DNA of 64,000 bases. Source: Kluyveromyces lactis. Its lineage: Eukaryota; Ascomycota; Saccharomycetes; Saccharomycetales; Saccharomycetaceae. Location of the stretch: contig NC_006038.1 of NCBI RefSeq assembly GCF_000002515.2, positions 62,001 to 126,000 of the forward strand, written 5' to 3'. The position numbers were made by a program, and so were the translations under genes. A model generated the notes under the pieces. It worked only from the letters and a program-made list of their open reading frames with translations, was not told the origin of the DNA and made no database searches. Positions 1 through 64,000 of this stretch are shown one piece after another. The number at the start of each line of letters is the position of its first letter. Position 1 is the first letter of the stretch.

Positions 1-254
1 ATACAATTCACAATCGATTGGATATGTGCTAATGTCTCCTTTGTTTAAGTCTTTATTATTTTGGTTTCTAATGTGAAGGTAGTCCATTTTTTGTTATCAT
101 TTCTGTCAACTTTCAAAGGAAAAAAGGTCGAAAATTAGGCAAACAAAAGAGGGATCTTCCCCTCTGCAAAGCAACGCTAAATATTAATATCAGCGTCAGA
201 CTAACGAGGGGGCAAGCTGTAGTCAAGCTGGTGACCAAAATTATTCTATTAATA

Positions 255-1982
255 ATGAATGTATTTGATGGATCTGACGAAGAGGACAACAATCCGTTCA
301 GTGGAACCACCCACCTTTATGCATCTGGGATAGCGGCTGTAACAGATGGTCCCGACGATTATGACTTCACGGAGCCATCAATAAATGGTAGCAGTGACGA
401 GAATGCTCAATCCAATGCAGTAGCTGAACCGATCGAGGAAACTGACGAGCCAGCCGAGGAAATTGACGATGATACATTACAGACTTGGAGATTTGCTAGT
501 GCTGAACTTTCGAGGTCCAGTGCGTTTGAGACTTCGTATACGAACCTTTTAGGGCAAGGCAAAAATCCAGAAGTAATACGTATTGTTGATGCAGGCCAAT
601 ATAGAGACATTTATGGCAAATATGCAATCGGTTATAAGATCGAATTTGGAGGCATTGTGGTAACTAGGAGATATTCTGAATTCGACTCATTAAGGCAATC
701 TTTATGCAGGTTGTTACCTACAATTATTATACCACCCATTCCTTCAAAGCACCCCATTATAAAGTATTTGTTCAATCCTTTGCATGCAAAGAAGGATATC
801 AAAATTATAGAAAGAAGACAGAGGCTATTATCAAGGTTTTTAAATAACTGCCATAAAGTGAGAGAGATAAGGAATCATATCGTGTTTCAAAAATTCTTGA
901 ATCCAGAATATTTCTGGAAGGAAGTTTTAAATACCCCACCGATCTCAATCCTACCAATGAATAATCTTTTAGCGCCTCCATTAAATCCCACGAAACCAAG
1001 CCCCATACATTTATTATTGCCAACACCTACGGTGCTGACAATGCGTAAGCATGAACAATTGATAGGCCGGAACGATGTGATGGAGATCAAGTTCGCGGAT
1101 TACGATTCAGATCTCATCAGGTACAAGGCGATCCTACAACCTTTGAACAAGACCGTTAGAAGTATAAGGTCGAATATTCAAACTTATTCGGCTGTTTTAT
1201 CTGAACTCGGCGCGTATTTCAACGCGTTCAGTCTAGAGAATAGCGTGTTTCAAGTGAGTGCATTATTTGAACAAATGAATCGTCTATCGATGGGAATAGA
1301 GAAGACAGGTCAAGCAATCGATGTGAATTATGTTAGTGCAGAGATATTTAGTGAAGCAATCATGATCAGTCTAGAAGAGGGAAGCAAAGAAATGCTTCAG
1401 TTCATTCATGAAGCACAAAGAGTTCTTCACTTCAGAAATTTCAAGCAAGAACAATTTTACACAATTGAAACTACGATAAAGAAGAGGAAAGATAGAATCC
1501 GTGAATTGAAAGAGGCAGACCTACAAGCTGTACGATTGGGCGAGGCATTGAAATTAAATGCAGAGGAATCACCCACCGTTGCTCAAGTTATGGACTCCAT
1601 GACGCGTAAGTCAGCAAACAAGAATCACACGGACAAACAGATAATGGGGCTTTTCAGGTCATCAGCATCTCCAAACAACAAGTCTGGATCTGATTCGATT
1701 TCAAGTGAAGTCGAACCTCATCTTCTAACTAAAGACGAACGGGTTGTACAGGTAAACAAACTAGAAAAGGAACTTGAAAAACTGAATGAATGTTTCAAAC
1801 TCATCGAAAAGGACTTACAACAAGTCAATGAGTCAATGGATAACTCTTTGAATAACTTAGAGAAATATTTCCATGAGAAGTGGTTCCTCATTTTCCGCGA
1901 ACTAGCCCACAATATAACATCATGGTTAAAGGATTGTTCAGAGTCTTGGAAAAATGCCAAACAGTCTATAGATAGCATATAA
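255..1982 (+). CDS. SNX41: Sorting nexin Snx41 (PX-BAR)
   Basis: Endosomal sorting nexin that binds phosphatidylinositol 3-phosphate. In S. cerevisiae it works with Snx4 to return SNAREs from endosomes to the Golgi. The 575-residue product has an acidic N-terminus, a PX domain at about residues 105-217 with the lipid-binding motif RRYSEF at 138-143 and a proline-rich PxxP loop, then a long helical BAR-like region to the C-terminus. The frame is open from a GTG at 231, but the first ATG is at 255 and gives MNVFDGSDEEDNNPF, similar to the start I recall for S. cerevisiae Snx41, so I use 255. Its close paralogue Atg20 is the main alternative; the neighbour RPN9 (YDR427W next to YDR425W) decides for SNX41. 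No intron is needed. Confidence 0.93.
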   Translation: MNVFDGSDEEDNNPFSGTTHLYASGIAAVTDGPDDYDFTEPSINGSSDENAQSNAVAEPIEETDEPAEEIDDDTLQTWRFASAELSRSSAFETSYTNLLGQGKNPEVIRIVDAGQYRDIYGKYAIGYKIEFGGIVVTRRYSEFDSLRQSLCRLLPTIIIPPIPSKHPIIKYLFNPLHAKKDIKIIERRQRLLSRFLNNCHKVREIRNHIVFQKFLNPEYFWKEVLNTPPISILPMNNLLAPPLNPTKPSPIHLLLPTPTVLTMRKHEQLIGRNDVMEIKFADYDSDLIRYKAILQPLNKTVRSIRSNIQTYSAVLSELGAYFNAFSLENSVFQVSALFEQMNRLSMGIEKTGQAIDVNYVSAEIFSEAIMISLEEGSKEMLQFIHEAQRVLHFRNFKQEQFYTIETTIKKRKDRIRELKEADLQAVRLGEALKLNAEESPTVAQVMDSMTRKSANKNHTDKQIMGLFRSSASPNNKSGSDSISSEVEPHLLTKDERVVQVNKLEKELEKLNECFKLIEKDLQQVNESMDNSLNNLEKYFHEKWFLIFRELAHNITSWLKDCSESWKNAKQSIDSI

Positions 1983-2283
1983 AAGGTTTATATCTCAAAA
2001 AGAAAGGCATGAAGTATTGCATTGAACTACATTATTTGATGATGAAAGTGCAGATGGAGATGATTTGCTGTCACATATCTAGTTCATCCACTTCTCACAG
2101 CATTTGTTTGGAGAATTGTCATTATTAACGACTTTCATGCTTCGATTGACGTTTTGTAAATATGAAATATATAGATCGATACACCTTCTGAAATGTAAGG
2201 TGGCGAACAGAATATTAAAGATTATAGATTAAGGCATACATCGCACGACTAACAGCACTTCAGCAAGCTTAAATAGTCAAAAT
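1983..2283. other. SNX41-RPN9 spacer
   Basis: Same-strand spacer of about 300 bases. It holds the SNX41 3' end and the RPN9 promoter with a PACE-like site (listed separately). No open frame of note. Confidence 0.7.
2199..2207 (+). promoter_or_regulatory. PACE-like Rpn4 site upstream of RPN9
   Basis: GGTGGCGAA lies about 77 bases before the RPN9 ATG. It is one base from the proteasome-associated control element GGTGGCAAA, bound by Rpn4 in S. cerevisiae to co-regulate proteasome genes. Position, orientation and the downstream gene all fit; binding is inferred. Confidence 0.75.
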
Positions 2284-3468
2284 ATGACACACGAAATTGA
2301 CACCATATTATCTACATTGAAGCAGGAAGTCAATAGTGAATTGGCCCCATTATTCGACGATTTTGAAGACTTGTATGAGAGGAAGCTATGGCATCAGTTA
2401 ACTGAGAAGCTAGCGATTTTTTTCCATGATAGCAAATCAGAATCGTTCAGACTTCGCCTTTATACCCAATTTGTCAGTAAGTTCATTGACAAGATAAACC
2501 AATTGAATGTTGTTGAGTTTTTGTTGCAAGCATTACAAGAAAACGATGACACAGAAGAATCATTACAATATCTAAAGGATCTTCAAAAGGAATTCAAAGA
2601 AATTGATGAAAAGAAGCAAAGAAACGATGGTTTAAAACCTCATGTAAATGGGAACTTGTTGTTAGATATTGAGATTGCTCGTGTGAAATTGGAAAAGGGG
2701 GACCTAGTTGAGGTCAGAGACATCCTAGACGCTATTGGGAAAACACTTGATGTTCAAGATTCGGTACCTCTCAGAGTTACCGGTGCCTACTACTCGTGTA
2801 ACGCTTCCTATTACCAAGTAAAGAAAGACTTCAACAATTTCTATTATACCAGTCTTTTATATCTCTCAACAATCACTTCGGAAGAACAACAGCAGCGATT
2901 GACACAACTCGAACAACAACAATTGGCATACAATTTGTGCATTGCAGCATTGTTAGGTGACAATATCTATAATTTCGGTGAACTACTTCAGCATCCAATT
3001 ATTTCAAGTATTTCAAACGATAAAGAATACGAATGGTTATTCAGATTCTTGAACGCATTAACTGAAGGGGATTTCCAAAAGTTTGATCAAATTTCAAAAG
3101 AAAGAATTCCCAAGGTACCAATCTTAGCTCAACATGAGTCATTCTTGAGACAAAAGATTTGTTTGATGACTCTAGTAGAAAGCGTGTTTGCAAAGTCTAT
3201 CAGAACGTTGTCTTTCCGCGATATTGCAGATGCCACATTTTTACCTATCGACAGTGTTGAACATTTAGTAATGAGAAGTATCAGCTTAGGATTGTTGAAG
3301 GGATCAATAGATCAAGTCCAACAATTGGTTACAATTACGTGGGTTCAGCCTAGGATCATCAACCAAGAGCAAATTAAAAAAATGAAAGATAACTTGATAA
3401 AATGGCAAGATGAAGTGTCGAAATTGGGTAATAAGATTGAAGGAAGGGGTAAAAGTATTTGGGTATAA
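2284..3468 (+). CDS. RPN9: 26S proteasome lid subunit Rpn9
   Basis: Non-catalytic subunit of the 19S regulatory particle lid, needed for assembly and stability of the 26S proteasome. The 394-residue product matches the usual length (393 in S. cerevisiae). The N-terminal two thirds is helical-repeat in character; the C-terminal PCI domain covers roughly residues 200-360 with the winged-helix stretch around SFRDIADATFLPIDSVEHLV. The ATG at 2284 is the first in frame and follows an A-rich leader. In S. cerevisiae the next gene is BNA7, which is not found here; TIF35 follows directly, convergent. Confidence 0.97.
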   Translation: MTHEIDTILSTLKQEVNSELAPLFDDFEDLYERKLWHQLTEKLAIFFHDSKSESFRLRLYTQFVSKFIDKINQLNVVEFLLQALQENDDTEESLQYLKDLQKEFKEIDEKKQRNDGLKPHVNGNLLLDIEIARVKLEKGDLVEVRDILDAIGKTLDVQDSVPLRVTGAYYSCNASYYQVKKDFNNFYYTSLLYLSTITSEEQQQRLTQLEQQQLAYNLCIAALLGDNIYNFGELLQHPIISSISNDKEYEWLFRFLNALTEGDFQKFDQISKERIPKVPILAQHESFLRQKICLMTLVESVFAKSIRTLSFRDIADATFLPIDSVEHLVMRSISLGLLKGSIDQVQQLVTITWVQPRIINQEQIKKMKDNLIKWQDEVSKLGNKIEGRGKSIWV

Positions 3469-3982
3469 TGCTTAAGTATCGTCACATATTATATACTACG
3501 TACATCCGCTTAATATCTATGAAAAACGAAATCCACCAACATGTTTCATTGATCGGTTTGAATTTCTGAAAGAGTTAGACGATATATCTTGGAGTTTGTA
3601 ATATACAGGTAGATACGTAACACACATAGTACTCGAATGTAGTAATTATACACATATGCTATTGTATCGTTCGAGAGCAAAATGGGTCAAAGAATGTCAT
3701 ATAATATAACCGTATGATGCTGAGTGATATGCTCATTTGTTCAACCAGGAAGTAAGATTATTAGGATACACATACGTCACGCTACGCAGAGATATCCCAT
3801 GTTATGAAAGGAATGGGATAAATTGTAGGGAACAAATAAGCTGTAAGATAAGATGCAACAACTTTGAAGGTAGAAGTAAAGAGACCTTGGTATTGAAATA
3901 ATGGGTTTAGAACTTAGTTTTGAAGTAGTTTTTCTCTTCAAAAAATACTATATCAGTTTGATCAGCGAGTTCTTACAGTTTA
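3469..3982. other. RPN9-TIF35 convergent spacer, BNA7 absent
   Basis: About 510 bases between two convergent genes. In S. cerevisiae the kynurenine formamidase gene BNA7 (YDR428C) sits here. I see no open frame long enough for it or for a clear remnant; only AT-rich 3' flanking sequence. Confidence 0.7.
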
Positions 3983-4792
3983 TCATTCTTCTTTCTTTGG
4001 TTTTGGCTTAGACCATTCTGCGTGTAACATGAAATTCATGAAACCTCTGCCTTCCAATAATTTCAAAGCTTGAGCAGCAATTTCTTCAGTTTGGAAAGTA
4101 ACGTAAGCAACACCACGGGATCTACCAGTTTCTGGGTTCTTGACGACGAATACTCTAGGAATCTCACCGAATGGGAAGAGTAATTCTCTTTTAAGCACTT
4201 CTTCATCTGCAAGTTCGTTAACCTGGGTCAATCTAATAGTCTTTGCATCATCACGTTCTCTTTGGTCTTGGTAAGCATTAGAAGATGGATCACGAGCACC
4301 AGCACGTAGGGATGGTGGCACGTATCTGCCAGAGCCAGAGCCTCCTTGAGCGCTCATATCTCCACCACCGATAGCCGGGTCTAAACCAGCAGATGTAGTA
4401 GGTTTCTTTCCCAAAGTGTCTTTGTACGGACAATGCATGGTGAAATGCGCACCACCACAAATTCTACAAGTAATTACCTTTTGAGTCGAGTTAGCAGCCT
4501 TCTCCTTTGCCTTTTCTTCTTCCATTTCCTTCCAGTTAGGAGACAAGTCTAACTCTAATTCTTCACCTAATTGAGTGGTTGAAATATCTGGTCCTGGGGC
4601 AGCTCCCTTATCAGCACCATATTTCTTCCAATTTCTTCTCAAGGCGATGTTCTTGTTAACTTTCTCGGTGACAGTAATTTCCTTAACCTTCTGCGTAACC
4701 TTGTACTTCTTACCATCTTGGATTTTGAAACTGATGACGGTTTTGGAACCATCGTCATTCTCGATGATTCTTGGTTCAGGAATAGCTGACAT
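3983..4792 (-). CDS. TIF35: Translation initiation factor eIF3g (Tif35)
   Basis: RNA-binding g subunit of eIF3, which recruits mRNA to the 43S complex and helps scanning and reinitiation. The 269-residue product has the conserved eIF3g N-terminal region, a zinc-knuckle-like cluster C109-x2-C112-x3-H116-x4-C121, a glycine-rich linker with the family motif YVPPSLRAGARDPSS, and a C-terminal RRM at about 185-262 with RNP1 RGVAYVTF. Length is close to the S. cerevisiae protein (274). The ATG at 4792 is preceded by an A-rich leader. A distal PAC/RRPE pair lies about 420 bases upstream. Confidence 0.97.
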   Translation of the reverse strand: MSAIPEPRIIENDDGSKTVISFKIQDGKKYKVTQKVKEITVTEKVNKNIALRRNWKKYGADKGAAPGPDISTTQLGEELELDLSPNWKEMEEEKAKEKAANSTQKVITCRICGGAHFTMHCPYKDTLGKKPTTSAGLDPAIGGGDMSAQGGSGSGRYVPPSLRAGARDPSSNAYQDQRERDDAKTIRLTQVNELADEEVLKRELLFPFGEIPRVFVVKNPETGRSRGVAYVTFQTEEIAAQALKLLEGRGFMNFMLHAEWSKPKPKKEE

Positions 4793-5214
4793 GTTGTGAA
4801 TCTTTGTATTATCTCCTTAAAAAAATAGGATTGTAGAAAAAATTCCTTTAATTTCTAGACGCGTGTTATACTATCAACAATTAAGAAGCCCAATTCTGAT
4901 TTGAGGTATGTCAAATATCCTCCTTTCAAGTTATGGGTCTGTAGATAATCTGATCGATATCAATTAATTCTCTTTGAAGAAAAAAACTTCGCACAGATGA
5001 TAGTCTCAAATTTTTGTTTCAGTTCTTTATTGAAACACGTAAATCGGATACACTTGGCGCAGTATACTCCTTTCTTCTATCAAACAGCTGGATGAAACCC
5101 TATGCACCTTCTAGGGTCACCTTACCATTACGTTTATTTTAGCAGGTAACTTAGAACTCATTTGAATTTCCATTTTTTTCTCTTCTCTTTCGCTGATTTT
5201 GCCTCTGTCTCTAT

Positions 5215-5246
5215 GCGATGAGCTTTGGAAAATTTTCAAAATTTTC
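5215..5246. promoter_or_regulatory. PAC plus tandem RRPE elements
   Basis: GCGATGAG at 5215-5222 is a perfect PAC motif (Dot6/Tod6 target in S. cerevisiae). AAAATTTTCA-type RRPE motifs (Stb3 target) follow at 5229-5237 and 5238-5246. The pair is the hallmark of ribosome-biogenesis genes, yet it sits mid-spacer, about 420 bases from TIF35 and 480 from MRPL39. Confidence 0.7.
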
Positions 5247-5427
5247 ATCAGTAATGTATATCGTGTTGCACGGGTGTAACAGAGATCCGTAAGCTCCAGC
5301 ACTAATTAGTTACCTTAATTATACCGTACTGTGTACACCAATCAATTCAGTTAATACCTTCTTGTTGATAAAAGCGTAGAGTAACTATATGCGAATACTT
5401 AACTTGACTTGTGAATATGTATCTGTT

Positions 5428-5435
5428 TCACGTGA
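5428..5435. promoter_or_regulatory. E-box TCACGTGA (Cbf1-type)
   Basis: Palindromic CACGTG in the preferred Cbf1 context, about 290 bases upstream of MRPL39. The assignment to Cbf1 is by motif only. Confidence 0.5.
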
Positions 5436-5722
5436 TATGAAGTACGGATCATTTTTATGTATATTGCATATTCATCAAAACGTATGTAGTGATTTGACAA
5501 AATTTTGATTATCCATTACTTCTTCTTTAGCAATGTATCCGACCCAATCAATACTGAAAGTAGTGGGAGTTCATCAATTTCTGCATAGGACGGTGTATCA
5601 TCGGAAAGTATTAAGGGCAGAAAGTAATATTATCCTGCGTACTTCTCTGTCTCAAATTCAAATTCAAGGAATTTCACAGAGCTAAGGATATCATATATAA
5701 ACTGCAAACGAACAGGAAAACG

Positions 5723-5938
5723 ATGGCCAAGGCTAAGACAAAGACTACAGTTATCAAACTGATATCAACTGCTATGACAGGTGTGAGCCGTCATGTCACG
5801 ATAAATAGAGCTGCACCATTAGTGACGCAGGTGAGGTACGACCCTGTAGCTAAACGTCATGTTTTGTTCAAAGAGGCCAAGAAAAGAAAGGTTGCAGAGA
5901 GGAAACCATTGGACTTCTTACGTACCGCAAGACGTTAA
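5723..5938 (+). CDS. MRPL39: Mitochondrial ribosomal protein bL33m (Mrpl39)
   Basis: Small protein of the large mitoribosomal subunit, homologous to bacterial L33. The 71-residue product is nearly identical to S. cerevisiae Mrpl39 from [19 protein letters not shown] to the C-terminal FLRTA. It is very basic and starts [12 protein letters not shown], typical of bL33. No separate cleavable presequence is apparent, as usual for this protein. It lies between TIF35 and SPT5, in the order YML009C-YML010C. Confidence 0.96.
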
Positions 5939-6241
5939 TGAATTGTATTTAACAATTTAACCACACCATTTGCATGTATATAGAAAACACTCACACTGCA
6001 ATAACTACCGTTGAAATAGACGTGATTTAAGAGTTCTATAGTAGTATCGGTTTGTAGTAAAGAAACGAAATTTTTAACTAAATTACATTTACTTAATTCA
6101 CTTATTTAATTGGTTTCTGAGACTAATTTGGGCAAGACTATATATACAACATCCACATCGCGTGGAGTAATTTGGAGATAATAAGATGAACAATTGATAG
6201 GTTTGTAAATTATCGTGAGGCAATAACTTGTATGATTATTT
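5939..6241. other. MRPL39-SPT5 convergent spacer
   Basis: About 300 AT-rich bases between convergent 3' ends. Nothing beyond likely polyadenylation signals. Confidence 0.6.
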
Positions 6242-9200
6242 CTAATTATTTCCACCCCACGTACTTCCACCACCTCTAGCATCCTGATTACCCCAAGCAG
6301 ATCTATTGCCGCTATTGTTGTGTTGGGATGCATTGCCCCATGCGGATCTCTCTCCTGAGTTATGCTGCGATTGATTGTTACCCCAAGTGGAACTTCCACC
6401 GGTGTTTTTAGATCGTTGTGATTTATTACCACTGCCACCCCAGGCAGAGACACCTCCCTGGTTACCACCCCAGGTAGAAGTACCTCCATAGCTTGATTTA
6501 TTGCCACCGCCCCAGGCAGAAGCTGCTCCTGATTCTCCGCTTGCTGCCCAAGAAGAGGCGCCTCCATAACTAGATTTATTACCCCAAGTGGACGCACCAC
6601 CCCAAGTTGATGTAGCACCTTGCCCACCCCAGGTGGAAGTGTTTCCAGCAGCTCCACCCCAGGCAGAAGCACCACCAGGGCCTTGTCCGCCCCATGTCGA
6701 AGCACCACCCCAGGATGAAGTTCCTCCGTTCTGGCCAACCGCAGGAGTTTTACCGCCATCAAATGCATTCCAACCAGGAGTCATTCCACCAGGAAGTTGT
6801 TGCGGAGTGTTCGTTGCCACCGCACCACCGGCAGCCATGTGTCTTGGTGCACTGACATAGCTTGGGCCCAATCTGGTATGTGGAGTTCTACCACGTCTAC
6901 TAACAAGTTCATCGTATGTTATACCTTCACCACCTTCATGACTGAAGTAAGTAAGTTTTCTTTTGTCTATTGTAATATGCTTATTTTTGGAGTGCAATTC
7001 AATAGTAGCCTTATCTCCATTGACGTCTTTGACAATACCCAACTGCCCCTTGTATCCCGCAGAACGTATCCTAACAGTTTTGTTCAAAGCGACGTCACGG
7101 CCAACTAACCGCGTCTGCTGAGTAGTTTGTGGTGGTCCCATCTTAGACGCAATATTTGGATTTATTTTAGATAAATCCAATGCTGACGACATCAAGTTTT
7201 CTTTTGAGGCGACAGCCTCGACATTCATTGGATTAACAACGAAAACACCGGCATTTTCCGTTATTGTTTTCGATCTAATGAAAATATGTTGGTTTTGAAC
7301 GTAGAGTACTTGTCCCTCTCTACGGGAACCGATCTTTTCTCTTACTACATCGCCAATTTTTATTTCTCTACCATTACCATCGACAGCAGCTACTTTCGCT
7401 CTTGCTACATTGATCTTGGCAAGAATTGAGCCTTTAGTAACAGTAGCCACTTTACCGGAGTCGTCAATAATCTTGAAAATATCATGTCCAGCCTGGATCA
7501 CACATGCCACGTTTTTGGCACTTAACTCAACAATGTCATGTAGAGCGTACTCGCTTGATGTCGGAGTAGAATCCATAGATTTACTCAAGTTATTCGCAGA
7601 GATTGTCAAATTTTCTCTAGTTTGGTCAGAAACAAATGTGACTTGACCGTTCTGCACCAAAAGAACCAAACCAGCGTTACCTTCATGTTCACCAGCTATT
7701 ACTGTGACATGGTCACCAAGTTCGAAAATTTTTCTTAGAGATGCAATTGGGAACTCTAATGATTTATCTGAAAAGCCCGATAGTTTAACGCTGATGACGT
7801 CTTTAGAACTTCTAGTCACCACACCTCTAGATCCACGTTGTTCCCCGGTCAACACTTCAACACGGTCACCTGGTTGAAACATAGCTTTAGAAGCTTGAGC
7901 TTTTTTCATAGTTTGAGCAATAGCTGCTAGATCGACATCACCTTCTTTACTGCCGAACCTTGATAATTCTTCCACCGTAGGTTGGATATTCTTTGTATCA
8001 AGATACTGAATCTTAAAAGATTTGAAAAGATAACCGTCAACATAATCTTCCTTCCTGTAAGTGAAGTGCCTGTCATCTCTTTTGAATAAGTTGGCTTGGT
8101 CTAACCTTAATGCCATAGTAGGGTTAAATAATTGAGGAGGAGGCCTACTAGCAAACGTTGCTCTCTTTGCCTTTCTCTGATTTGTATCTGGGTCGATTTC
8201 GTCATTTTTACCGTAGTCTAATCTGGGTACAATCTTTAATAGAGCTTCTAAGTTGTTCTGACTAATTTGATCAATGACTGCCAAATCATTCTTATAAATA
8301 CCCCTTTTAATTCTAACATAAGAACCAACATCAAGTCTCACTTCATCTGACTTGGTAGGCTTTAATAGTAAAGGTAGTTCTTGCACGGGAATCAAAAGCT
8401 TTTGATTAGAATAGACATCTGGAACACCGTTGACAAATTTTTCGATAACAGATTGTTTTGGAGCTTCGATATAGATTCTTCCTGTGTAATTGTCTCTTTG
8501 GAAGATGGACAGAATCTTTAATTTTTTAGAGCCCATAGATTTATCCAAGTTAAACTTCTTATTTAGCAACTTTCTCACTAGTTCTTTCTCCTTCCCTGGT
8601 CTACAACGAACGGACCAAATAATAGCAGTATCAACACTTGGTAACATAAACCTCTGAGGTACATACCCACCTTGAGTTTGTACACGGTAATCTTTGGAAG
8701 AGTCACGACCATAACGTTTCTTGAAGTCTTCAGCGATCTTGTGCATGTCTTCATCCGCAGTTTTTTGAAGATTTTGATCTAATTCTCTATGCAGTCTGTC
8801 ATCAACTCTACCACCACGATCCTCTTCGTCTTCTTCGTCACCGCGAGTAATGAAACCTTCACGAACTAGTTCTGAATCTTCTTCATCTTCTTCGTCGTCT
8901 TCGTCTTCACTGACTTCGGCTTCAATATCCAAGAATCTGTTTCTTTCACGACGTTGCTTCTTCCTATATGATTCGACATCTTCATCTTCGTCATCGTCAT
9001 CGTCATTGTCATCGTCGTCATTGTCATCTTCATCATCTTCATCGTCTTTGTTTTCTTGACTGTTTTCTTGATTGTTCCCTTGATTTCCCCTAATTGGACT
9101 ATCTTCAGTAGCCTCTGTCTTTGGTTTAGAATCAGTAGGAGCGTCCTTTAACTGATCGACAGATGCAGAGTTGTTTTCAGAACTCCCATCAACTTCATCG

Positions 9201-9352
9201 ATAGTTCTTTTCTTGCCTCCAACCACATCTGTAGAATCAGACGAAGATGAAGTAGAGTTATGCTCCTTATCTTGACTCTCAACTGACCCAGAAACTGTTT
9301 CAGGTACAGAAACAGCCTCTGCTTTATCGGATTCCTCAGCAGTACCGCTCAT
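6242..9352 (-). CDS. SPT5: Transcription elongation factor Spt5
   Basis: Large subunit of DSIF (Spt4-Spt5), which clamps RNA polymerase II and I and couples elongation to capping and chromatin factors. The 1036-residue product has a strongly acidic N-terminus (runs of D/E around 102-160), an NGN domain at about 237-325, KOW modules near 342, 496, 546, 667 and 756, and a C-terminal repeat region from about 878 to the end. The repeats are S[TA]WGG units, the type phosphorylated by Bur1 in S. cerevisiae. Length is close to the S. cerevisiae protein (1063). Low-complexity coding produces long false frames on the other strand at both ends. Confidence 0.98.
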   Translation of the reverse strand: MSGTAEESDKAEAVSVPETVSGSVESQDKEHNSTSSSSDSTDVVGGKKRTIDEVDGSSENNSASVDQLKDAPTDSKPKTEATEDSPIRGNQGNNQENSQENKDDEDDEDDNDDDDNDDDDDEDEDVESYRKKQRRERNRFLDIEAEVSEDEDDEEDEEDSELVREGFITRGDEEDEEDRGGRVDDRLHRELDQNLQKTADEDMHKIAEDFKKRYGRDSSKDYRVQTQGGYVPQRFMLPSVDTAIIWSVRCRPGKEKELVRKLLNKKFNLDKSMGSKKLKILSIFQRDNYTGRIYIEAPKQSVIEKFVNGVPDVYSNQKLLIPVQELPLLLKPTKSDEVRLDVGSYVRIKRGIYKNDLAVIDQISQNNLEALLKIVPRLDYGKNDEIDPDTNQRKAKRATFASRPPPQLFNPTMALRLDQANLFKRDDRHFTYRKEDYVDGYLFKSFKIQYLDTKNIQPTVEELSRFGSKEGDVDLAAIAQTMKKAQASKAMFQPGDRVEVLTGEQRGSRGVVTRSSKDVISVKLSGFSDKSLEFPIASLRKIFELGDHVTVIAGEHEGNAGLVLLVQNGQVTFVSDQTRENLTISANNLSKSMDSTPTSSEYALHDIVELSAKNVACVIQAGHDIFKIIDDSGKVATVTKGSILAKINVARAKVAAVDGNGREIKIGDVVREKIGSRREGQVLYVQNQHIFIRSKTITENAGVFVVNPMNVEAVASKENLMSSALDLSKINPNIASKMGPPQTTQQTRLVGRDVALNKTVRIRSAGYKGQLGIVKDVNGDKATIELHSKNKHITIDKRKLTYFSHEGGEGITYDELVSRRGRTPHTRLGPSYVSAPRHMAAGGAVATNTPQQLPGGMTPGWNAFDGGKTPAVGQNGGTSSWGGASTWGGQGPGGASAWGGAAGNTSTWGGQGATSTWGGASTWGNKSSYGGASSWAASGESGAASAWGGGNKSSYGGTSTWGGNQGGVSAWGGSGNKSQRSKNTGGSSTWGNNQSQHNSGERSAWGNASQHNNSGNRSAWGNQDARGGGSTWGGNN

Positions 9353-9669
9353 GACGTCTTACTGACTGTTGCTTTGTATCGTGAATGCGAACTGTAATGC
9401 ATACTGATCATCATTACAACTTAGCGTGGACTACCATTTTTGTATTGAAAATTGGGAAGTTTAGATTGAAATTTTTCAAGGATCACAAATAGAGGGTAAC
9501 TCTCGCCTAAGTATTTCAAAAGTACTTAAGTAGCCGATGAATCAGTCTGCATCACTTCATAACGAACGGGCAGCTAGTACCTTATGTAGTCTTTAATATA
9601 TAACATCAGCTCTGGCTACGTTAAGGACAATATTAACCGATGAGTCATTGCTGACCAGATAATGTAGTT
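9353..9669. other. SPT5-RAD33 divergent promoter region
   Basis: Divergent spacer of 317 bases. TATATAA at 9597-9603, about 70 bases before RAD33, could be a TATA element. Nothing else stands out. Confidence 0.6.
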
Positions 9670-10200
9670 ATGCGGAAAAAGAATGATGTCAGTTATGACA
9701 CAATTACCAGATGGAATGAGGCCAGAATGCCCACCGAGATTGAAGATGAAGTCCTATCGATATATTTAAGCTTCACCGAAGAAGGTGAATTCAAGTGGGC
9801 TGATATTTCTAGTTTTTATACGGAATTACAAATCAGTAAATCATGGTACGGATTATTAGAATTCAAGGACTTATGCTTGGATGGAATTGACGTCATAGAT
9901 TTCGAAAAACTCTTGGATGTCACTTATCGACTCTTGATCTTCATGGACAACGAGAGTATAATAGATAAACAATGGGAACTACTATTAAAATATACCGGTA
10001 GATTGCAACAGTTCCCTAAGGTTGCACTAAGGAAGCACGTGATAAGTGTTAAAGATGTCCAGAAGGCTGCTGTTCAAGTGGATATGGATCAACATATTAT
10101 CCTGTCAATGGTAAGTTGGGCTACGAACGGCGAGAGGGTATTTGTCACTTACCTAGACTTTGCCAAATTACTTGGTAAAATGGGTTTATTAAGATACTAG
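9670..10200 (+). CDS. RAD33: Nucleotide excision repair protein Rad33
   Basis: Yeast centrin-like partner of Rad4 and Rad34 in nucleotide excision repair. The 176-residue product matches S. cerevisiae Rad33 (177) along its length. Shared stretches include a VSY motif near the start, IEDEVLSIY, GIDVIDF, VALRKHVISVKDVQK and the C-terminal VTYLDFAKLLGKMG. EF-hand-type calcium loops are not evident, as in the family. Start at the first ATG, 9670. It sits between SPT5 and ERV25 as in the YML010-YML012 order. Confidence 0.94.
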   Translation: MRKKNDVSYDTITRWNEARMPTEIEDEVLSIYLSFTEEGEFKWADISSFYTELQISKSWYGLLEFKDLCLDGIDVIDFEKLLDVTYRLLIFMDNESIIDKQWELLLKYTGRLQQFPKVALRKHVISVKDVQKAAVQVDMDQHIILSMVSWATNGERVFVTYLDFAKLLGKMGLLRY

Positions 10201-10527
10201 CATCATTGCAATCCACTAAATAATTCACTTCCTAAAAAACACGTCAATCTTTGGAACATTTGGAAGAATATCACTAGTAACTTAGTACAAAACTTATAAA
10301 TGTAACTGGTGGCCATATCAACATAGAATTCTAGCAAAAACAAAGACCTACCCGTCTAGGCATAATATAATCCCTTTCCCCCTCTACTCGTCCGATTTAG
10401 AAATTATGCCATTTTCCATATATAGATACTGTACACGTATAAAAGGCTCACCATATGATGTATGTTTCTTCAATTCAATATTTGAAGATCGTATTGAGAT
10501 TCAAGGCATTGAAACTATTCGAACATT
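10201..10527. other. RAD33-ERV25 convergent spacer
   Basis: Convergent 3' flanks; nothing recognised. Confidence 0.55.
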
Positions 10528-11166
10528 CTAAATAATGTGCTTAGCTCTAAAGAAGTTCTTCATGTAGTTTACTTGCCATGCACCCAAAGCGACCAAAACA
10601 ACGATGACAGCGATAGAAAAGTTTCTAACTCTTCTGTTGGTGGACTCGTTGGTGTCTCTTAGTCTTTCTTCTCTCCCCTTCAAGTAGTTGAATTCATCAA
10701 CAATTTCGTCAGTCAATTCTTCAATCCTACGTAGTTCAACTTCCACCGGTTTCAATTTTTCACTGGCTTGAATCTTGTTCCAATCACGAGCCTCGGATCC
10801 GGATTCAATATCCAATTCAATGGAACGGCTCAAAGATCTACCGTTAACTTGCGCCACATTCTCGAAACAAACATCAAATGAGGTGGATTGTGGAGCAGTA
10901 AATACAACACGTACTTCTCCAGCAATGTCTCTATTCCTACGGTATTCGTTACCGTTACTGTCACGAACGTATAGATTCAACTGTTGACCATCACCAACAG
11001 AACCATCAGTCTCAATATCAATGAGCACTAATTGACCCTCACTGACAAAATCACGAATACAGACTTGTTCCGGTTTCGTAGAGGCTGGAATGTCGAAACG
11101 TACAGCAAATACTTGTTCAAAGAACAAAGCACATAGTAGAAGCACGCAAGCAGCAAAGCTCTTCAT
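10528..11166 (-). CDS. ERV25: p24-family cargo receptor Erv25
   Basis: COPII/COPI vesicle protein of the p24-delta type that forms a complex with Emp24 and helps export GPI-anchored proteins from the ER. The 212-residue product has a cleavable signal peptide (about 1-21), a lumenal GOLD domain, a membrane-proximal coiled coil, one transmembrane segment at about 182-202, and a short cytosolic tail ending NFFRAKHII. The tail carries the paired aromatic COPII signal and a dilysine-like COPI signal. Length equals the usual for the family (211 in S. cerevisiae). Confidence 0.96.
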
Positions 11167-11660
11167 CTTTTGGCCTGTATATATATGGTTTGTCTCTTTG
11201 CTTCACTCCTTGACAAGTGTTAACACGGATGAGGTTCCTGATAGAATCAATTAGGAAACAAACGTAGCAACGTATCTTTTTGAATTCAGTTAGAATTAGA
11301 TATACGTTTTTTTTTTTTTTAAATTTCAAACCGAAACCTATATATTTTATTATATTCTTCGCGATCTGAACTGTCGTGAAAATCAACCATGCAATAAAGG
11401 TGTTAAAATTCGAAGTTTTGATCTTTGGAAACCAAACAAATATAGAACCAACCATACGTAAAAGACGCGTTTTTTATGATGATTACACGTGATCGATATT
11501 GGCAGATGTTAAGTTTTATCAAGGAACAAGGGATATAACTCTGCCGTGTGCAAGTACGTCTAGGCACTGCGACGCACAATTAGTAATTGGGTATTGTGAG
11601 TTATAAATACATATATATATATATAATGTGGTTGTATTATGTACAAGAAAGAGCTTCCCG
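11167..11660. other. CYM1-ERV25 spacer (ERV25 promoter)
   Basis: Same-strand spacer of about 490 bases. It has a 14-base T run near 11307-11320, an ACGCGT at 11465-11470, CACGTG at 11486-11491 and an (AT)n stretch near 11611-11626. No gene seen. Confidence 0.6.
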
Positions 11661-14609
11661 TTACACGGTTTGAACTAAGGCATCAAAATTTGGGATTTCC
11701 GGACCAACTATGGAGGCAATGGATTTATCTTGCTTGAGGTATTCCTCTGCCACTTGATGTATATCATTCAAGTTGACGTCTAAAAGTTGCTCTCTACGAC
11801 GTTGTTTCATTTCGTCTGTTACGTCGTAATGGAATAAAATGGTACCTTCGTTTTTGGCGCTCATTGGGGAGTCTACTTGTTGGAAGACACTCAATTTCGC
11901 TTCATTCAAGTCTGGTTCACCCCACGAAGACTTGTTCAATATGAATTCTGGAACGCTATCGAATGTGGACAAAGAATTTAAAGCGTGAGGATCCCTGTAA
12001 GAATAGAAACTGAAAGTACCATCCAAAGCGCTGTAAGTAGCACCACCACCATATGCGCCACCTTTTTCACGAATTTCACGGTGCAAATATTTGTGTGTCA
12101 ACATGTTAGAAAGGATTTGTAGCTTAGCGCCATCAGGATGGGTATAGGAAACGCCTGGGTAACACTTGGCGGTGTAATGAACCTGAAATGGGAACTGGAG
12201 TAGGGTTGGTTTACCTGGGTTTTCCAACATTGAGTAATTCTCAGAGTAGAAGTCACATGGTTTTGAATCCTTGGGTAAGGAGCTCAAAAAGCCCGTGATT
12301 TGTTGGTGAACTGCATCGATTTGAACTTGAGAATCACTGGTGATCATGAATTTCATGTCTGAACTGCCATTTATATATGATTGAAGCTCAACCAATTTTG
12401 AAACCACTTCTTTCTCAAATAGTGCTTCATCATCCAAACATTGAGATAACTTATTGATTAACTGTAACTGTTCGATACCGTTTAAACTTTCGTTGATGGC
12501 TTTAGTTACACTTAAATGAGCAGCACCGAAGTTCCGGGCAAAAGCATGACCAGTCTCAGCCACAGACGCTGTGTTTGAAGATGCTAATGATCTTATTAAG
12601 ACCTTTAGCTTTTCTTTGTGCTTATGGAAATCAGTTTCACATAAAAGTTTCTTCCAAAACTTGAAGATGTGATCGGTTTTGCTGTTCAAAGCCCATCCAT
12701 CAACTTGGAATAGCAGCATAGGCTTACCAGTCTGTGCATCTGGATTTACAGATACGCGAGTTGAGACACCGCCAGTGTGCAATTTGATTTGTTCTTCAAT
12801 GGTGGAAAACTCTTCAGTTGAAGTACCAAGGTTCGTCAATGAGTCTGCGTATAATGGTAGGAAAGGATAAAGTTCTCTTGGAATATGGTGGTTTAGTAAA
12901 CGCTTACCTCTGACGTATGTAATACCATTGGTATCGGTAATACGATTTAAAACATTATCCTTCTCTAACAATGGGTATGTCTTTGAAACTCTTGGAATTG
13001 CACTAATTTGCAATGAAGGAAGGCAACTCAAATCCTCTTTGAGGTCCTGTAGTTCTTGCAATTGTTTACCACGTTCGAAAATGACCTTTTTGTCTTCTTC
13101 GTCAAGGAGCTTTAACTTTCTCTCCAAACGTTCTTGTTCCTCAGCATCAAGTTTCTGAGAGAACGTTTCTGAGCCCTTCATGGTGAATTTGAATACAGGT
13201 TTTGAAATCACGAATTCTTTGATTAAGTCTTTGAATAAATTATCACCCTTAGTGGCCCAATCTTCTTGGAATCTTTCTAGTGTCTCATCGAACAATAAAG
13301 AATCAAATGGATCAGTCTTGTTAACCCATCCTGGTAAAACCGAGTACAGTAATTGTAAACCGAAATCTGCCCTTTGGTCTTTCTTAGATAACTCTAATTG
13401 TTGAATGATTGCTTGGATCCTAGACTCCTCAAACGGATTCTGTAATACTTCTTCCCATACTTTGTTAATAACTTCATATATCGAATCCACTTCATCACAT
13501 CCTTGAACACCAATAGTGATAAAGTTTGCAGCAGTCTGCGACTCTACACCAGTGTTAACTGAAAAGTCGTACGCCAGCCCACTTTCAATTAGTTTTTGAT
13601 AGAAAGGAGAGGAATGTCCGTCTAATAATAAATTACCCAAGATCTTCAATAGAAATGTTTGGTACGTGTCTTCAGGTTTACCACAAATCCAAGTCACAGA
13701 GGTCTTGATCTGTTTATCCGGTGGTAACATAGGATCAACCTGTCCTTCGGTTTCTACAGAAACATCTTCTTTCATTTGGATTGGTAATAGTTCCCTCTTC
13801 TTAGAACCCCTTCTACCATAACCTTGATATTCTTTATTCAACCTCTGTAAGGTATTGTTCAAATCGAAGTTCCCGTATGTAAACGTCTTAGCATTAGAAG
13901 GATGGTAATTATTTCTGTGGAAACTGATTAAATCTTCATATTGAAGATCAGTCATTTTAGTTGGGTCACCACCAGAGTTATTCAAGGATGGATAATAGCT
14001 TTCTTGAAACTTAATCCAGAAATAATAGTTAGCATTGGATACTTGACCCTTCATTTCATTGTATACAACACCTTTGAAACCTATATCGCTGTTTGGATCA
14101 TCAACCTTAGTGTGTTCAAGCCTCCAACCTTCTTGTAGGAAATCTTGCTGATTCAACAATGGATTTAGAGTTGCATCAAGGTAAACGTCTCTTAGATTAG
14201 CAAAATCCGTCTCATTAGTGGTAGCAAACGGGTAAAAAGTATAGTCATGACCAGTCATAGCGTTCATGAAGTTTGCCAACGATCTGTTTAACATCTTGAA
14301 GAACGGATCGCGAACAGGATACTTATGAGAACCGCAAAGAGTTGTGTGTTCCAAAATATGTGGCACACCAGTTGAATCCGGGGGATTGGTTTTGAATCCG
14401 ATACTGAACACGTTGTTGTTATCATCTCTATCAATATGTAAATGTTGTGAACCGGTTTGGTTATGCAATAAATCCACGGCTGTTAGCTTTAGTTCAGGGA
14501 CAGGAAGTAATCGTTTCACTTCATATCCGTGAAAAACGCCACCTACTGGGTACTTCCTCAGCGCCCGAGACTGTGCATATTTTGTGGCATAGTTACGAAT
14601 TTGAAACAT
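11661..14609 (-). CDS. CYM1: Mitochondrial presequence protease Cym1 (PreP)
   Basis: M16-family zinc metalloprotease that degrades presequence peptides in the mitochondrial matrix or intermembrane space. The 982-residue product has a basic, serine/threonine-bearing N-terminal targeting segment, then the inverted zinc motif HILEH at residues 84-88 (zinc ligands H84 and H88, catalytic E87) followed by the conserved TLCGSHKYPVRDPFF. A second peptidasome half and the C-terminal Arg/Tyr region (GGAYGGGA) are intact. Length agrees with S. cerevisiae Cym1 (989). The gene is followed upstream by NPL3, divergent, as YDR430C and YDR432W. Confidence 0.97.
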   Translation of the reverse strand: MFQIRNYATKYAQSRALRKYPVGGVFHGYEVKRLLPVPELKLTAVDLLHNQTGSQHLHIDRDDNNNVFSIGFKTNPPDSTGVPHILEHTTLCGSHKYPVRDPFFKMLNRSLANFMNAMTGHDYTFYPFATTNETDFANLRDVYLDATLNPLLNQQDFLQEGWRLEHTKVDDPNSDIGFKGVVYNEMKGQVSNANYYFWIKFQESYYPSLNNSGGDPTKMTDLQYEDLISFHRNNYHPSNAKTFTYGNFDLNNTLQRLNKEYQGYGRRGSKKRELLPIQMKEDVSVETEGQVDPMLPPDKQIKTSVTWICGKPEDTYQTFLLKILGNLLLDGHSSPFYQKLIESGLAYDFSVNTGVESQTAANFITIGVQGCDEVDSIYEVINKVWEEVLQNPFEESRIQAIIQQLELSKKDQRADFGLQLLYSVLPGWVNKTDPFDSLLFDETLERFQEDWATKGDNLFKDLIKEFVISKPVFKFTMKGSETFSQKLDAEEQERLERKLKLLDEEDKKVIFERGKQLQELQDLKEDLSCLPSLQISAIPRVSKTYPLLEKDNVLNRITDTNGITYVRGKRLLNHHIPRELYPFLPLYADSLTNLGTSTEEFSTIEEQIKLHTGGVSTRVSVNPDAQTGKPMLLFQVDGWALNSKTDHIFKFWKKLLCETDFHKHKEKLKVLIRSLASSNTASVAETGHAFARNFGAAHLSVTKAINESLNGIEQLQLINKLSQCLDDEALFEKEVVSKLVELQSYINGSSDMKFMITSDSQVQIDAVHQQITGFLSSLPKDSKPCDFYSENYSMLENPGKPTLLQFPFQVHYTAKCYPGVSYTHPDGAKLQILSNMLTHKYLHREIREKGGAYGGGATYSALDGTFSFYSYRDPHALNSLSTFDSVPEFILNKSSWGEPDLNEAKLSVFQQVDSPMSAKNEGTILFHYDVTDEMKQRRREQLLDVNLNDIHQVAEEYLKQDKSIASIVGPEIPNFDALVQTV

Positions 14610-15438
14610 GGTATTTTATAATGCAAGAATTCTCCACCTGGATTTAGATTCAATATTCCTTCGCTTATATTTCAAACCCAGTTTTTTCGATCTTGGTATA
14701 TTAATCAATGATTACTGTCGTCAACGATTCTATAACGATTTATTGCGAATAAATAGATAAAAGAAATGCAAAGAGAAAACGAACGGTCAAAATATCGGAA
14801 ATATCCCCTCTAAACTGCTAGTTCGCTTGGCTTTTCGTTTCTTGCCTCTGAGATAAATTCGCTAAATTGACTTATCAATATGTTAAGAGACCTTTGGCAT
14901 GCTCTAGTATCTTTCCTCCAGGATTCCATACTATCGAAGAAAAACAGCTATGAACTACGGTCTCACTTCTGACGAGTTAAAAAAATGAAAAACTGAAGTT
15001 CAAGTCACGTGATACATGTGTCACTCTTACCTTTCTGTATAACAATGGTAAATACAAGTAGCAATGAGAGCATTTGATCAATATAGCCTCTCAGATCGTA
15101 TTTGGTAGGAGTATGACTTGTATGAGGGCTTATATCTGTGCATGCGATACTTATCAGCACTCATTCTAAAAAGACTTGTACCGAGGATTCCAGAGTTTTA
15201 CCCTACCTACCAAACCTTGTTTGACACTATTCTCTTCTGTCTTTTCTTTTCCCGATGTTCATTTAAAATTTTCACTTTCTCCTATATATAAAGACATATT
15301 TAAAACCTGGTTTTTGGAAAAAAAATTCTACTCCATCATCGTTGAGTGGCGTTGCAGTATTGTTTTTGACTAAGATATTAGTGTTTCACTTCTTTTGCTC
15401 AAGGTACAACCAAGAACACTTACTCGCGAAATATCAAG
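14610..15438. other. CYM1-NPL3 divergent promoter region
   Basis: About 830 bases. CACGTG at 15006-15011, an RRPE-like AAAATTTTCA at 15265-15274, and TATATATAAA at 15283-15292, about 150 bases before the NPL3 ATG, look like promoter elements. An open frame at 15176-15373 starts with TTG and is not a gene. Confidence 0.65.
15283..15292 (+). promoter_or_regulatory. Probable TATA element of NPL3
   Basis: Strong TATA match about 150 bases upstream of the NPL3 start and just after an RRPE-like element, as expected for a highly expressed gene. Confidence 0.55.
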
Positions 15439-16467
15439 ATGTCTGACGTTCCTCCTCCTCCAGCTGTCGAAGAAGAAACCTATGAAAAGCCATATGAAAA
15501 GCCATATGAAAAGCCATATGAAACTGCTCCACCACCTCAAAGTTATGAAAATTTCAATAATAGAGTTGATGACGATGAAGAGCTTTCTGATACCAGACTA
15601 TTTGTGAAGCCTTTCCCTCCAGATGTCACTGATGCTGAAATGAAGGAAATTTTCGAACCTTTCGGTGCTTTGAAGGAAATAAAGATTTTAAATGGGTTCG
15701 CTTTTGTTGAGTTTGAAGAAGCTGAGTCTGCTTCCCAAGCTATTCAAAACGTTGCCGGTAAAATGTTTGCCGACTACCCATTGGAAGTTGTATTTTCCAA
15801 GAAGTTAAAGCCAAGATTCAGAGTCATTATCAGAAACTTGCCAGAAGGCTGTGCTTGGCAAGAATTGAAGGATTTGGCCAGAGATAACCAGTTAGAAACT
15901 ACTTTCTCCAGTGTCAACACCAGAGACTTTGACGGTACTGGTGCTCTTGAATTCCCAACCGAAGAGATCCTGCAGGAAGCCATTGAAAAGTTGAACAACA
16001 TCGAATTCCGTGGTTCAGTTTTGGCTGTTGAAAAAGATGAAAACCCACCACCAATCAGATCCTCTCGTGGTCGTGGTGGTTTTAGAGGCCGTGGCGGTTT
16101 CGGTCGCGGTGGCTTTGGTGGCCGTGGTGGTTTCGGCGGTCGCGGTGGTTTCGGCGGCCGTGGAGGCTTCGGTGGTCCAAGAGGTGGCTTTGGTGGCCGT
16201 GGCGGTTTCGGCGGTCGCGGTGGCTTTGGCGGTCCAAGAGGTGGCTTTGGCGGTCGCGGTGGCTTCGGTGGTCCAAGAGGCGGTTTCCGTGGTGGCCGTG
16301 GTGGCTACGGTGGTCCAAGAGGCGGTTACGGTGACTTTGGTGGTCGTGGCGGTGGTTACGGTGGCCGTGGCGGTTACGGTAACAGAGACTACGCACCAAG
16401 AGAAGACTACCAAAGAGGCAGCGGAGAAGGCTACCAAGCGCGTGAAAGATCTCCAGTTAGAGATTAG
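15439..16467 (+). CDS. NPL3: SR-like mRNA-binding protein Npl3
   Basis: Shuttling RNA-binding protein acting in transcription elongation, splicing and mRNA export. The 342-residue product has a short N-terminal region with the repeat YEKP four times, RRM1 at about 53-120, RRM2 at about 126-202, then an RGG domain of GGFGGRGG and GPRGGF units from about 208 to the end. It finishes RERSPVRD, the site type phosphorylated by Sky1. It is shorter than S. cerevisiae Npl3 (414), which carries APQE repeats at its N-terminus; here they are replaced by YEKP. The RGG coding creates long false frames on both strands. Confidence 0.96.
   Translation: MSDVPPPPAVEEETYEKPYEKPYEKPYETAPPPQSYENFNNRVDDDEELSDTRLFVKPFPPDVTDAEMKEIFEPFGALKEIKILNGFAFVEFEEAESASQAIQNVAGKMFADYPLEVVFSKKLKPRFRVIIRNLPEGCAWQELKDLARDNQLETTFSSVNTRDFDGTGALEFPTEEILQEAIEKLNNIEFRGSVLAVEKDENPPPIRSSRGRGGFRGRGGFGRGGFGGRGGFGGRGGFGGRGGFGGPRGGFGGRGGFGGRGGFGGPRGGFGGRGGFGGPRGGFRGGRGGYGGPRGGYGDFGGRGGGYGGRGGYGNRDYAPREDYQRGSGEGYQARERSPVRD
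15481..15516 (+). repeat. 12-bp tandem repeat in NPL3
   Basis: Three exact copies of TATGAAAAGCCA followed by a partial fourth. They encode YEKP units in frame, so copy-number change would keep the reading frame. Confidence 0.95.
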
Positions 16468-17431
16468 AGGATTTCTGGAGTGCACAAATAGCTTTCATCT
16501 AAGAATGTTGTGAAATTACTTCAAGCATCAAACCGTGTGTCCCTACCATTATCATCGGAGTTGGTATTAGCTTTCTTTTGTCACTTTTAACAGAATTATT
16601 ATGCTTACTATCTTAGGGAGTTATAAGCTCTTGTTTTCGCCCGTTGTTTTCATACTTTGTCGTTACACCAAGAAACCTCTGAACTTTACTTGGAATTTGA
16701 ATTTACTCACAATTGTTGGGAATGAATTGAAGGTATCAACCTTGATGGATTGAGAATAAAAAAAAAAATTAAATATTAGTATAGGAAAAACCTCCCATCA
16801 TCAGGAAAAAATCTTTTTACTTGTGGATCCGAACAGAACATCAAGGATCGTGAGGAGAAGGAAAAAATGATTATGTTTTTATAGTGGATTATTATTGTAT
16901 TGTTTTATTATTTATCTTTGCGACTAGAAAAGAGGTCTTCCAGAGTAAGGAAGAAGTAGTGATGATCATGGAAATCAATTTCGCGAGGGAAATTGGTTGT
17001 GTTTTGTAACTGTGCTTGAAAATCAACCTTAACTCCAGCTCAGAATTGTTACAAATGGCACATATATGTCAGCGTCAAAGACTGCGCTTTTAAACGAATC
17101 AACAACTTATTGTTTCTTGCATCCGATCAGTGGATTTTGTCTTAGTCCATTTTCCAATTTGTGATTCTTAATCTTGCATTGCCGACATTACAGTGCATCA
17201 ACCACCATTATTTTGTGTCTCTTCAAGAAAATGGTAATGTAGAATTGTCTTGAACTTGTAGGAGGCCTACGAAGGCCTTGACGTTATCCTGATGTGTACG
17301 AATTTGATTCTTTACAAACTGGGCGGTTTGTCGGATCAAACTTGTACCCACCTTAAACAAATCTTATTGATAAAACTGTTGTTATGCTCTAACATCGACT
17401 CCTAGTCACTTGACTATTTAATTTTATATCG
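16468..17431. other. Long NPL3-UBX2 convergent spacer
   Basis: About 960 bases between two convergent 3' ends, the longest tail-to-tail gap here. No open frame. A GTGATGA word near 16959 resembles a snoRNA C box but no D box follows at a suitable distance. AGGCCT-ACGA-AGGCCT near 17263-17278 can form a 6-bp hairpin. It may be a long NPL3 3' UTR or an unannotated RNA. Confidence 0.5.
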
Positions 17432-19294
17432 TTATGTTGAATGACCAGCGTCATCACTCTCATCCTCTCCTTCGGAGCTGTCATCATTGTCCAATGATTC
17501 TATCAAGAGACTCCCGTTTGGCCATAGTTCTGACCTTGTTTTCAATTGAATGGATGGATCATTTGGAGTTTGTTTTCTAGGGAAAGGCGAAACCAACTCA
17601 AAGTCAAAGCTAATATCCTCTAGTTCGGTCTTAGATCTGAGTTCGGAAATACCCTTTTCTAATATTGCTTTTAGTTGATTTTCCGTCTTGGATTCCAATA
17701 GTTCTCCAGCAATGTTGGTGCTTTCAATAGCGGTAGCGTATTCAGGGTTTTCGCTGATATTTATCAATATTTCGCTGATTGTATCCAAATTATTTCCTTC
17801 AATATATTGGTCAGATGATGTTAAATATAAATGAGCTGCTATGTCGATGTAAACATCGCGTAAAGTGTTACTCCCTGAGAACTTTTTAACAATTCGTTTA
17901 CCATCAGAGGTTCTGAATTGAATGTTGGAAATTTTTTCTGTTGGCTTGACCTCAGCATTGCTGCCAGATTTTAAAGAGTGTAACAGCATAGTAAATTGAT
18001 AGAATAGGTCCTTTATTTTCAAGATTTCTTTCTGTTGCGCTTCAGAAATTAGTTTCTGTTTTAAACTTTCTTCTTGCCTTTCACGTTCTAACTGCTTTTC
18101 GGTATCTAGTTTTAATGATTCGTGGTATGCTTCATCCTGCATTTCCTTCATTTTTCTCACCATTTCTAGCTCTTGCATTTCCGTTTGGCTCGCTATCAGT
18201 TCAGGAGAGTAGCGACGAATTGCGCTTTTGAAAGAATCTTGGAATCGGGCAAGCGATTTAACCTTCAAAGCAGAAAGAACAGACATTTTCCTTGAACCGG
18301 AAGTAGAATTCAAACGATTGTGCACGTTAGCCACAAGTAGACATTCTAACGTGTATTTTAATTTTAGTTGTTTTGCCAGTGCCCAACATTCAGGATCTTG
18401 GACTGTCCTGATGTATATTTCCAAGTTGTCGCTATGAGTTTTGAAAAGTGCAATAGTTGATGGATGGGATAAAAAGTGCGTTAAGAATGTTTTCGAGCTA
18501 TGACAAATTTTTTCTTCTTCTCCAGTTATTGGTCCCAAGAATAACAAAAGCATAAACTTGTATTTCGATTCGCATTCATCAAATATTTCATTGTAGCTCT
18601 TCATAGAGCATAAAGACAAAAGTTCTTCAGCATTTTCACCACATGTTTCCCTTATATCCGCAAATGTATCTTCAGGTTTTCTGTCCACCTGAGGTTTCTG
18701 CGGGATTACCCAATTATATGAAGCCTTTGATTTTGCCATATTCTGACCTAGTGCATACGAGATTAGAATGCCAAGCCATGAAAACATATGCACGCTAAGC
18801 CTAACTATTAAATTCGGCAAAAATAAGACGGCAAGTAATACAGAATTGCGCGAGTATACATCAGTAGCATTTGGCTGTCCGTTTAATCCGATGATTTGGA
18901 ATTTTTCTTTATAATTGTATGGTAATCTGTGAATAAAGGGTAGTTTAGGTACCATTCCAAACGGGTTCTCCAAAATGTTTGGGATTCTCAGTGATATTGG
19001 TAATTCTGAACGCGTATCTTCCAGGATCTGGCGCTCATCAGATTGTGATTGTTGGACAGGAATTGTGTTTTGAGCGGGTGTAGGCTGTGGTGCAAAGTCT
19101 AGATTTTCTTTCCAATTGTCGTCGAAATATCTACCCAAAGCGTGTTCCAATTGCCAAGAATGATTGCGTAGAAGCTTTATAACATTAGGCAATTCATCAG
19201 TGGGGAAAGACGTTATCATTTGAAACTCGTTGAGCTTTTGCTCTTCTGAGTGGGAGAGTTCAAATCGTTGATCATTATGTTCAATTACTGGCAT
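17432..19294 (-). CDS. UBX2: ERAD membrane adaptor Ubx2
   Basis: ER (and mitochondrial outer membrane) protein that recruits Cdc48 to ubiquitin ligases for ER-associated degradation. The 620-residue product has a UBA domain at about 20-60, a hydrophobic hairpin or pair of membrane segments at about 149-183, a UAS thioredoxin-like domain at about 220-330, a coiled coil (365-425) and a C-terminal UBX domain at about 455-590. The C-terminus is acidic. Length is close to S. cerevisiae Ubx2 (584). Next to TRM9, as YML013W-YML014W. Confidence 0.95.
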   Translation of the reverse strand: MPVIEHNDQRFELSHSEEQKLNEFQMITSFPTDELPNVIKLLRNHSWQLEHALGRYFDDNWKENLDFAPQPTPAQNTIPVQQSQSDERQILEDTRSELPISLRIPNILENPFGMVPKLPFIHRLPYNYKEKFQIIGLNGQPNATDVYSRNSVLLAVLFLPNLIVRLSVHMFSWLGILISYALGQNMAKSKASYNWVIPQKPQVDRKPEDTFADIRETCGENAEELLSLCSMKSYNEIFDECESKYKFMLLLFLGPITGEEEKICHSSKTFLTHFLSHPSTIALFKTHSDNLEIYIRTVQDPECWALAKQLKLKYTLECLLVANVHNRLNSTSGSRKMSVLSALKVKSLARFQDSFKSAIRRYSPELIASQTEMQELEMVRKMKEMQDEAYHESLKLDTEKQLERERQEESLKQKLISEAQQKEILKIKDLFYQFTMLLHSLKSGSNAEVKPTEKISNIQFRTSDGKRIVKKFSGSNTLRDVYIDIAAHLYLTSSDQYIEGNNLDTISEILINISENPEYATAIESTNIAGELLESKTENQLKAILEKGISELRSKTELEDISFDFELVSPFPRKQTPNDPSIQLKTRSELWPNGSLLIESLDNDDSSEGEDESDDAGHST

Positions 19295-19663
19295 TTTAAG
19301 GTTCGTTACAAATCACAGTACGCTCAAGCAGATATACTTTAATTCGGATCTCAATGCCAAAAATACTGGGTTGTCAATTTTATACATTCACAGCTAATAT
19401 ATGCAGTATAGTTAATGTAGCTTATCAGTAAACTCGAATCTATATCCTCCTGCACTTTTCTGGTTAAGTTGGCCTGCCTGTTAAAGTTTCCCGTTTTTTC
19501 GTTAAATGTTCATGAGAACGAAACAGAAATTTAGTGCACCGTCAGAATATCGTAAGAAACACTAATAAACCAAACAAAGAAATTGCAATGAGTACTAGCT
19601 GTTGTCTATAAAAGTATATTTCGATGTAATATTTATGCTGTTTATATATTATATTAGCAATCG
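19295..19663. other. TRM9-UBX2 spacer
   Basis: Same-strand spacer of 369 bases with the UBX2 promoter and TRM9 3' end. Nothing recognised. Confidence 0.55.
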
Positions 19664-20509
19664 TTAAGGGTTGCCAGGCTTTCTAGCAACTACGTACCAA
19701 TTATCCTTTTCGTAACCTTGTCCAACTATTATTCCTCCGGCCATTTGGCAATCCTCTTCTAGTTCCCCCTCGCGATATAGATGGTAGTAACGATACTTCG
19801 TGTTGGATTTTGTCTCCTTTTCGAGCTTCTTGCGCTCTTCCTCTATTTCCTGCTCTCTTTTTAGCCTGAGAGCTTCCTGTTCTAGTTTCCATTTGTTCAA
19901 GAATTCAGATCTTTCATGTTTAGGAACGGTGGATAAATCTGGCTTGGGGACTTGTATTTTGCCCTTTTTACCAGATTTCTCATCAATTTCCGTATCCCTC
20001 TTCTGATCTTGTAAAACCCACGGTACTAAAACGTCTTGTTCCATACCCTCTCGATACCCTCTTCTAGAATCACCTTGTTCCAATGCCCAGCAGTAAATCA
20101 AAACTTCTCCTCCGGGTCTTACTTTGCTGATGATATGTCTTATGGCTCCAACTCTTCTTTCTCTGGTCGACCAGTGGTGCACCACCGCAATGGATATAGC
20201 GAAATCGAAAGTATTATCGCGATGAGGTAGCTTGATCCCGTCTGCAATTAGAACATTGTACTGTGAATTGATATCATGTGCACACGTAATTAACCCCGAG
20301 GATCTATCTGAACCTAAAATAAAAACATTCGGGTTCACAGCAAGGTACTTCCCATTTCCACAGCCAACATCAATACCGATAGAACCCATCTCTCTAGACA
20401 TCAAAAACTCCGATACAATTGGCCATGGCTTATATCTGGTTTGTGAGAAATGCGGAGCAATATCGTTGTACACTTGGTGCACGTATTCTTCTTCCTTCAA
20501 TTCAGCCAT
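19664..20509 (-). CDS. TRM9: tRNA wobble uridine methyltransferase Trm9
   Basis: With Trm112, completes the mcm5U and mcm5s2U modifications at the wobble position of tRNAs such as Arg(UCU) and Glu(UUC). The 281-residue product is a class I SAM methyltransferase with motif I GIDVGCGNGKYLAVNP, GSDRS, and the conserved block FDFAISIAVVHHWSTRERR. The C-terminal KYRYYHLYREGELEEDC and DNWYVVARK are as in S. cerevisiae (279 residues). The frame stays open to a GTG at 20527, but the first ATG, 20509, gives MAELKEEEYVHQVYN, which fits the family start. Confidence 0.97.
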   Translation of the reverse strand: MAELKEEEYVHQVYNDIAPHFSQTRYKPWPIVSEFLMSREMGSIGIDVGCGNGKYLAVNPNVFILGSDRSSGLITCAHDINSQYNVLIADGIKLPHRDNTFDFAISIAVVHHWSTRERRVGAIRHIISKVRPGGEVLIYCWALEQGDSRRGYREGMEQDVLVPWVLQDQKRDTEIDEKSGKKGKIQVPKPDLSTVPKHERSEFLNKWKLEQEALRLKREQEIEEERKKLEKETKSNTKYRYYHLYREGELEEDCQMAGGIIVGQGYEKDNWYVVARKPGNP

Positions 20510-20971
20510 TATATTTGAAAACCCCACAGACTACACTGCGTCTAGCTGTATCTAAGGAGCATATAGAAATACTCTGAAACTGTGATCTTAACTTCATTCT
20601 TTTTGCACGTATTGTACCTCATTGATACTGCCATTATCCATTTTTTTCACTTTTTCGTTATATCTGTTGTTCGAATCAGAAAACAGACACTAAGCCATGC
20701 AATTTGAAATTAATGTTCGACAAATAAGTCGACATTTCGAAACGATTCAAGAGAAGCTATGCTTCTTAATATCTAACGTCCATTAGTTTTCCTTCAAAGG
20801 CGTATATCGGAAAGTGACTAGTGGAATTGCGGCAATAGGTTTCGTCGATAACTTGATTTCATTAGAGCATTCGAAGGTTTCGGCTAAAATACTTCGCTAA
20901 TTATTCCAAAGGTATTCGTGATCCCAACAGCAAGTCTAAAAGAATACAGTGTTTTTTGAACTTTCCTTACG
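20510..20971. other. TRM9-GPI17 divergent promoter region
   Basis: Divergent spacer of 462 bases. No motif that I can name with confidence. Confidence 0.55.
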
Positions 20972-22522
20972 ATGAGTACAGTCACTCTACGTCGTCTTGT
21001 AACACTATCCTTTGCGCTTTGCTACGTGTTACTTGGAGTTCCTTTATGGTACAGATTGACTACCATATACAGGGCACCACTACCTGCAGAATACATTGAG
21101 AGTTTGCATGCAAACCTCCACGAAGATATCCATTTGACTATCCCTGTATACGTGCAATCGGATATATATAACTTTCCTGATGTATGTGATGCCATTCAAA
21201 GACAGGCGGATGAGCTATTACAGAGTGCTGATGAACACCAAAGAAAGGTACAGTGGTCGTTGCAAATACTACCGTTCAAAGAGGGCGAAACAGATCCAAA
21301 TAACGATCATGTGGTCAAGTTGGTTTTGGATGAGTCCATGGGACTAACGATACCTCAATTGACCAAAGAAACTATTATATTTTTCAATGATGAATCCCTG
21401 GTGAACAACGATCTTCCATTTTTCGTCGCTCAGGCCCTAATAGAGCACACGTTTAAGATAGAATGGGAGCATTTCAGTAAATATCATCAGAACTCTGTTA
21501 AAAGTGACTCAAAATCCAGGAACATGGCTGTAAATTATGACCCAAACATCCATATCTCGATCTCCCTTTTAACTGGTGATGCGGAACCTATTGCCTGGGA
21601 TATTGACGCTACTTTAAGGGAATATTTCACTCCAATTAGAGATCTCCTTTCTCCATTGGTGAACTTTACCGTTGACACAGGGATTGAGTATCATAACGAC
21701 TTGAATTTACATTCTTTATCTAACGCTGAATACGTTTCCTGGAATGATCTTTCTCACACTTTGGATTTGTCTGACCTCTTCTCCGTGAACCATTATCGGG
21801 AACAAAATTCCATAAATCTAGCCATTGTCTTTCCTTCAGTTGAAACTGGGTCCTTAGCTTTTATCAACGAGACAGGAAATGGTATTGACTGGAAATCATT
21901 CTTAGTACCACAGTGGGGTGTTGTTGTGATAAACAAAGATCCATTACCAACAAATGCTTACATAACAAACGACTACCTTGCTGATGTCATTTCAACTTTT
22001 GCCCACGACATCTTCAAATTATTGGGATTGAGTGAGGTAGCTGAAGATATGAACTCACCATTAGTTAGGATAGACTCATTTAAGAGGAAAGTCATTATTG
22101 ATAACTTGGAGAAAAGTGTCACTACTTTATCCTCTTTAGTTAGTATGACGAATCATTTACAACAAATGTCTATTCCAAGGGAAGTTCTCGAAGACGTCAA
22201 CAATGCATTAAATCTCAGATTGCAGATCGTGGACCTTTTGAACAACCCCGAACTTGGCAGTGATGAAATCTGGAACGAAGCATTAAGGCTCTCTAATAGA
22301 CTTGTAAAAATATGTGAGCGTGCATTTTTCCACAAAGAAATGGTTCAACAGACATTCTTCCCACAAGAACACAAGATTGCTGTCTATTTGCCATTACTTG
22401 GGCCAATAACTGTTGTTACTTTTACAGCATTTTTCAAGTCCTTAAAGGAAGTCATTACAAAGTCTAAGAAAGAAGATGGAAAAGATGGCAAGGCTGACGA
22501 TAAGGGACAAAAGGCAGAGTAA
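20972..22522 (+). CDS. GPI17: GPI transamidase subunit Gpi17 (PIG-S)
   Basis: ER membrane subunit of the GPI transamidase, which attaches GPI anchors to proteins. The 516-residue product has an N-terminal membrane segment at about 10-28, a large lumenal domain, a second membrane segment near 465-490 (PLLGPITVVTFTAFF) and a short lysine-rich cytosolic tail, the PIG-S topology. Length is close to S. cerevisiae Gpi17 (534). A second GPI gene, GPI19, is six kilobases downstream. A perfect hairpin starts right after the stop codon. Confidence 0.95.
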   Translation: MSTVTLRRLVTLSFALCYVLLGVPLWYRLTTIYRAPLPAEYIESLHANLHEDIHLTIPVYVQSDIYNFPDVCDAIQRQADELLQSADEHQRKVQWSLQILPFKEGETDPNNDHVVKLVLDESMGLTIPQLTKETIIFFNDESLVNNDLPFFVAQALIEHTFKIEWEHFSKYHQNSVKSDSKSRNMAVNYDPNIHISISLLTGDAEPIAWDIDATLREYFTPIRDLLSPLVNFTVDTGIEYHNDLNLHSLSNAEYVSWNDLSHTLDLSDLFSVNHYREQNSINLAIVFPSVETGSLAFINETGNGIDWKSFLVPQWGVVVINKDPLPTNAYITNDYLADVISTFAHDIFKLLGLSEVAEDMNSPLVRIDSFKRKVIIDNLEKSVTTLSSLVSMTNHLQQMSIPREVLEDVNNALNLRLQIVDLLNNPELGSDEIWNEALRLSNRLVKICERAFFHKEMVQQTFFPQEHKIAVYLPLLGPITVVTFTAFFKSLKEVITKSKKEDGKDGKADDKGQKAE

Positions 22523-22550
22523 AATGAGATCCACCTTCTATGATCTCATT
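22523..22550 (+). repeat. 9-bp inverted repeat after GPI17 stop
   Basis: AATGAGATC (22523-22531) and GATCTCATT (22542-22550) are perfect complements around a 10-base loop, starting at the first base after the stop codon. It may influence 3' end formation; that is inference. Confidence 0.8.
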
Positions 22551-22875
22551 AATATATTTCTTCAATTCAATAGCATTCATTCTTTCAATTCGCTATGATT
22601 CATTCTTCATGATTGTACTGTTTTCGAAATTATTCCTTAGCACATTTATACTCTAAACTAAATCGATGTCTATTGTAGAGTTTACAACGTTCTGTTAGCA
22701 CTTTATTTTATTTCATACATAACTCTCTTACATAAAAAATCAGGTTTATAAATTCGATATAAGGAATAGGAAACAAAATAAGAAAAACGCGGCAGAACAG
22801 CCCAGTAAGAACAAAGAACACAGCCAAAGCTTCATCAATTGGTAATTACTGGCATCAGTGATTTGTTTGCGAAAC
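22551..22875. other. GPI17-TAF11 spacer
   Basis: AT-rich same-strand spacer holding the TAF11 promoter. Apart from the hairpin at its left end nothing is recognised. Confidence 0.55.
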
Positions 22876-23928
22876 ATGTCTGAAGCTGATGGGCCTTTGT
22901 ACAAGCTACCTTTGGACACATATCAACCAAGTGTAACATATGCCAGTTACATTTCAACAAAGCAAATGATTGATCAAGTACTGAACGAGGACCAAGAATA
23001 TGTTATGTGGAAACTACGTAACAGAAGACTTGCAGGTAACATGAAAGATTACTTGGATGAATTCAAAAATGAAGTTGAGCATTTCCAAAGTATGGAATGG
23101 CACAGAAAATCCCAATCACCGTCTTCTTTCAAAAAGAATCATAACAAAGTGACGAAGAAGCAGAGCTGGGATTTAAATCGCATACCCCCTAATGTGGTAT
23201 TCGCAAGAGACATTTACGAACGAAAGATTAAAAGTCTACCCAGGCCTAGGGAATTGGATGAAACTGATTTGAAGAAATTGTTTATGTCACATCTAGATGA
23301 TGAACAAATGAACCGATACGAAGTTTTCAAAAGAACATCTTTGGCTAAAAACCAAATCAAAAAAATATCCGGGGTTGTGACAAATCAGACTGTAGCAAAT
23401 AACATCAATTTACTTTTGGGTGGTGTTGGCAAGATATTTGTGGGAGAAATAGTTGAAAAAGCTCTCGATATAAAGGAAAAGTGGTTATTGGGTCTCGTTG
23501 TTAATAAATTCCACGAAAGAAAAAGGATTGGCGTTAGTTTGAAGAAGCATTTGAAGAAGTTGACGAGGTTAGTAGAAAGGTCAGATTCAGAAGACTCGTT
23601 TAATGATATAAACGATAGCGTACAAGAGTCAGAACCGGAAAGTGCTGATACAGACGATGAAGGTGAGATTAAATTTATGAAAACAAGCAACAATCTTTTA
23701 CAATCGCAGAATAATGTCGAATCCGTACGAAAAGGCTTGATTAAACAGTACAACATATTAGTAGCTAAGTTTAACGAGCTTGATGTTTCTGTGGAAAAAT
23801 ACAAGGATAGTCCACTATTACCGGAACATGTGCATGAGGCTTGGAGACTTTATAGAATTGAAAATGATACGTTACCCAGCGGTCAATACCGTACTCAAGG
23901 GGAGGCTAATGGTTTAATGTTCCGGTAA
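22876..23928 (+). CDS. TAF11: TFIID subunit Taf11
   Basis: TFIID subunit that pairs with Taf13 through a histone fold and contacts TBP and TFIIA. The 350-residue product has a charged N-terminal half and the TAFII28 histone-fold domain at about 135-225 (DEQMNRYEVFKRTSL, then SGVVTNQTVANNINLLLGG), a C-terminal acidic patch, and the C-terminal PLLPEHVHEAWRLY helix. Length agrees with S. cerevisiae (346). The upstream in-frame GTG at 22858 is not used as a start; the first ATG is 22876 (MSEADGPLYKLP). Confidence 0.95.
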   Translation: MSEADGPLYKLPLDTYQPSVTYASYISTKQMIDQVLNEDQEYVMWKLRNRRLAGNMKDYLDEFKNEVEHFQSMEWHRKSQSPSSFKKNHNKVTKKQSWDLNRIPPNVVFARDIYERKIKSLPRPRELDETDLKKLFMSHLDDEQMNRYEVFKRTSLAKNQIKKISGVVTNQTVANNINLLLGGVGKIFVGEIVEKALDIKEKWLLGLVVNKFHERKRIGVSLKKHLKKLTRLVERSDSEDSFNDINDSVQESEPESADTDDEGEIKFMKTSNNLLQSQNNVESVRKGLIKQYNILVAKFNELDVSVEKYKDSPLLPEHVHEAWRLYRIENDTLPSGQYRTQGEANGLMFR

Positions 23929-23995
23929 ATGGGGTATCTGTTATATATAATCCTTTATGTATATAAAACGACGTTAAGCCATTTGTTTCCAATTA

Positions 23996-24997
23996 TCATA
24001 TTCTCCAATTAGTGGTACATATAACATAATGTGAAAAAATGACTTGTAATTCCTCAATTTCATCAAGGAACTGAAGAGTTTTCAACCTTTGACGTTCTGA
24101 GTCCTCTAAATGATTTTGATAATAATCCCACATTGTCTGAATTTCGCTTTTGCCGGGGAATCTTTCTTTATATTTGTCTTCTGAATTGAACACCATCAAG
24201 GTAGGCATACTTAGCTGTCTAGATTCCATCAAATTGTCTTGCATGATAGATCCAAACCGGTCATTTGTTTGAGAGCCACCAATAGGATCATACGATATCC
24301 AGTATCCCTGTTTGTATAGGCCAGTTACAGTGGAGATTAGCTGAGACGCTTTCGATTCATGTAGGTAGCACAACACGCACTCCGTTAGAATGACAGCGGG
24401 CACGCTAAAATCAGTATATTTTTTTAATATAGGAATTAGTTGCTCATCGTCTGTTACATTGCAAGGTAGTAGTTGGTATCTGTCTGTGATTACATTCTCA
24501 ATACTTGAAGGTTCTTCCGGTAGATCTCCCTCAATCTGTAAAGAAGCTCTAAATTTGGCGTTACTCCGTAAGATTGTTGATTTGAAAGTCACGACGTCTT
24601 TATAATCGAGATCAAGCCATTGCACACCAGGAAAAGATGCCAAGAAAGTCATCATCCTTAGATCAGAACCACACCCCAAATTGATCACTTGTACCTTGTC
24701 AGCAGGATTCTCGAGATTATTTTTCAACCATTGAGTTAATTTCAGGTCTATGCTAACAGTTCTTAAATAAGTCCCATAGTTCATCACCGGTAGAGAATGA
24801 CGACAAGCCTTTGTAATGTTAGCATACTTTCTTCGACTTCTAGACTTGATTTCTTTACAAAACTCTAAATGAATATCCTCGTAGTGTTCGTAGTTCCCAA
24901 TCTTTTTCTGTTCCGATGATGGAAGATACCTCTTCGTTATTGCACTTATCTTACACGAAAAAGCATCATTATCTGTTTCCTGAATAACACGCTCCAT
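23996..24997 (-). CDS. PPM1: Leucine carboxyl methyltransferase Ppm1
   Basis: SAM-dependent enzyme that methylates the C-terminal leucine of PP2A catalytic subunits and so promotes holoenzyme assembly. The 333-residue product has the LCMT family elements: the N-terminal RRKYANITKACRHSLPVMNYGTYLRT, the SAM motif VINLGCGSDLRMM, WLDLDYKDVV, and the ILTECVLCYLHESKA block. Length fits S. cerevisiae Ppm1 (328). It is convergent with TAF11 at only 67 bases, so the transcripts probably overlap. Confidence 0.96.
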   Translation of the reverse strand: MERVIQETDNDAFSCKISAITKRYLPSSEQKKIGNYEHYEDIHLEFCKEIKSRSRRKYANITKACRHSLPVMNYGTYLRTVSIDLKLTQWLKNNLENPADKVQVINLGCGSDLRMMTFLASFPGVQWLDLDYKDVVTFKSTILRSNAKFRASLQIEGDLPEEPSSIENVITDRYQLLPCNVTDDEQLIPILKKYTDFSVPAVILTECVLCYLHESKASQLISTVTGLYKQGYWISYDPIGGSQTNDRFGSIMQDNLMESRQLSMPTLMVFNSEDKYKERFPGKSEIQTMWDYYQNHLEDSERQRLKTLQFLDEIEELQVIFSHYVICTTNWRI

Positions 24998-26087
24998 TAT
25001 TATTTAACACAATACCACCATACGATTTGCTATCCTGGTCTTATAACACCTAAGATACAGATAAGTAACATCTTATGGAGCTATACAATCCAGATACTTA
25101 GTCTTGATATCCGCTAACTTTCATAAACAAAGAAAACCTTTGAAAATCATCAGCGACTGCTTGGAAAAATGACAAGAATGCAGATCGAAAAGGAAAAGAA
25201 ACGGTAGAAAAAGCCTTAAAAGCCTTATGCTAAACTGCTATTCACGATAGTACTCGGTTAAATAGAGGCTGATACCCCAAGAGCCTTGCTGCCTATATAT
25301 CATTATTTTGACAGCCATTTGCCATCGCTGGCTAGTTGCTAAGGGTTCACATGTTCAAATAGGTTAGGAAAACGGGAAAACGGGAAAACCGCCAGATAAA
25401 ATCATCAAACCCGTACATGATGACGATGATTAAAGGCCCTAAAAAAAACTGAAAAATGTATGATTCCTAATTCTTTAAAGGAGCTTTAAATAAAGTAGGG
25501 TTGTACGAGTTTAGAGAATTTCTATGTTAGCGAATAAGTCGGAAGGGTTTCAAAAAGACCAGATCAACTCTTAGACAATTAATAAGGTCTAGTATTGAAA
25601 GGTTTAACTCGGTAGGAATTTACTATATTTTTTGTGCTTCTGCTGAGACTAGGCTTTTACTTTTTTATTGTTGTTTCCTTACCTTTCGTGACTAGAAAAT
25701 ATATTCAAGTTCTACCCTCGTGTGTGCTATTTCCAAACTATTTCAATTTGAAGAGCATCACTGGATAAACGTTAGTGGTCAACTGTGAATAATCTTATTT
25801 GTTTCTCTTACGTTGGACTATTTTCCCTGTCACTCTCTGGTTTGCTTCATTGTGAAATCTATATTTGAGTTTGAAATTTTGCTTTCGTTAATTTGTTATT
25901 TGAAGAGTCGGTCTTGACGTCTTCATTGATCTCTGTTTTGATTTAGATCAGTTTATACTTGTATCAAGAAACGACAGAAAGTTAGTACGCGGAAGGTTAT
26001 CTGAGAAATAGATACTTACCGGCCTTGAGGAAGAAATCAGCTCCCCAATAAACCCAAAAGAAATAGACGGAATATCATAAAGCAGCT
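24998..26087. other. PPM1-PPZ divergent promoter region
   Basis: A long (1090-base) divergent spacer. It holds three tandem 8-bp units GGAAAACG/C at 25367-25390 and a T-rich leader before the phosphatase gene. No open frame worth reporting. A long 5' leader for the phosphatase gene is possible. Confidence 0.6.
25367..25390 (+). repeat. Three tandem 8-bp GGAAAACG units
   Basis: Two exact copies of GGAAAACG and a third ending in CC. They lie about 370 bases from PPM1 and 700 from the phosphatase gene and may be a protein-binding array. Confidence 0.85.
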
Positions 26088-28067
26088 ATGGGTAATTCAG
26101 GCTCGAAACCATCTAAAAAGGCTAGCAAGTCTAAGAAAATAGAATCTGCGTCTTCCAATGGATCTAAATCCAGGAGTAGCTCGAAAGCAAGTGAGGTGAG
26201 TTCGAAAAAGGATACTTCGCCTCAATTGCAAAAAAGTGATACCATGCAATCAAATAAATCAGGAAGGTCCATCAGATCGTTGAAATCAAGGCGATCTCAA
26301 TCTCAGCTGCAATCGCCGTCTAATCCAGGAACGCCGAAGCTTTCGGCTAATAACCACGAAACATCCCTGAGCAGGAAAAATAGCAGTACGCTTCCTTTGT
26401 CACGACACGGTTCCAGTCAAAGTGCATCAAAGGAAGACGAGAGAAATGGGCAAACACTTAAGACTGCGAGATCTTCCAGTTTTTCAACGACCGGCGATTT
26501 GCCCCCTTCAATGGTTCAGATGGCTCCAAAGACCCCAATTTTAAAAGGGTCTACTAACAACCCGCTGTACTATGAGAATGCATTAACTGATGATGATTAC
26601 GATGATAACAATGATGATTCGATATCTTATAAATCATCTTCATCACGCCACCGCTCCAGTGCTCGCCGTGCCAGTTCGTCTTCAAGGAGAAGGTCTAATG
26701 GTAGTGCGCATCATTTGGAAGTGCCGCAGTCTGGAAACAGCATAAGCATGGTAAACCATGGAAATAGCACAAGTGGGTCACCAATCCAGATGAGCAGGTC
26801 TTCATCTAGATCGAGCACTCATAGTCGGAAATCTTCAATGTCAATGGGTCAATATAGCACACCAATGGCGTCTCCTGGGCTAAATGCAATGGATCCCGAT
26901 GTCCAGGACTACTTTGATACAGCTGGAGCAAGCCAAAGAGAAATCGATGACGGCAATGGGAATGATTACCGAGGTGTATCTAACGGAGGTACAGATGATC
27001 ATCCAGAAGGGCTTGGAAATGATGTTGAACTGAACGCGGAAGGTAAGCCTAAGAAAAAGAAACCGATTAAGCCCATAGATATTGATGAAACAATTCAAAA
27101 ATTGTTGGATGCCGGTTATTCTGCGAAGAAAACAAGGTCAGTAGCATTGAAAAACTCAGAAATCACGCAGATATGTCAAATGGCACGGGAAATATTCCTC
27201 TCACAGCCGTCTTTGTTAGAACTATCACCACCGGTTAAAATTGTGGGCGATGTTCACGGACAATACGCAGACTTGTTAAGATTATTCACAAAATGTGGTT
27301 TCCCACCATCAGCTAATTACCTTTTCCTAGGCGATTATGTTGATCGTGGTAAACAGTCATTAGAGACAATTCTGCTCTTACTTTGCTATAAAATCAAATA
27401 CCCTGAAAACTTTTTCTTGTTAAGAGGTAATCATGAATGCGCAAACGTCACAAGAGTTTACGGTTTCTATGATGAATGTAAAAGACGGTGTAATATCAAA
27501 ACTTGGAAAACATTCATTGACACATTTAACGCATTGCCCCTAGCTGCGATCGTAGCCGGGAAGATTTTCTGTGTTCATGGAGGATTATCACCAGTATTGA
27601 ATTCAATGGATGAAATTAGACACGTAAGCAGACCTACTGATGTTCCAGACTTTGGTCTAATCAATGACCTTTTATGGTCGGATCCAACAGATTCTCCAAA
27701 TGAGTGGGAAGACAACGAACGTGGTGTGTCTTACTGTTACAATAAGGTTGCGATCAACAAATTTTTGAATAAGTTTGGCTTTGATTTAGTTTGTAGAGCA
27801 CATATGGTCGTCGAAGACGGCTACGAGTTTTTCAATGATAGAAGTTTGGTAACGGTATTTTCTGCTCCAAATTACTGCGGAGAATTTGATAACTGGGGTG
27901 CAGTAATGAGCGTGAGCGAAGGTTTATTGTGTTCGTTCGAGTTGTTAGAACCTCTAGATAGTACCGCATTGAAACAAGTCATGAAGAAGGGCAGACAAGA
28001 AAGAAAGCTAGCCAATCAACAACAACAACAACAACAACAACAGCAACTGGAACAAATACAAGAGTGA
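26088..28067 (+). CDS. PPZ1: Ser/Thr phosphatase of the PPZ type (single pre-duplication copy)
   Basis: PP1-like phosphatase that regulates potassium transport, salt tolerance and cell integrity, and is inhibited by Hal3/Sis2. The 659-residue product has an N-terminal MGNSGSK signal for N-myristoylation, a serine-, arginine- and asparagine-rich tail of about 340 residues, and a C-terminal catalytic domain with GDVHGQY (about 386), GDYVDRG (about 414) and RGNHEC (about 446). It ends with a glutamine run from a (CAA)n tract near 28017-28046. It lies between homologues of YML015C/YDR435C and YDR437W/YML017W, so it is the ancestor-like single copy of PPZ1 and PPZ2. Confidence 0.96.
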
Positions 28068-28745
28068 AGATCAATATGTTGTTTTCATTACCAACAATCA
28101 CATATCGATGTCATACTCAATTTAGCATTGGTGGCTTGATTAACAGTCACATTAAATACTTTACAGTGTTTATTTTACATTCTCGTCATTTCTTACCAAA
28201 AGAACCATCTCAATGATATCTTATTAAAGGACAGTTATTAGTGAAGAGTCCTTTGGGTGTTTTTGCCATGAGATTCAACAAATATATTTTTCAGATGTTG
28301 AAGCTTTCCCTTACTAATCTTCGTCTTTATTCGTAACTACTACTGTGGAGATTAACACTTACATATTCGATTCTAGGAGTTAATCCTAAGTGTTTTCCTC
28401 AAAAACAAATCTTTCTAATAATGACTGGCAAGAAAAAGTCGGCAAGTGTTACGGAAAGGACACCAGCTCGAACCGATTCCCAAAAAATCACCTCTTATCT
28501 ACTATGTGACATTTACCGTTATTTTCAAACATTTTCGTCTGCCTTTCCTATGTCGACTGCGTACGAAACTAAAATAAAAAAAATCGATGAACAAAATCAA
28601 TAAACACTATCGTTCGTTATATAAATGTAAAATAAGAGAGTAATTTAGTAATAATACCTAACCATCAAATGTTTGATTCCACTTTGATCACTTCAAACCA
28701 TCTCTAAATATATTAACGCTCATTATCACTTACTTATGTTTTTAA
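28068..28745. other. PPZ-GPI19 spacer
   Basis: About 680 bases with one doubtful small frame at 28421-28603 (listed separately). Otherwise AT-rich with no recognised element. Confidence 0.55.
28421..28603 (+). CDS. Doubtful 60-residue frame, unrecognised
   Basis: An ATG-started frame in good context (A at -3), starting basic (MTGKKKSASVTERTPARTD) with one moderately hydrophobic aromatic stretch (SYLLCDIYRYF). I do not recognise it and S. cerevisiae has no gene between PPZ2 and GPI19. It may be chance, or a leader frame on the GPI19 transcript, whose ATG is 143 bases downstream. I would not treat it as a gene without conservation or expression. Confidence 0.15.
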   Translation: MTGKKKSASVTERTPARTDSQKITSYLLCDIYRYFQTFSSAFPMSTAYETKIKKIDEQNQ

Positions 28746-29141
28746 ATGAATAAAGAAAGACAGTATGGCGGATTTTCCGTATATGTTTCATCCACATTAG
28801 TTGTCTTCTTTATAGTTGTGTGGGCATTCTTACCAAAGATTATACTACAAGGACAAGCCATAGCCGAAGTTTACGAGATATTACCTCAAAGATATTGGTT
28901 AATAGCCATCCAATGTCTTGTACTAATGACAATGCTTTTCACTTACGTCGGAATGCTTTCCTATAATATTGACATGTTAACGGTCCCACTTGATGATATG
29001 CGAACGATAACTGATACTCAAGGGAGAATAGTTGAATACAAAAACTTCTCGGAGTTAGATTGGTACATCACTAATGAAACTAGCGGTGTTGCAGATTTAC
29101 CCATAAATGAAGTAAGCCGAGTGCTTTATTTGCAGGAATGA
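28746..29141 (+). CDS. GPI19: GPI-GlcNAc transferase subunit Gpi19 (PIG-P)
   Basis: Small ER membrane subunit of the enzyme complex that adds N-acetylglucosamine to phosphatidylinositol, the first step of GPI anchor synthesis. The 131-residue product has two membrane segments at about 11-32 and 50-72 and then the conserved PIG-P tail (VPLDDMRTITDTQG, NETSGVADLPINEVSRVLY). Length is close to S. cerevisiae Gpi19 (140). Synteny with YDR436W-YDR437W supports the call. Confidence 0.94.
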   Translation: MNKERQYGGFSVYVSSTLVVFFIVVWAFLPKIILQGQAIAEVYEILPQRYWLIAIQCLVLMTMLFTYVGMLSYNIDMLTVPLDDMRTITDTQGRIVEYKNFSELDWYITNETSGVADLPINEVSRVLYLQE

Positions 29142-29521
29142 TCCTCTGAATCTTCCTTAGAACAAGAAAACAGTATGGGTAAAAATGATGTTGGTGACGT
29201 TCTTAAATGTTAATAATGTAATCTATTTAAATGACATCAAATACTATACAAAATATAATGATTAATGATGCGTGAAACGCAAGGGATTTGGATGACAGGA
29301 AACTTTTCTTATCCCGTCGTACTTCGTTGGAAGACGAACATATAGATGCTTTCGCTCTACCGAAAGATAATTTCTACGTGAAAATCAGATAGAGATGATG
29401 AATAACGAGGAGCTTAGGAGCATATGGTTTCCTTCACTTACGTTCAACTGCACTTCAATGCGCGTTTTAGACAGCGCCAGCATTGCTGCGGAAAATTTCG
29501 ATATTATGAAAAGGTAAACGC
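29142..29521. other. GPI19-PSP2 convergent spacer
   Basis: Convergent spacer of 380 bases. A frame at 29424-29621 is the mirror of PSP2 RGG coding. Nothing else seen. Confidence 0.55.
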
Positions 29522-31204
29522 TCAGTCAGTGGAAGAAGAACCACGGCCTCTGCCGCCTCTGCCACCCCGGTCTCTGCCGCCACGACCTCTACCACGACCA
29601 CGACCACCAGATGAAGAATGACCACCTCTGTTTTGATCCTTCAAGAAACCAGCTGCTGGAGCAAATAGACCGTATTGTTGTTGCTGTTGGGATCTGTCAT
29701 CAAACTTCTTATGGTAGTTGTTGTTCGAATCGGAATTGTATCTGCTTCCGTTGTTGGAGTGATCACCACGGTATCCTCCACGACCCCTACCACGGAAGTT
29801 ACCTCTACCACGACGGTTACCATTGTTGTTATCATACCTGTCAGATCCATTGTTAACGTTATTGTCATTATCTCTAAACTTAAAATTGTTGGAATAGTTT
29901 TGGTTAGAATTATGGTTGGTATGTTCATCTGATCCGTTACTCTCGTTTCCAGAACTATTGGAATATTCGCTATTTGCGTCAGCTTTTAAGCGTCTGGCTT
30001 CTTCTTCAGCTTGCTCTTGAGCATGTCTTCTTTGTTCTTCTTCTCTGGCTGCAGCTTCTTTGATAGCTTCTTCTTCTTTAAGTTTTTGTTCTTCGAGTTC
30101 CACTTGCTCTTTCTTCTTGATAATAGACATGAAGTTCAGCTTTGGTGGAGGAGTTGAAGTCGTAGACTTTGGTGGCTGAGGTGTGGAATGAGATTGGGTT
30201 GCAATAGCTTCAGAGTCGCTATCATCAATGTTTTTCTCTCTTTTCAAAATGTGCAAGTTCTTTCTAACTCTGTCACCCTTTTCTTGAGATGTTTCATTTT
30301 CATGGTGATCCTCCTCATCACTTCCAATAGTCAAACGCCTTAAAGTCTTGGTATCTTCAATACCCAACTGATCAATTTTTTGCTCTATTTCTAATAATTT
30401 GGTTTGAGTATCCACTGGTTTGGCACTGCCAAATGGATTGGACTTACGTCTAGTTGTCGATGGAGATGTTGGACCCGACTGTGGAGGAGGCAAACCTTCT
30501 CCAGATGATCTTCTCCTAGCAGCACTTGAGCCTGGTTGCTGGTTGCCATGGTAAGGTCTTGAGGCATCGTCTTGAGGAGAAATTTCTTTATCCTTATCCA
30601 TATACTCTTTAAAATCGTCAAACGACGCCATATCCACTCTAATGTTGTACAATTCTTTCAAAGGCCCTTTCCACTGGGACAAAATCTTATCCATATCTCT
30701 ATACGAGTAAACCTCAACGAAGGCGACTTTCGAATCCCTCTTAAACAATTTTTGGAAAATAGTAGGTTCATTTTGAGCACCTAAAGTCTTGTTCAATTCC
30801 CAAAACAACTTGAACTTAACGAATTGAGCCCTCTTTGTCTTAAACAAATCCTCGATCTCATAGTTTGAGAAAGTGGAAGGCAAGTTGACAAACTTCAAAA
30901 TATAAGGTGGTGAATTTGGCAACCTTTGATGGCTCATCATCGGATCGTGTTGATGGGAGCCGTAACCACCCCTATGCATGTGATCATGAGACATTCCTCC
31001 TGGCCCACCAGCGGCGTCCAGCCTGATAGACGATTGCTTTAGCACATCTAAACTAGTAGTGTTGGATATAGAAGTATTGATAGCATTCAAATCAATCTCT
31101 TCTTCATTCCAAACTGATTCCCCTAGTGAGTTGTCACTGAAGAATTCTTCCAATGACATTTTCTTCTTGCTTGCATCATGGTTATTCTTTGAAGCACTAG
31201 CCAT
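29522..31204 (-). CDS. PSP2: RGG-motif P-body/translation factor Psp2
   Basis: Asparagine-rich RNA-binding protein. In S. cerevisiae it suppresses DNA polymerase and mitochondrial splicing mutants and promotes translation of autophagy mRNAs through its RGG motifs. The 560-residue product begins with an eIF4B-like SLEEFFSDNSLGESVWNEEEIDL segment, has a degenerate RRM-like region at about 98-200, a charged coiled-coil at about 365-410, an N/S-rich stretch, and C-terminal RGRG/RGG clusters. As I recall, S. cerevisiae PSP2 has an intron at its extreme 5' end. Here the ATG at 31204 opens directly into the conserved segment, so none is needed. Confidence 0.92.
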   Translation of the reverse strand: MASASKNNHDASKKKMSLEEFFSDNSLGESVWNEEEIDLNAINTSISNTTSLDVLKQSSIRLDAAGGPGGMSHDHMHRGGYGSHQHDPMMSHQRLPNSPPYILKFVNLPSTFSNYEIEDLFKTKRAQFVKFKLFWELNKTLGAQNEPTIFQKLFKRDSKVAFVEVYSYRDMDKILSQWKGPLKELYNIRVDMASFDDFKEYMDKDKEISPQDDASRPYHGNQQPGSSAARRRSSGEGLPPPQSGPTSPSTTRRKSNPFGSAKPVDTQTKLLEIEQKIDQLGIEDTKTLRRLTIGSDEEDHHENETSQEKGDRVRKNLHILKREKNIDDSDSEAIATQSHSTPQPPKSTTSTPPPKLNFMSIIKKKEQVELEEQKLKEEEAIKEAAAREEEQRRHAQEQAEEEARRLKADANSEYSNSSGNESNGSDEHTNHNSNQNYSNNFKFRDNDNNVNNGSDRYDNNNGNRRGRGNFRGRGRGGYRGDHSNNGSRYNSDSNNNYHKKFDDRSQQQQQYGLFAPAAGFLKDQNRGGHSSSGGRGRGRGRGGRDRGGRGGRGRGSSSTD

Positions 31205-31538
31205 TTATCTGTACGAGAGTTATATCTTACTTTCTATTGTTTTGGACTTGAAACAAACAACCACTTACACTAGAGTGTTATCAATCTATATACAGATACA
31301 CACATATACACATACGTGATAAACTCTGCATCTACTATAAATTGTGATATTGTTTCCTTTGAAATATTTTAAGCTTAGAGAGAAACTGTAAACTCTGCCA
31401 AAAAGAAAAATACATAACGTAGCCTGGGCACCAGGACTTCCGATGAGAGAGGAACCCTGACAAGGAATGCTGTCACAATGTACGGTTGTCCTACGAGAAG
31501 AGAAACAAAAAAAACACATCACGTGAATGTAGTATATC

Positions 31539-31545
31539 CGGGTAA
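31539..31545 (-). promoter_or_regulatory. Reb1-type site
   Basis: CGGGTAA, the reverse of the Reb1 core TTACCCG, next to a CACGTG box about 330 bases upstream of PSP2. Such sites typically mark nucleosome-free promoter regions. Call is by motif only. Confidence 0.5.
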
Positions 31546-31790
31546 CAAAAGATGTTTTTAATGAATCTGTTTCGTGGTTTTGTGTCTTTTTTGGATTTAC
31601 GCTGCACGTGACAGCAGGAACTGTAAGCTGTTTCGAGAACGAGCCTTATCAAGTTTCTTTTTTCACCAAGTCCACGTCCACAGAGCCACAGTTTTTCTTT
31701 TGACAGTATATATGGCTCGTTGGCGTGCAGCTTCATGTTACTACACCATGGTACAAGTTAAAAAAAACGTAAGGGCACACAGAAGGAGTA

Positions 31791-31954
31791 ATACAGGCCT
31801 TAGTGTAGGCCTGTATAACTTGTGACTAGTAATCTTGTTCCCCTAGTTTCATGCTCTTTGTCGAAGGAACCAGTGGAACCATTTCTCATTTTATGTGAAA
31901 GGAAGCATGGAATTGTGCTTCGATGAAGTTGCCTAACCAGACGCAGCGGTTAGG
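31791..31954. repeat. Cluster of three perfect hairpins
   Basis: Inverted repeats with perfect arms: ATACAGGCCT (31791-31800) with AGGCCTGTAT (31807-31816); GAAGCA (31902-31907) with TGCTTC (31916-31921); CCTAACC (31932-31938) with GGTTAGG (31948-31954). They lie in non-coding sequence and could be parts of a structured RNA. I cannot match them to a known RNA family. Confidence 0.6.
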
Positions 31955-32267
31955 GATCATTAGCTGTTATTCTGGTTCGTGATTTAGGTCGGGAATATAC
32001 TCTGTGGTCCCCTTTTCCAACTCTTGAAACTTTCTCGTTTGTCAACTCTACATCCTTCGGTGAAAATTTACCTAATTATATTATTGCAACTTCAATTGTT
32101 ATCAAATGTGAAAAACTGTGTAAAAAGAATATTATATATATACTGTATATAATTATATTGAAAGTAAGAGATGGGACGCATACCGATTGCCGTTAAGGAG
32201 TGATCCGTTGGCAGTCTGATAACCTTCAAGCGTTAAGCAATACACATACAATACTATAAGCAGGAGC

Positions 32268-33512
32268 ATGACTGGATCGATCAGGTCGCAGTCCAAGAAA
32301 TGGACACTAGGTTTAGTACTACTAGGAGTGGTCGTTCTATTATGGGTTTTGTCTTCATTCCTGATAAATATGATCTTCGAAGATAACTCGTATAGGAAAC
32401 CATTTTTCATCACGTATTTGAATACGGCTTCGTTCATCTTTTATTTAGTACCCACTTTCAAAAACGTATGGCATAAGTACAAGACTACAGGGAAACTTAA
32501 TATCCACGATGAGTTAATTTTGGAGGAAGAAGGTCAAGCAATACCGAATGGTACTGCAAATAACAACACTCACGTTGGGACAGATTCTGATGATGACGAT
32601 ACTGCCGCTACCGTTGTCGATGAGCATAGTTCTTTGGTCTCAAAGGATTCATCTGACCCGACCATTAAGCTACCGCTTCGTTCCACTATCAAACTTAGTG
32701 CACAATTTTGTATCCTTTGGTTTTTGGCAAATTTAGTTACCAATGCTTCTCTAAGCTATACTTCAGTGGCATCCCAAACCATTTTATCATCAACTTCGTC
32801 GTTCTTCACTTTGCTAGTTTCTGCTTTGTGTCATGTCGAATCCGTAAATAAGATCAAAGTGCTCGGAAGCATTGTATCTTTCATTGGAATCATTATGGTC
32901 ACTAAATCCGACTACTCTTATGTGACTGCATCCAAGATCCACTTTGCAATTCCTTACAAATTTCATAACGGTATCGATTATGACAATACAAGTCCTGTTA
33001 CCATAATTATAGGTAACATTTTAGCTTTAGCAGGTGCATTGTTTTACGGGGTTTATTCGACGTTGTTGAAATTGAAAGTTCAAGATGAATCAAGAATTAA
33101 CATGAAGATTTTCTTTGGTTTCGTTGGTTTATTTACTTTGGTATTTCTATGGCCTGCCCTAATATTATTACACTTCACTGGCAAGGAAACCTTCGAATGG
33201 CCCTCTTCGCCAAGAGTTTTATCAATTATTTTGACCAACTGTCTCATCACCTTTATCTCAGATTTTTGCTGGGCAAAAGCTATGCTCCTTACATCTCCTC
33301 TCATTGTAACAGTTGGCTTGAGTACCACTATTCCATTAGCAATGGTCGGAGATTTCGTCTTCAAAGAAAAACCAATGACCGCATTGTACCTATTCGGTGC
33401 TGTCTTAATCTGTGGTTCTTTTTTCATCGTTAATAGGAACGCAGAAGAAGAAACTATTAACCATGTAATAGATGAAATGGCGGACAACAATCAACTGAGA
33501 TATTCTGTATGA
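32268..33512 (+). CDS. SLC35F-type membrane transporter (YML018C/THI74 homologue)
   Basis: Drug/metabolite transporter superfamily protein. The S. cerevisiae homologues are the vacuolar-membrane protein Yml018c and the mitochondrial protein Thi74; substrate unknown. The 414-residue product has about ten hydrophobic segments, with an acidic loop at about 85-125, and motifs such as QTILSSTSSFFTLLVSAL and the C-terminal PLAMVGDFVFKEKP of the family. Length is close to Yml018c (393). Placed between PSP2 and OST6, it is the single pre-duplication copy of the YML018C/THI74 pair. Confidence 0.9.
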   Translation: MTGSIRSQSKKWTLGLVLLGVVVLLWVLSSFLINMIFEDNSYRKPFFITYLNTASFIFYLVPTFKNVWHKYKTTGKLNIHDELILEEEGQAIPNGTANNNTHVGTDSDDDDTAATVVDEHSSLVSKDSSDPTIKLPLRSTIKLSAQFCILWFLANLVTNASLSYTSVASQTILSSTSSFFTLLVSALCHVESVNKIKVLGSIVSFIGIIMVTKSDYSYVTASKIHFAIPYKFHNGIDYDNTSPVTIIIGNILALAGALFYGVYSTLLKLKVQDESRINMKIFFGFVGLFTLVFLWPALILLHFTGKETFEWPSSPRVLSIILTNCLITFISDFCWAKAMLLTSPLIVTVGLSTTIPLAMVGDFVFKEKPMTALYLFGAVLICGSFFIVNRNAEEETINHVIDEMADNNQLRYSV

Positions 33513-33847
33513 TTATATCATAGTCATTCGCATCTCATTAACAGCTCGTCCTATTCATTCATATTTTTCGTCATTTTATAACCTATTGCATCGGAAATTT
33601 ACACTTTTGAACTTCAGTGCAGCTCTCGCAATTGAAGGAACGAAGGCCTATTCACCTAACGTCAACAATGCGTAGAACTACAGGCATCAAGCATCTGTAA
33701 GATCTTTCGTTTTGTTTTTTTTTATAGATACCATTTCAATAATCGCATTTTCATTTTTTCAATGATATATCCCTAATTATCGTCTTCAGTTTTGTTTGTG
33801 TTAACTCTATGTCAGTTATTATATGGTGATGCTTAATACTACGTTAT
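33513..33847. other. YML018C-OST6 convergent spacer
   Basis: AT-rich convergent spacer with T runs. No gene or motif seen. Confidence 0.55.
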
Positions 33848-34846
33848 TTATAACAATCCATATGGATAACCTGGATATTTAATTTTGATAATGGATAAGA
33901 AGTACATGTAAATGTAAAACAATGATGCCGCAATTATCATGACAAGTACACATTTTTGAACCTTCTTTAGCCGTTTACTGAACTGTACCATGCACAAAGC
34001 GACAGTGAGTCCTCCTAGAACAGTATAAAGTAAGGATATTGTCAGCACTTCGATTCCAAATTGATAATGCGAACCGCCGCTAAACCACATTATTTGTCCC
34101 TTATCATCTTGTGCAATAAAAGGAATATGTTTGATGGAAGTAAAATTGTAGCCGGAGATAGAAATCATTATGATTGCGATGGAAGCACATCCTAGAAAGA
34201 ATCGAGGTTTGTTTTCAATCAATGGCAAGATTTTCTTTTTGAAAACCACAAACACGACCACAAACAAACAAAATGCCTGTATGAACTTGTCGTATTCGAA
34301 TCTTTCATCAATTGATATGAAAACGTTCAATATCTTTGCCAAAAAATCACCAAAATGAATAGGCTGCTTCATATTCTCTTTTCTGATAACATATTGATAG
34401 AAAACGCTGTGCTTCCATCCAAAATCTTGACCGTCTGCTCCCACTTCCAGTTGTGGTGGATATACTAAACAGAACGGTATCTTGGTGACTTGGAATTCCT
34501 TTAAAAAAATAGGATTGTAGGCCAAATCGACTTTGAAAAAGACTATTCTGTCACTTTGATCCTTTGGAAGTTGATTTAAAATAGACCTTGATACAGATCT
34601 CATATTTGGTTCGAATTCTTTACAGAGATCGCAGGTCTCTCCGCCGCTGTTTGGTTTGTCGCTTGTTATGAATACCACGGAATAAAACTCTCGTAGTCCC
34701 TTACCGAAACGCTCATAATTATCATCGTTGACTATAACTATACCATCTTGATCTCTATACTGTGATACTTCCTCAATTGATAAGGATGAAGCATTTGTCG
34801 AATGGCATAAAAGTCCCAAGATAAATGCTAATAACCAAAGTCTCAT
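33848..34846 (-). CDS. OST6: Oligosaccharyltransferase subunit Ost6 (oxidoreductase subunit)
   Basis: Subunit of the ER oligosaccharyltransferase. Its lumenal thioredoxin-like domain forms transient disulfides with acceptor proteins and so aids N-glycosylation. The 332-residue product has a signal peptide (about 1-19), the redox motif CDLC near residues 73-76, and four C-terminal membrane segments with a conserved QFGIE loop. Ost3 is the paralogue of the same fold. Synteny with YML018C and YML020W makes Ost6 the better name, and the length equals S. cerevisiae Ost6 (332). Confidence 0.93.
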   Translation of the reverse strand: MRLWLLAFILGLLCHSTNASSLSIEEVSQYRDQDGIVIVNDDNYERFGKGLREFYSVVFITSDKPNSGGETCDLCKEFEPNMRSVSRSILNQLPKDQSDRIVFFKVDLAYNPIFLKEFQVTKIPFCLVYPPQLEVGADGQDFGWKHSVFYQYVIRKENMKQPIHFGDFLAKILNVFISIDERFEYDKFIQAFCLFVVVFVVFKKKILPLIENKPRFFLGCASIAIIMISISGYNFTSIKHIPFIAQDDKGQIMWFSGGSHYQFGIEVLTISLLYTVLGGLTVALCMVQFSKRLKKVQKCVLVMIIAASLFYIYMYFLSIIKIKYPGYPYGLL

Positions 34847-35171
34847 CTTAATTCTAAAGGAGGGGCTAGGACCAATGTAACTCTACCAAGCAATTTTTAT
34901 AATGACCAATGCTCTACAATTCTTTGTACTATGTTCAGCCAGCCGGATTTGCCGTTCTTTTTTGGCTACCATTCCTTCTTGTTTATTAGGTAGATCTCAA
35001 ATCTCAAATAAAGTTTTCTAATGATTTTAAAGGATTCATTGTGAAAGAAAATAGTAAATACAGGATTCAATACAATGGTAAAAAGTAAAAGGAACTGGTA
35101 TGCAAGTCAATTGATAGTGTGATAAATCGAATTTACCGTATTAAAACAGAAGCCTCAATTTCTAGACTGAT
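34847..35171. other. OST6-LRS4 divergent promoter region
   Basis: Divergent spacer of 325 bases. Nothing recognised. Confidence 0.5.
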
Positions 35172-35843
35172 ATGGGAACTCCTCTTCAATTGGTTGCCGA
35201 ATACTATCAATCTGTGATAAAATGCGAAAAGATCTTTCGAACAAACGCCAAACAAAATGACTTATCGGGCCTGATGCTCACAAGAGAGAACATATCACTT
35301 CGAAACCAAGTACAGCAATTAACTTTGGATTTACAACTGAAAAAAGAAGAATTAGACAATGCTAAGAAGTTGCATAAGACACAAAAGGCTCTTTTGGAAT
35401 CCAAATTAGAGAATGCTAAAGCAGCGGTTAAGAAACAAACAACTCAATCGTCTGAATCCGGATCAGAAGAGATCGAACGTGTTAAATTTCATCTGCTGTC
35501 TCCAATACAAAATGAGCGTAGCAAATCTTTTGAGAAACAACCATCAAGGCTGAGGCAGGTTATTGATCGAAATCAGGCAACGTTATTTGATGACGAAACA
35601 GATGATACAGCTAATCGAACTGATGATGTCCTGTTCCTGAATTCGTTAAAGCCCAATAATGACGCACGATATAAGGTTCATGAAACAACTGATGAGACTT
35701 CGACCGAATCAAAGAAGAAACGTAGGCTGTCTAACAAAAAAATAGAAATCAATGACATCTTGGGAAATTCTGACGACGACGAAATGAACTCTGACCATCT
35801 AAAGACTCGAGTAACAAAAATGAAGGGCCTGTTCAAAGTTTGA
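35172..35843 (+). CDS. LRS4: Monopolin/cohibin subunit Lrs4
   Basis: Nucleolar protein that with Csm1 forms the V-shaped cohibin complex. It holds rDNA repeats at the nuclear periphery and, in meiosis I, clamps sister kinetochores. The 223-residue product has an N-terminal coiled coil (about 30-90) that would dimerise and bind Csm1, a conserved FHLLSPIQN segment matching IHLLSPI in S. cerevisiae, and a basic/acidic C-terminus with NDILGNSDDDE. It is clearly shorter than the S. cerevisiae protein (347), mostly in the disordered middle. Position (YDR439W, between YDR438W and YDR440W homologues) supports the call. Confidence 0.88.
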   Translation: MGTPLQLVAEYYQSVIKCEKIFRTNAKQNDLSGLMLTRENISLRNQVQQLTLDLQLKKEELDNAKKLHKTQKALLESKLENAKAAVKKQTTQSSESGSEEIERVKFHLLSPIQNERSKSFEKQPSRLRQVIDRNQATLFDDETDDTANRTDDVLFLNSLKPNNDARYKVHETTDETSTESKKKRRLSNKKIEINDILGNSDDDEMNSDHLKTRVTKMKGLFKV

Positions 35844-35984
35844 ACAAGATATCTCCGCAGTGCTTGAAATCTAAACGAAGCAAATTTGTATTTACAGCAT
35901 GTTTATATCATATACGTACAAATCTAACGCTAATCTTATGATTGCGATCAATTCATGCAGTTTGTGGTACCAAAGACATGATCT

Positions 35985-37868
35985 TCAAAGTTTTGATTTC
36001 AATCCGTTCAATCTGTACTTTACATTCTTCAATTGCTTGGTCTCTGGTTCCCATTGTTCAAACTCGGTAAATAACGCGTCTATTTCTTCTCTGCCTAAAT
36101 GAATACCAGTTTCATATAGTAAACCACGCATGCACCACGGTAAGTGATATGGATTGGAGCCTAATTGATCCACTTCGTAACTTTTGTAAACTACTGGTAA
36201 TTCGAAGGGTAAATCAGTTGTTTCTAGTGCAAACTGGATACCCAAGTCATATACCTGACCTTCGTTATAAATCTTTGAGTGCCCACCACCTGTCAAAGTA
36301 CCAGCCAATGACCCACTTATTTCTTTAATAATGCCGTGATCGTCGTAACCAAGATTTATTAAGTGGTTTGCAATGCTAACAATTCTGGTAATGAACGCCG
36401 GAGTTCTGGAATCTTTATCAACAAAAGTTGCCTTAAATATGTTTGGATGATGAGCAAACTGGCAGGTTGAAGAATAAAGTGGTACCAGCTGATCGTTAAT
36501 GGATCCTACAAATGCGATTTTAACGTTACTAGCTATGCAAATTCTAAGACTCTGGATGAACTTTTGTGATAGAACTGAATAAAAGTTTTGGAACTCAAAA
36601 AGTTCTTTCAAAGAATCGCTCTCAATAGCAGAGTACGCTTTAACAAAAAAAGTTTGGTCAGCACCGTAAAATGGTCCATTGTTGATACCGGCCATTGCAA
36701 GAATGCTTATGATTTTTTTCTTATCATCTGATTTTATTGAAATCGGCGGATCCTCAGATGTGATTATATTATCAATATCAATAATGCCAGCTTCTATCAA
36801 CTTTGCAAGCAAAATTATTGTCACAGGACATCCTTGAGAGTGTGCAACAAAATAAACGAAATCCGCTTTGTTGATCTCATTGATCCATTTCTTTAACACA
36901 TCAAAGAAGAAAGCAACTCTGTCCAAAACCTTTCCTTCTTTCTCTAATGCAATTTTGCTTATCTCTACATGTGTATCATGCTTGTGAAACCACCTCAAAA
37001 CAGCCGTTTCCGCCTCTGAGATAAATTTTGTAGACGTACCAGTTGGTTCTCCGATAAGTGGTCTTATCATCTTTGTTGGAAAGAAACCATGCACTCCCAC
37101 TATTAAGACCTTCACAGGTTTGGTTTTCCCTTCTGAAAGCTTATTCAAGGATATTTGTGGGTTTCTTCTATACAACGAATTTGGTGTAGAGTCTTTGGAT
37201 TTGTTGGTATCCCATAATATTCCGAGTTTCGTAATTTGGGCATATATTGACGTAATAATCGAAGATTTAGGCAAAGATTGGAAACCAGGAACCAAGAGGT
37301 TCAGATTGTGACCATGAGCTTCATTTGAGTTTAACGTATTCGTCTCCTTAGAGGTCTGCTCTTCGGATTTTGCTTTGAATAATATGGCATCATATGATTC
37401 TCCTGGTAATAGAGCATTTGAAGTCAATATGGAGTTCTTATTCCGTAACACTTCCTTTGCTTCATCCTTCTTGTTCCAAAAGAGCCAAGGAGTTTTCGAG
37501 TTCGATGCCTGGTCTGTGGCATCATTGTTGTCTTTCGACGAAGGCGAAGTTGTCCGATTGATAGTAGATGACTTCTGATCATCTGATTGTACACTCTCGT
37601 TTCCATTCTGCTCTTTACTTCCTAAACCCATTGAAGCAAAAGACGGTTTCCGCCACCAAGATCTTTGCGTTTGATCCGCAGAACCCACTTCTGTTTCCCT
37701 CTTGGCATTCCACACTGACCAAGAAGAGCTTGGTCTTCTTTCAGCATATCTCTCCTCATTCCCTTGATCCTCGGTGGTCGTTTGCACTGGTTCTTTCTGA
37801 GCTTTTTGAACGGTAGATGTAGATGTAGTTGATGCAGCAGCCCTCTTCAATGATGACTGATTTGACAT
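35985..37868 (-). CDS. Uncharacterised YML020W family, probable alpha/beta hydrolase
   Basis: Homologue of S. cerevisiae YML020W (664 residues), to my knowledge of unknown function. The 627-residue product has a disordered N-terminus with WSVWN, WWRKPS and PWLFWNKK tryptophan motifs. A folded domain follows with features of an alpha/beta hydrolase: [11 protein letters not shown] (HG at about 260-261), the nucleophile-elbow-like [11 protein letters not shown] (Ser at about 344), [10 protein letters not shown] (Asp at about 459) and GGGHSKIY (His at about 530). This order fits a Ser-Asp-His triad; that is my inference. The frame is open to a TTG at 37928, but the first ATG is 37868 ([13 protein letters not shown]). 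Confidence 0.88.
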
Positions 37869-38413
37869 AACATAAGCTGATTTAGTTATATTTCGCACTT
37901 GGGATAAGACAACAATTTGAAAGTTCAATCAAAATAATAAAACTAGCACAAAGCCTCTCCAGGGAATAAACTGGCTCAAAATTAGGTTGCTTCTTTATCC
38001 GTCTACTTCGCCTGTCAAATCAAAATAGGGGATCGATCTAAGCTCTTGCTATTTTTCTCTCAAGATATTGAAAGAAATCCTATGATGAACTATAAGAGCT
38101 TATTTTCCAAGTAAGCAGAAAACAACAGCGTTACAATTTATAAGTAATGATCAATTGTCTTTGACATCCTACCTTTTCTTTCTTTAAAATGAGCTATCTG
38201 TACTCCGAGCTATTCATCTGAATGGATTGTTCGTATTCTTCAAAACGCTTATTTTAAAGGTTTTGATTTTCAGCTGATAAGCTGGAAAGTTTCTAGAAAG
38301 CAGAAGAGATATCATACATTGAAGTTAAGAAAAACCCGTAACAGTGTGTTGTTCCTAAGCTACATGTTCTATATTTATTGAATCCAACAAAATACAAGAT
38401 TATTTTCATTTTG
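37869..38413. other. YML020W-UNG1 divergent promoter region
   Basis: Divergent spacer of 545 bases. I looked for an MCB (ACGCGT) element for UNG1 and found none in this spacer. Nothing else recognised. Confidence 0.5.
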
Positions 38414-39430
38414 ATGTCTGCTATCAAACGTGGTTCTGAAGCTACGGCTCAATTGGCTACTAAGAGGACTAAGGTGCTAGTCACCGACTTCTTTAAAAAG
38501 ACAGACACAACTCAGAAAAACGCGTCTAATCAGAGTGTTGCTGAAAGTAACAGTGAATCTGTCTTTGTGAATAAGGTTCTAGATACGACAGATCTACCAG
38601 AAGAAGATACTGATAAGAATAAGTTGAAGAACGCTATTTTACAGTTTGTACCTGAGGAAAAGAAGTGTTTACTGGATTTAGAAATGGATACAATTGACAT
38701 TTCCTGGCTGAGACGGTTAAAGCAAGAGTTCTCGAAACCGTATTTCCTTAAACTGAAGGAATTTGTTGTGAACGAACAGAAAAATTGCACGGTTTTCCCA
38801 TCACCGAAGGATATCTACTCGTGGACTCGCTTAACGCATTTCGATGATGTTCGAGTTGTGATTATTGGCCAGGATCCCTATCATAATTTTAACCAAGCTC
38901 ATGGATTGGCTTTTAGCGTACGAAGCCCGACGCCAGCTCCTCCGTCTCTTAAGAATATATACAAAGAATTACAATTGAACAATTACTCCGATTTCAAAGT
39001 TAATTATTCATATGGAGATCTTTCATCGTGGAGTAAGCAAGGTGTCTTATTACTTAATACCAGTTTAACAGTCAAAGCACACTCTGCTAATTCTCACTCC
39101 AAGAGAGGTTGGGAACAATTCACTAAAAGAGCCATTGATCTACTAATTGAAGACAGAATGAAAAACGGTAAACCAATCGTTTTCCTACTTTGGGGCAACA
39201 ATGCTATCAAGCTGATTGAAGGGGAAAAAAGGCACTTGCCATCGAATTTCAAAGTTCTAAAGTCTGTACATCCATCGCCGCTGTCTGCGTCAAGAGGGTT
39301 CTTCGGCAATAAACATTTCAAGATTATAAACGATTACTTATTTGAGAACAAAGAACCAATGATAGATTGGAGCGTCGTTCCAGGATCTACATTGCAGGAA
39401 GTATCAGAAGCTAATAAGAAGCTTGAGTGA
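38414..39430 (+). CDS. UNG1: Uracil-DNA glycosylase Ung1
   Basis: Excises uracil from DNA in nucleus and mitochondria to start base excision repair. The 338-residue product has the water-activating loop GQDPYHNFNQAHG (about 151-163) with catalytic Asp and the C-terminal HPSPLSASRGFFG leucine-intercalation loop (about 285-297). The N-terminus is basic and includes KVLVTDFF, close to a PCNA-interacting peptide but with Lys instead of Gln at its first position. The frame is open from a TTG at 38378; the first ATG is 38414 (MSAIKRGSEAT). Length is close to S. cerevisiae (359). Confidence 0.96.
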   Translation: MSAIKRGSEATAQLATKRTKVLVTDFFKKTDTTQKNASNQSVAESNSESVFVNKVLDTTDLPEEDTDKNKLKNAILQFVPEEKKCLLDLEMDTIDISWLRRLKQEFSKPYFLKLKEFVVNEQKNCTVFPSPKDIYSWTRLTHFDDVRVVIIGQDPYHNFNQAHGLAFSVRSPTPAPPSLKNIYKELQLNNYSDFKVNYSYGDLSSWSKQGVLLLNTSLTVKAHSANSHSKRGWEQFTKRAIDLLIEDRMKNGKPIVFLLWGNNAIKLIEGEKRHLPSNFKVLKSVHPSPLSASRGFFGNKHFKIINDYLFENKEPMIDWSVVPGSTLQEVSEANKKLE

Positions 39431-39770
39431 ATATGACTTAACTCTCACTCTTATTTGAATACACTTAGACAATACATTAGAAACATCTGCTGTAAACCGT
39501 ATGTATGATATATGTACTTGCATTAAAGACTTTTTTCAAGGCTGATATAAATTTGAAAAAGGAAGCATCCAGACAAAAGACAGAAGTACCAACCAACCCA
39601 CATACAACAAGAAAGAAAGTAACGAACATACCTTCTTGTGTTGGAACGATCCTATTCACTCTGTAACGGATTGCTTGACCACTGGTTATTGCATTGATGT
39701 ACAATTGTTCCATGAAATAAGGTCATAATTTCGTTTGTTTTAGTTACGTTTGAGAACGCATACGAAGGAG
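39431..39770. other. UNG1-DOT1 spacer
   Basis: Same-strand spacer of 340 bases; the DOT1 promoter must lie here. No motif recognised. Confidence 0.5.
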
Positions 39771-41489
39771 ATGTCAACTGAGGCCACGAGCTCTGATGCA
39801 TCGGTGTTCTCCAATATGCATTCGGTGGATAGCACAAGGGATAATACAAGGGATAATACAAGGGATAATACACCCATGAATGAAGGTGACACTCAAGGTA
39901 AGCGTATGACGAAGAGTACTATGGCTTTAATTGAAGAGTCTATGAAGTATGATATGCGCAGTGAGTATTTTCTTCCCATGACATTTCTAAGAGAACGTCG
40001 GAAACCTGCAAGAGTTGAGAGCGACGAGGAAGATAAACTAGCGGAAGTAAAATCGAAAAGGCGCGTTTCGAAGAAGGACCAGGTCAAGGCGGATATTCAT
40101 TCGACGAAAATTAAGAAAACTGGCCGCCCTTCCAATGTCAAAGCTGGAGCGAAGAACACTTCCAAAGTTACCAAGCAGAGGTCGACCAAATCGCAAGTTT
40201 CAGGCAAAAAAAGAGCCAGATCCATCTCTGATGGGAAAGTGTCATCCATAGATGCGAGCCGCAGTCTCAAAGCCTCCAAGAAGAAACATAGCAGTCATGC
40301 TGACTCTCTGTTCCTTTCGAATATTGAGGAGAATGTAAATCCTAGACCATCTTTTTTCAACACGACCCTAATTGCGAACCCTTCCAGTTTTACTAATAAA
40401 CTTACCTCTTCTAAAATGTTTGTTGACGACGAGGAGGTTACAAGCTTAAAAGGAATGAAATATATCCTCTTTCCTGGAGTGGAAGAAGAATACTTAATAT
40501 GTTCAAAAGTACAAAAATTCGGCTATAATCCACTACCAGAAATTGGGCAAAGTATAGAATCTGCTGTTCTTCTGTACTTTCCGAATACATATAAAACAAA
40601 GGGACAAGAGTTAGTACGATCATTGAACGACGCTTTCGAAAGATCAGATGATCAGTCTTTCGAAAAAATTGTACTTAAATATAATGACTTAATTTCAACT
40701 ATTCCGCGGGATCTTATTGTTAAGAATTTATCATCAAATCCCGATGTTCCTGTCTCTTTCGTTCATTTCCTTTTGCATACATGTTATACAAGAGCCATTT
40801 ATCCACATGCAAGGAAATTGAAGAAGTACACAAGTTTCAGTAACTTTGTATATGGTGAATTGATGCCTGATTTCCTCACTATTGTCTTTAAAAAATGCGG
40901 ACTGAATTCCAATAGCATATTTATGGATCTTGGTTCTGGTGTAGGAAATTGCGTTATACAGGCGTCTCTTGAGTTCGGTTGTAAATTAAGCTTTGGTTGC
41001 GAAATAATGGATTCTGCAAGTGACATGGCGGAATTGCAGCTCAAAGAGTTGAAAAGTAGATGTGATCTATGGGGTATAAATCTGCCGCCAATTGATTTTT
41101 CCTTGAGGAAAAGCTTCGTGGATAATGAACGAGTTCGTGAATTAATACCTCAATGTGATGTTATCTTAATCAACAACTTTATTTTCGATGCTCCTTTGAA
41201 CAAAGAAGTAGAAAAGGTTGTACAAGGCCTCAAGGCCGGGTCCAAGATAATTTCTTTGAAAAGCATACGACCTCCTGGTTACAGTATAAATTACGATGAC
41301 ATGGACAATATCTTCAACCGATTACATGTAGAGTCATTCAAGCTCCCTGAAAACAGTGTTTCATGGACCTACAGAAGTGTTGGTGATTATTATATCAGTA
41401 CTGTATTGGATGCAATTGATGAGTCGATTTTCTGTCCTCCGATTTTAGGTAGGATTAGAAAAAAAGAATCAATCAAGTATACCAGATAG
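39771..41489 (+). CDS. DOT1: Histone H3 Lys79 methyltransferase Dot1
   Basis: Non-SET methyltransferase that methylates H3K79 and limits Sir spreading. The 572-residue product has a long basic, lysine-rich N-terminal region (about 75-180) that in S. cerevisiae binds nucleosomal DNA and the H4 tail. The catalytic core has the SAM motif FMDLGSGVGNCVIQASLEFG near residue 386, FGCEIM, and INNFIFDAPLNKEV with LKSIRPPGY. Length matches (582). The frame starts with TTG at 39750, and the first ATG is 39771. An N-terminal RDNT tandem repeat is coded by a 12-bp DNA repeat. Confidence 0.95.
   Translation: MSTEATSSDASVFSNMHSVDSTRDNTRDNTRDNTPMNEGDTQGKRMTKSTMALIEESMKYDMRSEYFLPMTFLRERRKPARVESDEEDKLAEVKSKRRVSKKDQVKADIHSTKIKKTGRPSNVKAGAKNTSKVTKQRSTKSQVSGKKRARSISDGKVSSIDASRSLKASKKKHSSHADSLFLSNIEENVNPRPSFFNTTLIANPSSFTNKLTSSKMFVDDEEVTSLKGMKYILFPGVEEEYLICSKVQKFGYNPLPEIGQSIESAVLLYFPNTYKTKGQELVRSLNDAFERSDDQSFEKIVLKYNDLISTIPRDLIVKNLSSNPDVPVSFVHFLLHTCYTRAIYPHARKLKKYTSFSNFVYGELMPDFLTIVFKKCGLNSNSIFMDLGSGVGNCVIQASLEFGCKLSFGCEIMDSASDMAELQLKELKSRCDLWGINLPPIDFSLRKSFVDNERVRELIPQCDVILINNFIFDAPLNKEVEKVVQGLKAGSKIISLKSIRPPGYSINYDDMDNIFNRLHVESFKLPENSVSWTYRSVGDYYISTVLDAIDESIFCPPILGRIRKKESIKYTR
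39834..39869 (+). repeat. 12-bp tandem repeat in DOT1
   Basis: Three exact copies of ACAAGGGATAAT coding TRDN units near residue 22 of Dot1. In frame, so tolerated; looks like recent replication slippage. Confidence 0.95.
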
Positions 41490-41733
41490 TAAAGTCAATG
41501 CTTTAGACCATGTCGTTATTTGCTTTACCTGTGAAATAGTTTTATAAGATCTATTTATAACACAATGCAAGTAATCGAATATAAAAAGATAAAATCACCA
41601 GTAATGATACAAACAGTTTTTTTACTTCTTGATATGTAAGTTATGCTAAATTGCACTGTTTATCTATGTTCTGTAGTATAGTAATCGAATTAAGAAGCTC
41701 CATAGAGAGTTTTAAAACGTGGTTTAGCTGGGT

Positions 41734-42297
41734 TCATTTTGATAAAGCCTCTTCCTGACCACTTAACAAAGTAAAAGATGGTGCCTGTAGTTTTTGAGTA
41801 CCTTTCAAGAAATCCAACTCCATAACGAAACAGAACTCCAAGATGTTTGCATTCAACTGCAAAGCCAAGTCACCGGCTGCTTTTGCGGAGCCACCGGTGG
41901 CAATGATATCATCGACAATAACGACGTTTGAATGTTCAGGGATAGAATCAGCCTGGATTTCGAAAACATCTTCACCGTACTCCTTAGCATAAACTGCGTG
42001 TACAACTTCACCAGCAAGCTTACCTTGCTTTCTCACCGGTACAAAACCAGCATCAAGAGCCAGAGCTAGGGCTGGGCCAAATAGAAACCCCCGGGCTTCT
42101 AAGCCAATGACATAGTCGATCTTCTTGCCTGTGAATTTCTCTTGCAGGTGAAGCTTGAAGGATTCAATCAATTTCTTGAACAATTGAGGGTCTCTGAAAA
42201 TTGGTAAGAAATCTTCGAATAGGATACCCTCTTGTGGGAAGTTTGGGTACTGACGCAAAGCACCTTTCAACTCAGTAGCATATTCAGTGATAGACAT
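41734..42297 (-). CDS. APT1: Adenine phosphoribosyltransferase (single pre-duplication copy)
   Basis: Purine salvage enzyme making AMP from adenine and PRPP in the cytosol. The 187-residue product has the type I PRTase fold with the PRPP-binding motif VVIVDDIIATGGSAKA at 125-140, the hood region near the N-terminus (YPNFPQEGILFEDF) and the GLEARGF motif (65-71). Length equals S. cerevisiae Apt1 (187). It lies between homologues of YDR440W and YML023C, where both APT1 (YML022W) and APT2 (YDR441C) map, so it represents the unduplicated gene. Confidence 0.97.
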   Translation of the reverse strand: MSITEYATELKGALRQYPNFPQEGILFEDFLPIFRDPQLFKKLIESFKLHLQEKFTGKKIDYVIGLEARGFLFGPALALALDAGFVPVRKQGKLAGEVVHAVYAKEYGEDVFEIQADSIPEHSNVVIVDDIIATGGSAKAAGDLALQLNANILEFCFVMELDFLKGTQKLQAPSFTLLSGQEEALSK

Positions 42298-42648
42298 CTT
42301 CCACTTGATATTCTTATGACAAGTGCAATAGGTTCTTCTTCAATATTGAAAGTGAAACACCCCCTATACAAGTACTGTACAATGAAATAATTAATAACAC
42401 TGAATAAGAGATTACATATGAATCAGTTGCCAGTAGTTCCTCATCTTTGATCCTATGTGATGAGCTTCATAAAAAGTTTTTGAATTTTCGGTATTAATTC
42501 AGTCTAGCAAAATTTCACTCTGTACATGTGCCAAAGAAAATGAAAACATACGACAGCGCTACTCATAAATGCTGCAAAGAAAACGGAGATTCTGGTCAAT
42601 TGCTGAGTATAGGATAGTATATAGTGTGGTTCTGTACCAGTGACTACT
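42298..42648. other. APT-NSE5 divergent promoter region
   Basis: Divergent spacer of about 350 bases. Nothing recognised. Confidence 0.5.
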
Positions 42649-44199
42649 ATGGCATCTCAGAGCCATAAGTACGATTTGGGACGAAATGAATTGAACAAGC
42701 CTGATTACTACGTTGAGTTGACAGAGAAGCATTTGTCTGACTTTGAAATATGGAACTCTCTTTGCTCGAATGAGAGTTATGATATGCTCCTTTACCTTTG
42801 TGAGCAATATCTGAATATGGGTCGGTTTCCTGTTATTCCAAGTGAGGTAATTGCTGTACTTTTCACGTTAGCTTCCATCGGAGATCACAATAAGGGTTCG
42901 CTAATAAAAAAGGCAGATCCGTTTGACACTGGGAGGGAATTATTAACAAGAAGGAGCATGAAACTTCTAGAGACTTTACTTGATATATTACAGACATTTG
43001 ATACCGATTTATATGAAATATACGATTTAGAGCTGCTGCGCTGTCAGTTTTTTTACTTTATTGATAGCATCAGACCAGAAAATGGTCGGGCGTTGGTCCT
43101 AGATCCGCTAAATGCACAGAGTAGCAGGGCTACCCGGCGATCATTCAAGCTATCATCTCGATCGGCAGAAGGCGGATCTCTTCTCTCGGTGGAGCCATTG
43201 TATGGTTCTTATATCAATCTTATAGGCGATGACACCAGCGTCTTCAAAACAACGATGGTGCATAGTGCCTTATCACAAGAGGGTTCTTTTTGGAACGGTT
43301 TTAGTTGGGCATTGTCTACATTTATGATAGGACATGAAAATGAGGACCAAAAAACAGATTGGGACTACGAGCTGGCCAAAGCATGGTTAAGTGTTTTCAA
43401 ATTAATCTTTATTATCTATGAACTTCGGCAGGATTATTACATCGACTCTAAGACGGAGACCATAGAAAAATCCCCTATATTTAGATTATTAGAAGCTGTT
43501 GATAAAAAAAATCAATTGAAAGGGCTTGTTCAATATCTCTTTGTTGGTTGTGTTGAGTGCGAAATATTGTACCCTGTTTCCCCCTCACTAAATGATCCCT
43601 CTACATCAAATGCTTCTTTCAATCAATTTCACGAAGATAAGGACTATCGAGCAGCATTTTCAATGGATGTCAGAAAGGATACACTTTGTGTCTTCGTAAG
43701 ATTCTTGGATCGTTATGAAAGACATTTACAGAGCTACCCATTCACACTTGACGCATTGTATGGCACAATTGTTGATGCACTGTATAGTGATTTAAAAATT
43801 AGTTCGTTCAAACAGTTCTTCCTCTCATGCGATGTAGAAAAGGACAGAAATTTGATAACAACATTGGTTGAAAAGTTATTGAATAAGGCGTTTAGTAATG
43901 TTGAGCCAAGGCGGACTTTCAACATTGTTAACAAGATGTCGAATTTTGAAGAAGTGACTTCAGAATTAATGAAATTGCTCAGAGCCATAGACAGGTCTGC
44001 GGCATTCAACCGTTCTCGAATTTCGAAGCGGAGAATACAGATGGATTTTTGCATAATTATATTGACTAGGTTAATCATAACTACTCATCCACAAGGGAAC
44101 TTTGAAGAACTTCTGAGAGTTTTGACCACATTTGCGAAGTCTCCGAACTCTTTCATGGATGTGAAAGACGTGATACCCTTGTTCGAGCAGACCTATTAA
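42649..44199 (+). CDS. NSE5: Smc5-Smc6 complex subunit Nse5
   Basis: Subunit of the Smc5-Smc6 complex that with Nse6 regulates its ATPase and loading at damaged or stalled forks. The 516-residue product is all-helical in character and matches S. cerevisiae Nse5 (556) in blocks such as YYVELTEKHLSDFEIWNS, VIPSEVIAVLFTLAS, DPFDTGRELLTRRSMKLL and YDLELLRCQFF. The frame runs from a GTG at 42640; the first ATG is 42649. This family evolves fast, so position (YML023C, next to APT) adds weight. Confidence 0.92.
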   Translation: MASQSHKYDLGRNELNKPDYYVELTEKHLSDFEIWNSLCSNESYDMLLYLCEQYLNMGRFPVIPSEVIAVLFTLASIGDHNKGSLIKKADPFDTGRELLTRRSMKLLETLLDILQTFDTDLYEIYDLELLRCQFFYFIDSIRPENGRALVLDPLNAQSSRATRRSFKLSSRSAEGGSLLSVEPLYGSYINLIGDDTSVFKTTMVHSALSQEGSFWNGFSWALSTFMIGHENEDQKTDWDYELAKAWLSVFKLIFIIYELRQDYYIDSKTETIEKSPIFRLLEAVDKKNQLKGLVQYLFVGCVECEILYPVSPSLNDPSTSNASFNQFHEDKDYRAAFSMDVRKDTLCVFVRFLDRYERHLQSYPFTLDALYGTIVDALYSDLKISSFKQFFLSCDVEKDRNLITTLVEKLLNKAFSNVEPRRTFNIVNKMSNFEEVTSELMKLLRAIDRSAAFNRSRISKRRIQMDFCIIILTRLIITTHPQGNFEELLRVLTTFAKSPNSFMDVKDVIPLFEQTY

Positions 44200-44219
44200 T
44201 ATTACTTTATCTATTCAAA

Positions 44220-47200
44220 CTAATCAATAATATGGGTCTCCTTTTCGAATGAGCTCTTAACATGTACAATAGAGTTCATGACATTTTTTACTGCAACGAC
44301 ATGCCACGGAATGAAATTATCTTTTCCATAGGATACTCCGAACCATGGATTCAAACCTGCCAAGTTTCTGTATTGTTTTAAGATTTCCTTCAAAAGTGTT
44401 GAACTGTCTGCATGAGGGCAGTTCAAAAGATTTACCTCAAATTTATCAATGAAGTTATCGCCTTCGCTTTTTGCAAAACGAATCAATGCTCCACTTTTGA
44501 TGGCGCATCTATGCTGGGAGTTTGCTAGCTGCAACGGGTTACTGAATATTAGTCCATGGACTTCCTCATCAATGTTAATTATCTCAAGATCGTCTATACT
44601 GTTTGATATTCCTGTCTGCGGATTCGATTTCGTTCTGAACAAGTTTTTAAATGTTGGGTATGTTTTGTCCTCATCGAATAATGTTAATTTCGTGTTATCT
44701 CCGACACAGACCACAGCAAGATGGAGATCTTTTGTGGCGACTGATAGACGTCTCCAATGGATCAATTCGTCATCAGGAAGGACACTATCGAGTCTTGTCA
44801 ACACCAAGCAAACATTTCCAAAATTCTTAGACGCCAATTGTAGGGTTATTTTCCAGATGTCATTGCACACTTGTTCGAAACGAGTTCTGGAGTTACCGAC
44901 ATACCAGGTTTTCACGAAGCTTTCGACGCCTTTGGTGTCTGACCAGGCAGCACACAGCCACTCACGATCAATACTTCTCAAGTATGCCAAATGGATGTAG
45001 TTATCGTAATGGATAGATAAGGAGGCATTCTTCAGTGTCCGGAACTCAATTTGTTTGGGTAAATCATTTGTTAGGGACGTTACCTTAGTACTTTTTGGTG
45101 GTAGACTATTATAGATTGCCATACACAATGAAGTGTACGCAGTGATAGGTGTAAGTGGATTTTTGAGGAAATCTATATTCACGAGCCTCAACAAAATATC
45201 TGCCTTTGGTAACTTAGATTTGAACTCCTTCCTGATTACATGAAACTTGAGGATCATTGATATACATTCTGTTAATGAAAGTTTGTTGATGGGGAGAAAG
45301 ATGAGTAAAGGAATGTTCTTAATATTTGAGAGTGCTGTTGAACAGAAAGATACAATCTGTGCGGAAAGAAGTAGTAAGGTGTCTTGGTTAAAATTTTTTA
45401 AGTATATTAACCCTTTATTATCGTCATTAGTCAACTTAGTCAGTTCACAGAACCCTAACTCATGATTCGAATATGTCTGAGACATTTGTGATACGAAAGA
45501 CATGCAATCATTTTTTGCCTCAGTGGTTAGCACTAGGGCCCTGAAATTTTTTACCCCACGGTTGGGTTTCAGATTTAAATATTCCGTGAAATAACACGAT
45601 GAGCTTTTTATTTTAATTGTATCTTCAGATTTCTTCACAAACACTGATGGTTCAGGCAAATAGAAGACTTCCTCTATTATTTCGTTTCCGTGAAGCTTTG
45701 AAAAATTCCCAAAAAGCTGGTTCATGGTATCGCTGATGGTGCCAACGGAGCAATCCTTGATCCCTTTAAACTGAGATTCTGTTGCCCTATCATCAGAAAA
45801 CATATCATTATTGAAGACTATCTGATCTGTCAAAATCTCTAGAATATCCTCGAAGTCTTTTCCGGGCGGCAAAGATGGATTCTGACAAAGGAACACGTCA
45901 GGCAACGAGAACAAAGGCATGTGTCTCAAAAGGTAGGGGAGAATTCTAGATGATTCAGATTGTTCTTGCTCTGCGGTTTGAATAGTTTGTTCGCTTTTGG
46001 GGTCGATTTCAACCGTGGAAAGAAAGTTAGCTGATGAACTTCTTGGTTTTGAATTATCATATAGAGTATCCGGTCCGAGAGAAGGCGTATTCTCAAAGTA
46101 AGTTGTGGGATTTGAGTTTGAGCTGTTATTGCAGTCGTTTATGACCCCATTAATTGTCTGGTTTGGTAGATCAGCTCTTTCTGATTTACTTAAGGCGGGC
46201 TTCCATATTGCGTCTAAGTTGGACTTAACAGGTTTTTCCATTAGAGTTCCGATCGTATTATAAGATGCCACAGAATCATCTTTGGAAGAAGATGGTGGGT
46301 TTATCAATTCGGGAAGAGAGTCCTTTGCAATAGGTTCGTATGTTGATGACTCGATCATTGGTATATCATTGTCTCTTGGATCATATGATAAGCCCTTTCC
46401 TGCAGATGGTCCATTATTGTTGAAATCAGCAGGAGAAAAATCGCTATCATCATCTTCTGAGCTTGATATATTACTTGTACTTATCCCAAATTGTATTGGT
46501 TCGTCATTGGTGTTCGAGTTAACAGAAAACTTACCTCCATTCTTGTACTTGTTATCCACATTACTTTCAAAGATGGGGTTGAAATTGAGTGGTGCGAATA
46601 TACTTTTCTTTCTGTCTTTTGGGGTTTCAATAGGCAAAGGTGCTCCTGGATCTTCGTATAATGTAGGTGTCTTTTCTATAGTAATGACATCCACTGGTAT
46701 GTCCAAATAGGTACGCTTTGTTCTTGTCTTCTTTTCGTCAGTATCAATAGACTCGATGGTGTCGGGACGATCAAACTTTAACGAGTTACTAGTTGATCCG
46801 TCAGCCTCATCGTCATCTTCGGCTAGATCAAACATTTCGTCAGTAATCTCTTTTACAGATACCAGTTCTTCGTTCTTATTTCGCGTACTGACATCTTCGT
46901 CGCTATCTTCACCAAAAAGATCTTTGTCGAATTCTACATGCTCGTGTTCCTCTATCGAAATATTCTGAGCGGGAGATTCAAAAGCGGTTTCCAGTTCTAC
47001 TTTACGCTCAGAACTACCTACTGATGCGTCCTTTGAGTTGATATTGGATGTACTATTTATTACATCCTTTTTCTCATTCCAAAGATCGTTCTGAGGTTTT
47101 ACGGAAGGAGTTTCTGTTATAATATCATCAACGGTTGGAGTGATATTCTCATTTATTATTGGAGTTGTAATGAAACCATTACTGCTGTAACTCTCTGTGG

Positions 47201-48383
47201 GGAAATTCTGTCTACTAGTTTTATTATCTCGCAGAGGTGTTACGTTTGGATCATTAGAGTATTCCGGAGAAAACTTACCATTCTCTCCCGTTGAAGATAC
47301 GTTATTGCTGTTATTGGCCGAATGCTTATTAAACCCTTGAAACTGATCAGTAAATATTCCTCCCGTACTTAATGGGTTATGTCCGGTTACAGTTCCCATC
47401 CCTGCAGATGTTCCAGGCGTTCTGTAGGCCGAAGTGAGTTTTAACTGTATAAATCCATCTATCATATCGAAACAATCATCTAACTCAAGCTGCGGGGATC
47501 TTGAAAATGCAGTATATTGAGGAGTTTGAACGTCAGATGCTGTTTGTACAAAACAGAGACATGCCGGCCAGATAACGAAATTATTTCCTTTTGGTTCGTC
47601 AAGATAATGTGATATTGTTGGAGTGAAGCCATTCAAATGGTTAGCATTTGGAATAAGCTTTACCCATTTCAAACCGTCGACATCGATTAAATTTATTCCA
47701 TGGGAGACAAATAGTGTCTTGAGAAACATTTGAGCGTTTTTGGGTGGTGATACATAACATTTCTTTAAATCTGTGGATGGTAAATACACTCTGATCCCAG
47801 ATGGAGCCAAATACACAGCCACTTCATGTTTGAGGCTCTCTGCATTCAACTTCGATAAACCCAAATCCTTGGAACAAATTGCAACAGTCAAATCTCCATT
47901 TTCAAATAGATGTGGATCAAAGTGTAAGATTTTGGTCGAAAAGGTATATGATTCCTGAAATATGCATGAGTTTCCAAAGGGCACGATGGTTTCATTGGAG
48001 GATAGGGTCAAATTGACATATATCATACGCCTGAGAGCCTTCATAAAGATGGCATATGGGGTAGGCAAGTGAGGTTTTGAGAATTCTGGGGTGAAGTGAC
48101 CCTTCCGCTCTGGCTGGGGTGACTCCGATTCGTTATTCAGCTCAAGGTTTAACTCTGGTAATGGATCATCGTTAATACTAAAACACCATAACTCCCTGGA
48201 AAAAAGAGCTGCAAGTACTTTGGGGTTTTTCCTCCTTAGGAACAACTCTGCTTGAATTGACCATTGATTATCTGCCTTGCTAGGTACATATTGGTGATAG
48301 TTTATTTGTTTGACAGTTTCTAACCTGTATAAATTGGTAACGATGTCCTCCAATCGACATGCGTCCCCAACCTCCTTTTTCAT
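44220..48383 (-). CDS. SSN2: Mediator kinase-module subunit Med13 (Ssn2/Srb9)
   Basis: Scaffold of the Cdk8 kinase module of Mediator, linking cyclin C/Cdk8/Med12 to core Mediator and mostly repressing transcription. The 1387-residue product has the conserved N-terminal MED13 domain (VTNLYRLETVKQINYHQY), a long disordered, serine- and asparagine-rich middle, and a C-terminal PIWI/MID-like region. Length is close to S. cerevisiae Ssn2 (1420). It ends only 20 bases from the NSE5 stop, tail to tail. The opposite strand shows several mirror frames that are not genes. Confidence 0.95.
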   Translation of the reverse strand: MKKEVGDACRLEDIVTNLYRLETVKQINYHQYVPSKADNQWSIQAELFLRRKNPKVLAALFSRELWCFSINDDPLPELNLELNNESESPQPERKGHFTPEFSKPHLPTPYAIFMKALRRMIYVNLTLSSNETIVPFGNSCIFQESYTFSTKILHFDPHLFENGDLTVAICSKDLGLSKLNAESLKHEVAVYLAPSGIRVYLPSTDLKKCYVSPPKNAQMFLKTLFVSHGINLIDVDGLKWVKLIPNANHLNGFTPTISHYLDEPKGNNFVIWPACLCFVQTASDVQTPQYTAFSRSPQLELDDCFDMIDGFIQLKLTSAYRTPGTSAGMGTVTGHNPLSTGGIFTDQFQGFNKHSANNSNNVSSTGENGKFSPEYSNDPNVTPLRDNKTSRQNFPTESYSSNGFITTPIINENITPTVDDIITETPSVKPQNDLWNEKKDVINSTSNINSKDASVGSSERKVELETAFESPAQNISIEEHEHVEFDKDLFGEDSDEDVSTRNKNEELVSVKEITDEMFDLAEDDDEADGSTSNSLKFDRPDTIESIDTDEKKTRTKRTYLDIPVDVITIEKTPTLYEDPGAPLPIETPKDRKKSIFAPLNFNPIFESNVDNKYKNGGKFSVNSNTNDEPIQFGISTSNISSSEDDDSDFSPADFNNNGPSAGKGLSYDPRDNDIPMIESSTYEPIAKDSLPELINPPSSSKDDSVASYNTIGTLMEKPVKSNLDAIWKPALSKSERADLPNQTINGVINDCNNSSNSNPTTYFENTPSLGPDTLYDNSKPRSSSANFLSTVEIDPKSEQTIQTAEQEQSESSRILPYLLRHMPLFSLPDVFLCQNPSLPPGKDFEDILEILTDQIVFNNDMFSDDRATESQFKGIKDCSVGTISDTMNQLFGNFSKLHGNEIIEEVFYLPEPSVFVKKSEDTIKIKSSSCYFTEYLNLKPNRGVKNFRALVLTTEAKNDCMSFVSQMSQTYSNHELGFCELTKLTNDDNKGLIYLKNFNQDTLLLLSAQIVSFCSTALSNIKNIPLLIFLPINKLSLTECISMILKFHVIRKEFKSKLPKADILLRLVNIDFLKNPLTPITAYTSLCMAIYNSLPPKSTKVTSLTNDLPKQIEFRTLKNASLSIHYDNYIHLAYLRSIDREWLCAAWSDTKGVESFVKTWYVGNSRTRFEQVCNDIWKITLQLASKNFGNVCLVLTRLDSVLPDDELIHWRRLSVATKDLHLAVVCVGDNTKLTLFDEDKTYPTFKNLFRTKSNPQTGISNSIDDLEIINIDEEVHGLIFSNPLQLANSQHRCAIKSGALIRFAKSEGDNFIDKFEVNLLNCPHADSSTLLKEILKQYRNLAGLNPWFGVSYGKDNFIPWHVVAVKNVMNSIVHVKSSFEKETHIID

Positions 48384-48708
48384 GGTTTCCGTTGCTCTGA
48401 TGAAAAGTAAGCTGGATAGTCAGACTGATTAGGATGCAACGGTACTTCAAAAATCCGTACTTGTTAAGAGATGCTGTCTAGTTACCTTCTTTTAAAATTA
48501 TACGATTTTATCTCGAGTTATCACTACTTATAATAATGAATCGCTTGATCATTATAAAACAAAAACAAAAAAGATTGCCAATACAAAACAATGAATGACA
48601 GGTACCAAAGCATAAAGCTAAACGCACCCCCCGTGATTAGCGGCGCACTCTCAATTGGAAACGCAGTATAACCTGTACTTCTGCTAACAGTGGTTGGCGT
48701 ATGCCAAG
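48384..48708. other. SSN2-YDR444W divergent promoter region
   Basis: Divergent spacer of 325 bases with a short GC-rich patch near 48627-48650. The out-of-frame ATG at 48701 lies at its right end. No named motif. Confidence 0.5.
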
Positions 48709-48718
48709 ATGGCAATAA
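48701..48718 (+). promoter_or_regulatory. Overlapping five-codon upstream frame
   Basis: ATG CCA AGA TGG CAA TAA begins 8 bases before the main ATG in a different frame, and its stop lies inside the coding region. Its start context is weaker (C at -3) than that of the main start (A at -3), so leaky scanning is likely if the leader includes it. Confidence 0.5.
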
Positions 48719-50631
48719 AACTGACTGAAGAGAACGACACTGAGTCATCAGATAGTGGTATTCTGCTTTTAAGGGAAACAGGGTCACTTGGTATCGGGGA
48801 TGTCAATCGCTATAAGATAATTGTAGATAAAAATAAGCTACTATCTGACGGAATTGAGTGTACTGACGATACTCTCTATCTCGAATTCAAAAACCAGGAG
48901 AGCGCGCTTTTGAGGCCGTTATGGATAACTGGACCATACTCAATTTATGTTGAAATAACGCCGAACAATTATGACGAGAGAAAGCAATTCATAGGAGATG
49001 GAATTGAGTTCATGAGTGACCTCAAGCCTGATGAGAATTTCAAAGCGAAACTTTATCTCAATTCTAATGCTCGAGTTGACGGTACTTCTTGTTATGCTTG
49101 GAAGATTGACCTTATTGCCCAGTTCACTGTCGTTACCATTGTAAGGCTTCCATTCGTCTTCACGCTAGCTACAACATACAAAACTGCTAAACATTCCCAG
49201 AAAGACAAGAATATAGAAGTTCAGCAGACTGATGGGTTGAAAATTTCCAAACTTGACACTGAACAGTTGTGGAATTTACCTCCGCCATTTCCAGATAAGC
49301 CAGTTCATCTCGTAATTATTACACATGGCATCTTCTCTTCTATTGGCGGAGATATGCTTTGCTTAAAAGACACCATTGAACGAGCGTCGAACTTTTTGCC
49401 AGATGATAATAATGGCAATCTTGTAATAAGAGGGTATCCTGGAAACGTCGGGAAGTCTCATAAAGGTATACGGCATCTAGGATTCAAGTTGGCAGAATAT
49501 ATAATCGATACCATCGATAAACTTCAACAGCAATTCACCTTAACAAGAATCTCATTTGTAGGTCACTCTTTGGGAGGACCCGTGCAAGCTATGGCCATTC
49601 ACTATATCTCTGTCGAACGACCAGACATATTTGACAAGACCACAGGCTTGACACCCGTCAATTTTGTGGCGGCGGCGAGCCCATTCCTCGGAGTCATTGG
49701 AGATTTGCCCAAATACATATCTATCGTGCTGGACATTGGCGCTTTGGGACAGACTGGAAGGGATCTCACATTGAAGCGCAGCTATTTTCTGCCATCAAAA
49801 GGTATTGTAAATAATGATGGATCACATGATAGAATCAAATCTAAACCCATATTAGAGCTTTTACCTAAACATCCGGCGTTAGAAGTTTTCCAACGATTCA
49901 AGTGTAGAACCGTGTATGCTAATGTCGCATTTGATGGTATAGTGCCTCTAAGGACGGCTGCTTTACTATATCTTGATTGGAGAGGTTTAAGTGATGTGCA
50001 ACAGGTGAGGAGCGAAAACAATGCCCAATCTGAGGAGGGAGTTGAAGAACAGAAAGGGTCATCTTTGGGGGAAATTCCAGAGAGCTCTTCGGACAATAAG
50101 TCTATTCTCCAATGGTTGCTGCCCCAGTCACTCATTAAAAAGGAAAAATATAAACCGTATGTGCGGACTCAAACTACCAGTTCGGTAGAATCTGCCAGTA
50201 GTGATTCGAACAATAATTCTGACTCTCCAACTACTTTCAAACCTCCAAAAAAGGCAAATACATTGCAAGCTGCTGCAAGTACAATATCGGCACCGCTGCC
50301 AGGAATGTCGTACCTAGTGGATCCCTCCAGTAGAACGGACAGAATTATTCATGACAAGGTTTATACCCCGGAAGAATTACCAGATAAACACTACAAACAT
50401 AAGAAGCTTGTGAAAAAGATAATATATCCCAATTACTCGATCCATATGAAAGAAGAACGAATAGCAAGGTACTGGCAGGAGACAATGGACTGGAGAAAGG
50501 TCATCGTTGAGCTACAGCCTGATTCCCATAATAACATCATTGTTCGTCGCAGGTTTGTTAATTCATTCGGTTGGATAGTTGTCAATCATATTGCCGATGA
50601 ACACTTTGGATCGAAGGCAATGATAGAATGA
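48709..50631 (+). CDS. Putative lipase of the ROG1/DUF676 family (YDR444W homologue)
   Basis: Predicted serine esterase related to S. cerevisiae YDR444W (687 residues), YDL109C and Rog1. The 640-residue product has an N-terminal C2-like beta-rich region. The hydrolase domain shows ITHGIFSSIGG (His about 206), the nucleophile elbow GHSLGG (Ser about 287), VAFDGIVPLRTA (Asp about 409) and, near the C-terminus, NHIADEHFG (His about 627), an order fitting a Ser-Asp-His triad. A disordered serine-rich insert lies before the C-terminal part. The frame opens at TTG 48694; the ATG at 48709 has A at -3. An ATG at 48701 in another frame opens a five-codon frame that overlaps this start. Confidence 0.9.
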   Translation: MAIKLTEENDTESSDSGILLLRETGSLGIGDVNRYKIIVDKNKLLSDGIECTDDTLYLEFKNQESALLRPLWITGPYSIYVEITPNNYDERKQFIGDGIEFMSDLKPDENFKAKLYLNSNARVDGTSCYAWKIDLIAQFTVVTIVRLPFVFTLATTYKTAKHSQKDKNIEVQQTDGLKISKLDTEQLWNLPPPFPDKPVHLVIITHGIFSSIGGDMLCLKDTIERASNFLPDDNNGNLVIRGYPGNVGKSHKGIRHLGFKLAEYIIDTIDKLQQQFTLTRISFVGHSLGGPVQAMAIHYISVERPDIFDKTTGLTPVNFVAAASPFLGVIGDLPKYISIVLDIGALGQTGRDLTLKRSYFLPSKGIVNNDGSHDRIKSKPILELLPKHPALEVFQRFKCRTVYANVAFDGIVPLRTAALLYLDWRGLSDVQQVRSENNAQSEEGVEEQKGSSLGEIPESSSDNKSILQWLLPQSLIKKEKYKPYVRTQTTSSVESASSDSNNNSDSPTTFKPPKKANTLQAAASTISAPLPGMSYLVDPSSRTDRIIHDKVYTPEELPDKHYKHKKLVKKIIYPNYSIHMKEERIARYWQETMDWRKVIVELQPDSHNNIIVRRRFVNSFGWIVVNHIADEHFGSKAMIE

Positions 50632-50770
50632 ATGATGACTATAGTAATAATAATATCATTAAAAGTTCAACTGTATATAAATAAAATAAATTAGTAGTCT
50701 ATAGATCGCGTTCTCAGAGGATACGAGGCTTCACACCTCTGGTATCTTTTCCTTTTTGTGGTTGGTGGTT

Positions 50771-52489
50771 TCATTCGTTACTAGGATCTAAGGGATCGAT
50801 CTTGAGTACTTTATCTGGATTCAACAGTCTCTTTGGATCTATAGCTAACTTTACTTTCCGCATTAGATCGACAGTATCTGATCCTAATTCATCCTCCAAA
50901 AACTTTCTTTTACCAGTTCCAATACCATGCTCCCCAGAACACGTACCTTCATTTTTAAGAGTAACAGCATTGATTTCAGCTACCAGCTGTTTGCAAATTT
51001 CAAACTGATCCGGTTCATAGAAAATATCATAGTGGATATTCCCGTCACCAACATGACCCAAGGTCATATGAGTTAGAGGGTAAGTTGCTGTGATTTTATC
51101 CAATTCTTCGAGAGTAGCTGCAAGATTGGAAAGTGGCACTGCACAATCTGTGATCCACATCTTTGCGTTTTCATCAATTTCATTGAAGGCATAGTCCAAC
51201 ATTAGATATAAAGCATTCTTTCTAGTTGAAAAAAGCTCCTCTGCCTCTTGTTCGTTCTTTGCAAATTCGAATTTGGAACAGTGATTATCCTGAGAAATTT
51301 GTTTAACTTGCTTGACATATTCTTGTACCACGGTTTTGTTCAATCCTGAAATCTTGAAGAACAAAGTAGGTACATTATCATATTTTTTGCTCACCAAATT
51401 GCTGTAATTAATACATTTCATCATGCTTGAATCCAATAATTCTACTGCATTTAATTGAATACCTTTTTGGAAGAGTTCTGCGACAGTATTTGTGGAGTCC
51501 TTTAAAGTGGGGAATTGAACAACTGCCACTGTTTCGTATGGTGGCCTCACTTGTAATTTTACAGTCACTTCAGTAACTATACCTAACGTGCCTTCGCTAC
51601 CTACAAAAAGGCCTGTCAAGTTATAACCAGCACTTGACTTGCGAGGTCTCTTTTTGGTCTTGACCACAGTACCATCAGCTAACACGACAGTGATAGAAAT
51701 GATATTAGCACCCATGGATCCATACCTTGTTGCTCCGATACCTGAAGCATTAGTATTGACCATCCCGCATACGTGAGCCCCAGGACCACAGTCACAGCCT
51801 AACATCATGTTTTTATATTCTGGCACACTCGCTAAGTATTCGTTTAATTGTTGCCATCCCACACCAGCCTGCAGCACAGCATCCAAATCCTTATGGTGGA
51901 CAGCCAAAATTTTGTTCATCTTAGAAGTGTTCAAGACAATACCTGGCCGTGTGGAATATGTGTGGCCTTCCAGAGAAGTACCCCCAGAGAAGGGCACAAC
52001 AGGGATGTTATATTTATTGATGATCTTCATAACAGCACTTACGTCTTCTGTGGAGGTAGCATACACAATCCATCTCGGTTTCTGATGAGGTTGCGGTTTT
52101 GTTGGGTTAAATCCGTTATCAGTGTGGTGATCCAGTTCTGCTTCGGTGTTCTTCACGTTATCTGATCCAATAGTTTGAATAATTTCTTTAATACAAAGTT
52201 TCAAATCTTCATCCGAGCCGTATCTTGGCGGATCCAAAGCTGTTAATGGTGTGGTAGACTGTAATGGGAACACCTGTTTGTCCCCTTTCGAAACAAAATA
52301 ACTTGAAGATATCAATCCCAACCCGATTCCGACAATTAGACTACCCGAAACAAGGGAAAGCCTTACACCATTGTCGTTTGTGCTAGTTCCTATCCTCTTA
52401 CCATTACTTTCCACAGAATAAAACCTGACAGGTCGGATCGGAACTTTTGTCAATCTTTTGAGTCCATTCAAGATAGCAGTTTTTGACAT
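50771..52489 (-). CDS. DLD1: Mitochondrial D-lactate dehydrogenase (cytochrome c) Dld1
   Basis: FAD enzyme of the inner membrane that oxidises D-lactate to pyruvate and passes electrons to cytochrome c. The 572-residue product has a basic amphipathic N-terminus for mitochondrial import, a membrane segment at about 46-65, an FAD-binding PCMH domain with PFSGGTSLEGH (about 166-176) and NASGIGATRYGSMG, and a FAD-oxidase C domain with GHVGDGNIHYD and SGEHGIG. Length is close to S. cerevisiae Dld1 (587). A GTG precedes the ATG at 52489. In S. cerevisiae DLD1 is YDL174C, on the other arm of chromosome IV and far from this neighbourhood. Dld2/Dld3 lack the N-terminal membrane segment and are less likely. 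Confidence 0.92.
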   Translation of the reverse strand: MSKTAILNGLKRLTKVPIRPVRFYSVESNGKRIGTSTNDNGVRLSLVSGSLIVGIGLGLISSSYFVSKGDKQVFPLQSTTPLTALDPPRYGSDEDLKLCIKEIIQTIGSDNVKNTEAELDHHTDNGFNPTKPQPHQKPRWIVYATSTEDVSAVMKIINKYNIPVVPFSGGTSLEGHTYSTRPGIVLNTSKMNKILAVHHKDLDAVLQAGVGWQQLNEYLASVPEYKNMMLGCDCGPGAHVCGMVNTNASGIGATRYGSMGANIISITVVLADGTVVKTKKRPRKSSAGYNLTGLFVGSEGTLGIVTEVTVKLQVRPPYETVAVVQFPTLKDSTNTVAELFQKGIQLNAVELLDSSMMKCINYSNLVSKKYDNVPTLFFKISGLNKTVVQEYVKQVKQISQDNHCSKFEFAKNEQEAEELFSTRKNALYLMLDYAFNEIDENAKMWITDCAVPLSNLAATLEELDKITATYPLTHMTLGHVGDGNIHYDIFYEPDQFEICKQLVAEINAVTLKNEGTCSGEHGIGTGKRKFLEDELGSDTVDLMRKVKLAIDPKRLLNPDKVLKIDPLDPSNE

Positions 52490-53138
52490 CACTTATTTCT
52501 TGAAGAAAAGGTGATATGATAGATTTCTTTGATGGTACGGTACTATGAAAAGAGCGCAATTTCTGCAAACCACTTGTGGCCTCTTCTCTTACGCTCAACA
52601 ATTGAGTTGATCTTGAGCTTGTTGGAATAATATATAAATAGCGAAGTGGGAGCGCACTTTTCTGGTTGTACAATATGAGAGAAGTGCGGACATTATCAAG
52701 ATATCGAACATCACATAGTTTAAATGTATGCATAAAATAACTTCTTCTAAATACTGATCCCAAAATGCAAGTAATTCCTGAAGTTGCGAGCCGATACCAT
52801 CGCAGCTACAAGCGTAGTGCCAATCCCTATTTCCAGCTCAAATTCCGCTCGCAGTCTCTTCTCATCTCCACTAGTAATCTCTCTCTCTATTCTGCAAGGC
52901 ACGCCACAGTTTTAGATATGAAAAGTTTGAATATTTTGCAGCCTAAAGAGAGAGCGAGATAGGAAAGGAAACAGTAGTGAAGTAACAAGAGGATAAGGAG
53001 GAGAAACTTCGATATTGTAAAACTGTTAGGTTGTGCGTCAGTATGTGCAAGATTAGCTCAGTGGTCATTATTAGCTTTCACTTTTAAGTAATTATATTTC
53101 TATTTATCTGATTGAGAAGGGAGATAGGGAAAAAATAA
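52490..53138. other. DLD1 upstream region to tRNA-Lys
   Basis: About 650 bases. It holds the DLD1 promoter, an unrecognised ATG frame of 65 codons at 52765-52962 that I do not accept, and an isolated A-box-like word TAGCTCAGTGG near 53054-53064 with no B box behind it. Confidence 0.5.
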
Positions 53139-53211
53139 AGCCCTGTGGGGGGCTCGAACCCCCAACCTTGTGATTAAGAGTCACACGCGCTACCGATTGC
53201 GCCAACAAGGC
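53139..53211 (-). tRNA. tK(CUU): tRNA-Lys (anticodon CUU)
   Basis: A 73-base tRNA without intron. The 5' GCCTTGT pairs with the 3' ACAGGGC (one G-U) to give the acceptor stem, and the discriminator base is T. The A box GGCGCAATCGG, the anticodon loop CTCTTAA with anticodon CTT, and the B box GGTTCGAGCC are all present. It is nearly identical to the S. cerevisiae tRNA-Lys(CUU) as I recall it. An AT-rich flank with a T run on the 3' side (below 53137) suits Pol III termination. Confidence 0.97.
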
Positions 53212-53561
53212 ATTAAGATGCTACAAGAGCGCATTTTTCTTCTCTATGACTTAGATGCAATATCATTTTTTTCTATTCATCCGTATCCAGCATCTTTCTT
53301 ACTGACGGTTTAAACAAATCGAAGTGAGATGATATCGTGCCCGTACCCTCAATTGGTCTAACATTCAGTCACCTTCTGATCAACCCTTCCCCAGTAATCT
53401 AGTCATTGCTACTTCTCACTTGTTTCATTATTACGCATTTAAAAAAGCATTGAGGGTATTCTATGATTTCCCTTGTACAAGCAAGATAACTGCACAAGTT
53501 TGGAAACGAAGGTACGCACAGAAGAAAGACAACCTACCAGCAAGTGTGCACTTTTAAAACT
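53212..53561. other. tRNA-Lys to ECM11 spacer
   Basis: About 350 bases carrying the ECM11 promoter. I see no URS1 (GCCGCC) element here although ECM11 is a meiotic gene in S. cerevisiae. Nothing else noted, and no trace of an LTR beside the tRNA. Confidence 0.55.
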
Positions 53562-54410
53562 ATGTCATTAGTTAAAAAAGAGCCAGGTTCTACCACAGAG
53601 TCATCTTGTTGGTCTTCTGGTGGAACGTCAGATAAATCTGCTCAAAATAATCAGCCAAACAATAGCCGCCCACCTTTAAAGCAAAAGACAGAAAACGTTC
53701 CCACTTCTACAGCCATTGATAGTGATTCCAAAAAAAATATCTTATCGAAATACATGCTCAGTCCTCATAATGCACATACCAATGCGGTCAAGAAAGAGCC
53801 TGGTTCATCTACTGATCAAGATTCGCCGTTGAGAATAAGGGCCAACCCAGCCAAAAAGAAAATTGGTAAACCAGTTCATACAGAAAAAGAGATGGCAAAG
53901 AAACAAGCTTTGATGAAAGAGCAAGGATTACAATCAGCAAGCTCTTCTTTCAATTTGCAATTAATTGATCCGAAAGCTGTCAGAGGGCTTGCTAATGAAA
54001 GTGATAACTTCAGTCCTGATAGGGGCAAACAAAACAGAAATGTCAATGAAATACCGAAAAACCCTGGTAAGTACGAAAAATTGAACCTGAGGCTAAATGA
54101 AACTGACGGTACTGAAAGCGCTAAATACTACGATGAAGTATTTTCAGAAGCTGAATGGAAGCAAGAGTGCATCGATTTGGCAACATATGATATATCGCAA
54201 TGGATACTTAAAGGTCAAGATATATTGAAGGAACAGCATGCACTCATGTGTAGGATGGTACAAGCAAGAATAAAGTTATCACATCGTTTTCAAGTTATAT
54301 CAGACATCATCAATGAACGGGCGGAACTCTTAATCCAGCAGGGCGAGATTTTAGATGCAAAACTCACCAAAGTACAGGATCTTGGGAAGGAAATCCTGGA
54401 TTTATTGTAG
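53562..54410 (+). CDS. ECM11: Synaptonemal complex central-element protein Ecm11
   Basis: Meiotic protein that with Gmc2 and SUMO builds the central element of the synaptonemal complex. The 282-residue product (302 in S. cerevisiae) begins MSLVKKEPGS, which puts a consensus SUMO site (psi-K-x-E) at Lys5, the lysine position known to be SUMOylated in S. cerevisiae. The VKKEPGS motif recurs with Lys77. The C-terminal third is the conserved helical domain (YYDEVFSEAEWKQECIDLATYDISQWI and coiled coil to the end). The frame opens at GTG 53544; the first ATG is 53562. Confidence 0.92.
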   Translation: MSLVKKEPGSTTESSCWSSGGTSDKSAQNNQPNNSRPPLKQKTENVPTSTAIDSDSKKNILSKYMLSPHNAHTNAVKKEPGSSTDQDSPLRIRANPAKKKIGKPVHTEKEMAKKQALMKEQGLQSASSSFNLQLIDPKAVRGLANESDNFSPDRGKQNRNVNEIPKNPGKYEKLNLRLNETDGTESAKYYDEVFSEAEWKQECIDLATYDISQWILKGQDILKEQHALMCRMVQARIKLSHRFQVISDIINERAELLIQQGEILDAKLTKVQDLGKEILDLL

Positions 54411-54704
54411 AAATATATATATGTACTTGTCAGCGGCAGTATAACAAGGGAAGAATAAACTGTCGCTTGGACAAAGGCTTAACATATGTTTATGTTATAT
54501 TTACGGATCTTCTATTAATGAAGTTTATGGGGAAAATTAGTATTAGCTTCTCATACAGCTCCGACTAAAATGACGGATTTACAACAATGATCGAATACCG
54601 ATGATTAAAGATTTAAACAAGCAACTGTAGAATCATATACAAAAGAAATAAAAAGGATGGTACATCTTTTTATTATTAACTAAAGTTTTCTAGATGATAA
54701 TTGC
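54411..54704. other. ECM11-RPS17 convergent spacer
   Basis: Just under 300 bases of AT-rich convergent 3' flank. Nothing recognised. Confidence 0.5.
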
Positions 54705-55771
54705 TTAGTTTCTTTTTCTGAATCTTCTGTCTCTAACAGCAGAAACAGAGGAAACGGATAATGGCAACTTCAAACCCAAAGAGTTGACCAATTCAGCGGT
54801 TTGAGTGTCAACGTTCAAGACGTCGTTAGAGTGAGACAAGTCCAAAGCAGAGACATCTGGAACGTATTGATCCTTTCTTTCTCTTTCTTCTTCTTGCAAC
54901 TTGAAGGAAATACCTCTAACTGGACCCTTTTGGATTCTCTTCATCAAATGGGTGGTGTAACCAGCAATCTTGTTTCTCAATCTCTTAGATTGGATGGTAG
55001 CGATTTCGTCACACAATCTCTTGTTGGTTTGGAAATCCATGGTCAACTTTGGATAGTACTTTTCAATCAAAGCCTTGGAGGCACGCTTGACGGTCTTGGT
55101 TCTAACTCTACCCTACTCAAATAATATCAACGAATCGATTTGATCTTGTTAGTAAAAGTGGCTTCATTTTATATTGCTTCTGCGAAAACTTCCATGGAAG
55201 ATAGACCTGAGAAAGAATTTGATCCTGTGAAGTTCATCATTTTGGGGGAAATAATTGGACATATGCGTTCGTTTCGTCAACTTTATTACATGTGAGAGAC
55301 CTTTAACGTTAGGGTGATGAACTCCATTAATACTGTGTTGGATATGATGTTGTGGTAGCTCATATACTAATCAATGCAGGCCGTTTGCTTTATTTTGTTC
55401 CATTTTACATCAGACGGAGTTTTGATCCTTACTGTGGGTCACAATACTGGAACATGGTCATACATCACTCCTGACATGCCATAATGTTCAACTGGTGATT
55501 GGTACTTCCCAAATTGTGCAACTTTTAATACCTTTCTCACTTTCTATAGTTTTGTCTTCTTCCTCATCATTCTATTATTCTACAGTGACCAGTGCCAACC
55601 CAAAGTCCAGGTTATCTATTCCTCCTATAATCTCTCTTAATGTAGATTTTGGTCATTAGTCTACGTCTCCCGATCAATCCAGCTCTGGAAAAACACTTCT
55701 TCTCATAATCTCTTATCTTTATGGTTCTTTTCGCTTCAATTTGTCAGTTATCATCATGCTTAACGTACCAT
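54705..55771 (-). CDS. RPS17: Ribosomal protein eS17 (Rps17), spliced
   Basis: 40S subunit protein. Exon 2 is 54705-55112 and encodes [20 protein letters not shown] through RFRKRN. With a one-codon first exon (ATG), the usual yeast structure, it gives 136 residues, the normal length. The intron ends TAG at 55113-55115, and TACTAAC lies at 55148-55154. I place exon 1 at 55769-55771, where ATG is followed by the 5' splice site GTACGT (intron of 656 bases). An ATG at 55480-55482 followed by GCATGT is the alternative (367 bases, GC-AG). The promoter words shared with RPS18 sit at matching distances only for 55771. It is the single copy of the RPS17A/B pair. Confidence 0.92.
55113..55768 (-). other. 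RPS17 intron (preferred model)
   Basis: 5' splice site GTACGT at 55768-55763, branch point TACTAAC at 55154-55148, 3' end TAG at 55115-55113. The branch and 3' site are firm; the 5' site is chosen over the GCATGT at 55479-55474 because of the promoter layout. Confidence 0.7.
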
Positions 55772-56222
55772 TTTGTATCGATTTAGTCCTTACGGTTGTT
55801 CCTTGTTTCAAATGCTAGAATAGTGTTAAACACGTACTGTCAACAATTGGTCTTGTAAATGTTACCGTAATCTTTAAAAGTTCATTATTACTAGACAGTA
55901 TGAAATTTCATGGTGCAAACGTTGAAACAAACAGACTAACCAGGATTCACTCACAACCGGGGAACGGAAACGAAGCACAATGCAAAGGGAATACTAAGCT
56001 GGACAGAGCTAGGCAGAAGGTGTCACTGGAGGACACAATGTTACCGAAGGAACAGCTGGTAAGAGAGTGCGTGGTAGCATCCAAAGTGGGCAGAGATGGG
56101 ACTCGGGAACGAAAGTGCGTCTCGTGTGGATGACAGCAAGCTAGACAGACATTCTGTCTTCCAGTACCAGTCCACACACCTTTCCCCTCCGTCCCAATTC
56201 TCTTACGAAGTGCCAAGTAGTA

Positions 56223-56238
56223 TTTCCTCTTTTGGTTT
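56223..56238. promoter_or_regulatory. Mcm1-like box for RPS17
   Basis: TTTCC-TCTTTT-GG has the Mcm1 CC-N6-GG spacing and one well-conserved half. It lies 65 bases from the Rap1-like site and about 455 from the RPS17 ATG. Confidence 0.45.
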
Positions 56239-56303
56239 TATCAAATTTTATGAAATTAGCGTTCTCGAATTTCAGGATTTTCAGATTTTTCATCCTTAAT
56301 AAG

Positions 56304-56316
56304 AATGTAAGGATGT
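56304..56316 (-). promoter_or_regulatory. Rap1-like site (HOMOL1/RPG type) for RPS17
   Basis: ACATCCTTACATT on the minus strand differs by one base from the RPG/HOMOL1 form ACATCCGTACAT. It lies about 533 bases from the RPS17 ATG and about 210 from ADA2. Confidence 0.6.
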
Positions 56317-56525
56317 AACAGTCCCGCATTCTGTTCTCCTGTTTACATGGAAAGTTCAATTATGATGTTCTAAAGAATCAACAAGTGATTTCAAGAGAGT
56401 TTAAAGAATAAGTCAAACTCATTGATATAAAAAGATAACTAACTTCGAGGACCCGCAAACTGTTATAGTGATTTAGCTTTACATCTGTTTGACTTTGAAC
56501 TGCTTCTCCTTGTTCAACCGTCACC

Positions 56526-57833
56526 ATGTCTAACAAGTTCCATTGTGATATTTGTTCTGCAGATTGTACAAACAGAGTCAGAATAACATGTGCGGTGTGT
56601 CCAGAGTATGATTTATGTGTGCCATGCTTCGCAAAAGGGTTATACAACGGTAAGCACCGGCCAAGCCATGACTATAAAGTGATTGAAACCAACTCATACC
56701 CGATTCTCTGTGAGGATTGGGGCGCTGATGAAGAGTTACTGTTGATAAAAGGAGCCCAGACACTGGGATTAGGTAACTGGCAAGATATTGCGGATCATAT
56801 CGGATCTAGAGATAAGGAAGAAGTTTATGATCATTATTTGAAGTTTTACTTGAACAGTGAACACTATCCTATTCCAGATATCACAAAAGACATTAATGAA
56901 CCGCAAGAACAATTTTTGGAGAAAAGAAAGAAACGCATGGAAAGATTTAGGGAAAGGCCTTTGGAACCTCCTAGGAAACCGATGGCATCACAACCGTCAT
57001 GCCATGAAGTGCAAGGGTTTATGCCAGGTAGATTGGAATTCGAAACGGAGTTCGAGAATGAGGCCGAAGGTCCGGTCAAAGATATGGTCTTCGACGCCGA
57101 TGATCAACCGTTAGATATTGAAGTGAAGTTGGCTATTCTTGACATCTACAACTCGAGATTGACGACTAGAGCAGAAAAGAAGCGTTTGTTGTTTGACAAT
57201 TGTCTGATGGAATACAGGAGACTACAAAGTCTCGATAAGAAGCGTTCAAAAGAAACCAAAGATTTGTACAACAAAATTAAGGCTTTCGCAAGAATCATGT
57301 CCCCGCTGGATTTTGAAGAATTCAGCAAAGACATATTGGAAGAACTTCGGTGTCGAACAAGAATTCATCAATTGCAAGAATGGAGGAGCAACGGTATCAC
57401 TACTTTGGAAGCTGGTCTTAAATATGAACGTGATAAACAAGCAAGAATTATGACATTGGAAAGATTTGGAAGTCAAGTGTACTCTTCTTCTTCATCTAGT
57501 AACACTGCCCGTTATAGAGCTACTTCGGCCCATAGATCGCAAGCTGATTATGCTCAAAATTATAACGAAGGAAGTGGACGTAAGAAACTAATGACTATCA
57601 GTGACATTCAGCATGGGGCAGATTTCCAATTATTATCAGCTGAGGAACAGCAGTTATGCATAACGTTGAAAATTTTGCCAAAGCCTTACATTGCCATCAA
57701 AGAGGTACTATTCAGAGAATTAATACGGACTGCAGGTCAACTCTCGAAGAAACAGTGTCGTGATTTATTGAATATCGAGGCAACGAAGGCCAACAGAATC
57801 TATGATTTCTTCGTTTCTCAGAATTGGGTTTAA
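56526..57833 (+). CDS. ADA2: SAGA/ADA coactivator subunit Ada2
   Basis: Adaptor that binds and stimulates the histone acetyltransferase Gcn5 in SAGA, SLIK and ADA complexes. The 435-residue product has a ZZ zinc finger at about 4-52 (CDIC, CAVC, CVPC and two histidines), a SANT domain at about 59-110 (EELLLIKGAQTLGLGNWQDIADHIG), the central ADA2 region, and a C-terminal SWIRM domain at about 350-435. Length matches S. cerevisiae (434). First ATG at 56526 with the conserved start MSNKFHCDIC. Confidence 0.98.
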   Translation: MSNKFHCDICSADCTNRVRITCAVCPEYDLCVPCFAKGLYNGKHRPSHDYKVIETNSYPILCEDWGADEELLLIKGAQTLGLGNWQDIADHIGSRDKEEVYDHYLKFYLNSEHYPIPDITKDINEPQEQFLEKRKKRMERFRERPLEPPRKPMASQPSCHEVQGFMPGRLEFETEFENEAEGPVKDMVFDADDQPLDIEVKLAILDIYNSRLTTRAEKKRLLFDNCLMEYRRLQSLDKKRSKETKDLYNKIKAFARIMSPLDFEEFSKDILEELRCRTRIHQLQEWRSNGITTLEAGLKYERDKQARIMTLERFGSQVYSSSSSSNTARYRATSAHRSQADYAQNYNEGSGRKKLMTISDIQHGADFQLLSAEEQQLCITLKILPKPYIAIKEVLFRELIRTAGQLSKKQCRDLLNIEATKANRIYDFFVSQNWV

Positions 57834-57926
57834 TTAGAGTTATAAAACTGTGGAAATATTGGCTCCACTGCTTACCTTACTACTTAATGTCAAATATGTA
57901 CATAAAAATGTGTATACAGTGTCTCA

Positions 57927-59291
57927 TTACAGTTTCTTGATAATAGCATTCAAAATAGCATACTTCGAATCAGATTTATCCATATTGGATAATAGATGTT
58001 GGGTCAAATAACCAGAATATAATGTAGTAAGTTGTTTGGCATTCGTCTCATCTAATTTGCTGATGTATGCAGAATACTTTTTGAAGGACAATTGGAGACT
58101 GTCGATGTTTAATTCGCCGGCAGGCATGAATTTGATATTTAATGTAACATCATGCAATAATAATTCCACATATTTTTCTGGCATACTTTTCTCAAGGGAA
58201 ATATTATAATGTTCGTCCTTTAGCCATTGCAATACGTGATTTATCAGATATTCTCTTTTTAAATCTTGAAATTCCGAAAATAAGTTGATATACTCGAGGC
58301 ATCTATCAAACAGGTAGGACATAACGTTTCTGCTGAGCTCTTCATCGACTTGCGAATTGGTAACGGCGTAGTATCCTTGATGTTTCTTGACAAAAGATGT
58401 GCCCAGATTCTTCATTGCGATATCGAATATAACCAATGCGACATCACCACGTAGTGCTGGATTAGTTTCTTCTGATCCAAGCATATTCATATCGGCTTCT
58501 GGTAACTCGTTTAGTTTATCTTTCATCTTGTCACCAGTACTTGGAAGTTGAATTCCGTCTTTGTCAAAGTATGCTTCGTCATCTGCAGTTTCTTCCAGAC
58601 CTGTTACATTACTGGAGTTTCTTCCTTCCTCTTGCTGTTGTAGCATATCTAGCTCTTGTTCCCTTTCGTTGATTAAATTCATCACTTTTCTTCTATTTAA
58701 CAATTTTGTCACGAAATTCAGTTCGAATTTAACGTACTCGTACCAGAGTTTAGAAGCATCTGGATTAAATCTAAGACCAGTTTGAAAAACATTTCTACAG
58801 CTCTTGAAGTTTGCGTGCAATTCGTATTCATATTTAGCACATGATATCCAAACGTCAACGTTTGTTGGATGTAATTTGAGCAATTGATTGTAGACGTTTT
58901 GAATCTTTTTATAAGAGGCATTTGTACCCTTTGATTTTAAATGATTCAAATATAAAGACCAAAATTTCAATTTTTTTGGGAACTTATTGCAGCCTCTTTG
59001 GAAAATATAGAGAATCCTCTGCTGTATGGTAAAATCCGAAATACTATTTGATTTGTTCGATTGCAAGATACGTTTAACACGTTTCATTCTTAATGCATCG
59101 ACATTCTTCTCGTATTCAATATATCTGATGTAATCACTTATACTTGAACCTCTCGAACTCAATCTGTGTTCAAAATCAGTCCTTTTCTTCATAATTTTGT
59201 TTACTTCATTCTTAGTGAATAACTTCTTCTGCACTAAGTCATCAACTTCTGGAATACATTGTTCCAAGTAATATCTTGTTCTGGATGACAT
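57927..59291 (-). CDS. UTP6: SSU processome subunit Utp6
   Basis: UtpB component of the small-subunit processome, needed for 18S rRNA processing in the nucleolus. The 454-residue product starts with the conserved U3 domain ([27 protein letters not shown]) and then has half-a-TPR (HAT) repeats with W/Y and acidic positions. Length is close to S. cerevisiae Utp6 (440). Convergent with ADA2 at 93 bases. A GATGAG array upstream is a good candidate PAC element, as expected for a ribosome-biogenesis gene. Confidence 0.96.
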
Positions 59292-59409
59292 CGCCTTACT
59301 CTGGGTAGTTTTATGTTAAGTATTGATTAAAGTGTAATCACGGAGACTCGTATCGCTCGCTTACTGACAAAGGAAACGACTACTGGCTTTGTTCATGCTA
59401 AATAATACT

Positions 59410-59427
59410 GAGATGAGATGAGATGAG
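59410..59427. promoter_or_regulatory. Tandem GATGAG array (PAC-like) upstream of UTP6
   Basis: Three overlapping GAGATGAG words with 5-base spacing, 120-135 bases upstream of the UTP6 ATG. PAC is GCGATGAG, so each copy lacks the C. The neighbour gene is of the regulon that PAC controls. Confidence 0.55.
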
Positions 59428-59697
59428 CCTTGAAGCTTTTGAATTTTTTTGGTTATATTGATTTCTTTTTCATATAATCAGTCAGAATAAAGTCCTCCAT
59501 TTAAATAACCATCGATGAATAACAAAAGGACAAGTACAATTGTTGTTCTGCTAGCGTAAATCGGATTTTTTTTTACTGCAAATTGAATCCGCTTACATAT
59601 GACATTCGGGACTACCATAAACTGCGACCCTTAATGTCGTTGTATGCTTTCATACAAGATGACAGTTTTGTTGATCGTTAATTCGGGCAATTTAACA

Positions 59698-59705
59698 TTA
59701 CCCGG
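59698..59705 (+). promoter_or_regulatory. Reb1 site
   Basis: TTACCCGG, a full match to the Reb1 core, in the divergent UTP6/YML6 promoter, 160 bases before YML6. Confidence 0.6.
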
Positions 59706-59863
59706 ATATTTTACATGGTAGACAAATTTTCGATAATCAAAAATCTGAATATGAAATAGGTTGAATACTAAAGATGATTGATTTGTTTGCGGTGATCAGA
59801 CATAGGAGTGTCCAATTGATCCCCTTTGTATCGAGACATTAAGTCAGTGTATCAGAATCAGCC

Positions 59864-60820
59864 ATGTTTTCCAAGAGACAAGGTTTGAATTTGTGCAAAA
59901 ACGTATGTCAAACCCATTTTCATCACTGTTGCAATGGTAAAGCGCGGGCTTTCCTCAAACTGCATGATGATATCCTTCCGCATTAAGCAGTTATATCACC
60001 TACTTTTAGAAGATCGATTTACTAACTATTGCTCGTAATTTTTTGTTACTCTTTTCCCTATTCTCTACAGGTCCGTTACGTTTCCAACAAACCCCTTCCT
60101 AATGCTAGTCTACCGCCAAAATATACCTTAGCAACGGTTCGTTCATTCCCATCATTAGAACCATTGACATTTGCACCAGTGCCAACCTCAGTATTTGATG
60201 CTCCATTGAGAAGAGACTTACTATGGCGTGCTGTTGTTTACGAAAATGACAGTAAACGTGTTGGGTCTTCTAACCCCCCAGGCAGAAGTGATGTTGGTTA
60301 TTCGAGAAGAAAGATTTTACCACAAAAGGGATCTGGTATGGCCAGAGCTGGTGACGCTAATTCACCAATAAGGCATAACGGTGGTAGAGCTCTAGCAAGA
60401 ACTGCACCAAATGATTATACCACAGCGCTCCCAAAGAAAGTGTACTCTTTAGCATTCAATAACGCACTAAGTCATCAATACAGAAACGGTAACGTCTTCG
60501 TCATCGGAAGTGGTGACGGAATCTCCGAAACAAGCCAGGCTGATCTAAATGAATTGGAAATTCTTCCCATCGGGGAGGGCTCAGAAGATGGCGATATCGT
60601 GTTCGAAAAATTCCTAAAGCACTATGAGCTACAGAACAAGAAGCTATTATTCGTTATTAACGAACCAAGGCCAGGATTATTTTCATTTACAGAAAGATTC
60701 CAAGATAAAGTTAACATCGTCCAAAAAGAATTTGTTGATGTCAACGATCTACTTAAGGCTCACAGAATCTTTATTGAATTGGAAGCTTTAGAATACCTGG
60801 CTGTTACTCACGTTGTTTGA
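59864..60820 (+). CDS. YML6: Mitochondrial ribosomal protein uL4m (Yml6), spliced
   Basis: Large-subunit mitoribosomal protein homologous to bacterial L4. Exon 1 (59864-59902) encodes [13 protein letters not shown]. The intron is 59903-60070, with GTATGT at the 5' end, TACTAAC at 60020-60026 and CTACAG at the 3' end. Exon 2 (60071-60820) continues in phase as [19 protein letters not shown]. The 262-residue product carries the uL4 core, [21 protein letters not shown] with the RHNGGRA loop. The basic N-terminus is a plausible presequence. S. cerevisiae YML025C (286 residues) also has an intron near its start. Confidence 0.95.
59903..60070 (+). other. YML6 intron
   Basis: Short intron of 168 bases with fully canonical signals: GTATGT, TACTAAC 44 bases before the 3' site, and a pyrimidine-rich stretch ending CTACAG. 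Phase 0. Confidence 0.95.
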
Positions 60821-61098
60821 TTATGGAACGAGATACTGATCATCAGACGGGAGTTAAAATAAAAGCTTCGAATAATAAACTCCACATTGCACCAACTCAT
60901 CCACAACTTGTATATATATGTATGTGTGTATATTAACGTCACAAATAAAATGAAAATAGCTACACGGCTGTTTATCTAAGTTAGCGACATCCGTATTTGT
61001 AAAGACAATTGACCAATGCTGTGGCCATCATCAAGCTGTAAAATCCAAATCGAGGACAAACAGACGCAACCATTTCGGACTGTTGTCGGAAGCCTTAT

Positions 61099-61110
61099 AC
61101 ACCCGTGCAT
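61099..61110 (+). promoter_or_regulatory. Rap1 site upstream of RPS18
   Basis: ACACCCGTGCAT matches the Rap1/RPG consensus ACACCCRYRCA and lies about 515-525 bases before the RPS18 ATG, in forward orientation, as in ribosomal-protein promoters. Confidence 0.75.
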
Positions 61111-61169
61111 TTTATTATTTTCAATGCGCCTATAACCGAATAATAGTTTAATTTTTCCTTTCCTTCAAG

Positions 61170-61185
61170 TTTCCTGATTAGGAAA
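61170..61185. promoter_or_regulatory. Mcm1 palindrome upstream of RPS18
   Basis: TTTCCTGATTAGGAAA is an almost perfect Mcm1 site (TTTCC-N6-GGAAA), 59 bases after the Rap1 site and about 440-450 before the ATG. Rap1 with Mcm1 at ribosomal-protein genes has been described in Kluyveromyces. Confidence 0.75.
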
Positions 61186-61622
61186 CCCATCCAACGTTTT
61201 TCAGACTTTGGGCTGAGTTTTCTCCGTGCCTAAGGAAAGACAGGGCATTAGGTGTGCCGACGCCTCGGTTCTTTCCAGTTTCTCCTCCCCGACAGAATTT
61301 CCATCCCCCTGATTCTGCTTCTCCTACCGACACCTTCTGCTCCTAGGCTGGGAACATGCACCACTAGACCGATCTTGCTCAGTGACAGAGTATGCTGGGC
61401 CTCTGTCCAGTTCTGGTTTGTGCGGTTGTGAGACAATCGTTCTATAGTGGTTTTACCGAATGGCAAGTTTGTATGGAGGGAAACCTTTGAACCTTTGCAA
61501 AATCATAGTGTTCAATTAGTGAAAAGCTACTTAACAATGATATATTAGTGTTATTATATTTAAATAACGGATACTTTATTATTAGGTAGTCGTTTTCGAA
61601 ACAGAACGAGTAAGAAGCAAAG

Positions 61623-62593
61623 ATGTCTCTAGTTGTTCAAGAACAAGGTTCCTTCCAACACATTTTGCGGTATGTTTTAAGATGAGAAACGTTTTAAGAG
61701 GATTACAACGAGGAAATTGAAATGAGATATGTTCAAGGGCAATGAATACGAGTATTATCAAGACAACACTACCGTGGTTATAAAGAGTTCCGAGGAGATG
61801 AAAGGTATTAGACAGCTTTATGAAAACATGCATTGCGCGTTACATTCGGTATATCATTTAGTGATGATGTTATACTATTAAAGTGAAGAAAATGAGAAGG
61901 AATACCACCAGATAGATGGTCCCACAATTTTTCCAAAGATCAAATCGAATTGAAAAGCTTACGCCCGTTAGTAGACAATATGCAGAATGTTGAACTCAAA
62001 AATGGATCTCCTTTCTGACATTTTACGTTAGGTCATCCAAAGTTTTATGTTGATTTAGGCATCGAAAACAATCAAAGTACCAAACTGCATAATCGAAGCA
62101 AGGAGAAGCATTTTGTGTTTATGGGTTTTCCTCCGTTGTCGCCCTCAGATTGACTATCATCAAATTTTACTAACATTTTTATTCCCATTATTTTTACAGT
62201 TTGTTGAACACCAACGTTGATGGTAACATCAATGTTGTCTACGCTTTGACTACCATCAGAGGTGTCGGTCGTAGATACGCCAACTTGGTTTGTAAGAAGG
62301 CTGATGTTGATTTACACAAGAGAGCTGGTGAATTGACCCAAGAAGAATTGGAAAGAATTGTCCAAATCATGCAAAACCCAACTCACTACAAGATCCCAGC
62401 TTGGTTCTTGAACAGACAAAAGGATGTCAATGATGGTAAGGACTACCACTCTTTGGCTAACAACTTGGAATCCAAGTTGAGAGATGACTTGGAAAGATTA
62501 AAGAAGATCAGATCTCACCGTGGTATCAGACACTTCTGGGGTTTGCGTGTCAGAGGTCAACATACCAAGACCACTGGTAGAAGAAGAGCTTAA
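61623..62593 (+). CDS. RPS18: Ribosomal protein uS13 (Rps18), spliced
   Basis: 40S head protein of the B1 intersubunit bridge. Exon 1 is 61623-61669 ([15 protein letters not shown] plus two bases of an Arg codon). The intron is 61670-62199, with GTATGT, TACTAAC at 62168-62174 and a TTTTTACAG end. Exon 2 (62200-62593) runs to [12 protein letters not shown]. The 146-residue product equals S. cerevisiae Rps18 in length and differs at few positions. Codon use is strongly biased, as expected. Single copy of the RPS18A/B pair, next to YML6 and YOX1/YHP1. Confidence 0.98.
61670..62199 (+). other. RPS18 intron
   Basis: Intron of 530 bases with canonical GTATGT, TACTAAC and CAG. It contains a GTGATGA word at 61861 and CTGA at 62015, but no terminal stem that would make a box C/D snoRNA convincing. 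Confidence 0.95.
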
Positions 62594-63026
62594 ACAAGAG
62601 AATGAGTTCTCTATTTTTAAAATGGTTGGTTTCTACTTTGGAATCTTGCAACCTTTCAAGGCACAAATGTTTTAAATTAGTGATACCAACTTTAATTTAG
62701 AATTTTTTTCATTATATTATCTCTTGTATAACTATCAAAACACTATACGTTCCGTATTAATTACATTATCTCAAGACTTATTATAATATGTCTTACAGCT
62801 GCTTGCTTGTGCAAAGTGATGATTGAATCATCCTGTCCATTTTTCTAGGATATCTTGAAATACAGGTTATGGCTTTTATAGTCCGAGCTAATGTTAAGCG
62901 GAGAGTAAGAATATATAGATATATCTATATACAGGTGGATGTCTTTCCTGTACGCAGGATAGTGTTACAATTGTCTTTGTATCGGTCTGCCGAGCGACCA
63001 TGCTAAGGTTTGTCAGTTTGTCATCA
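62594..63026. other. RPS18-YOX1/YHP1 convergent spacer
   Basis: About 430 bases of AT-rich 3' flank. It includes a perfect 20-bp palindrome at 62912-62931 made of TATATAGATA and its complement, which may be part of a 3' processing signal. No gene. Confidence 0.6.
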
Positions 63027-64000
63027 TTATGTCGTATTGATGTTCAATTCTTTTAATATGCCTCTGTTGGAACTGAAATTGAGCTTTCCAGCCGTATTCA
63101 TATTTTCACTCATTTTGACATTCTCGTCTGTTACTTCCTTGACGGGTGTAGTAACAAAATCTTTGATATTTGTACCATTTATCAGCTTGTTCACTCTGTT
63201 ATTCGGGCTGGTATAGACCCTTGAGAGTTCATTGTCTTGCTTCAACCTAAAAGTGAGTACTTTACCCTTTTCTGAGGGGGAAGTAATTTTTTCAGGTGGA
63301 CTGGATATAGTGTATCTTGGGATATCGAGCTTCAATTTCTTTTGGAACTTCAATTCATCATTCATTATGACTAATGAACCGTTATCATTGGAACTGTTGC
63401 GTTTGGTAGTGGATACGGTAGCAATATTCGAGGTTGTGATTTCAATGAGGGGATGGTTTTGTTGAAGAGAATCGTCTGTCTGCATACCATCTGCGTTAGA
63501 TATAGACTCAGTGGGGCTACTAATTTGATCTCTCAAATCTGGTATTTTAGCCGTGTCATTTAATCCAATGTCGTTTGAATCATCTAATGGTGAGTTTATT
63601 TGTTTTGAATCCACCTTGAACTTCTTTCTGAAGTTTTGTCTTCTATTTTGGAACCAAACTTGGACTGCCTTTTCGCTCATGTTACATATTATTGATAGTT
63701 CCGATCTTCTCTCCTTTGAGGGAGCAGGGTTCACTTCGAATTCCTTTTTTAAGATGTCTGATTCATTTTTCGAAGTTCTTCTTCTCTTTCTTCTAGCCAG
63801 TTGTGCGTTATCGATTGAAGGCTCATTAGAGGGAAACGTTTCCTGAGAGTGTGTGATGAATGCAAACGATTTAGCTTTGTTGGTTCTTTTCTTAGCACTA
63901 CTGTTTTTCGAATCAGAATCATCTAGCGATTCTGGATCCGTCAGAACAAGGTTGTTACCAGCGCTGTTGCTTCTTTTAGTTACCTTTGGTCTCTTTGACG
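63027..64000 (-). CDS. YOX1: Homeobox repressor Yox1/Yhp1 (5' end outside window)
   Basis: Homeodomain protein which in S. cerevisiae works with Mcm1 to repress M/G1 (ECB) genes. The frame is open to the right edge without an ATG, so the N-terminus lies beyond 64000; 323 residues are visible. It shows [20 protein letters not shown], shared with Yox1, then a basic ARRKRRRTS arm and the homeodomain (about 63640-63815) with the recognition helix [13 protein letters not shown]. The C-terminal 200 residues are serine/asparagine-rich. It is the single ancestor-like copy of YOX1 (YML027W) and YHP1 (YDR451C). Confidence 0.93.

What the first reader, a model, noticed from the sequence alone, without database searches (positions are those of the whole stretch)
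55772..61622. RPS17 and RPS18 promoters share a collinear set of words at matching distances
Reading each region toward its gene, both have in the same order and orientation: a Rap1-like site (about -530 and -520 from the ATG), an Mcm1-type CC-N6-GG box (about -455 and -445), AGGTGTG-NN-GAC (56170-56181 and 61250-61261), GACAGAAT, GACACCTTCTGC (56013-56024 and 61329-61340, exact 12-mer), CTCTGTCCAG (55999-56008 and 61401-61410, exact 10-mer) and CGGTTGTGAG (55950-55959 and 61423-61432, exact 10-mer, about -180 and -190). For two stretches of about 550 bases, one chance 12-mer match is expected roughly 0.02 times, and here there are also collinear 10-mers. Rap1-Mcm1 pairing is known at Kluyveromyces ribosomal-protein genes. 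The downstream words suggest further shared factors or a copied promoter.
Basis: partly seen in the sequence, partly recalled or inferred. Interest (0 to 1): 0.75.

Follow-up and report, generated by a model that had tools for sequence, protein, structure and literature searches.

The report
Ordinary yeast ribosomal-protein promoter elements
The short words shared by these two yeast ribosomal-protein gene promoters are real, but most of the likeness fits a regulatory layout that many ribosomal-protein genes of this yeast share, with no sign of a copied promoter.

Summary
All words exist as stated, in one order, above a shuffle null (three shared 10-mers P=0.004, chain P=0.001). The genome is Kluyveromyces lactis (RPS18 best matches KLLA0B01562p). 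The Rap1-Mcm1 part is published and tested for both genes (Sorrells 2018). The three long downstream words are not a ribosomal-protein code: no genome-wide enrichment (67 vs 65 control, 11 vs 8, 11 vs 11) and, but for one near-match, absent from 13 other such promoters. They lie in or beside the G+C-rich stretch these promoters share, where a comparison of 17 promoters finds CTCTGCCTAG, the IFHL/Hmo1 element. The 12-mer ends inside an IFHL core in RPS17 and abuts an IFHL-like site in RPS18. Neither promoter has a BLAST copy. Against this reading: among 136 ribosomal-protein promoter pairs this one is 4th overall, but 1st once Rap1/Mcm1 sites alone are masked, so some pair-specific sharing is not excluded. 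Conservation in relatives could not be tested. Verdict: mostly known architecture plus chance.

The parts
56304..56316 (-). RPS17 Rap1 site ACATCCTTACATT (-545 from ATG)
   Evidence: pattern match with 1 mismatch; Rap1-Mcm1 operator of K. lactis RPS17 tested in reporters (PMC6173580, passages)
56226..56235 (-). RPS17 Mcm1 CC-N6-GG box CCAAAAGAGG, 81 bp from the Rap1 site start to start
   Evidence: paper states an endogenous spacing of 80 bp for RPS17; weak match, below the control 95th percentile
56170..56181 (-). AGGTGTGTGGAC word, RPS17 (-410)
   Evidence: 2-mismatch copies in 5 of 13 other promoters
56151..56158 (-). GACAGAAT word, RPS17 (-387)
   Evidence: 7 copies in the window
56013..56024 (-). 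12-mer GACACCTTCTGC, RPS17 (-253)
   Evidence: exact; only two exact copies in the genome, 67 vs 65 control at up to 1 mismatch
56007..56019 (-). IFHL element CTTCTGCCTAGCT in the RPS17 promoter (-248); overlaps the last 7 bases of the 12-mer
   Evidence: matrix trained without RPS17/RPS18, p=8e-6 per position, the floor of the control set; core equals the IFHL site of PMC11430298
55999..56008 (-). CTCTGTCCAG word, RPS17 (-237), weak IFHL look-alike
   Evidence: p=4.5e-4; 11 genome copies vs 8 control
55950..55959 (-). CGGTTGTGAG word, RPS17 (-188), unexplained, probably chance
   Evidence: 11 genome copies vs 11 control
54705..55771 (-). RPS17 gene: 3-nt exon 1 (55769-55771), intron, exon 2
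   Evidence: PF00833 2.1e-54; donor GTACGT and branch TACTAAC
61099..61111 (+). RPS18 Rap1 site ACACCCGTGCATT (-524)
   Evidence: pattern match with 1 mismatch
61173..61182 (+). RPS18 Mcm1 box CCTGATTAGG, 74 bp from Rap1 start to start
   Evidence: scrambling the Mcm1 site lowers expression of the K. lactis RPS18 reporter (PMC6173580)
61250..61261 (+). AGGTGTGCCGAC word, RPS18 (-373)
61291..61298 (+). GACAGAAT word, RPS18 (-332)
61329..61340 (+). 12-mer GACACCTTCTGC, RPS18 (-294)
61341..61353 (-). IFHL-like element TCCCAGCCTAGGA in the RPS18 promoter, starting right after the 12-mer
   Evidence: matrix trained without RPS17/RPS18, p=2.5e-5; score 13.9, control maximum 14.3
61401..61410 (+). 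CTCTGTCCAG word, RPS18 (-222)
61423..61432 (+). CGGTTGTGAG word, RPS18 (-200)
61623..62593 (+). RPS18 gene: exon 1, intron, exon 2 from about 62200
   Evidence: best PDB match KLLA0B01562p / uS13; PF00416

Best explanation
RPS17 and RPS18 carry two ordinary examples of the K. lactis ribosomal-protein promoter. Rap1 acts cooperatively with Mcm1 bound 50-80 bp downstream (shown in print). Some 120-375 bp downstream of Rap1 lies a G+C-rich stretch with IFHL elements, where by analogy with S. cerevisiae Hmo1 (perhaps with Fhl1-Ifh1) binds and helps place the transcription machinery before the AT-rich start region (inferred for K. lactis). The exact downstream words are mostly by-products of this shared vocabulary: the 12-mer GACACCTTCTGC ends inside an IFHL core in RPS17 and abuts an IFHL-like site in RPS18, and CTCTGTCCAG is a degenerate look-alike. 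The remaining letters, CGGTTGTGAG and AGGTGTG..GAC are taken as chance matches between sequences of like composition.
For: Published reporter tests of both genes' sites and Mcm1 bound at 70 of 101 K. lactis cytosolic ribosomal genes. De novo 8-mers CTGCCTAG and TCTGCCTA each in 7 of 17 promoters (RPS17 being one of the seven) versus 0 in 62 kb of control intergenic DNA. The IFHL site used in HMO1 binding work is TCTAGGCAGAG, whose reverse complement CTCTGCCTAGA holds the de novo consensus. A matrix trained without RPS17/RPS18 finds sites at p=8e-6 and 2.5e-5 at or next to the 12-mer. G+C is 0.45-0.48 at -450 to -200 in the 17 promoters; all the downstream words lie there except CGGTTGTGAG (-188, -200), at its edge. 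7 of 40 genomic TCTGCCTAG sites lie within 500 bp of one of the 100 listed Rap1 matches, 0.37 expected. Sense-strand sharing among ribosomal-protein pairs averages 6.1 against 4.1 in control pairs. An HMO1-like HMG-box frame exists in the genome.
Against: With only Rap1 and Mcm1 sites masked the pair is 1st of 136 (19; next 16), and joint 1st with IFHL cores masked too (15), so IFHL does not account for all the sharing. My first, looser mask (2nd and 6th) had blanked part of CTCTGTCCAG in RPS18. CGGTTGTGAG has no explanation beyond chance. TCTGCCTAG as a whole-genome count is not enriched (40 vs 41 control). The RPS18 IFHL-like site is weaker than the best control stretch and on the other strand. 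No Hmo1, Fhl1 or Ifh1 occupancy data for K. lactis were seen; Fhl1 sites are reported reduced in Kluyveromyces, and GACGC is not enriched here.
Confidence: 0.68

Rival explanations
1. The downstream words are separate binding sites of further factors that act on RPS17, RPS18 and perhaps a few others, giving these two linked genes a joint control.
For: Exact 12-mer and two 10-mers in the same order; pair is 1st of 136 ribosomal-protein pairs with Rap1 and Mcm1 masked and joint 1st with IFHL also masked; the 12-mer has only these two exact copies in the genome.
Against: No enrichment of any of the three words over reversed-word controls; nearly absent from 13 other ribosomal-protein promoters; two of the three fall on IFHL or IFHL-like sequence; spacing between words differs by up to 56 bp; some pair must be first, and the pair came to notice because of its likeness.
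Confidence: 0.18
2. One promoter is a copy of part of the other (duplication or gene conversion within the block), and the words are what is left.
For: The genes are 5.9 kb apart and the words are collinear.
Against: No BLAST match between the two promoters or to anything else in the genome at E<=0.001; unrelated pairs such as RPS23/RPS18 score 20 against 19 unmasked.
Confidence: 0.03
3. All downstream words are plain chance, with no link to IFHL.
For: A single shared 10-mer has P=0.28, and CGGTTGTGAG and CTCTGTCCAG are at control frequency.
Against: Three 10-mers together P=0.004; sense-strand sharing among ribosomal-protein promoters exceeds antisense and control (means 6.1, 4.3, 4.1); a perfect IFHL core overlaps the 12-mer in RPS17.
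Confidence: 0.11

Closest known systems
Kluyveromyces lactis Rap1-Mcm1 ribosomal-protein promoter (Tuch 2008; Sorrells 2018)
   Same: Same species, same two genes among those tested, Rap1 then Mcm1 toward the gene at 81 and 74 bp start to start
   Different: Nothing in the upstream part; the passages read do not describe the downstream words
IFHL motif of Saccharomyces cerevisiae ribosomal-protein promoters (Hmo1/Fhl1-Ifh1)
   Same: Same core CTCTGCCTAG / CTAGGCAGAG, G+C-rich surroundings between the activator sites and the start
   Different: In S. cerevisiae preferentially within 50 bp downstream of Rap1 (PMC2585575); here 123-374 bp in 9 promoters, with an Mcm1 box between in 7 of the 9 (RPS17's box counted on the paper's word)
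Fhl1 motif YKYGCGTC (PMC4579351)
   Same: GACGC occurs once in each promoter (RPS17 -350, RPS18 -364)
   Different: Present in only 3 of 17 promoters and not enriched (ratio 0.7); its order relative to GACAGAAT differs between the two genes

Membership tests
K. lactis Rap1-Mcm1 ribosomal-protein promoter | Rap1 site facing the gene | tested here: met
   56304-56316(-) and 61099-61111(+), 1 mismatch each to ACAYCCRTACATT. In one search's score neither exceeds the 95th percentile of a control set that is itself enriched for Rap1-like sites
K. lactis Rap1-Mcm1 ribosomal-protein promoter | Mcm1 box downstream at 52-78 bp (spacing of most sites, PMC6173580) | tested here: met
   74 bp for RPS18; 81 bp for RPS17, just outside the range, but the paper itself uses RPS17 with an endogenous spacing of 80 bp. 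RPS17's box is a weak match, as the paper says
K. lactis Rap1-Mcm1 ribosomal-protein promoter | Mcm1 site contributes to expression | not testable with these tools
   reported for RPS18 and for the RPS17 operator in PMC6173580
IFHL element | core CTCTGCCTAG in RPS17 | tested here: met
   9 bases TCTGCCTAG exact (C2:118009-118017); p=8e-6 by a matrix trained without it
IFHL element | core in RPS18 | tested here: inconclusive
   CCCAGCCTAG, opposite strand, p=2.5e-5, score 13.9 against a maximum of 14.3 in 39 control stretches
IFHL element | enriched in ribosomal-protein promoters of this genome | tested here: met
   7 of 17 promoters, RPS17 included, vs 0 in 62 kb control
IFHL element | bound by Hmo1 in vivo | not testable with these tools
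   no K. lactis ChIP data held; HMO1-like frame present
copied promoter | alignable DNA between and around the words | tested here: not met
   no BLAST match at E<=0.001 other than self
   0 of 13 others for GACACCTTCTGC (up to 2 mismatches) and CGGTTGTGAG (up to 1), 1 of 13 for CTCTGTCCAG (1 mismatch, antisense, RPL18); GACAGAAT exact in 1 of 13 (RPS10); AGGTGTG..GAC with 2 mismatches in 5 of 13
   The genome search says this genome has no relatives held; I looked in no other collection for yeast DNA

The most novel reading that the evidence does not exclude
In K. lactis the gain of Mcm1 beside Rap1 went together with a stretched layout: a collinear Rap1 - Mcm1 - IFHL order in which the Hmo1-type element lies 120-375 bp from Rap1 instead of preferentially within 50 bp as in S. 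cerevisiae, and in which the exact core TCTGCCTAG tends to read toward the gene. RPS17 and RPS18 are two examples.
Probability: 0.3. Interest if true: 0.4.

Novelty: already known. Interest (0 to 1): 0.2.

Why it matters
It tones down a candidate 'new shared code' and ties the striking 12-mer to a known kind of element. What remains usable is a small prediction: in K. lactis the Hmo1-type element sits far downstream of Rap1-Mcm1, which a ChIP experiment can check and which bears on how ribosomal-protein control was rewired.

Tried and rejected
Copied promoter: rejected by whole-genome BLAST of both promoters. Words as a genome-wide regulon: rejected by reversed-word controls. 28 of the 65 one-mismatch copies of the 12-mer were fetched with about 1.5 kb on each side; none has a ribosomal-protein gene there (a 22%-identity hit to ASC1 in L007 was not counted). 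Fhl1 core GACGC and AAAATTTT: not enriched. Genome-wide count of TCTGCCTAG: not enriched (40 vs 41); of 18 further sites fetched, 2 are by ribosomal-protein genes (RPL17, RPL30) and 7 lie under open frames of 250 codons or more. A loose mask for Rap1/Mcm1/IFHL gave ranks 2 (tied) and 6 for the pair but blanked part of the words; the tighter mask gives 1 and joint 1. On finding this I raised the pair-specific rival from 0.10 to 0.18 and lowered the best explanation from 0.80 to 0.68.

Limits of the sample: the promoters were found through a Rap1 pattern, so Rap1 presence is built in. I used 15 promoters and 17, out of roughly 80 ribosomal-protein genes (recalled number). Dropped: RPS14 (upstream cut off), RPS24, a P1-type gene (L081), and later RPL17 and RPL30. 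The RPL20 start codon was not found, so its promoter is placed approximately; it was left out. RPS22 and RPL39 share one intergenic region, so one IFHL site counts for both. The count of promoters above the control 95th percentile (12 of 17) is partly circular, since all but RPS17 and RPS18 of the twelve gave training sites. Control intergenic DNA comes from the window and from fetched non-ribosomal loci, picked by Rap1-like or 12-mer-like words, so it is not a random sample. Searches cut the RPS17 promoter one base short of the ATG, which shifts offsets by 1.
Full report
What was given.

Check of the observation. All words are at the stated places and in the stated order. The RPS17 start codon is 55771-55769 on the minus strand, with an intron directly after the ATG, and the RPS18 start codon is 61623. 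Against 2000 block-wise dinucleotide shuffles of the last 550 bases, a shared 12-mer is expected 0.021 times, at least three shared 10-mers have P=0.004, and a collinear chain as good as this has P=0.001; one shared 10-mer has P=0.28. The spacing is loose: from the 12-mer to CTCTGTCCAG is 16 bases in RPS17 and 72 in RPS18 (offsets).

Where it comes from. The genome has 10,729,447 bases in 7 contigs, and the best match of the RPS18 protein in the PDB is KLLA0B01562p, uS13 (a Kluyveromyces lactis name by recall). Pfam confirms the block as S17, an Ada2-type ZZ-Myb-SWIRM protein, U3-associated protein 6, an L4-family protein (YML6 by recall), S18 and part of a homeodomain, the last below Pfam's cut-off.

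The upstream half is known. In PMC6173580 (eLife 2018, passages read) the K. lactis RPS18 upstream region drove a reporter and scrambling its Mcm1 site lowered expression (p=0.017). The Rap1-Mcm1 operator of K. lactis RPS17 (weaker sites, 80 bp apart) showed dependence on spacing, and Rap1 and Mcm1 activate cooperatively. PMC2253631 (PLoS Biology 2008, passages read) reports Mcm1 bound at 70 of 101 K. lactis cytosolic ribosomal genes. The sites in the window fit: Rap1 56304-56316 and Mcm1 56226-56235 for RPS17, Rap1 61099-61111 and Mcm1 61173-61182 for RPS18, 81 and 74 bp start to start. By the simple scores the Rap1 sites of both genes and the Mcm1 box of RPS17 do not exceed the 95th percentile of the control stretches, which were partly chosen for Rap1-like sites.

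The words are not a regulon code. In the whole genome GACACCTTCTGC has two exact copies, these two; with up to one mismatch 67 copies against 65 for the reversed word. CTCTGTCCAG has 11 against 8, CGGTTGTGAG 11 against 11. Apart from the two promoters themselves none of these copies lies within 500 bp of the 100 listed (of 104) Rap1 matches. In 800 bp upstream of 13 other ribosomal-protein genes there is no GACACCTTCTGC with up to 2 mismatches, no CGGTTGTGAG with up to 1, and one CTCTGTCCAG with 1 mismatch, antisense, in RPL18. Of the two lesser words, GACAGAAT is also in RPS10, and AGGTGTG..GAC has 2-mismatch copies in 5 of the 13.

Ribosomal-protein promoters share vocabulary. A Rap1 pattern search gave 104 matches against 38 control. 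From 40 loci fetched around such matches, 14 smaller pieces and the window, 17 promoters were used. Chain scores on the sense strand average 6.1 among 136 ribosomal-protein pairs, 4.3 with one partner reversed, and 4.1 among 990 control pairs, of which none reaches 17. RPS17/RPS18 scores 19 and is 4th; RPS21/RPL35 (23), RPS23/RPS18 (20) and RPL19/RPL20 (20, RPL20 placed approximately) are above it.

My first mask for Rap1, Mcm1 and IFHL was loose and also blanked part of CTCTGTCCAG in RPS18; it put the pair 2nd (tied) and 6th. A tighter mask that removes only good Rap1 and Mcm1 sites puts it 1st of 136 (19; next 16, 15, 14), and with IFHL cores also masked joint 1st with RPS23/RPS18 (15 each, next 14). 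So outside the known sites this pair is the most alike of those examined, with a continuous run of other pairs behind it. Being first of 136 is about 0.007 for a pair named beforehand; this pair was noticed because of its likeness, so the figure is too strict. I have moved the odds accordingly.

The main shared element is IFHL. The most enriched 8-mers in the 17 promoters are CTGCCTAG and TCTGCCTA, each in 7 of 17 (RPS17 included) and absent from 62 kb of control intergenic DNA. The IFHL site used in HMO1 binding work is TCTAGGCAGAG (PMC11430298, passages read), whose reverse complement holds this consensus; other papers give the IFHL core as CTAGGCGG or GGCNG and tie it to Hmo1 (PMC2834713; PMC4579351; passages read). 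A matrix trained on promoters other than RPS17 and RPS18 finds CTTCTGCCTAGCT at 56007-56019 in RPS17 (p=8e-6, no control position as high), overlapping the last seven bases of the 12-mer, and TCCCAGCCTAGGA on the minus strand at 61341-61353 in RPS18 (p=2.5e-5), beginning at the base after the 12-mer. CTCTGTCCAG scores as a weak look-alike in both (p about 5e-4). Seven of 40 genomic TCTGCCTAG sites are within 500 bp of a listed Rap1 match where 0.37 are expected; six of the seven are in promoters of the set, the seventh, at C5:1818244, was not examined. Among 18 further sites fetched, two are by RPL17 and RPL30. The whole-genome count of TCTGCCTAG, 40 against 41, is not enriched, so the signal is one of location, not number.

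Composition. In the 17 promoters G+C is 0.45-0.48 between -450 and -200 and 0.26-0.39 nearer the gene, with C+T on the sense strand at 0.54-0.61 between -400 and -200. The downstream words lie in this stretch, CGGTTGTGAG (-188 and -200) at its edge. A G+C-rich zone under Hmo1 is described for S. cerevisiae (PMC4579351).

Mechanism. Shown in print: Mcm1 binding and the joint action of Rap1 and Mcm1 sites. Inferred: Hmo1, perhaps with Fhl1-Ifh1, occupies the G+C-rich stretch with its IFHL elements and helps set the start region. An HMO1-like frame with an HMG box is in the genome (L104; likeness to S. cerevisiae HMO1 judged from recall). Residual letters, CGGTTGTGAG and AGGTGTG..GAC are taken as chance.

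A possible new point. Nine promoters have an IFHL-type best site downstream of their Rap1 site, at 123-374 bp (RPS1, RPS23, RPL19, RPL31, RPS18, RPL39, RPL20, RPS17, RPL33). An Mcm1 box above the control 95th percentile lies between the two in six of the nine, RPS17's published box makes seven; RPL31's is weak and RPL20's best match is elsewhere. RPL12 has its Rap1 match reversed and farther upstream, RPS22 shares its site with RPL39, and six promoters (RPS21, RPL18, RPS10, RPL35, RPS2, RPS26) have no IFHL site above the threshold. In S. cerevisiae IFHL lies preferentially within 50 bp downstream of Rap1 (PMC2585575, passages read). The six exact TCTGCCTAG cores, RPL12's among them, all read toward the gene, apart from the RPS22 entry, which is the RPL39 site of the shared region; the shorter cores are less clear (CTGCCTA 8 sense and 3 antisense, GCCTAG 13 and 6), and of the nine best sites six read toward the gene and three away. 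Searches for Hmo1 with Kluyveromyces lactis (5 papers) and IFHL with Kluyveromyces (2 papers) were seen as listings; of these I read only passages of PMC6173580, and its supplements could not be read here. So I do not claim that the layout is unpublished.

Verdict. The test in relatives remains undone.

Noticed in passing
54705-63680: RPS17, ADA2, UTP6, YML6, RPS18 and a homeobox gene lie in one block; by recall S. cerevisiae has these split over two duplicated blocks (YDR447C-451C and YML024W-027W), so this is the unduplicated order.
   Followed up: partly
56304-56316 and 56526: RPS17 and ADA2 share a divergent intergenic region of about 750 bp; the Rap1 site is only about 210 bp from the ADA2 start, so ADA2 could be under the same activator.
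   Followed up: no
55901-55912 (RPS17 -141) and L061 (RPS22 -144): RPS17 and RPS22 share the 12-mer CATGAAATTTCA at nearly the same distance from the ATG; its palindrome TGAAATTTCA occurs once in 62 kb of control.
   Followed up: partly
RPL18, RPL19, RPL20, RPL39/RPS22, RPS26 promoters: Hexamer GGCTCC/GGAGCC in 6 of 17 ribosomal-protein promoters (one site shared by RPS22 and RPL39) against 1 in 62 kb control; not compared with known factor sites.
   Followed up: no
L087/L088 (G000:C1:576354 and 576603): Two TCTGCCTAG sites in opposite orientation 249 bp apart beside RPL17; the gene on the other side was not identified.
   Followed up: no
window and loci L032-L067: Rap1-to-IFHL distance of 123-374 bp in nine promoters, against preferentially within 50 bp in S. 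cerevisiae.
   Followed up: partly
RPS23 (L067) and RPS18 promoters: This pair scores as high as RPS17/RPS18 once Rap1, Mcm1 and IFHL cores are masked (15 each), sharing TTCTGCTTCTC, AGTGTTATTA and TAGTGGTTT.
   Followed up: no
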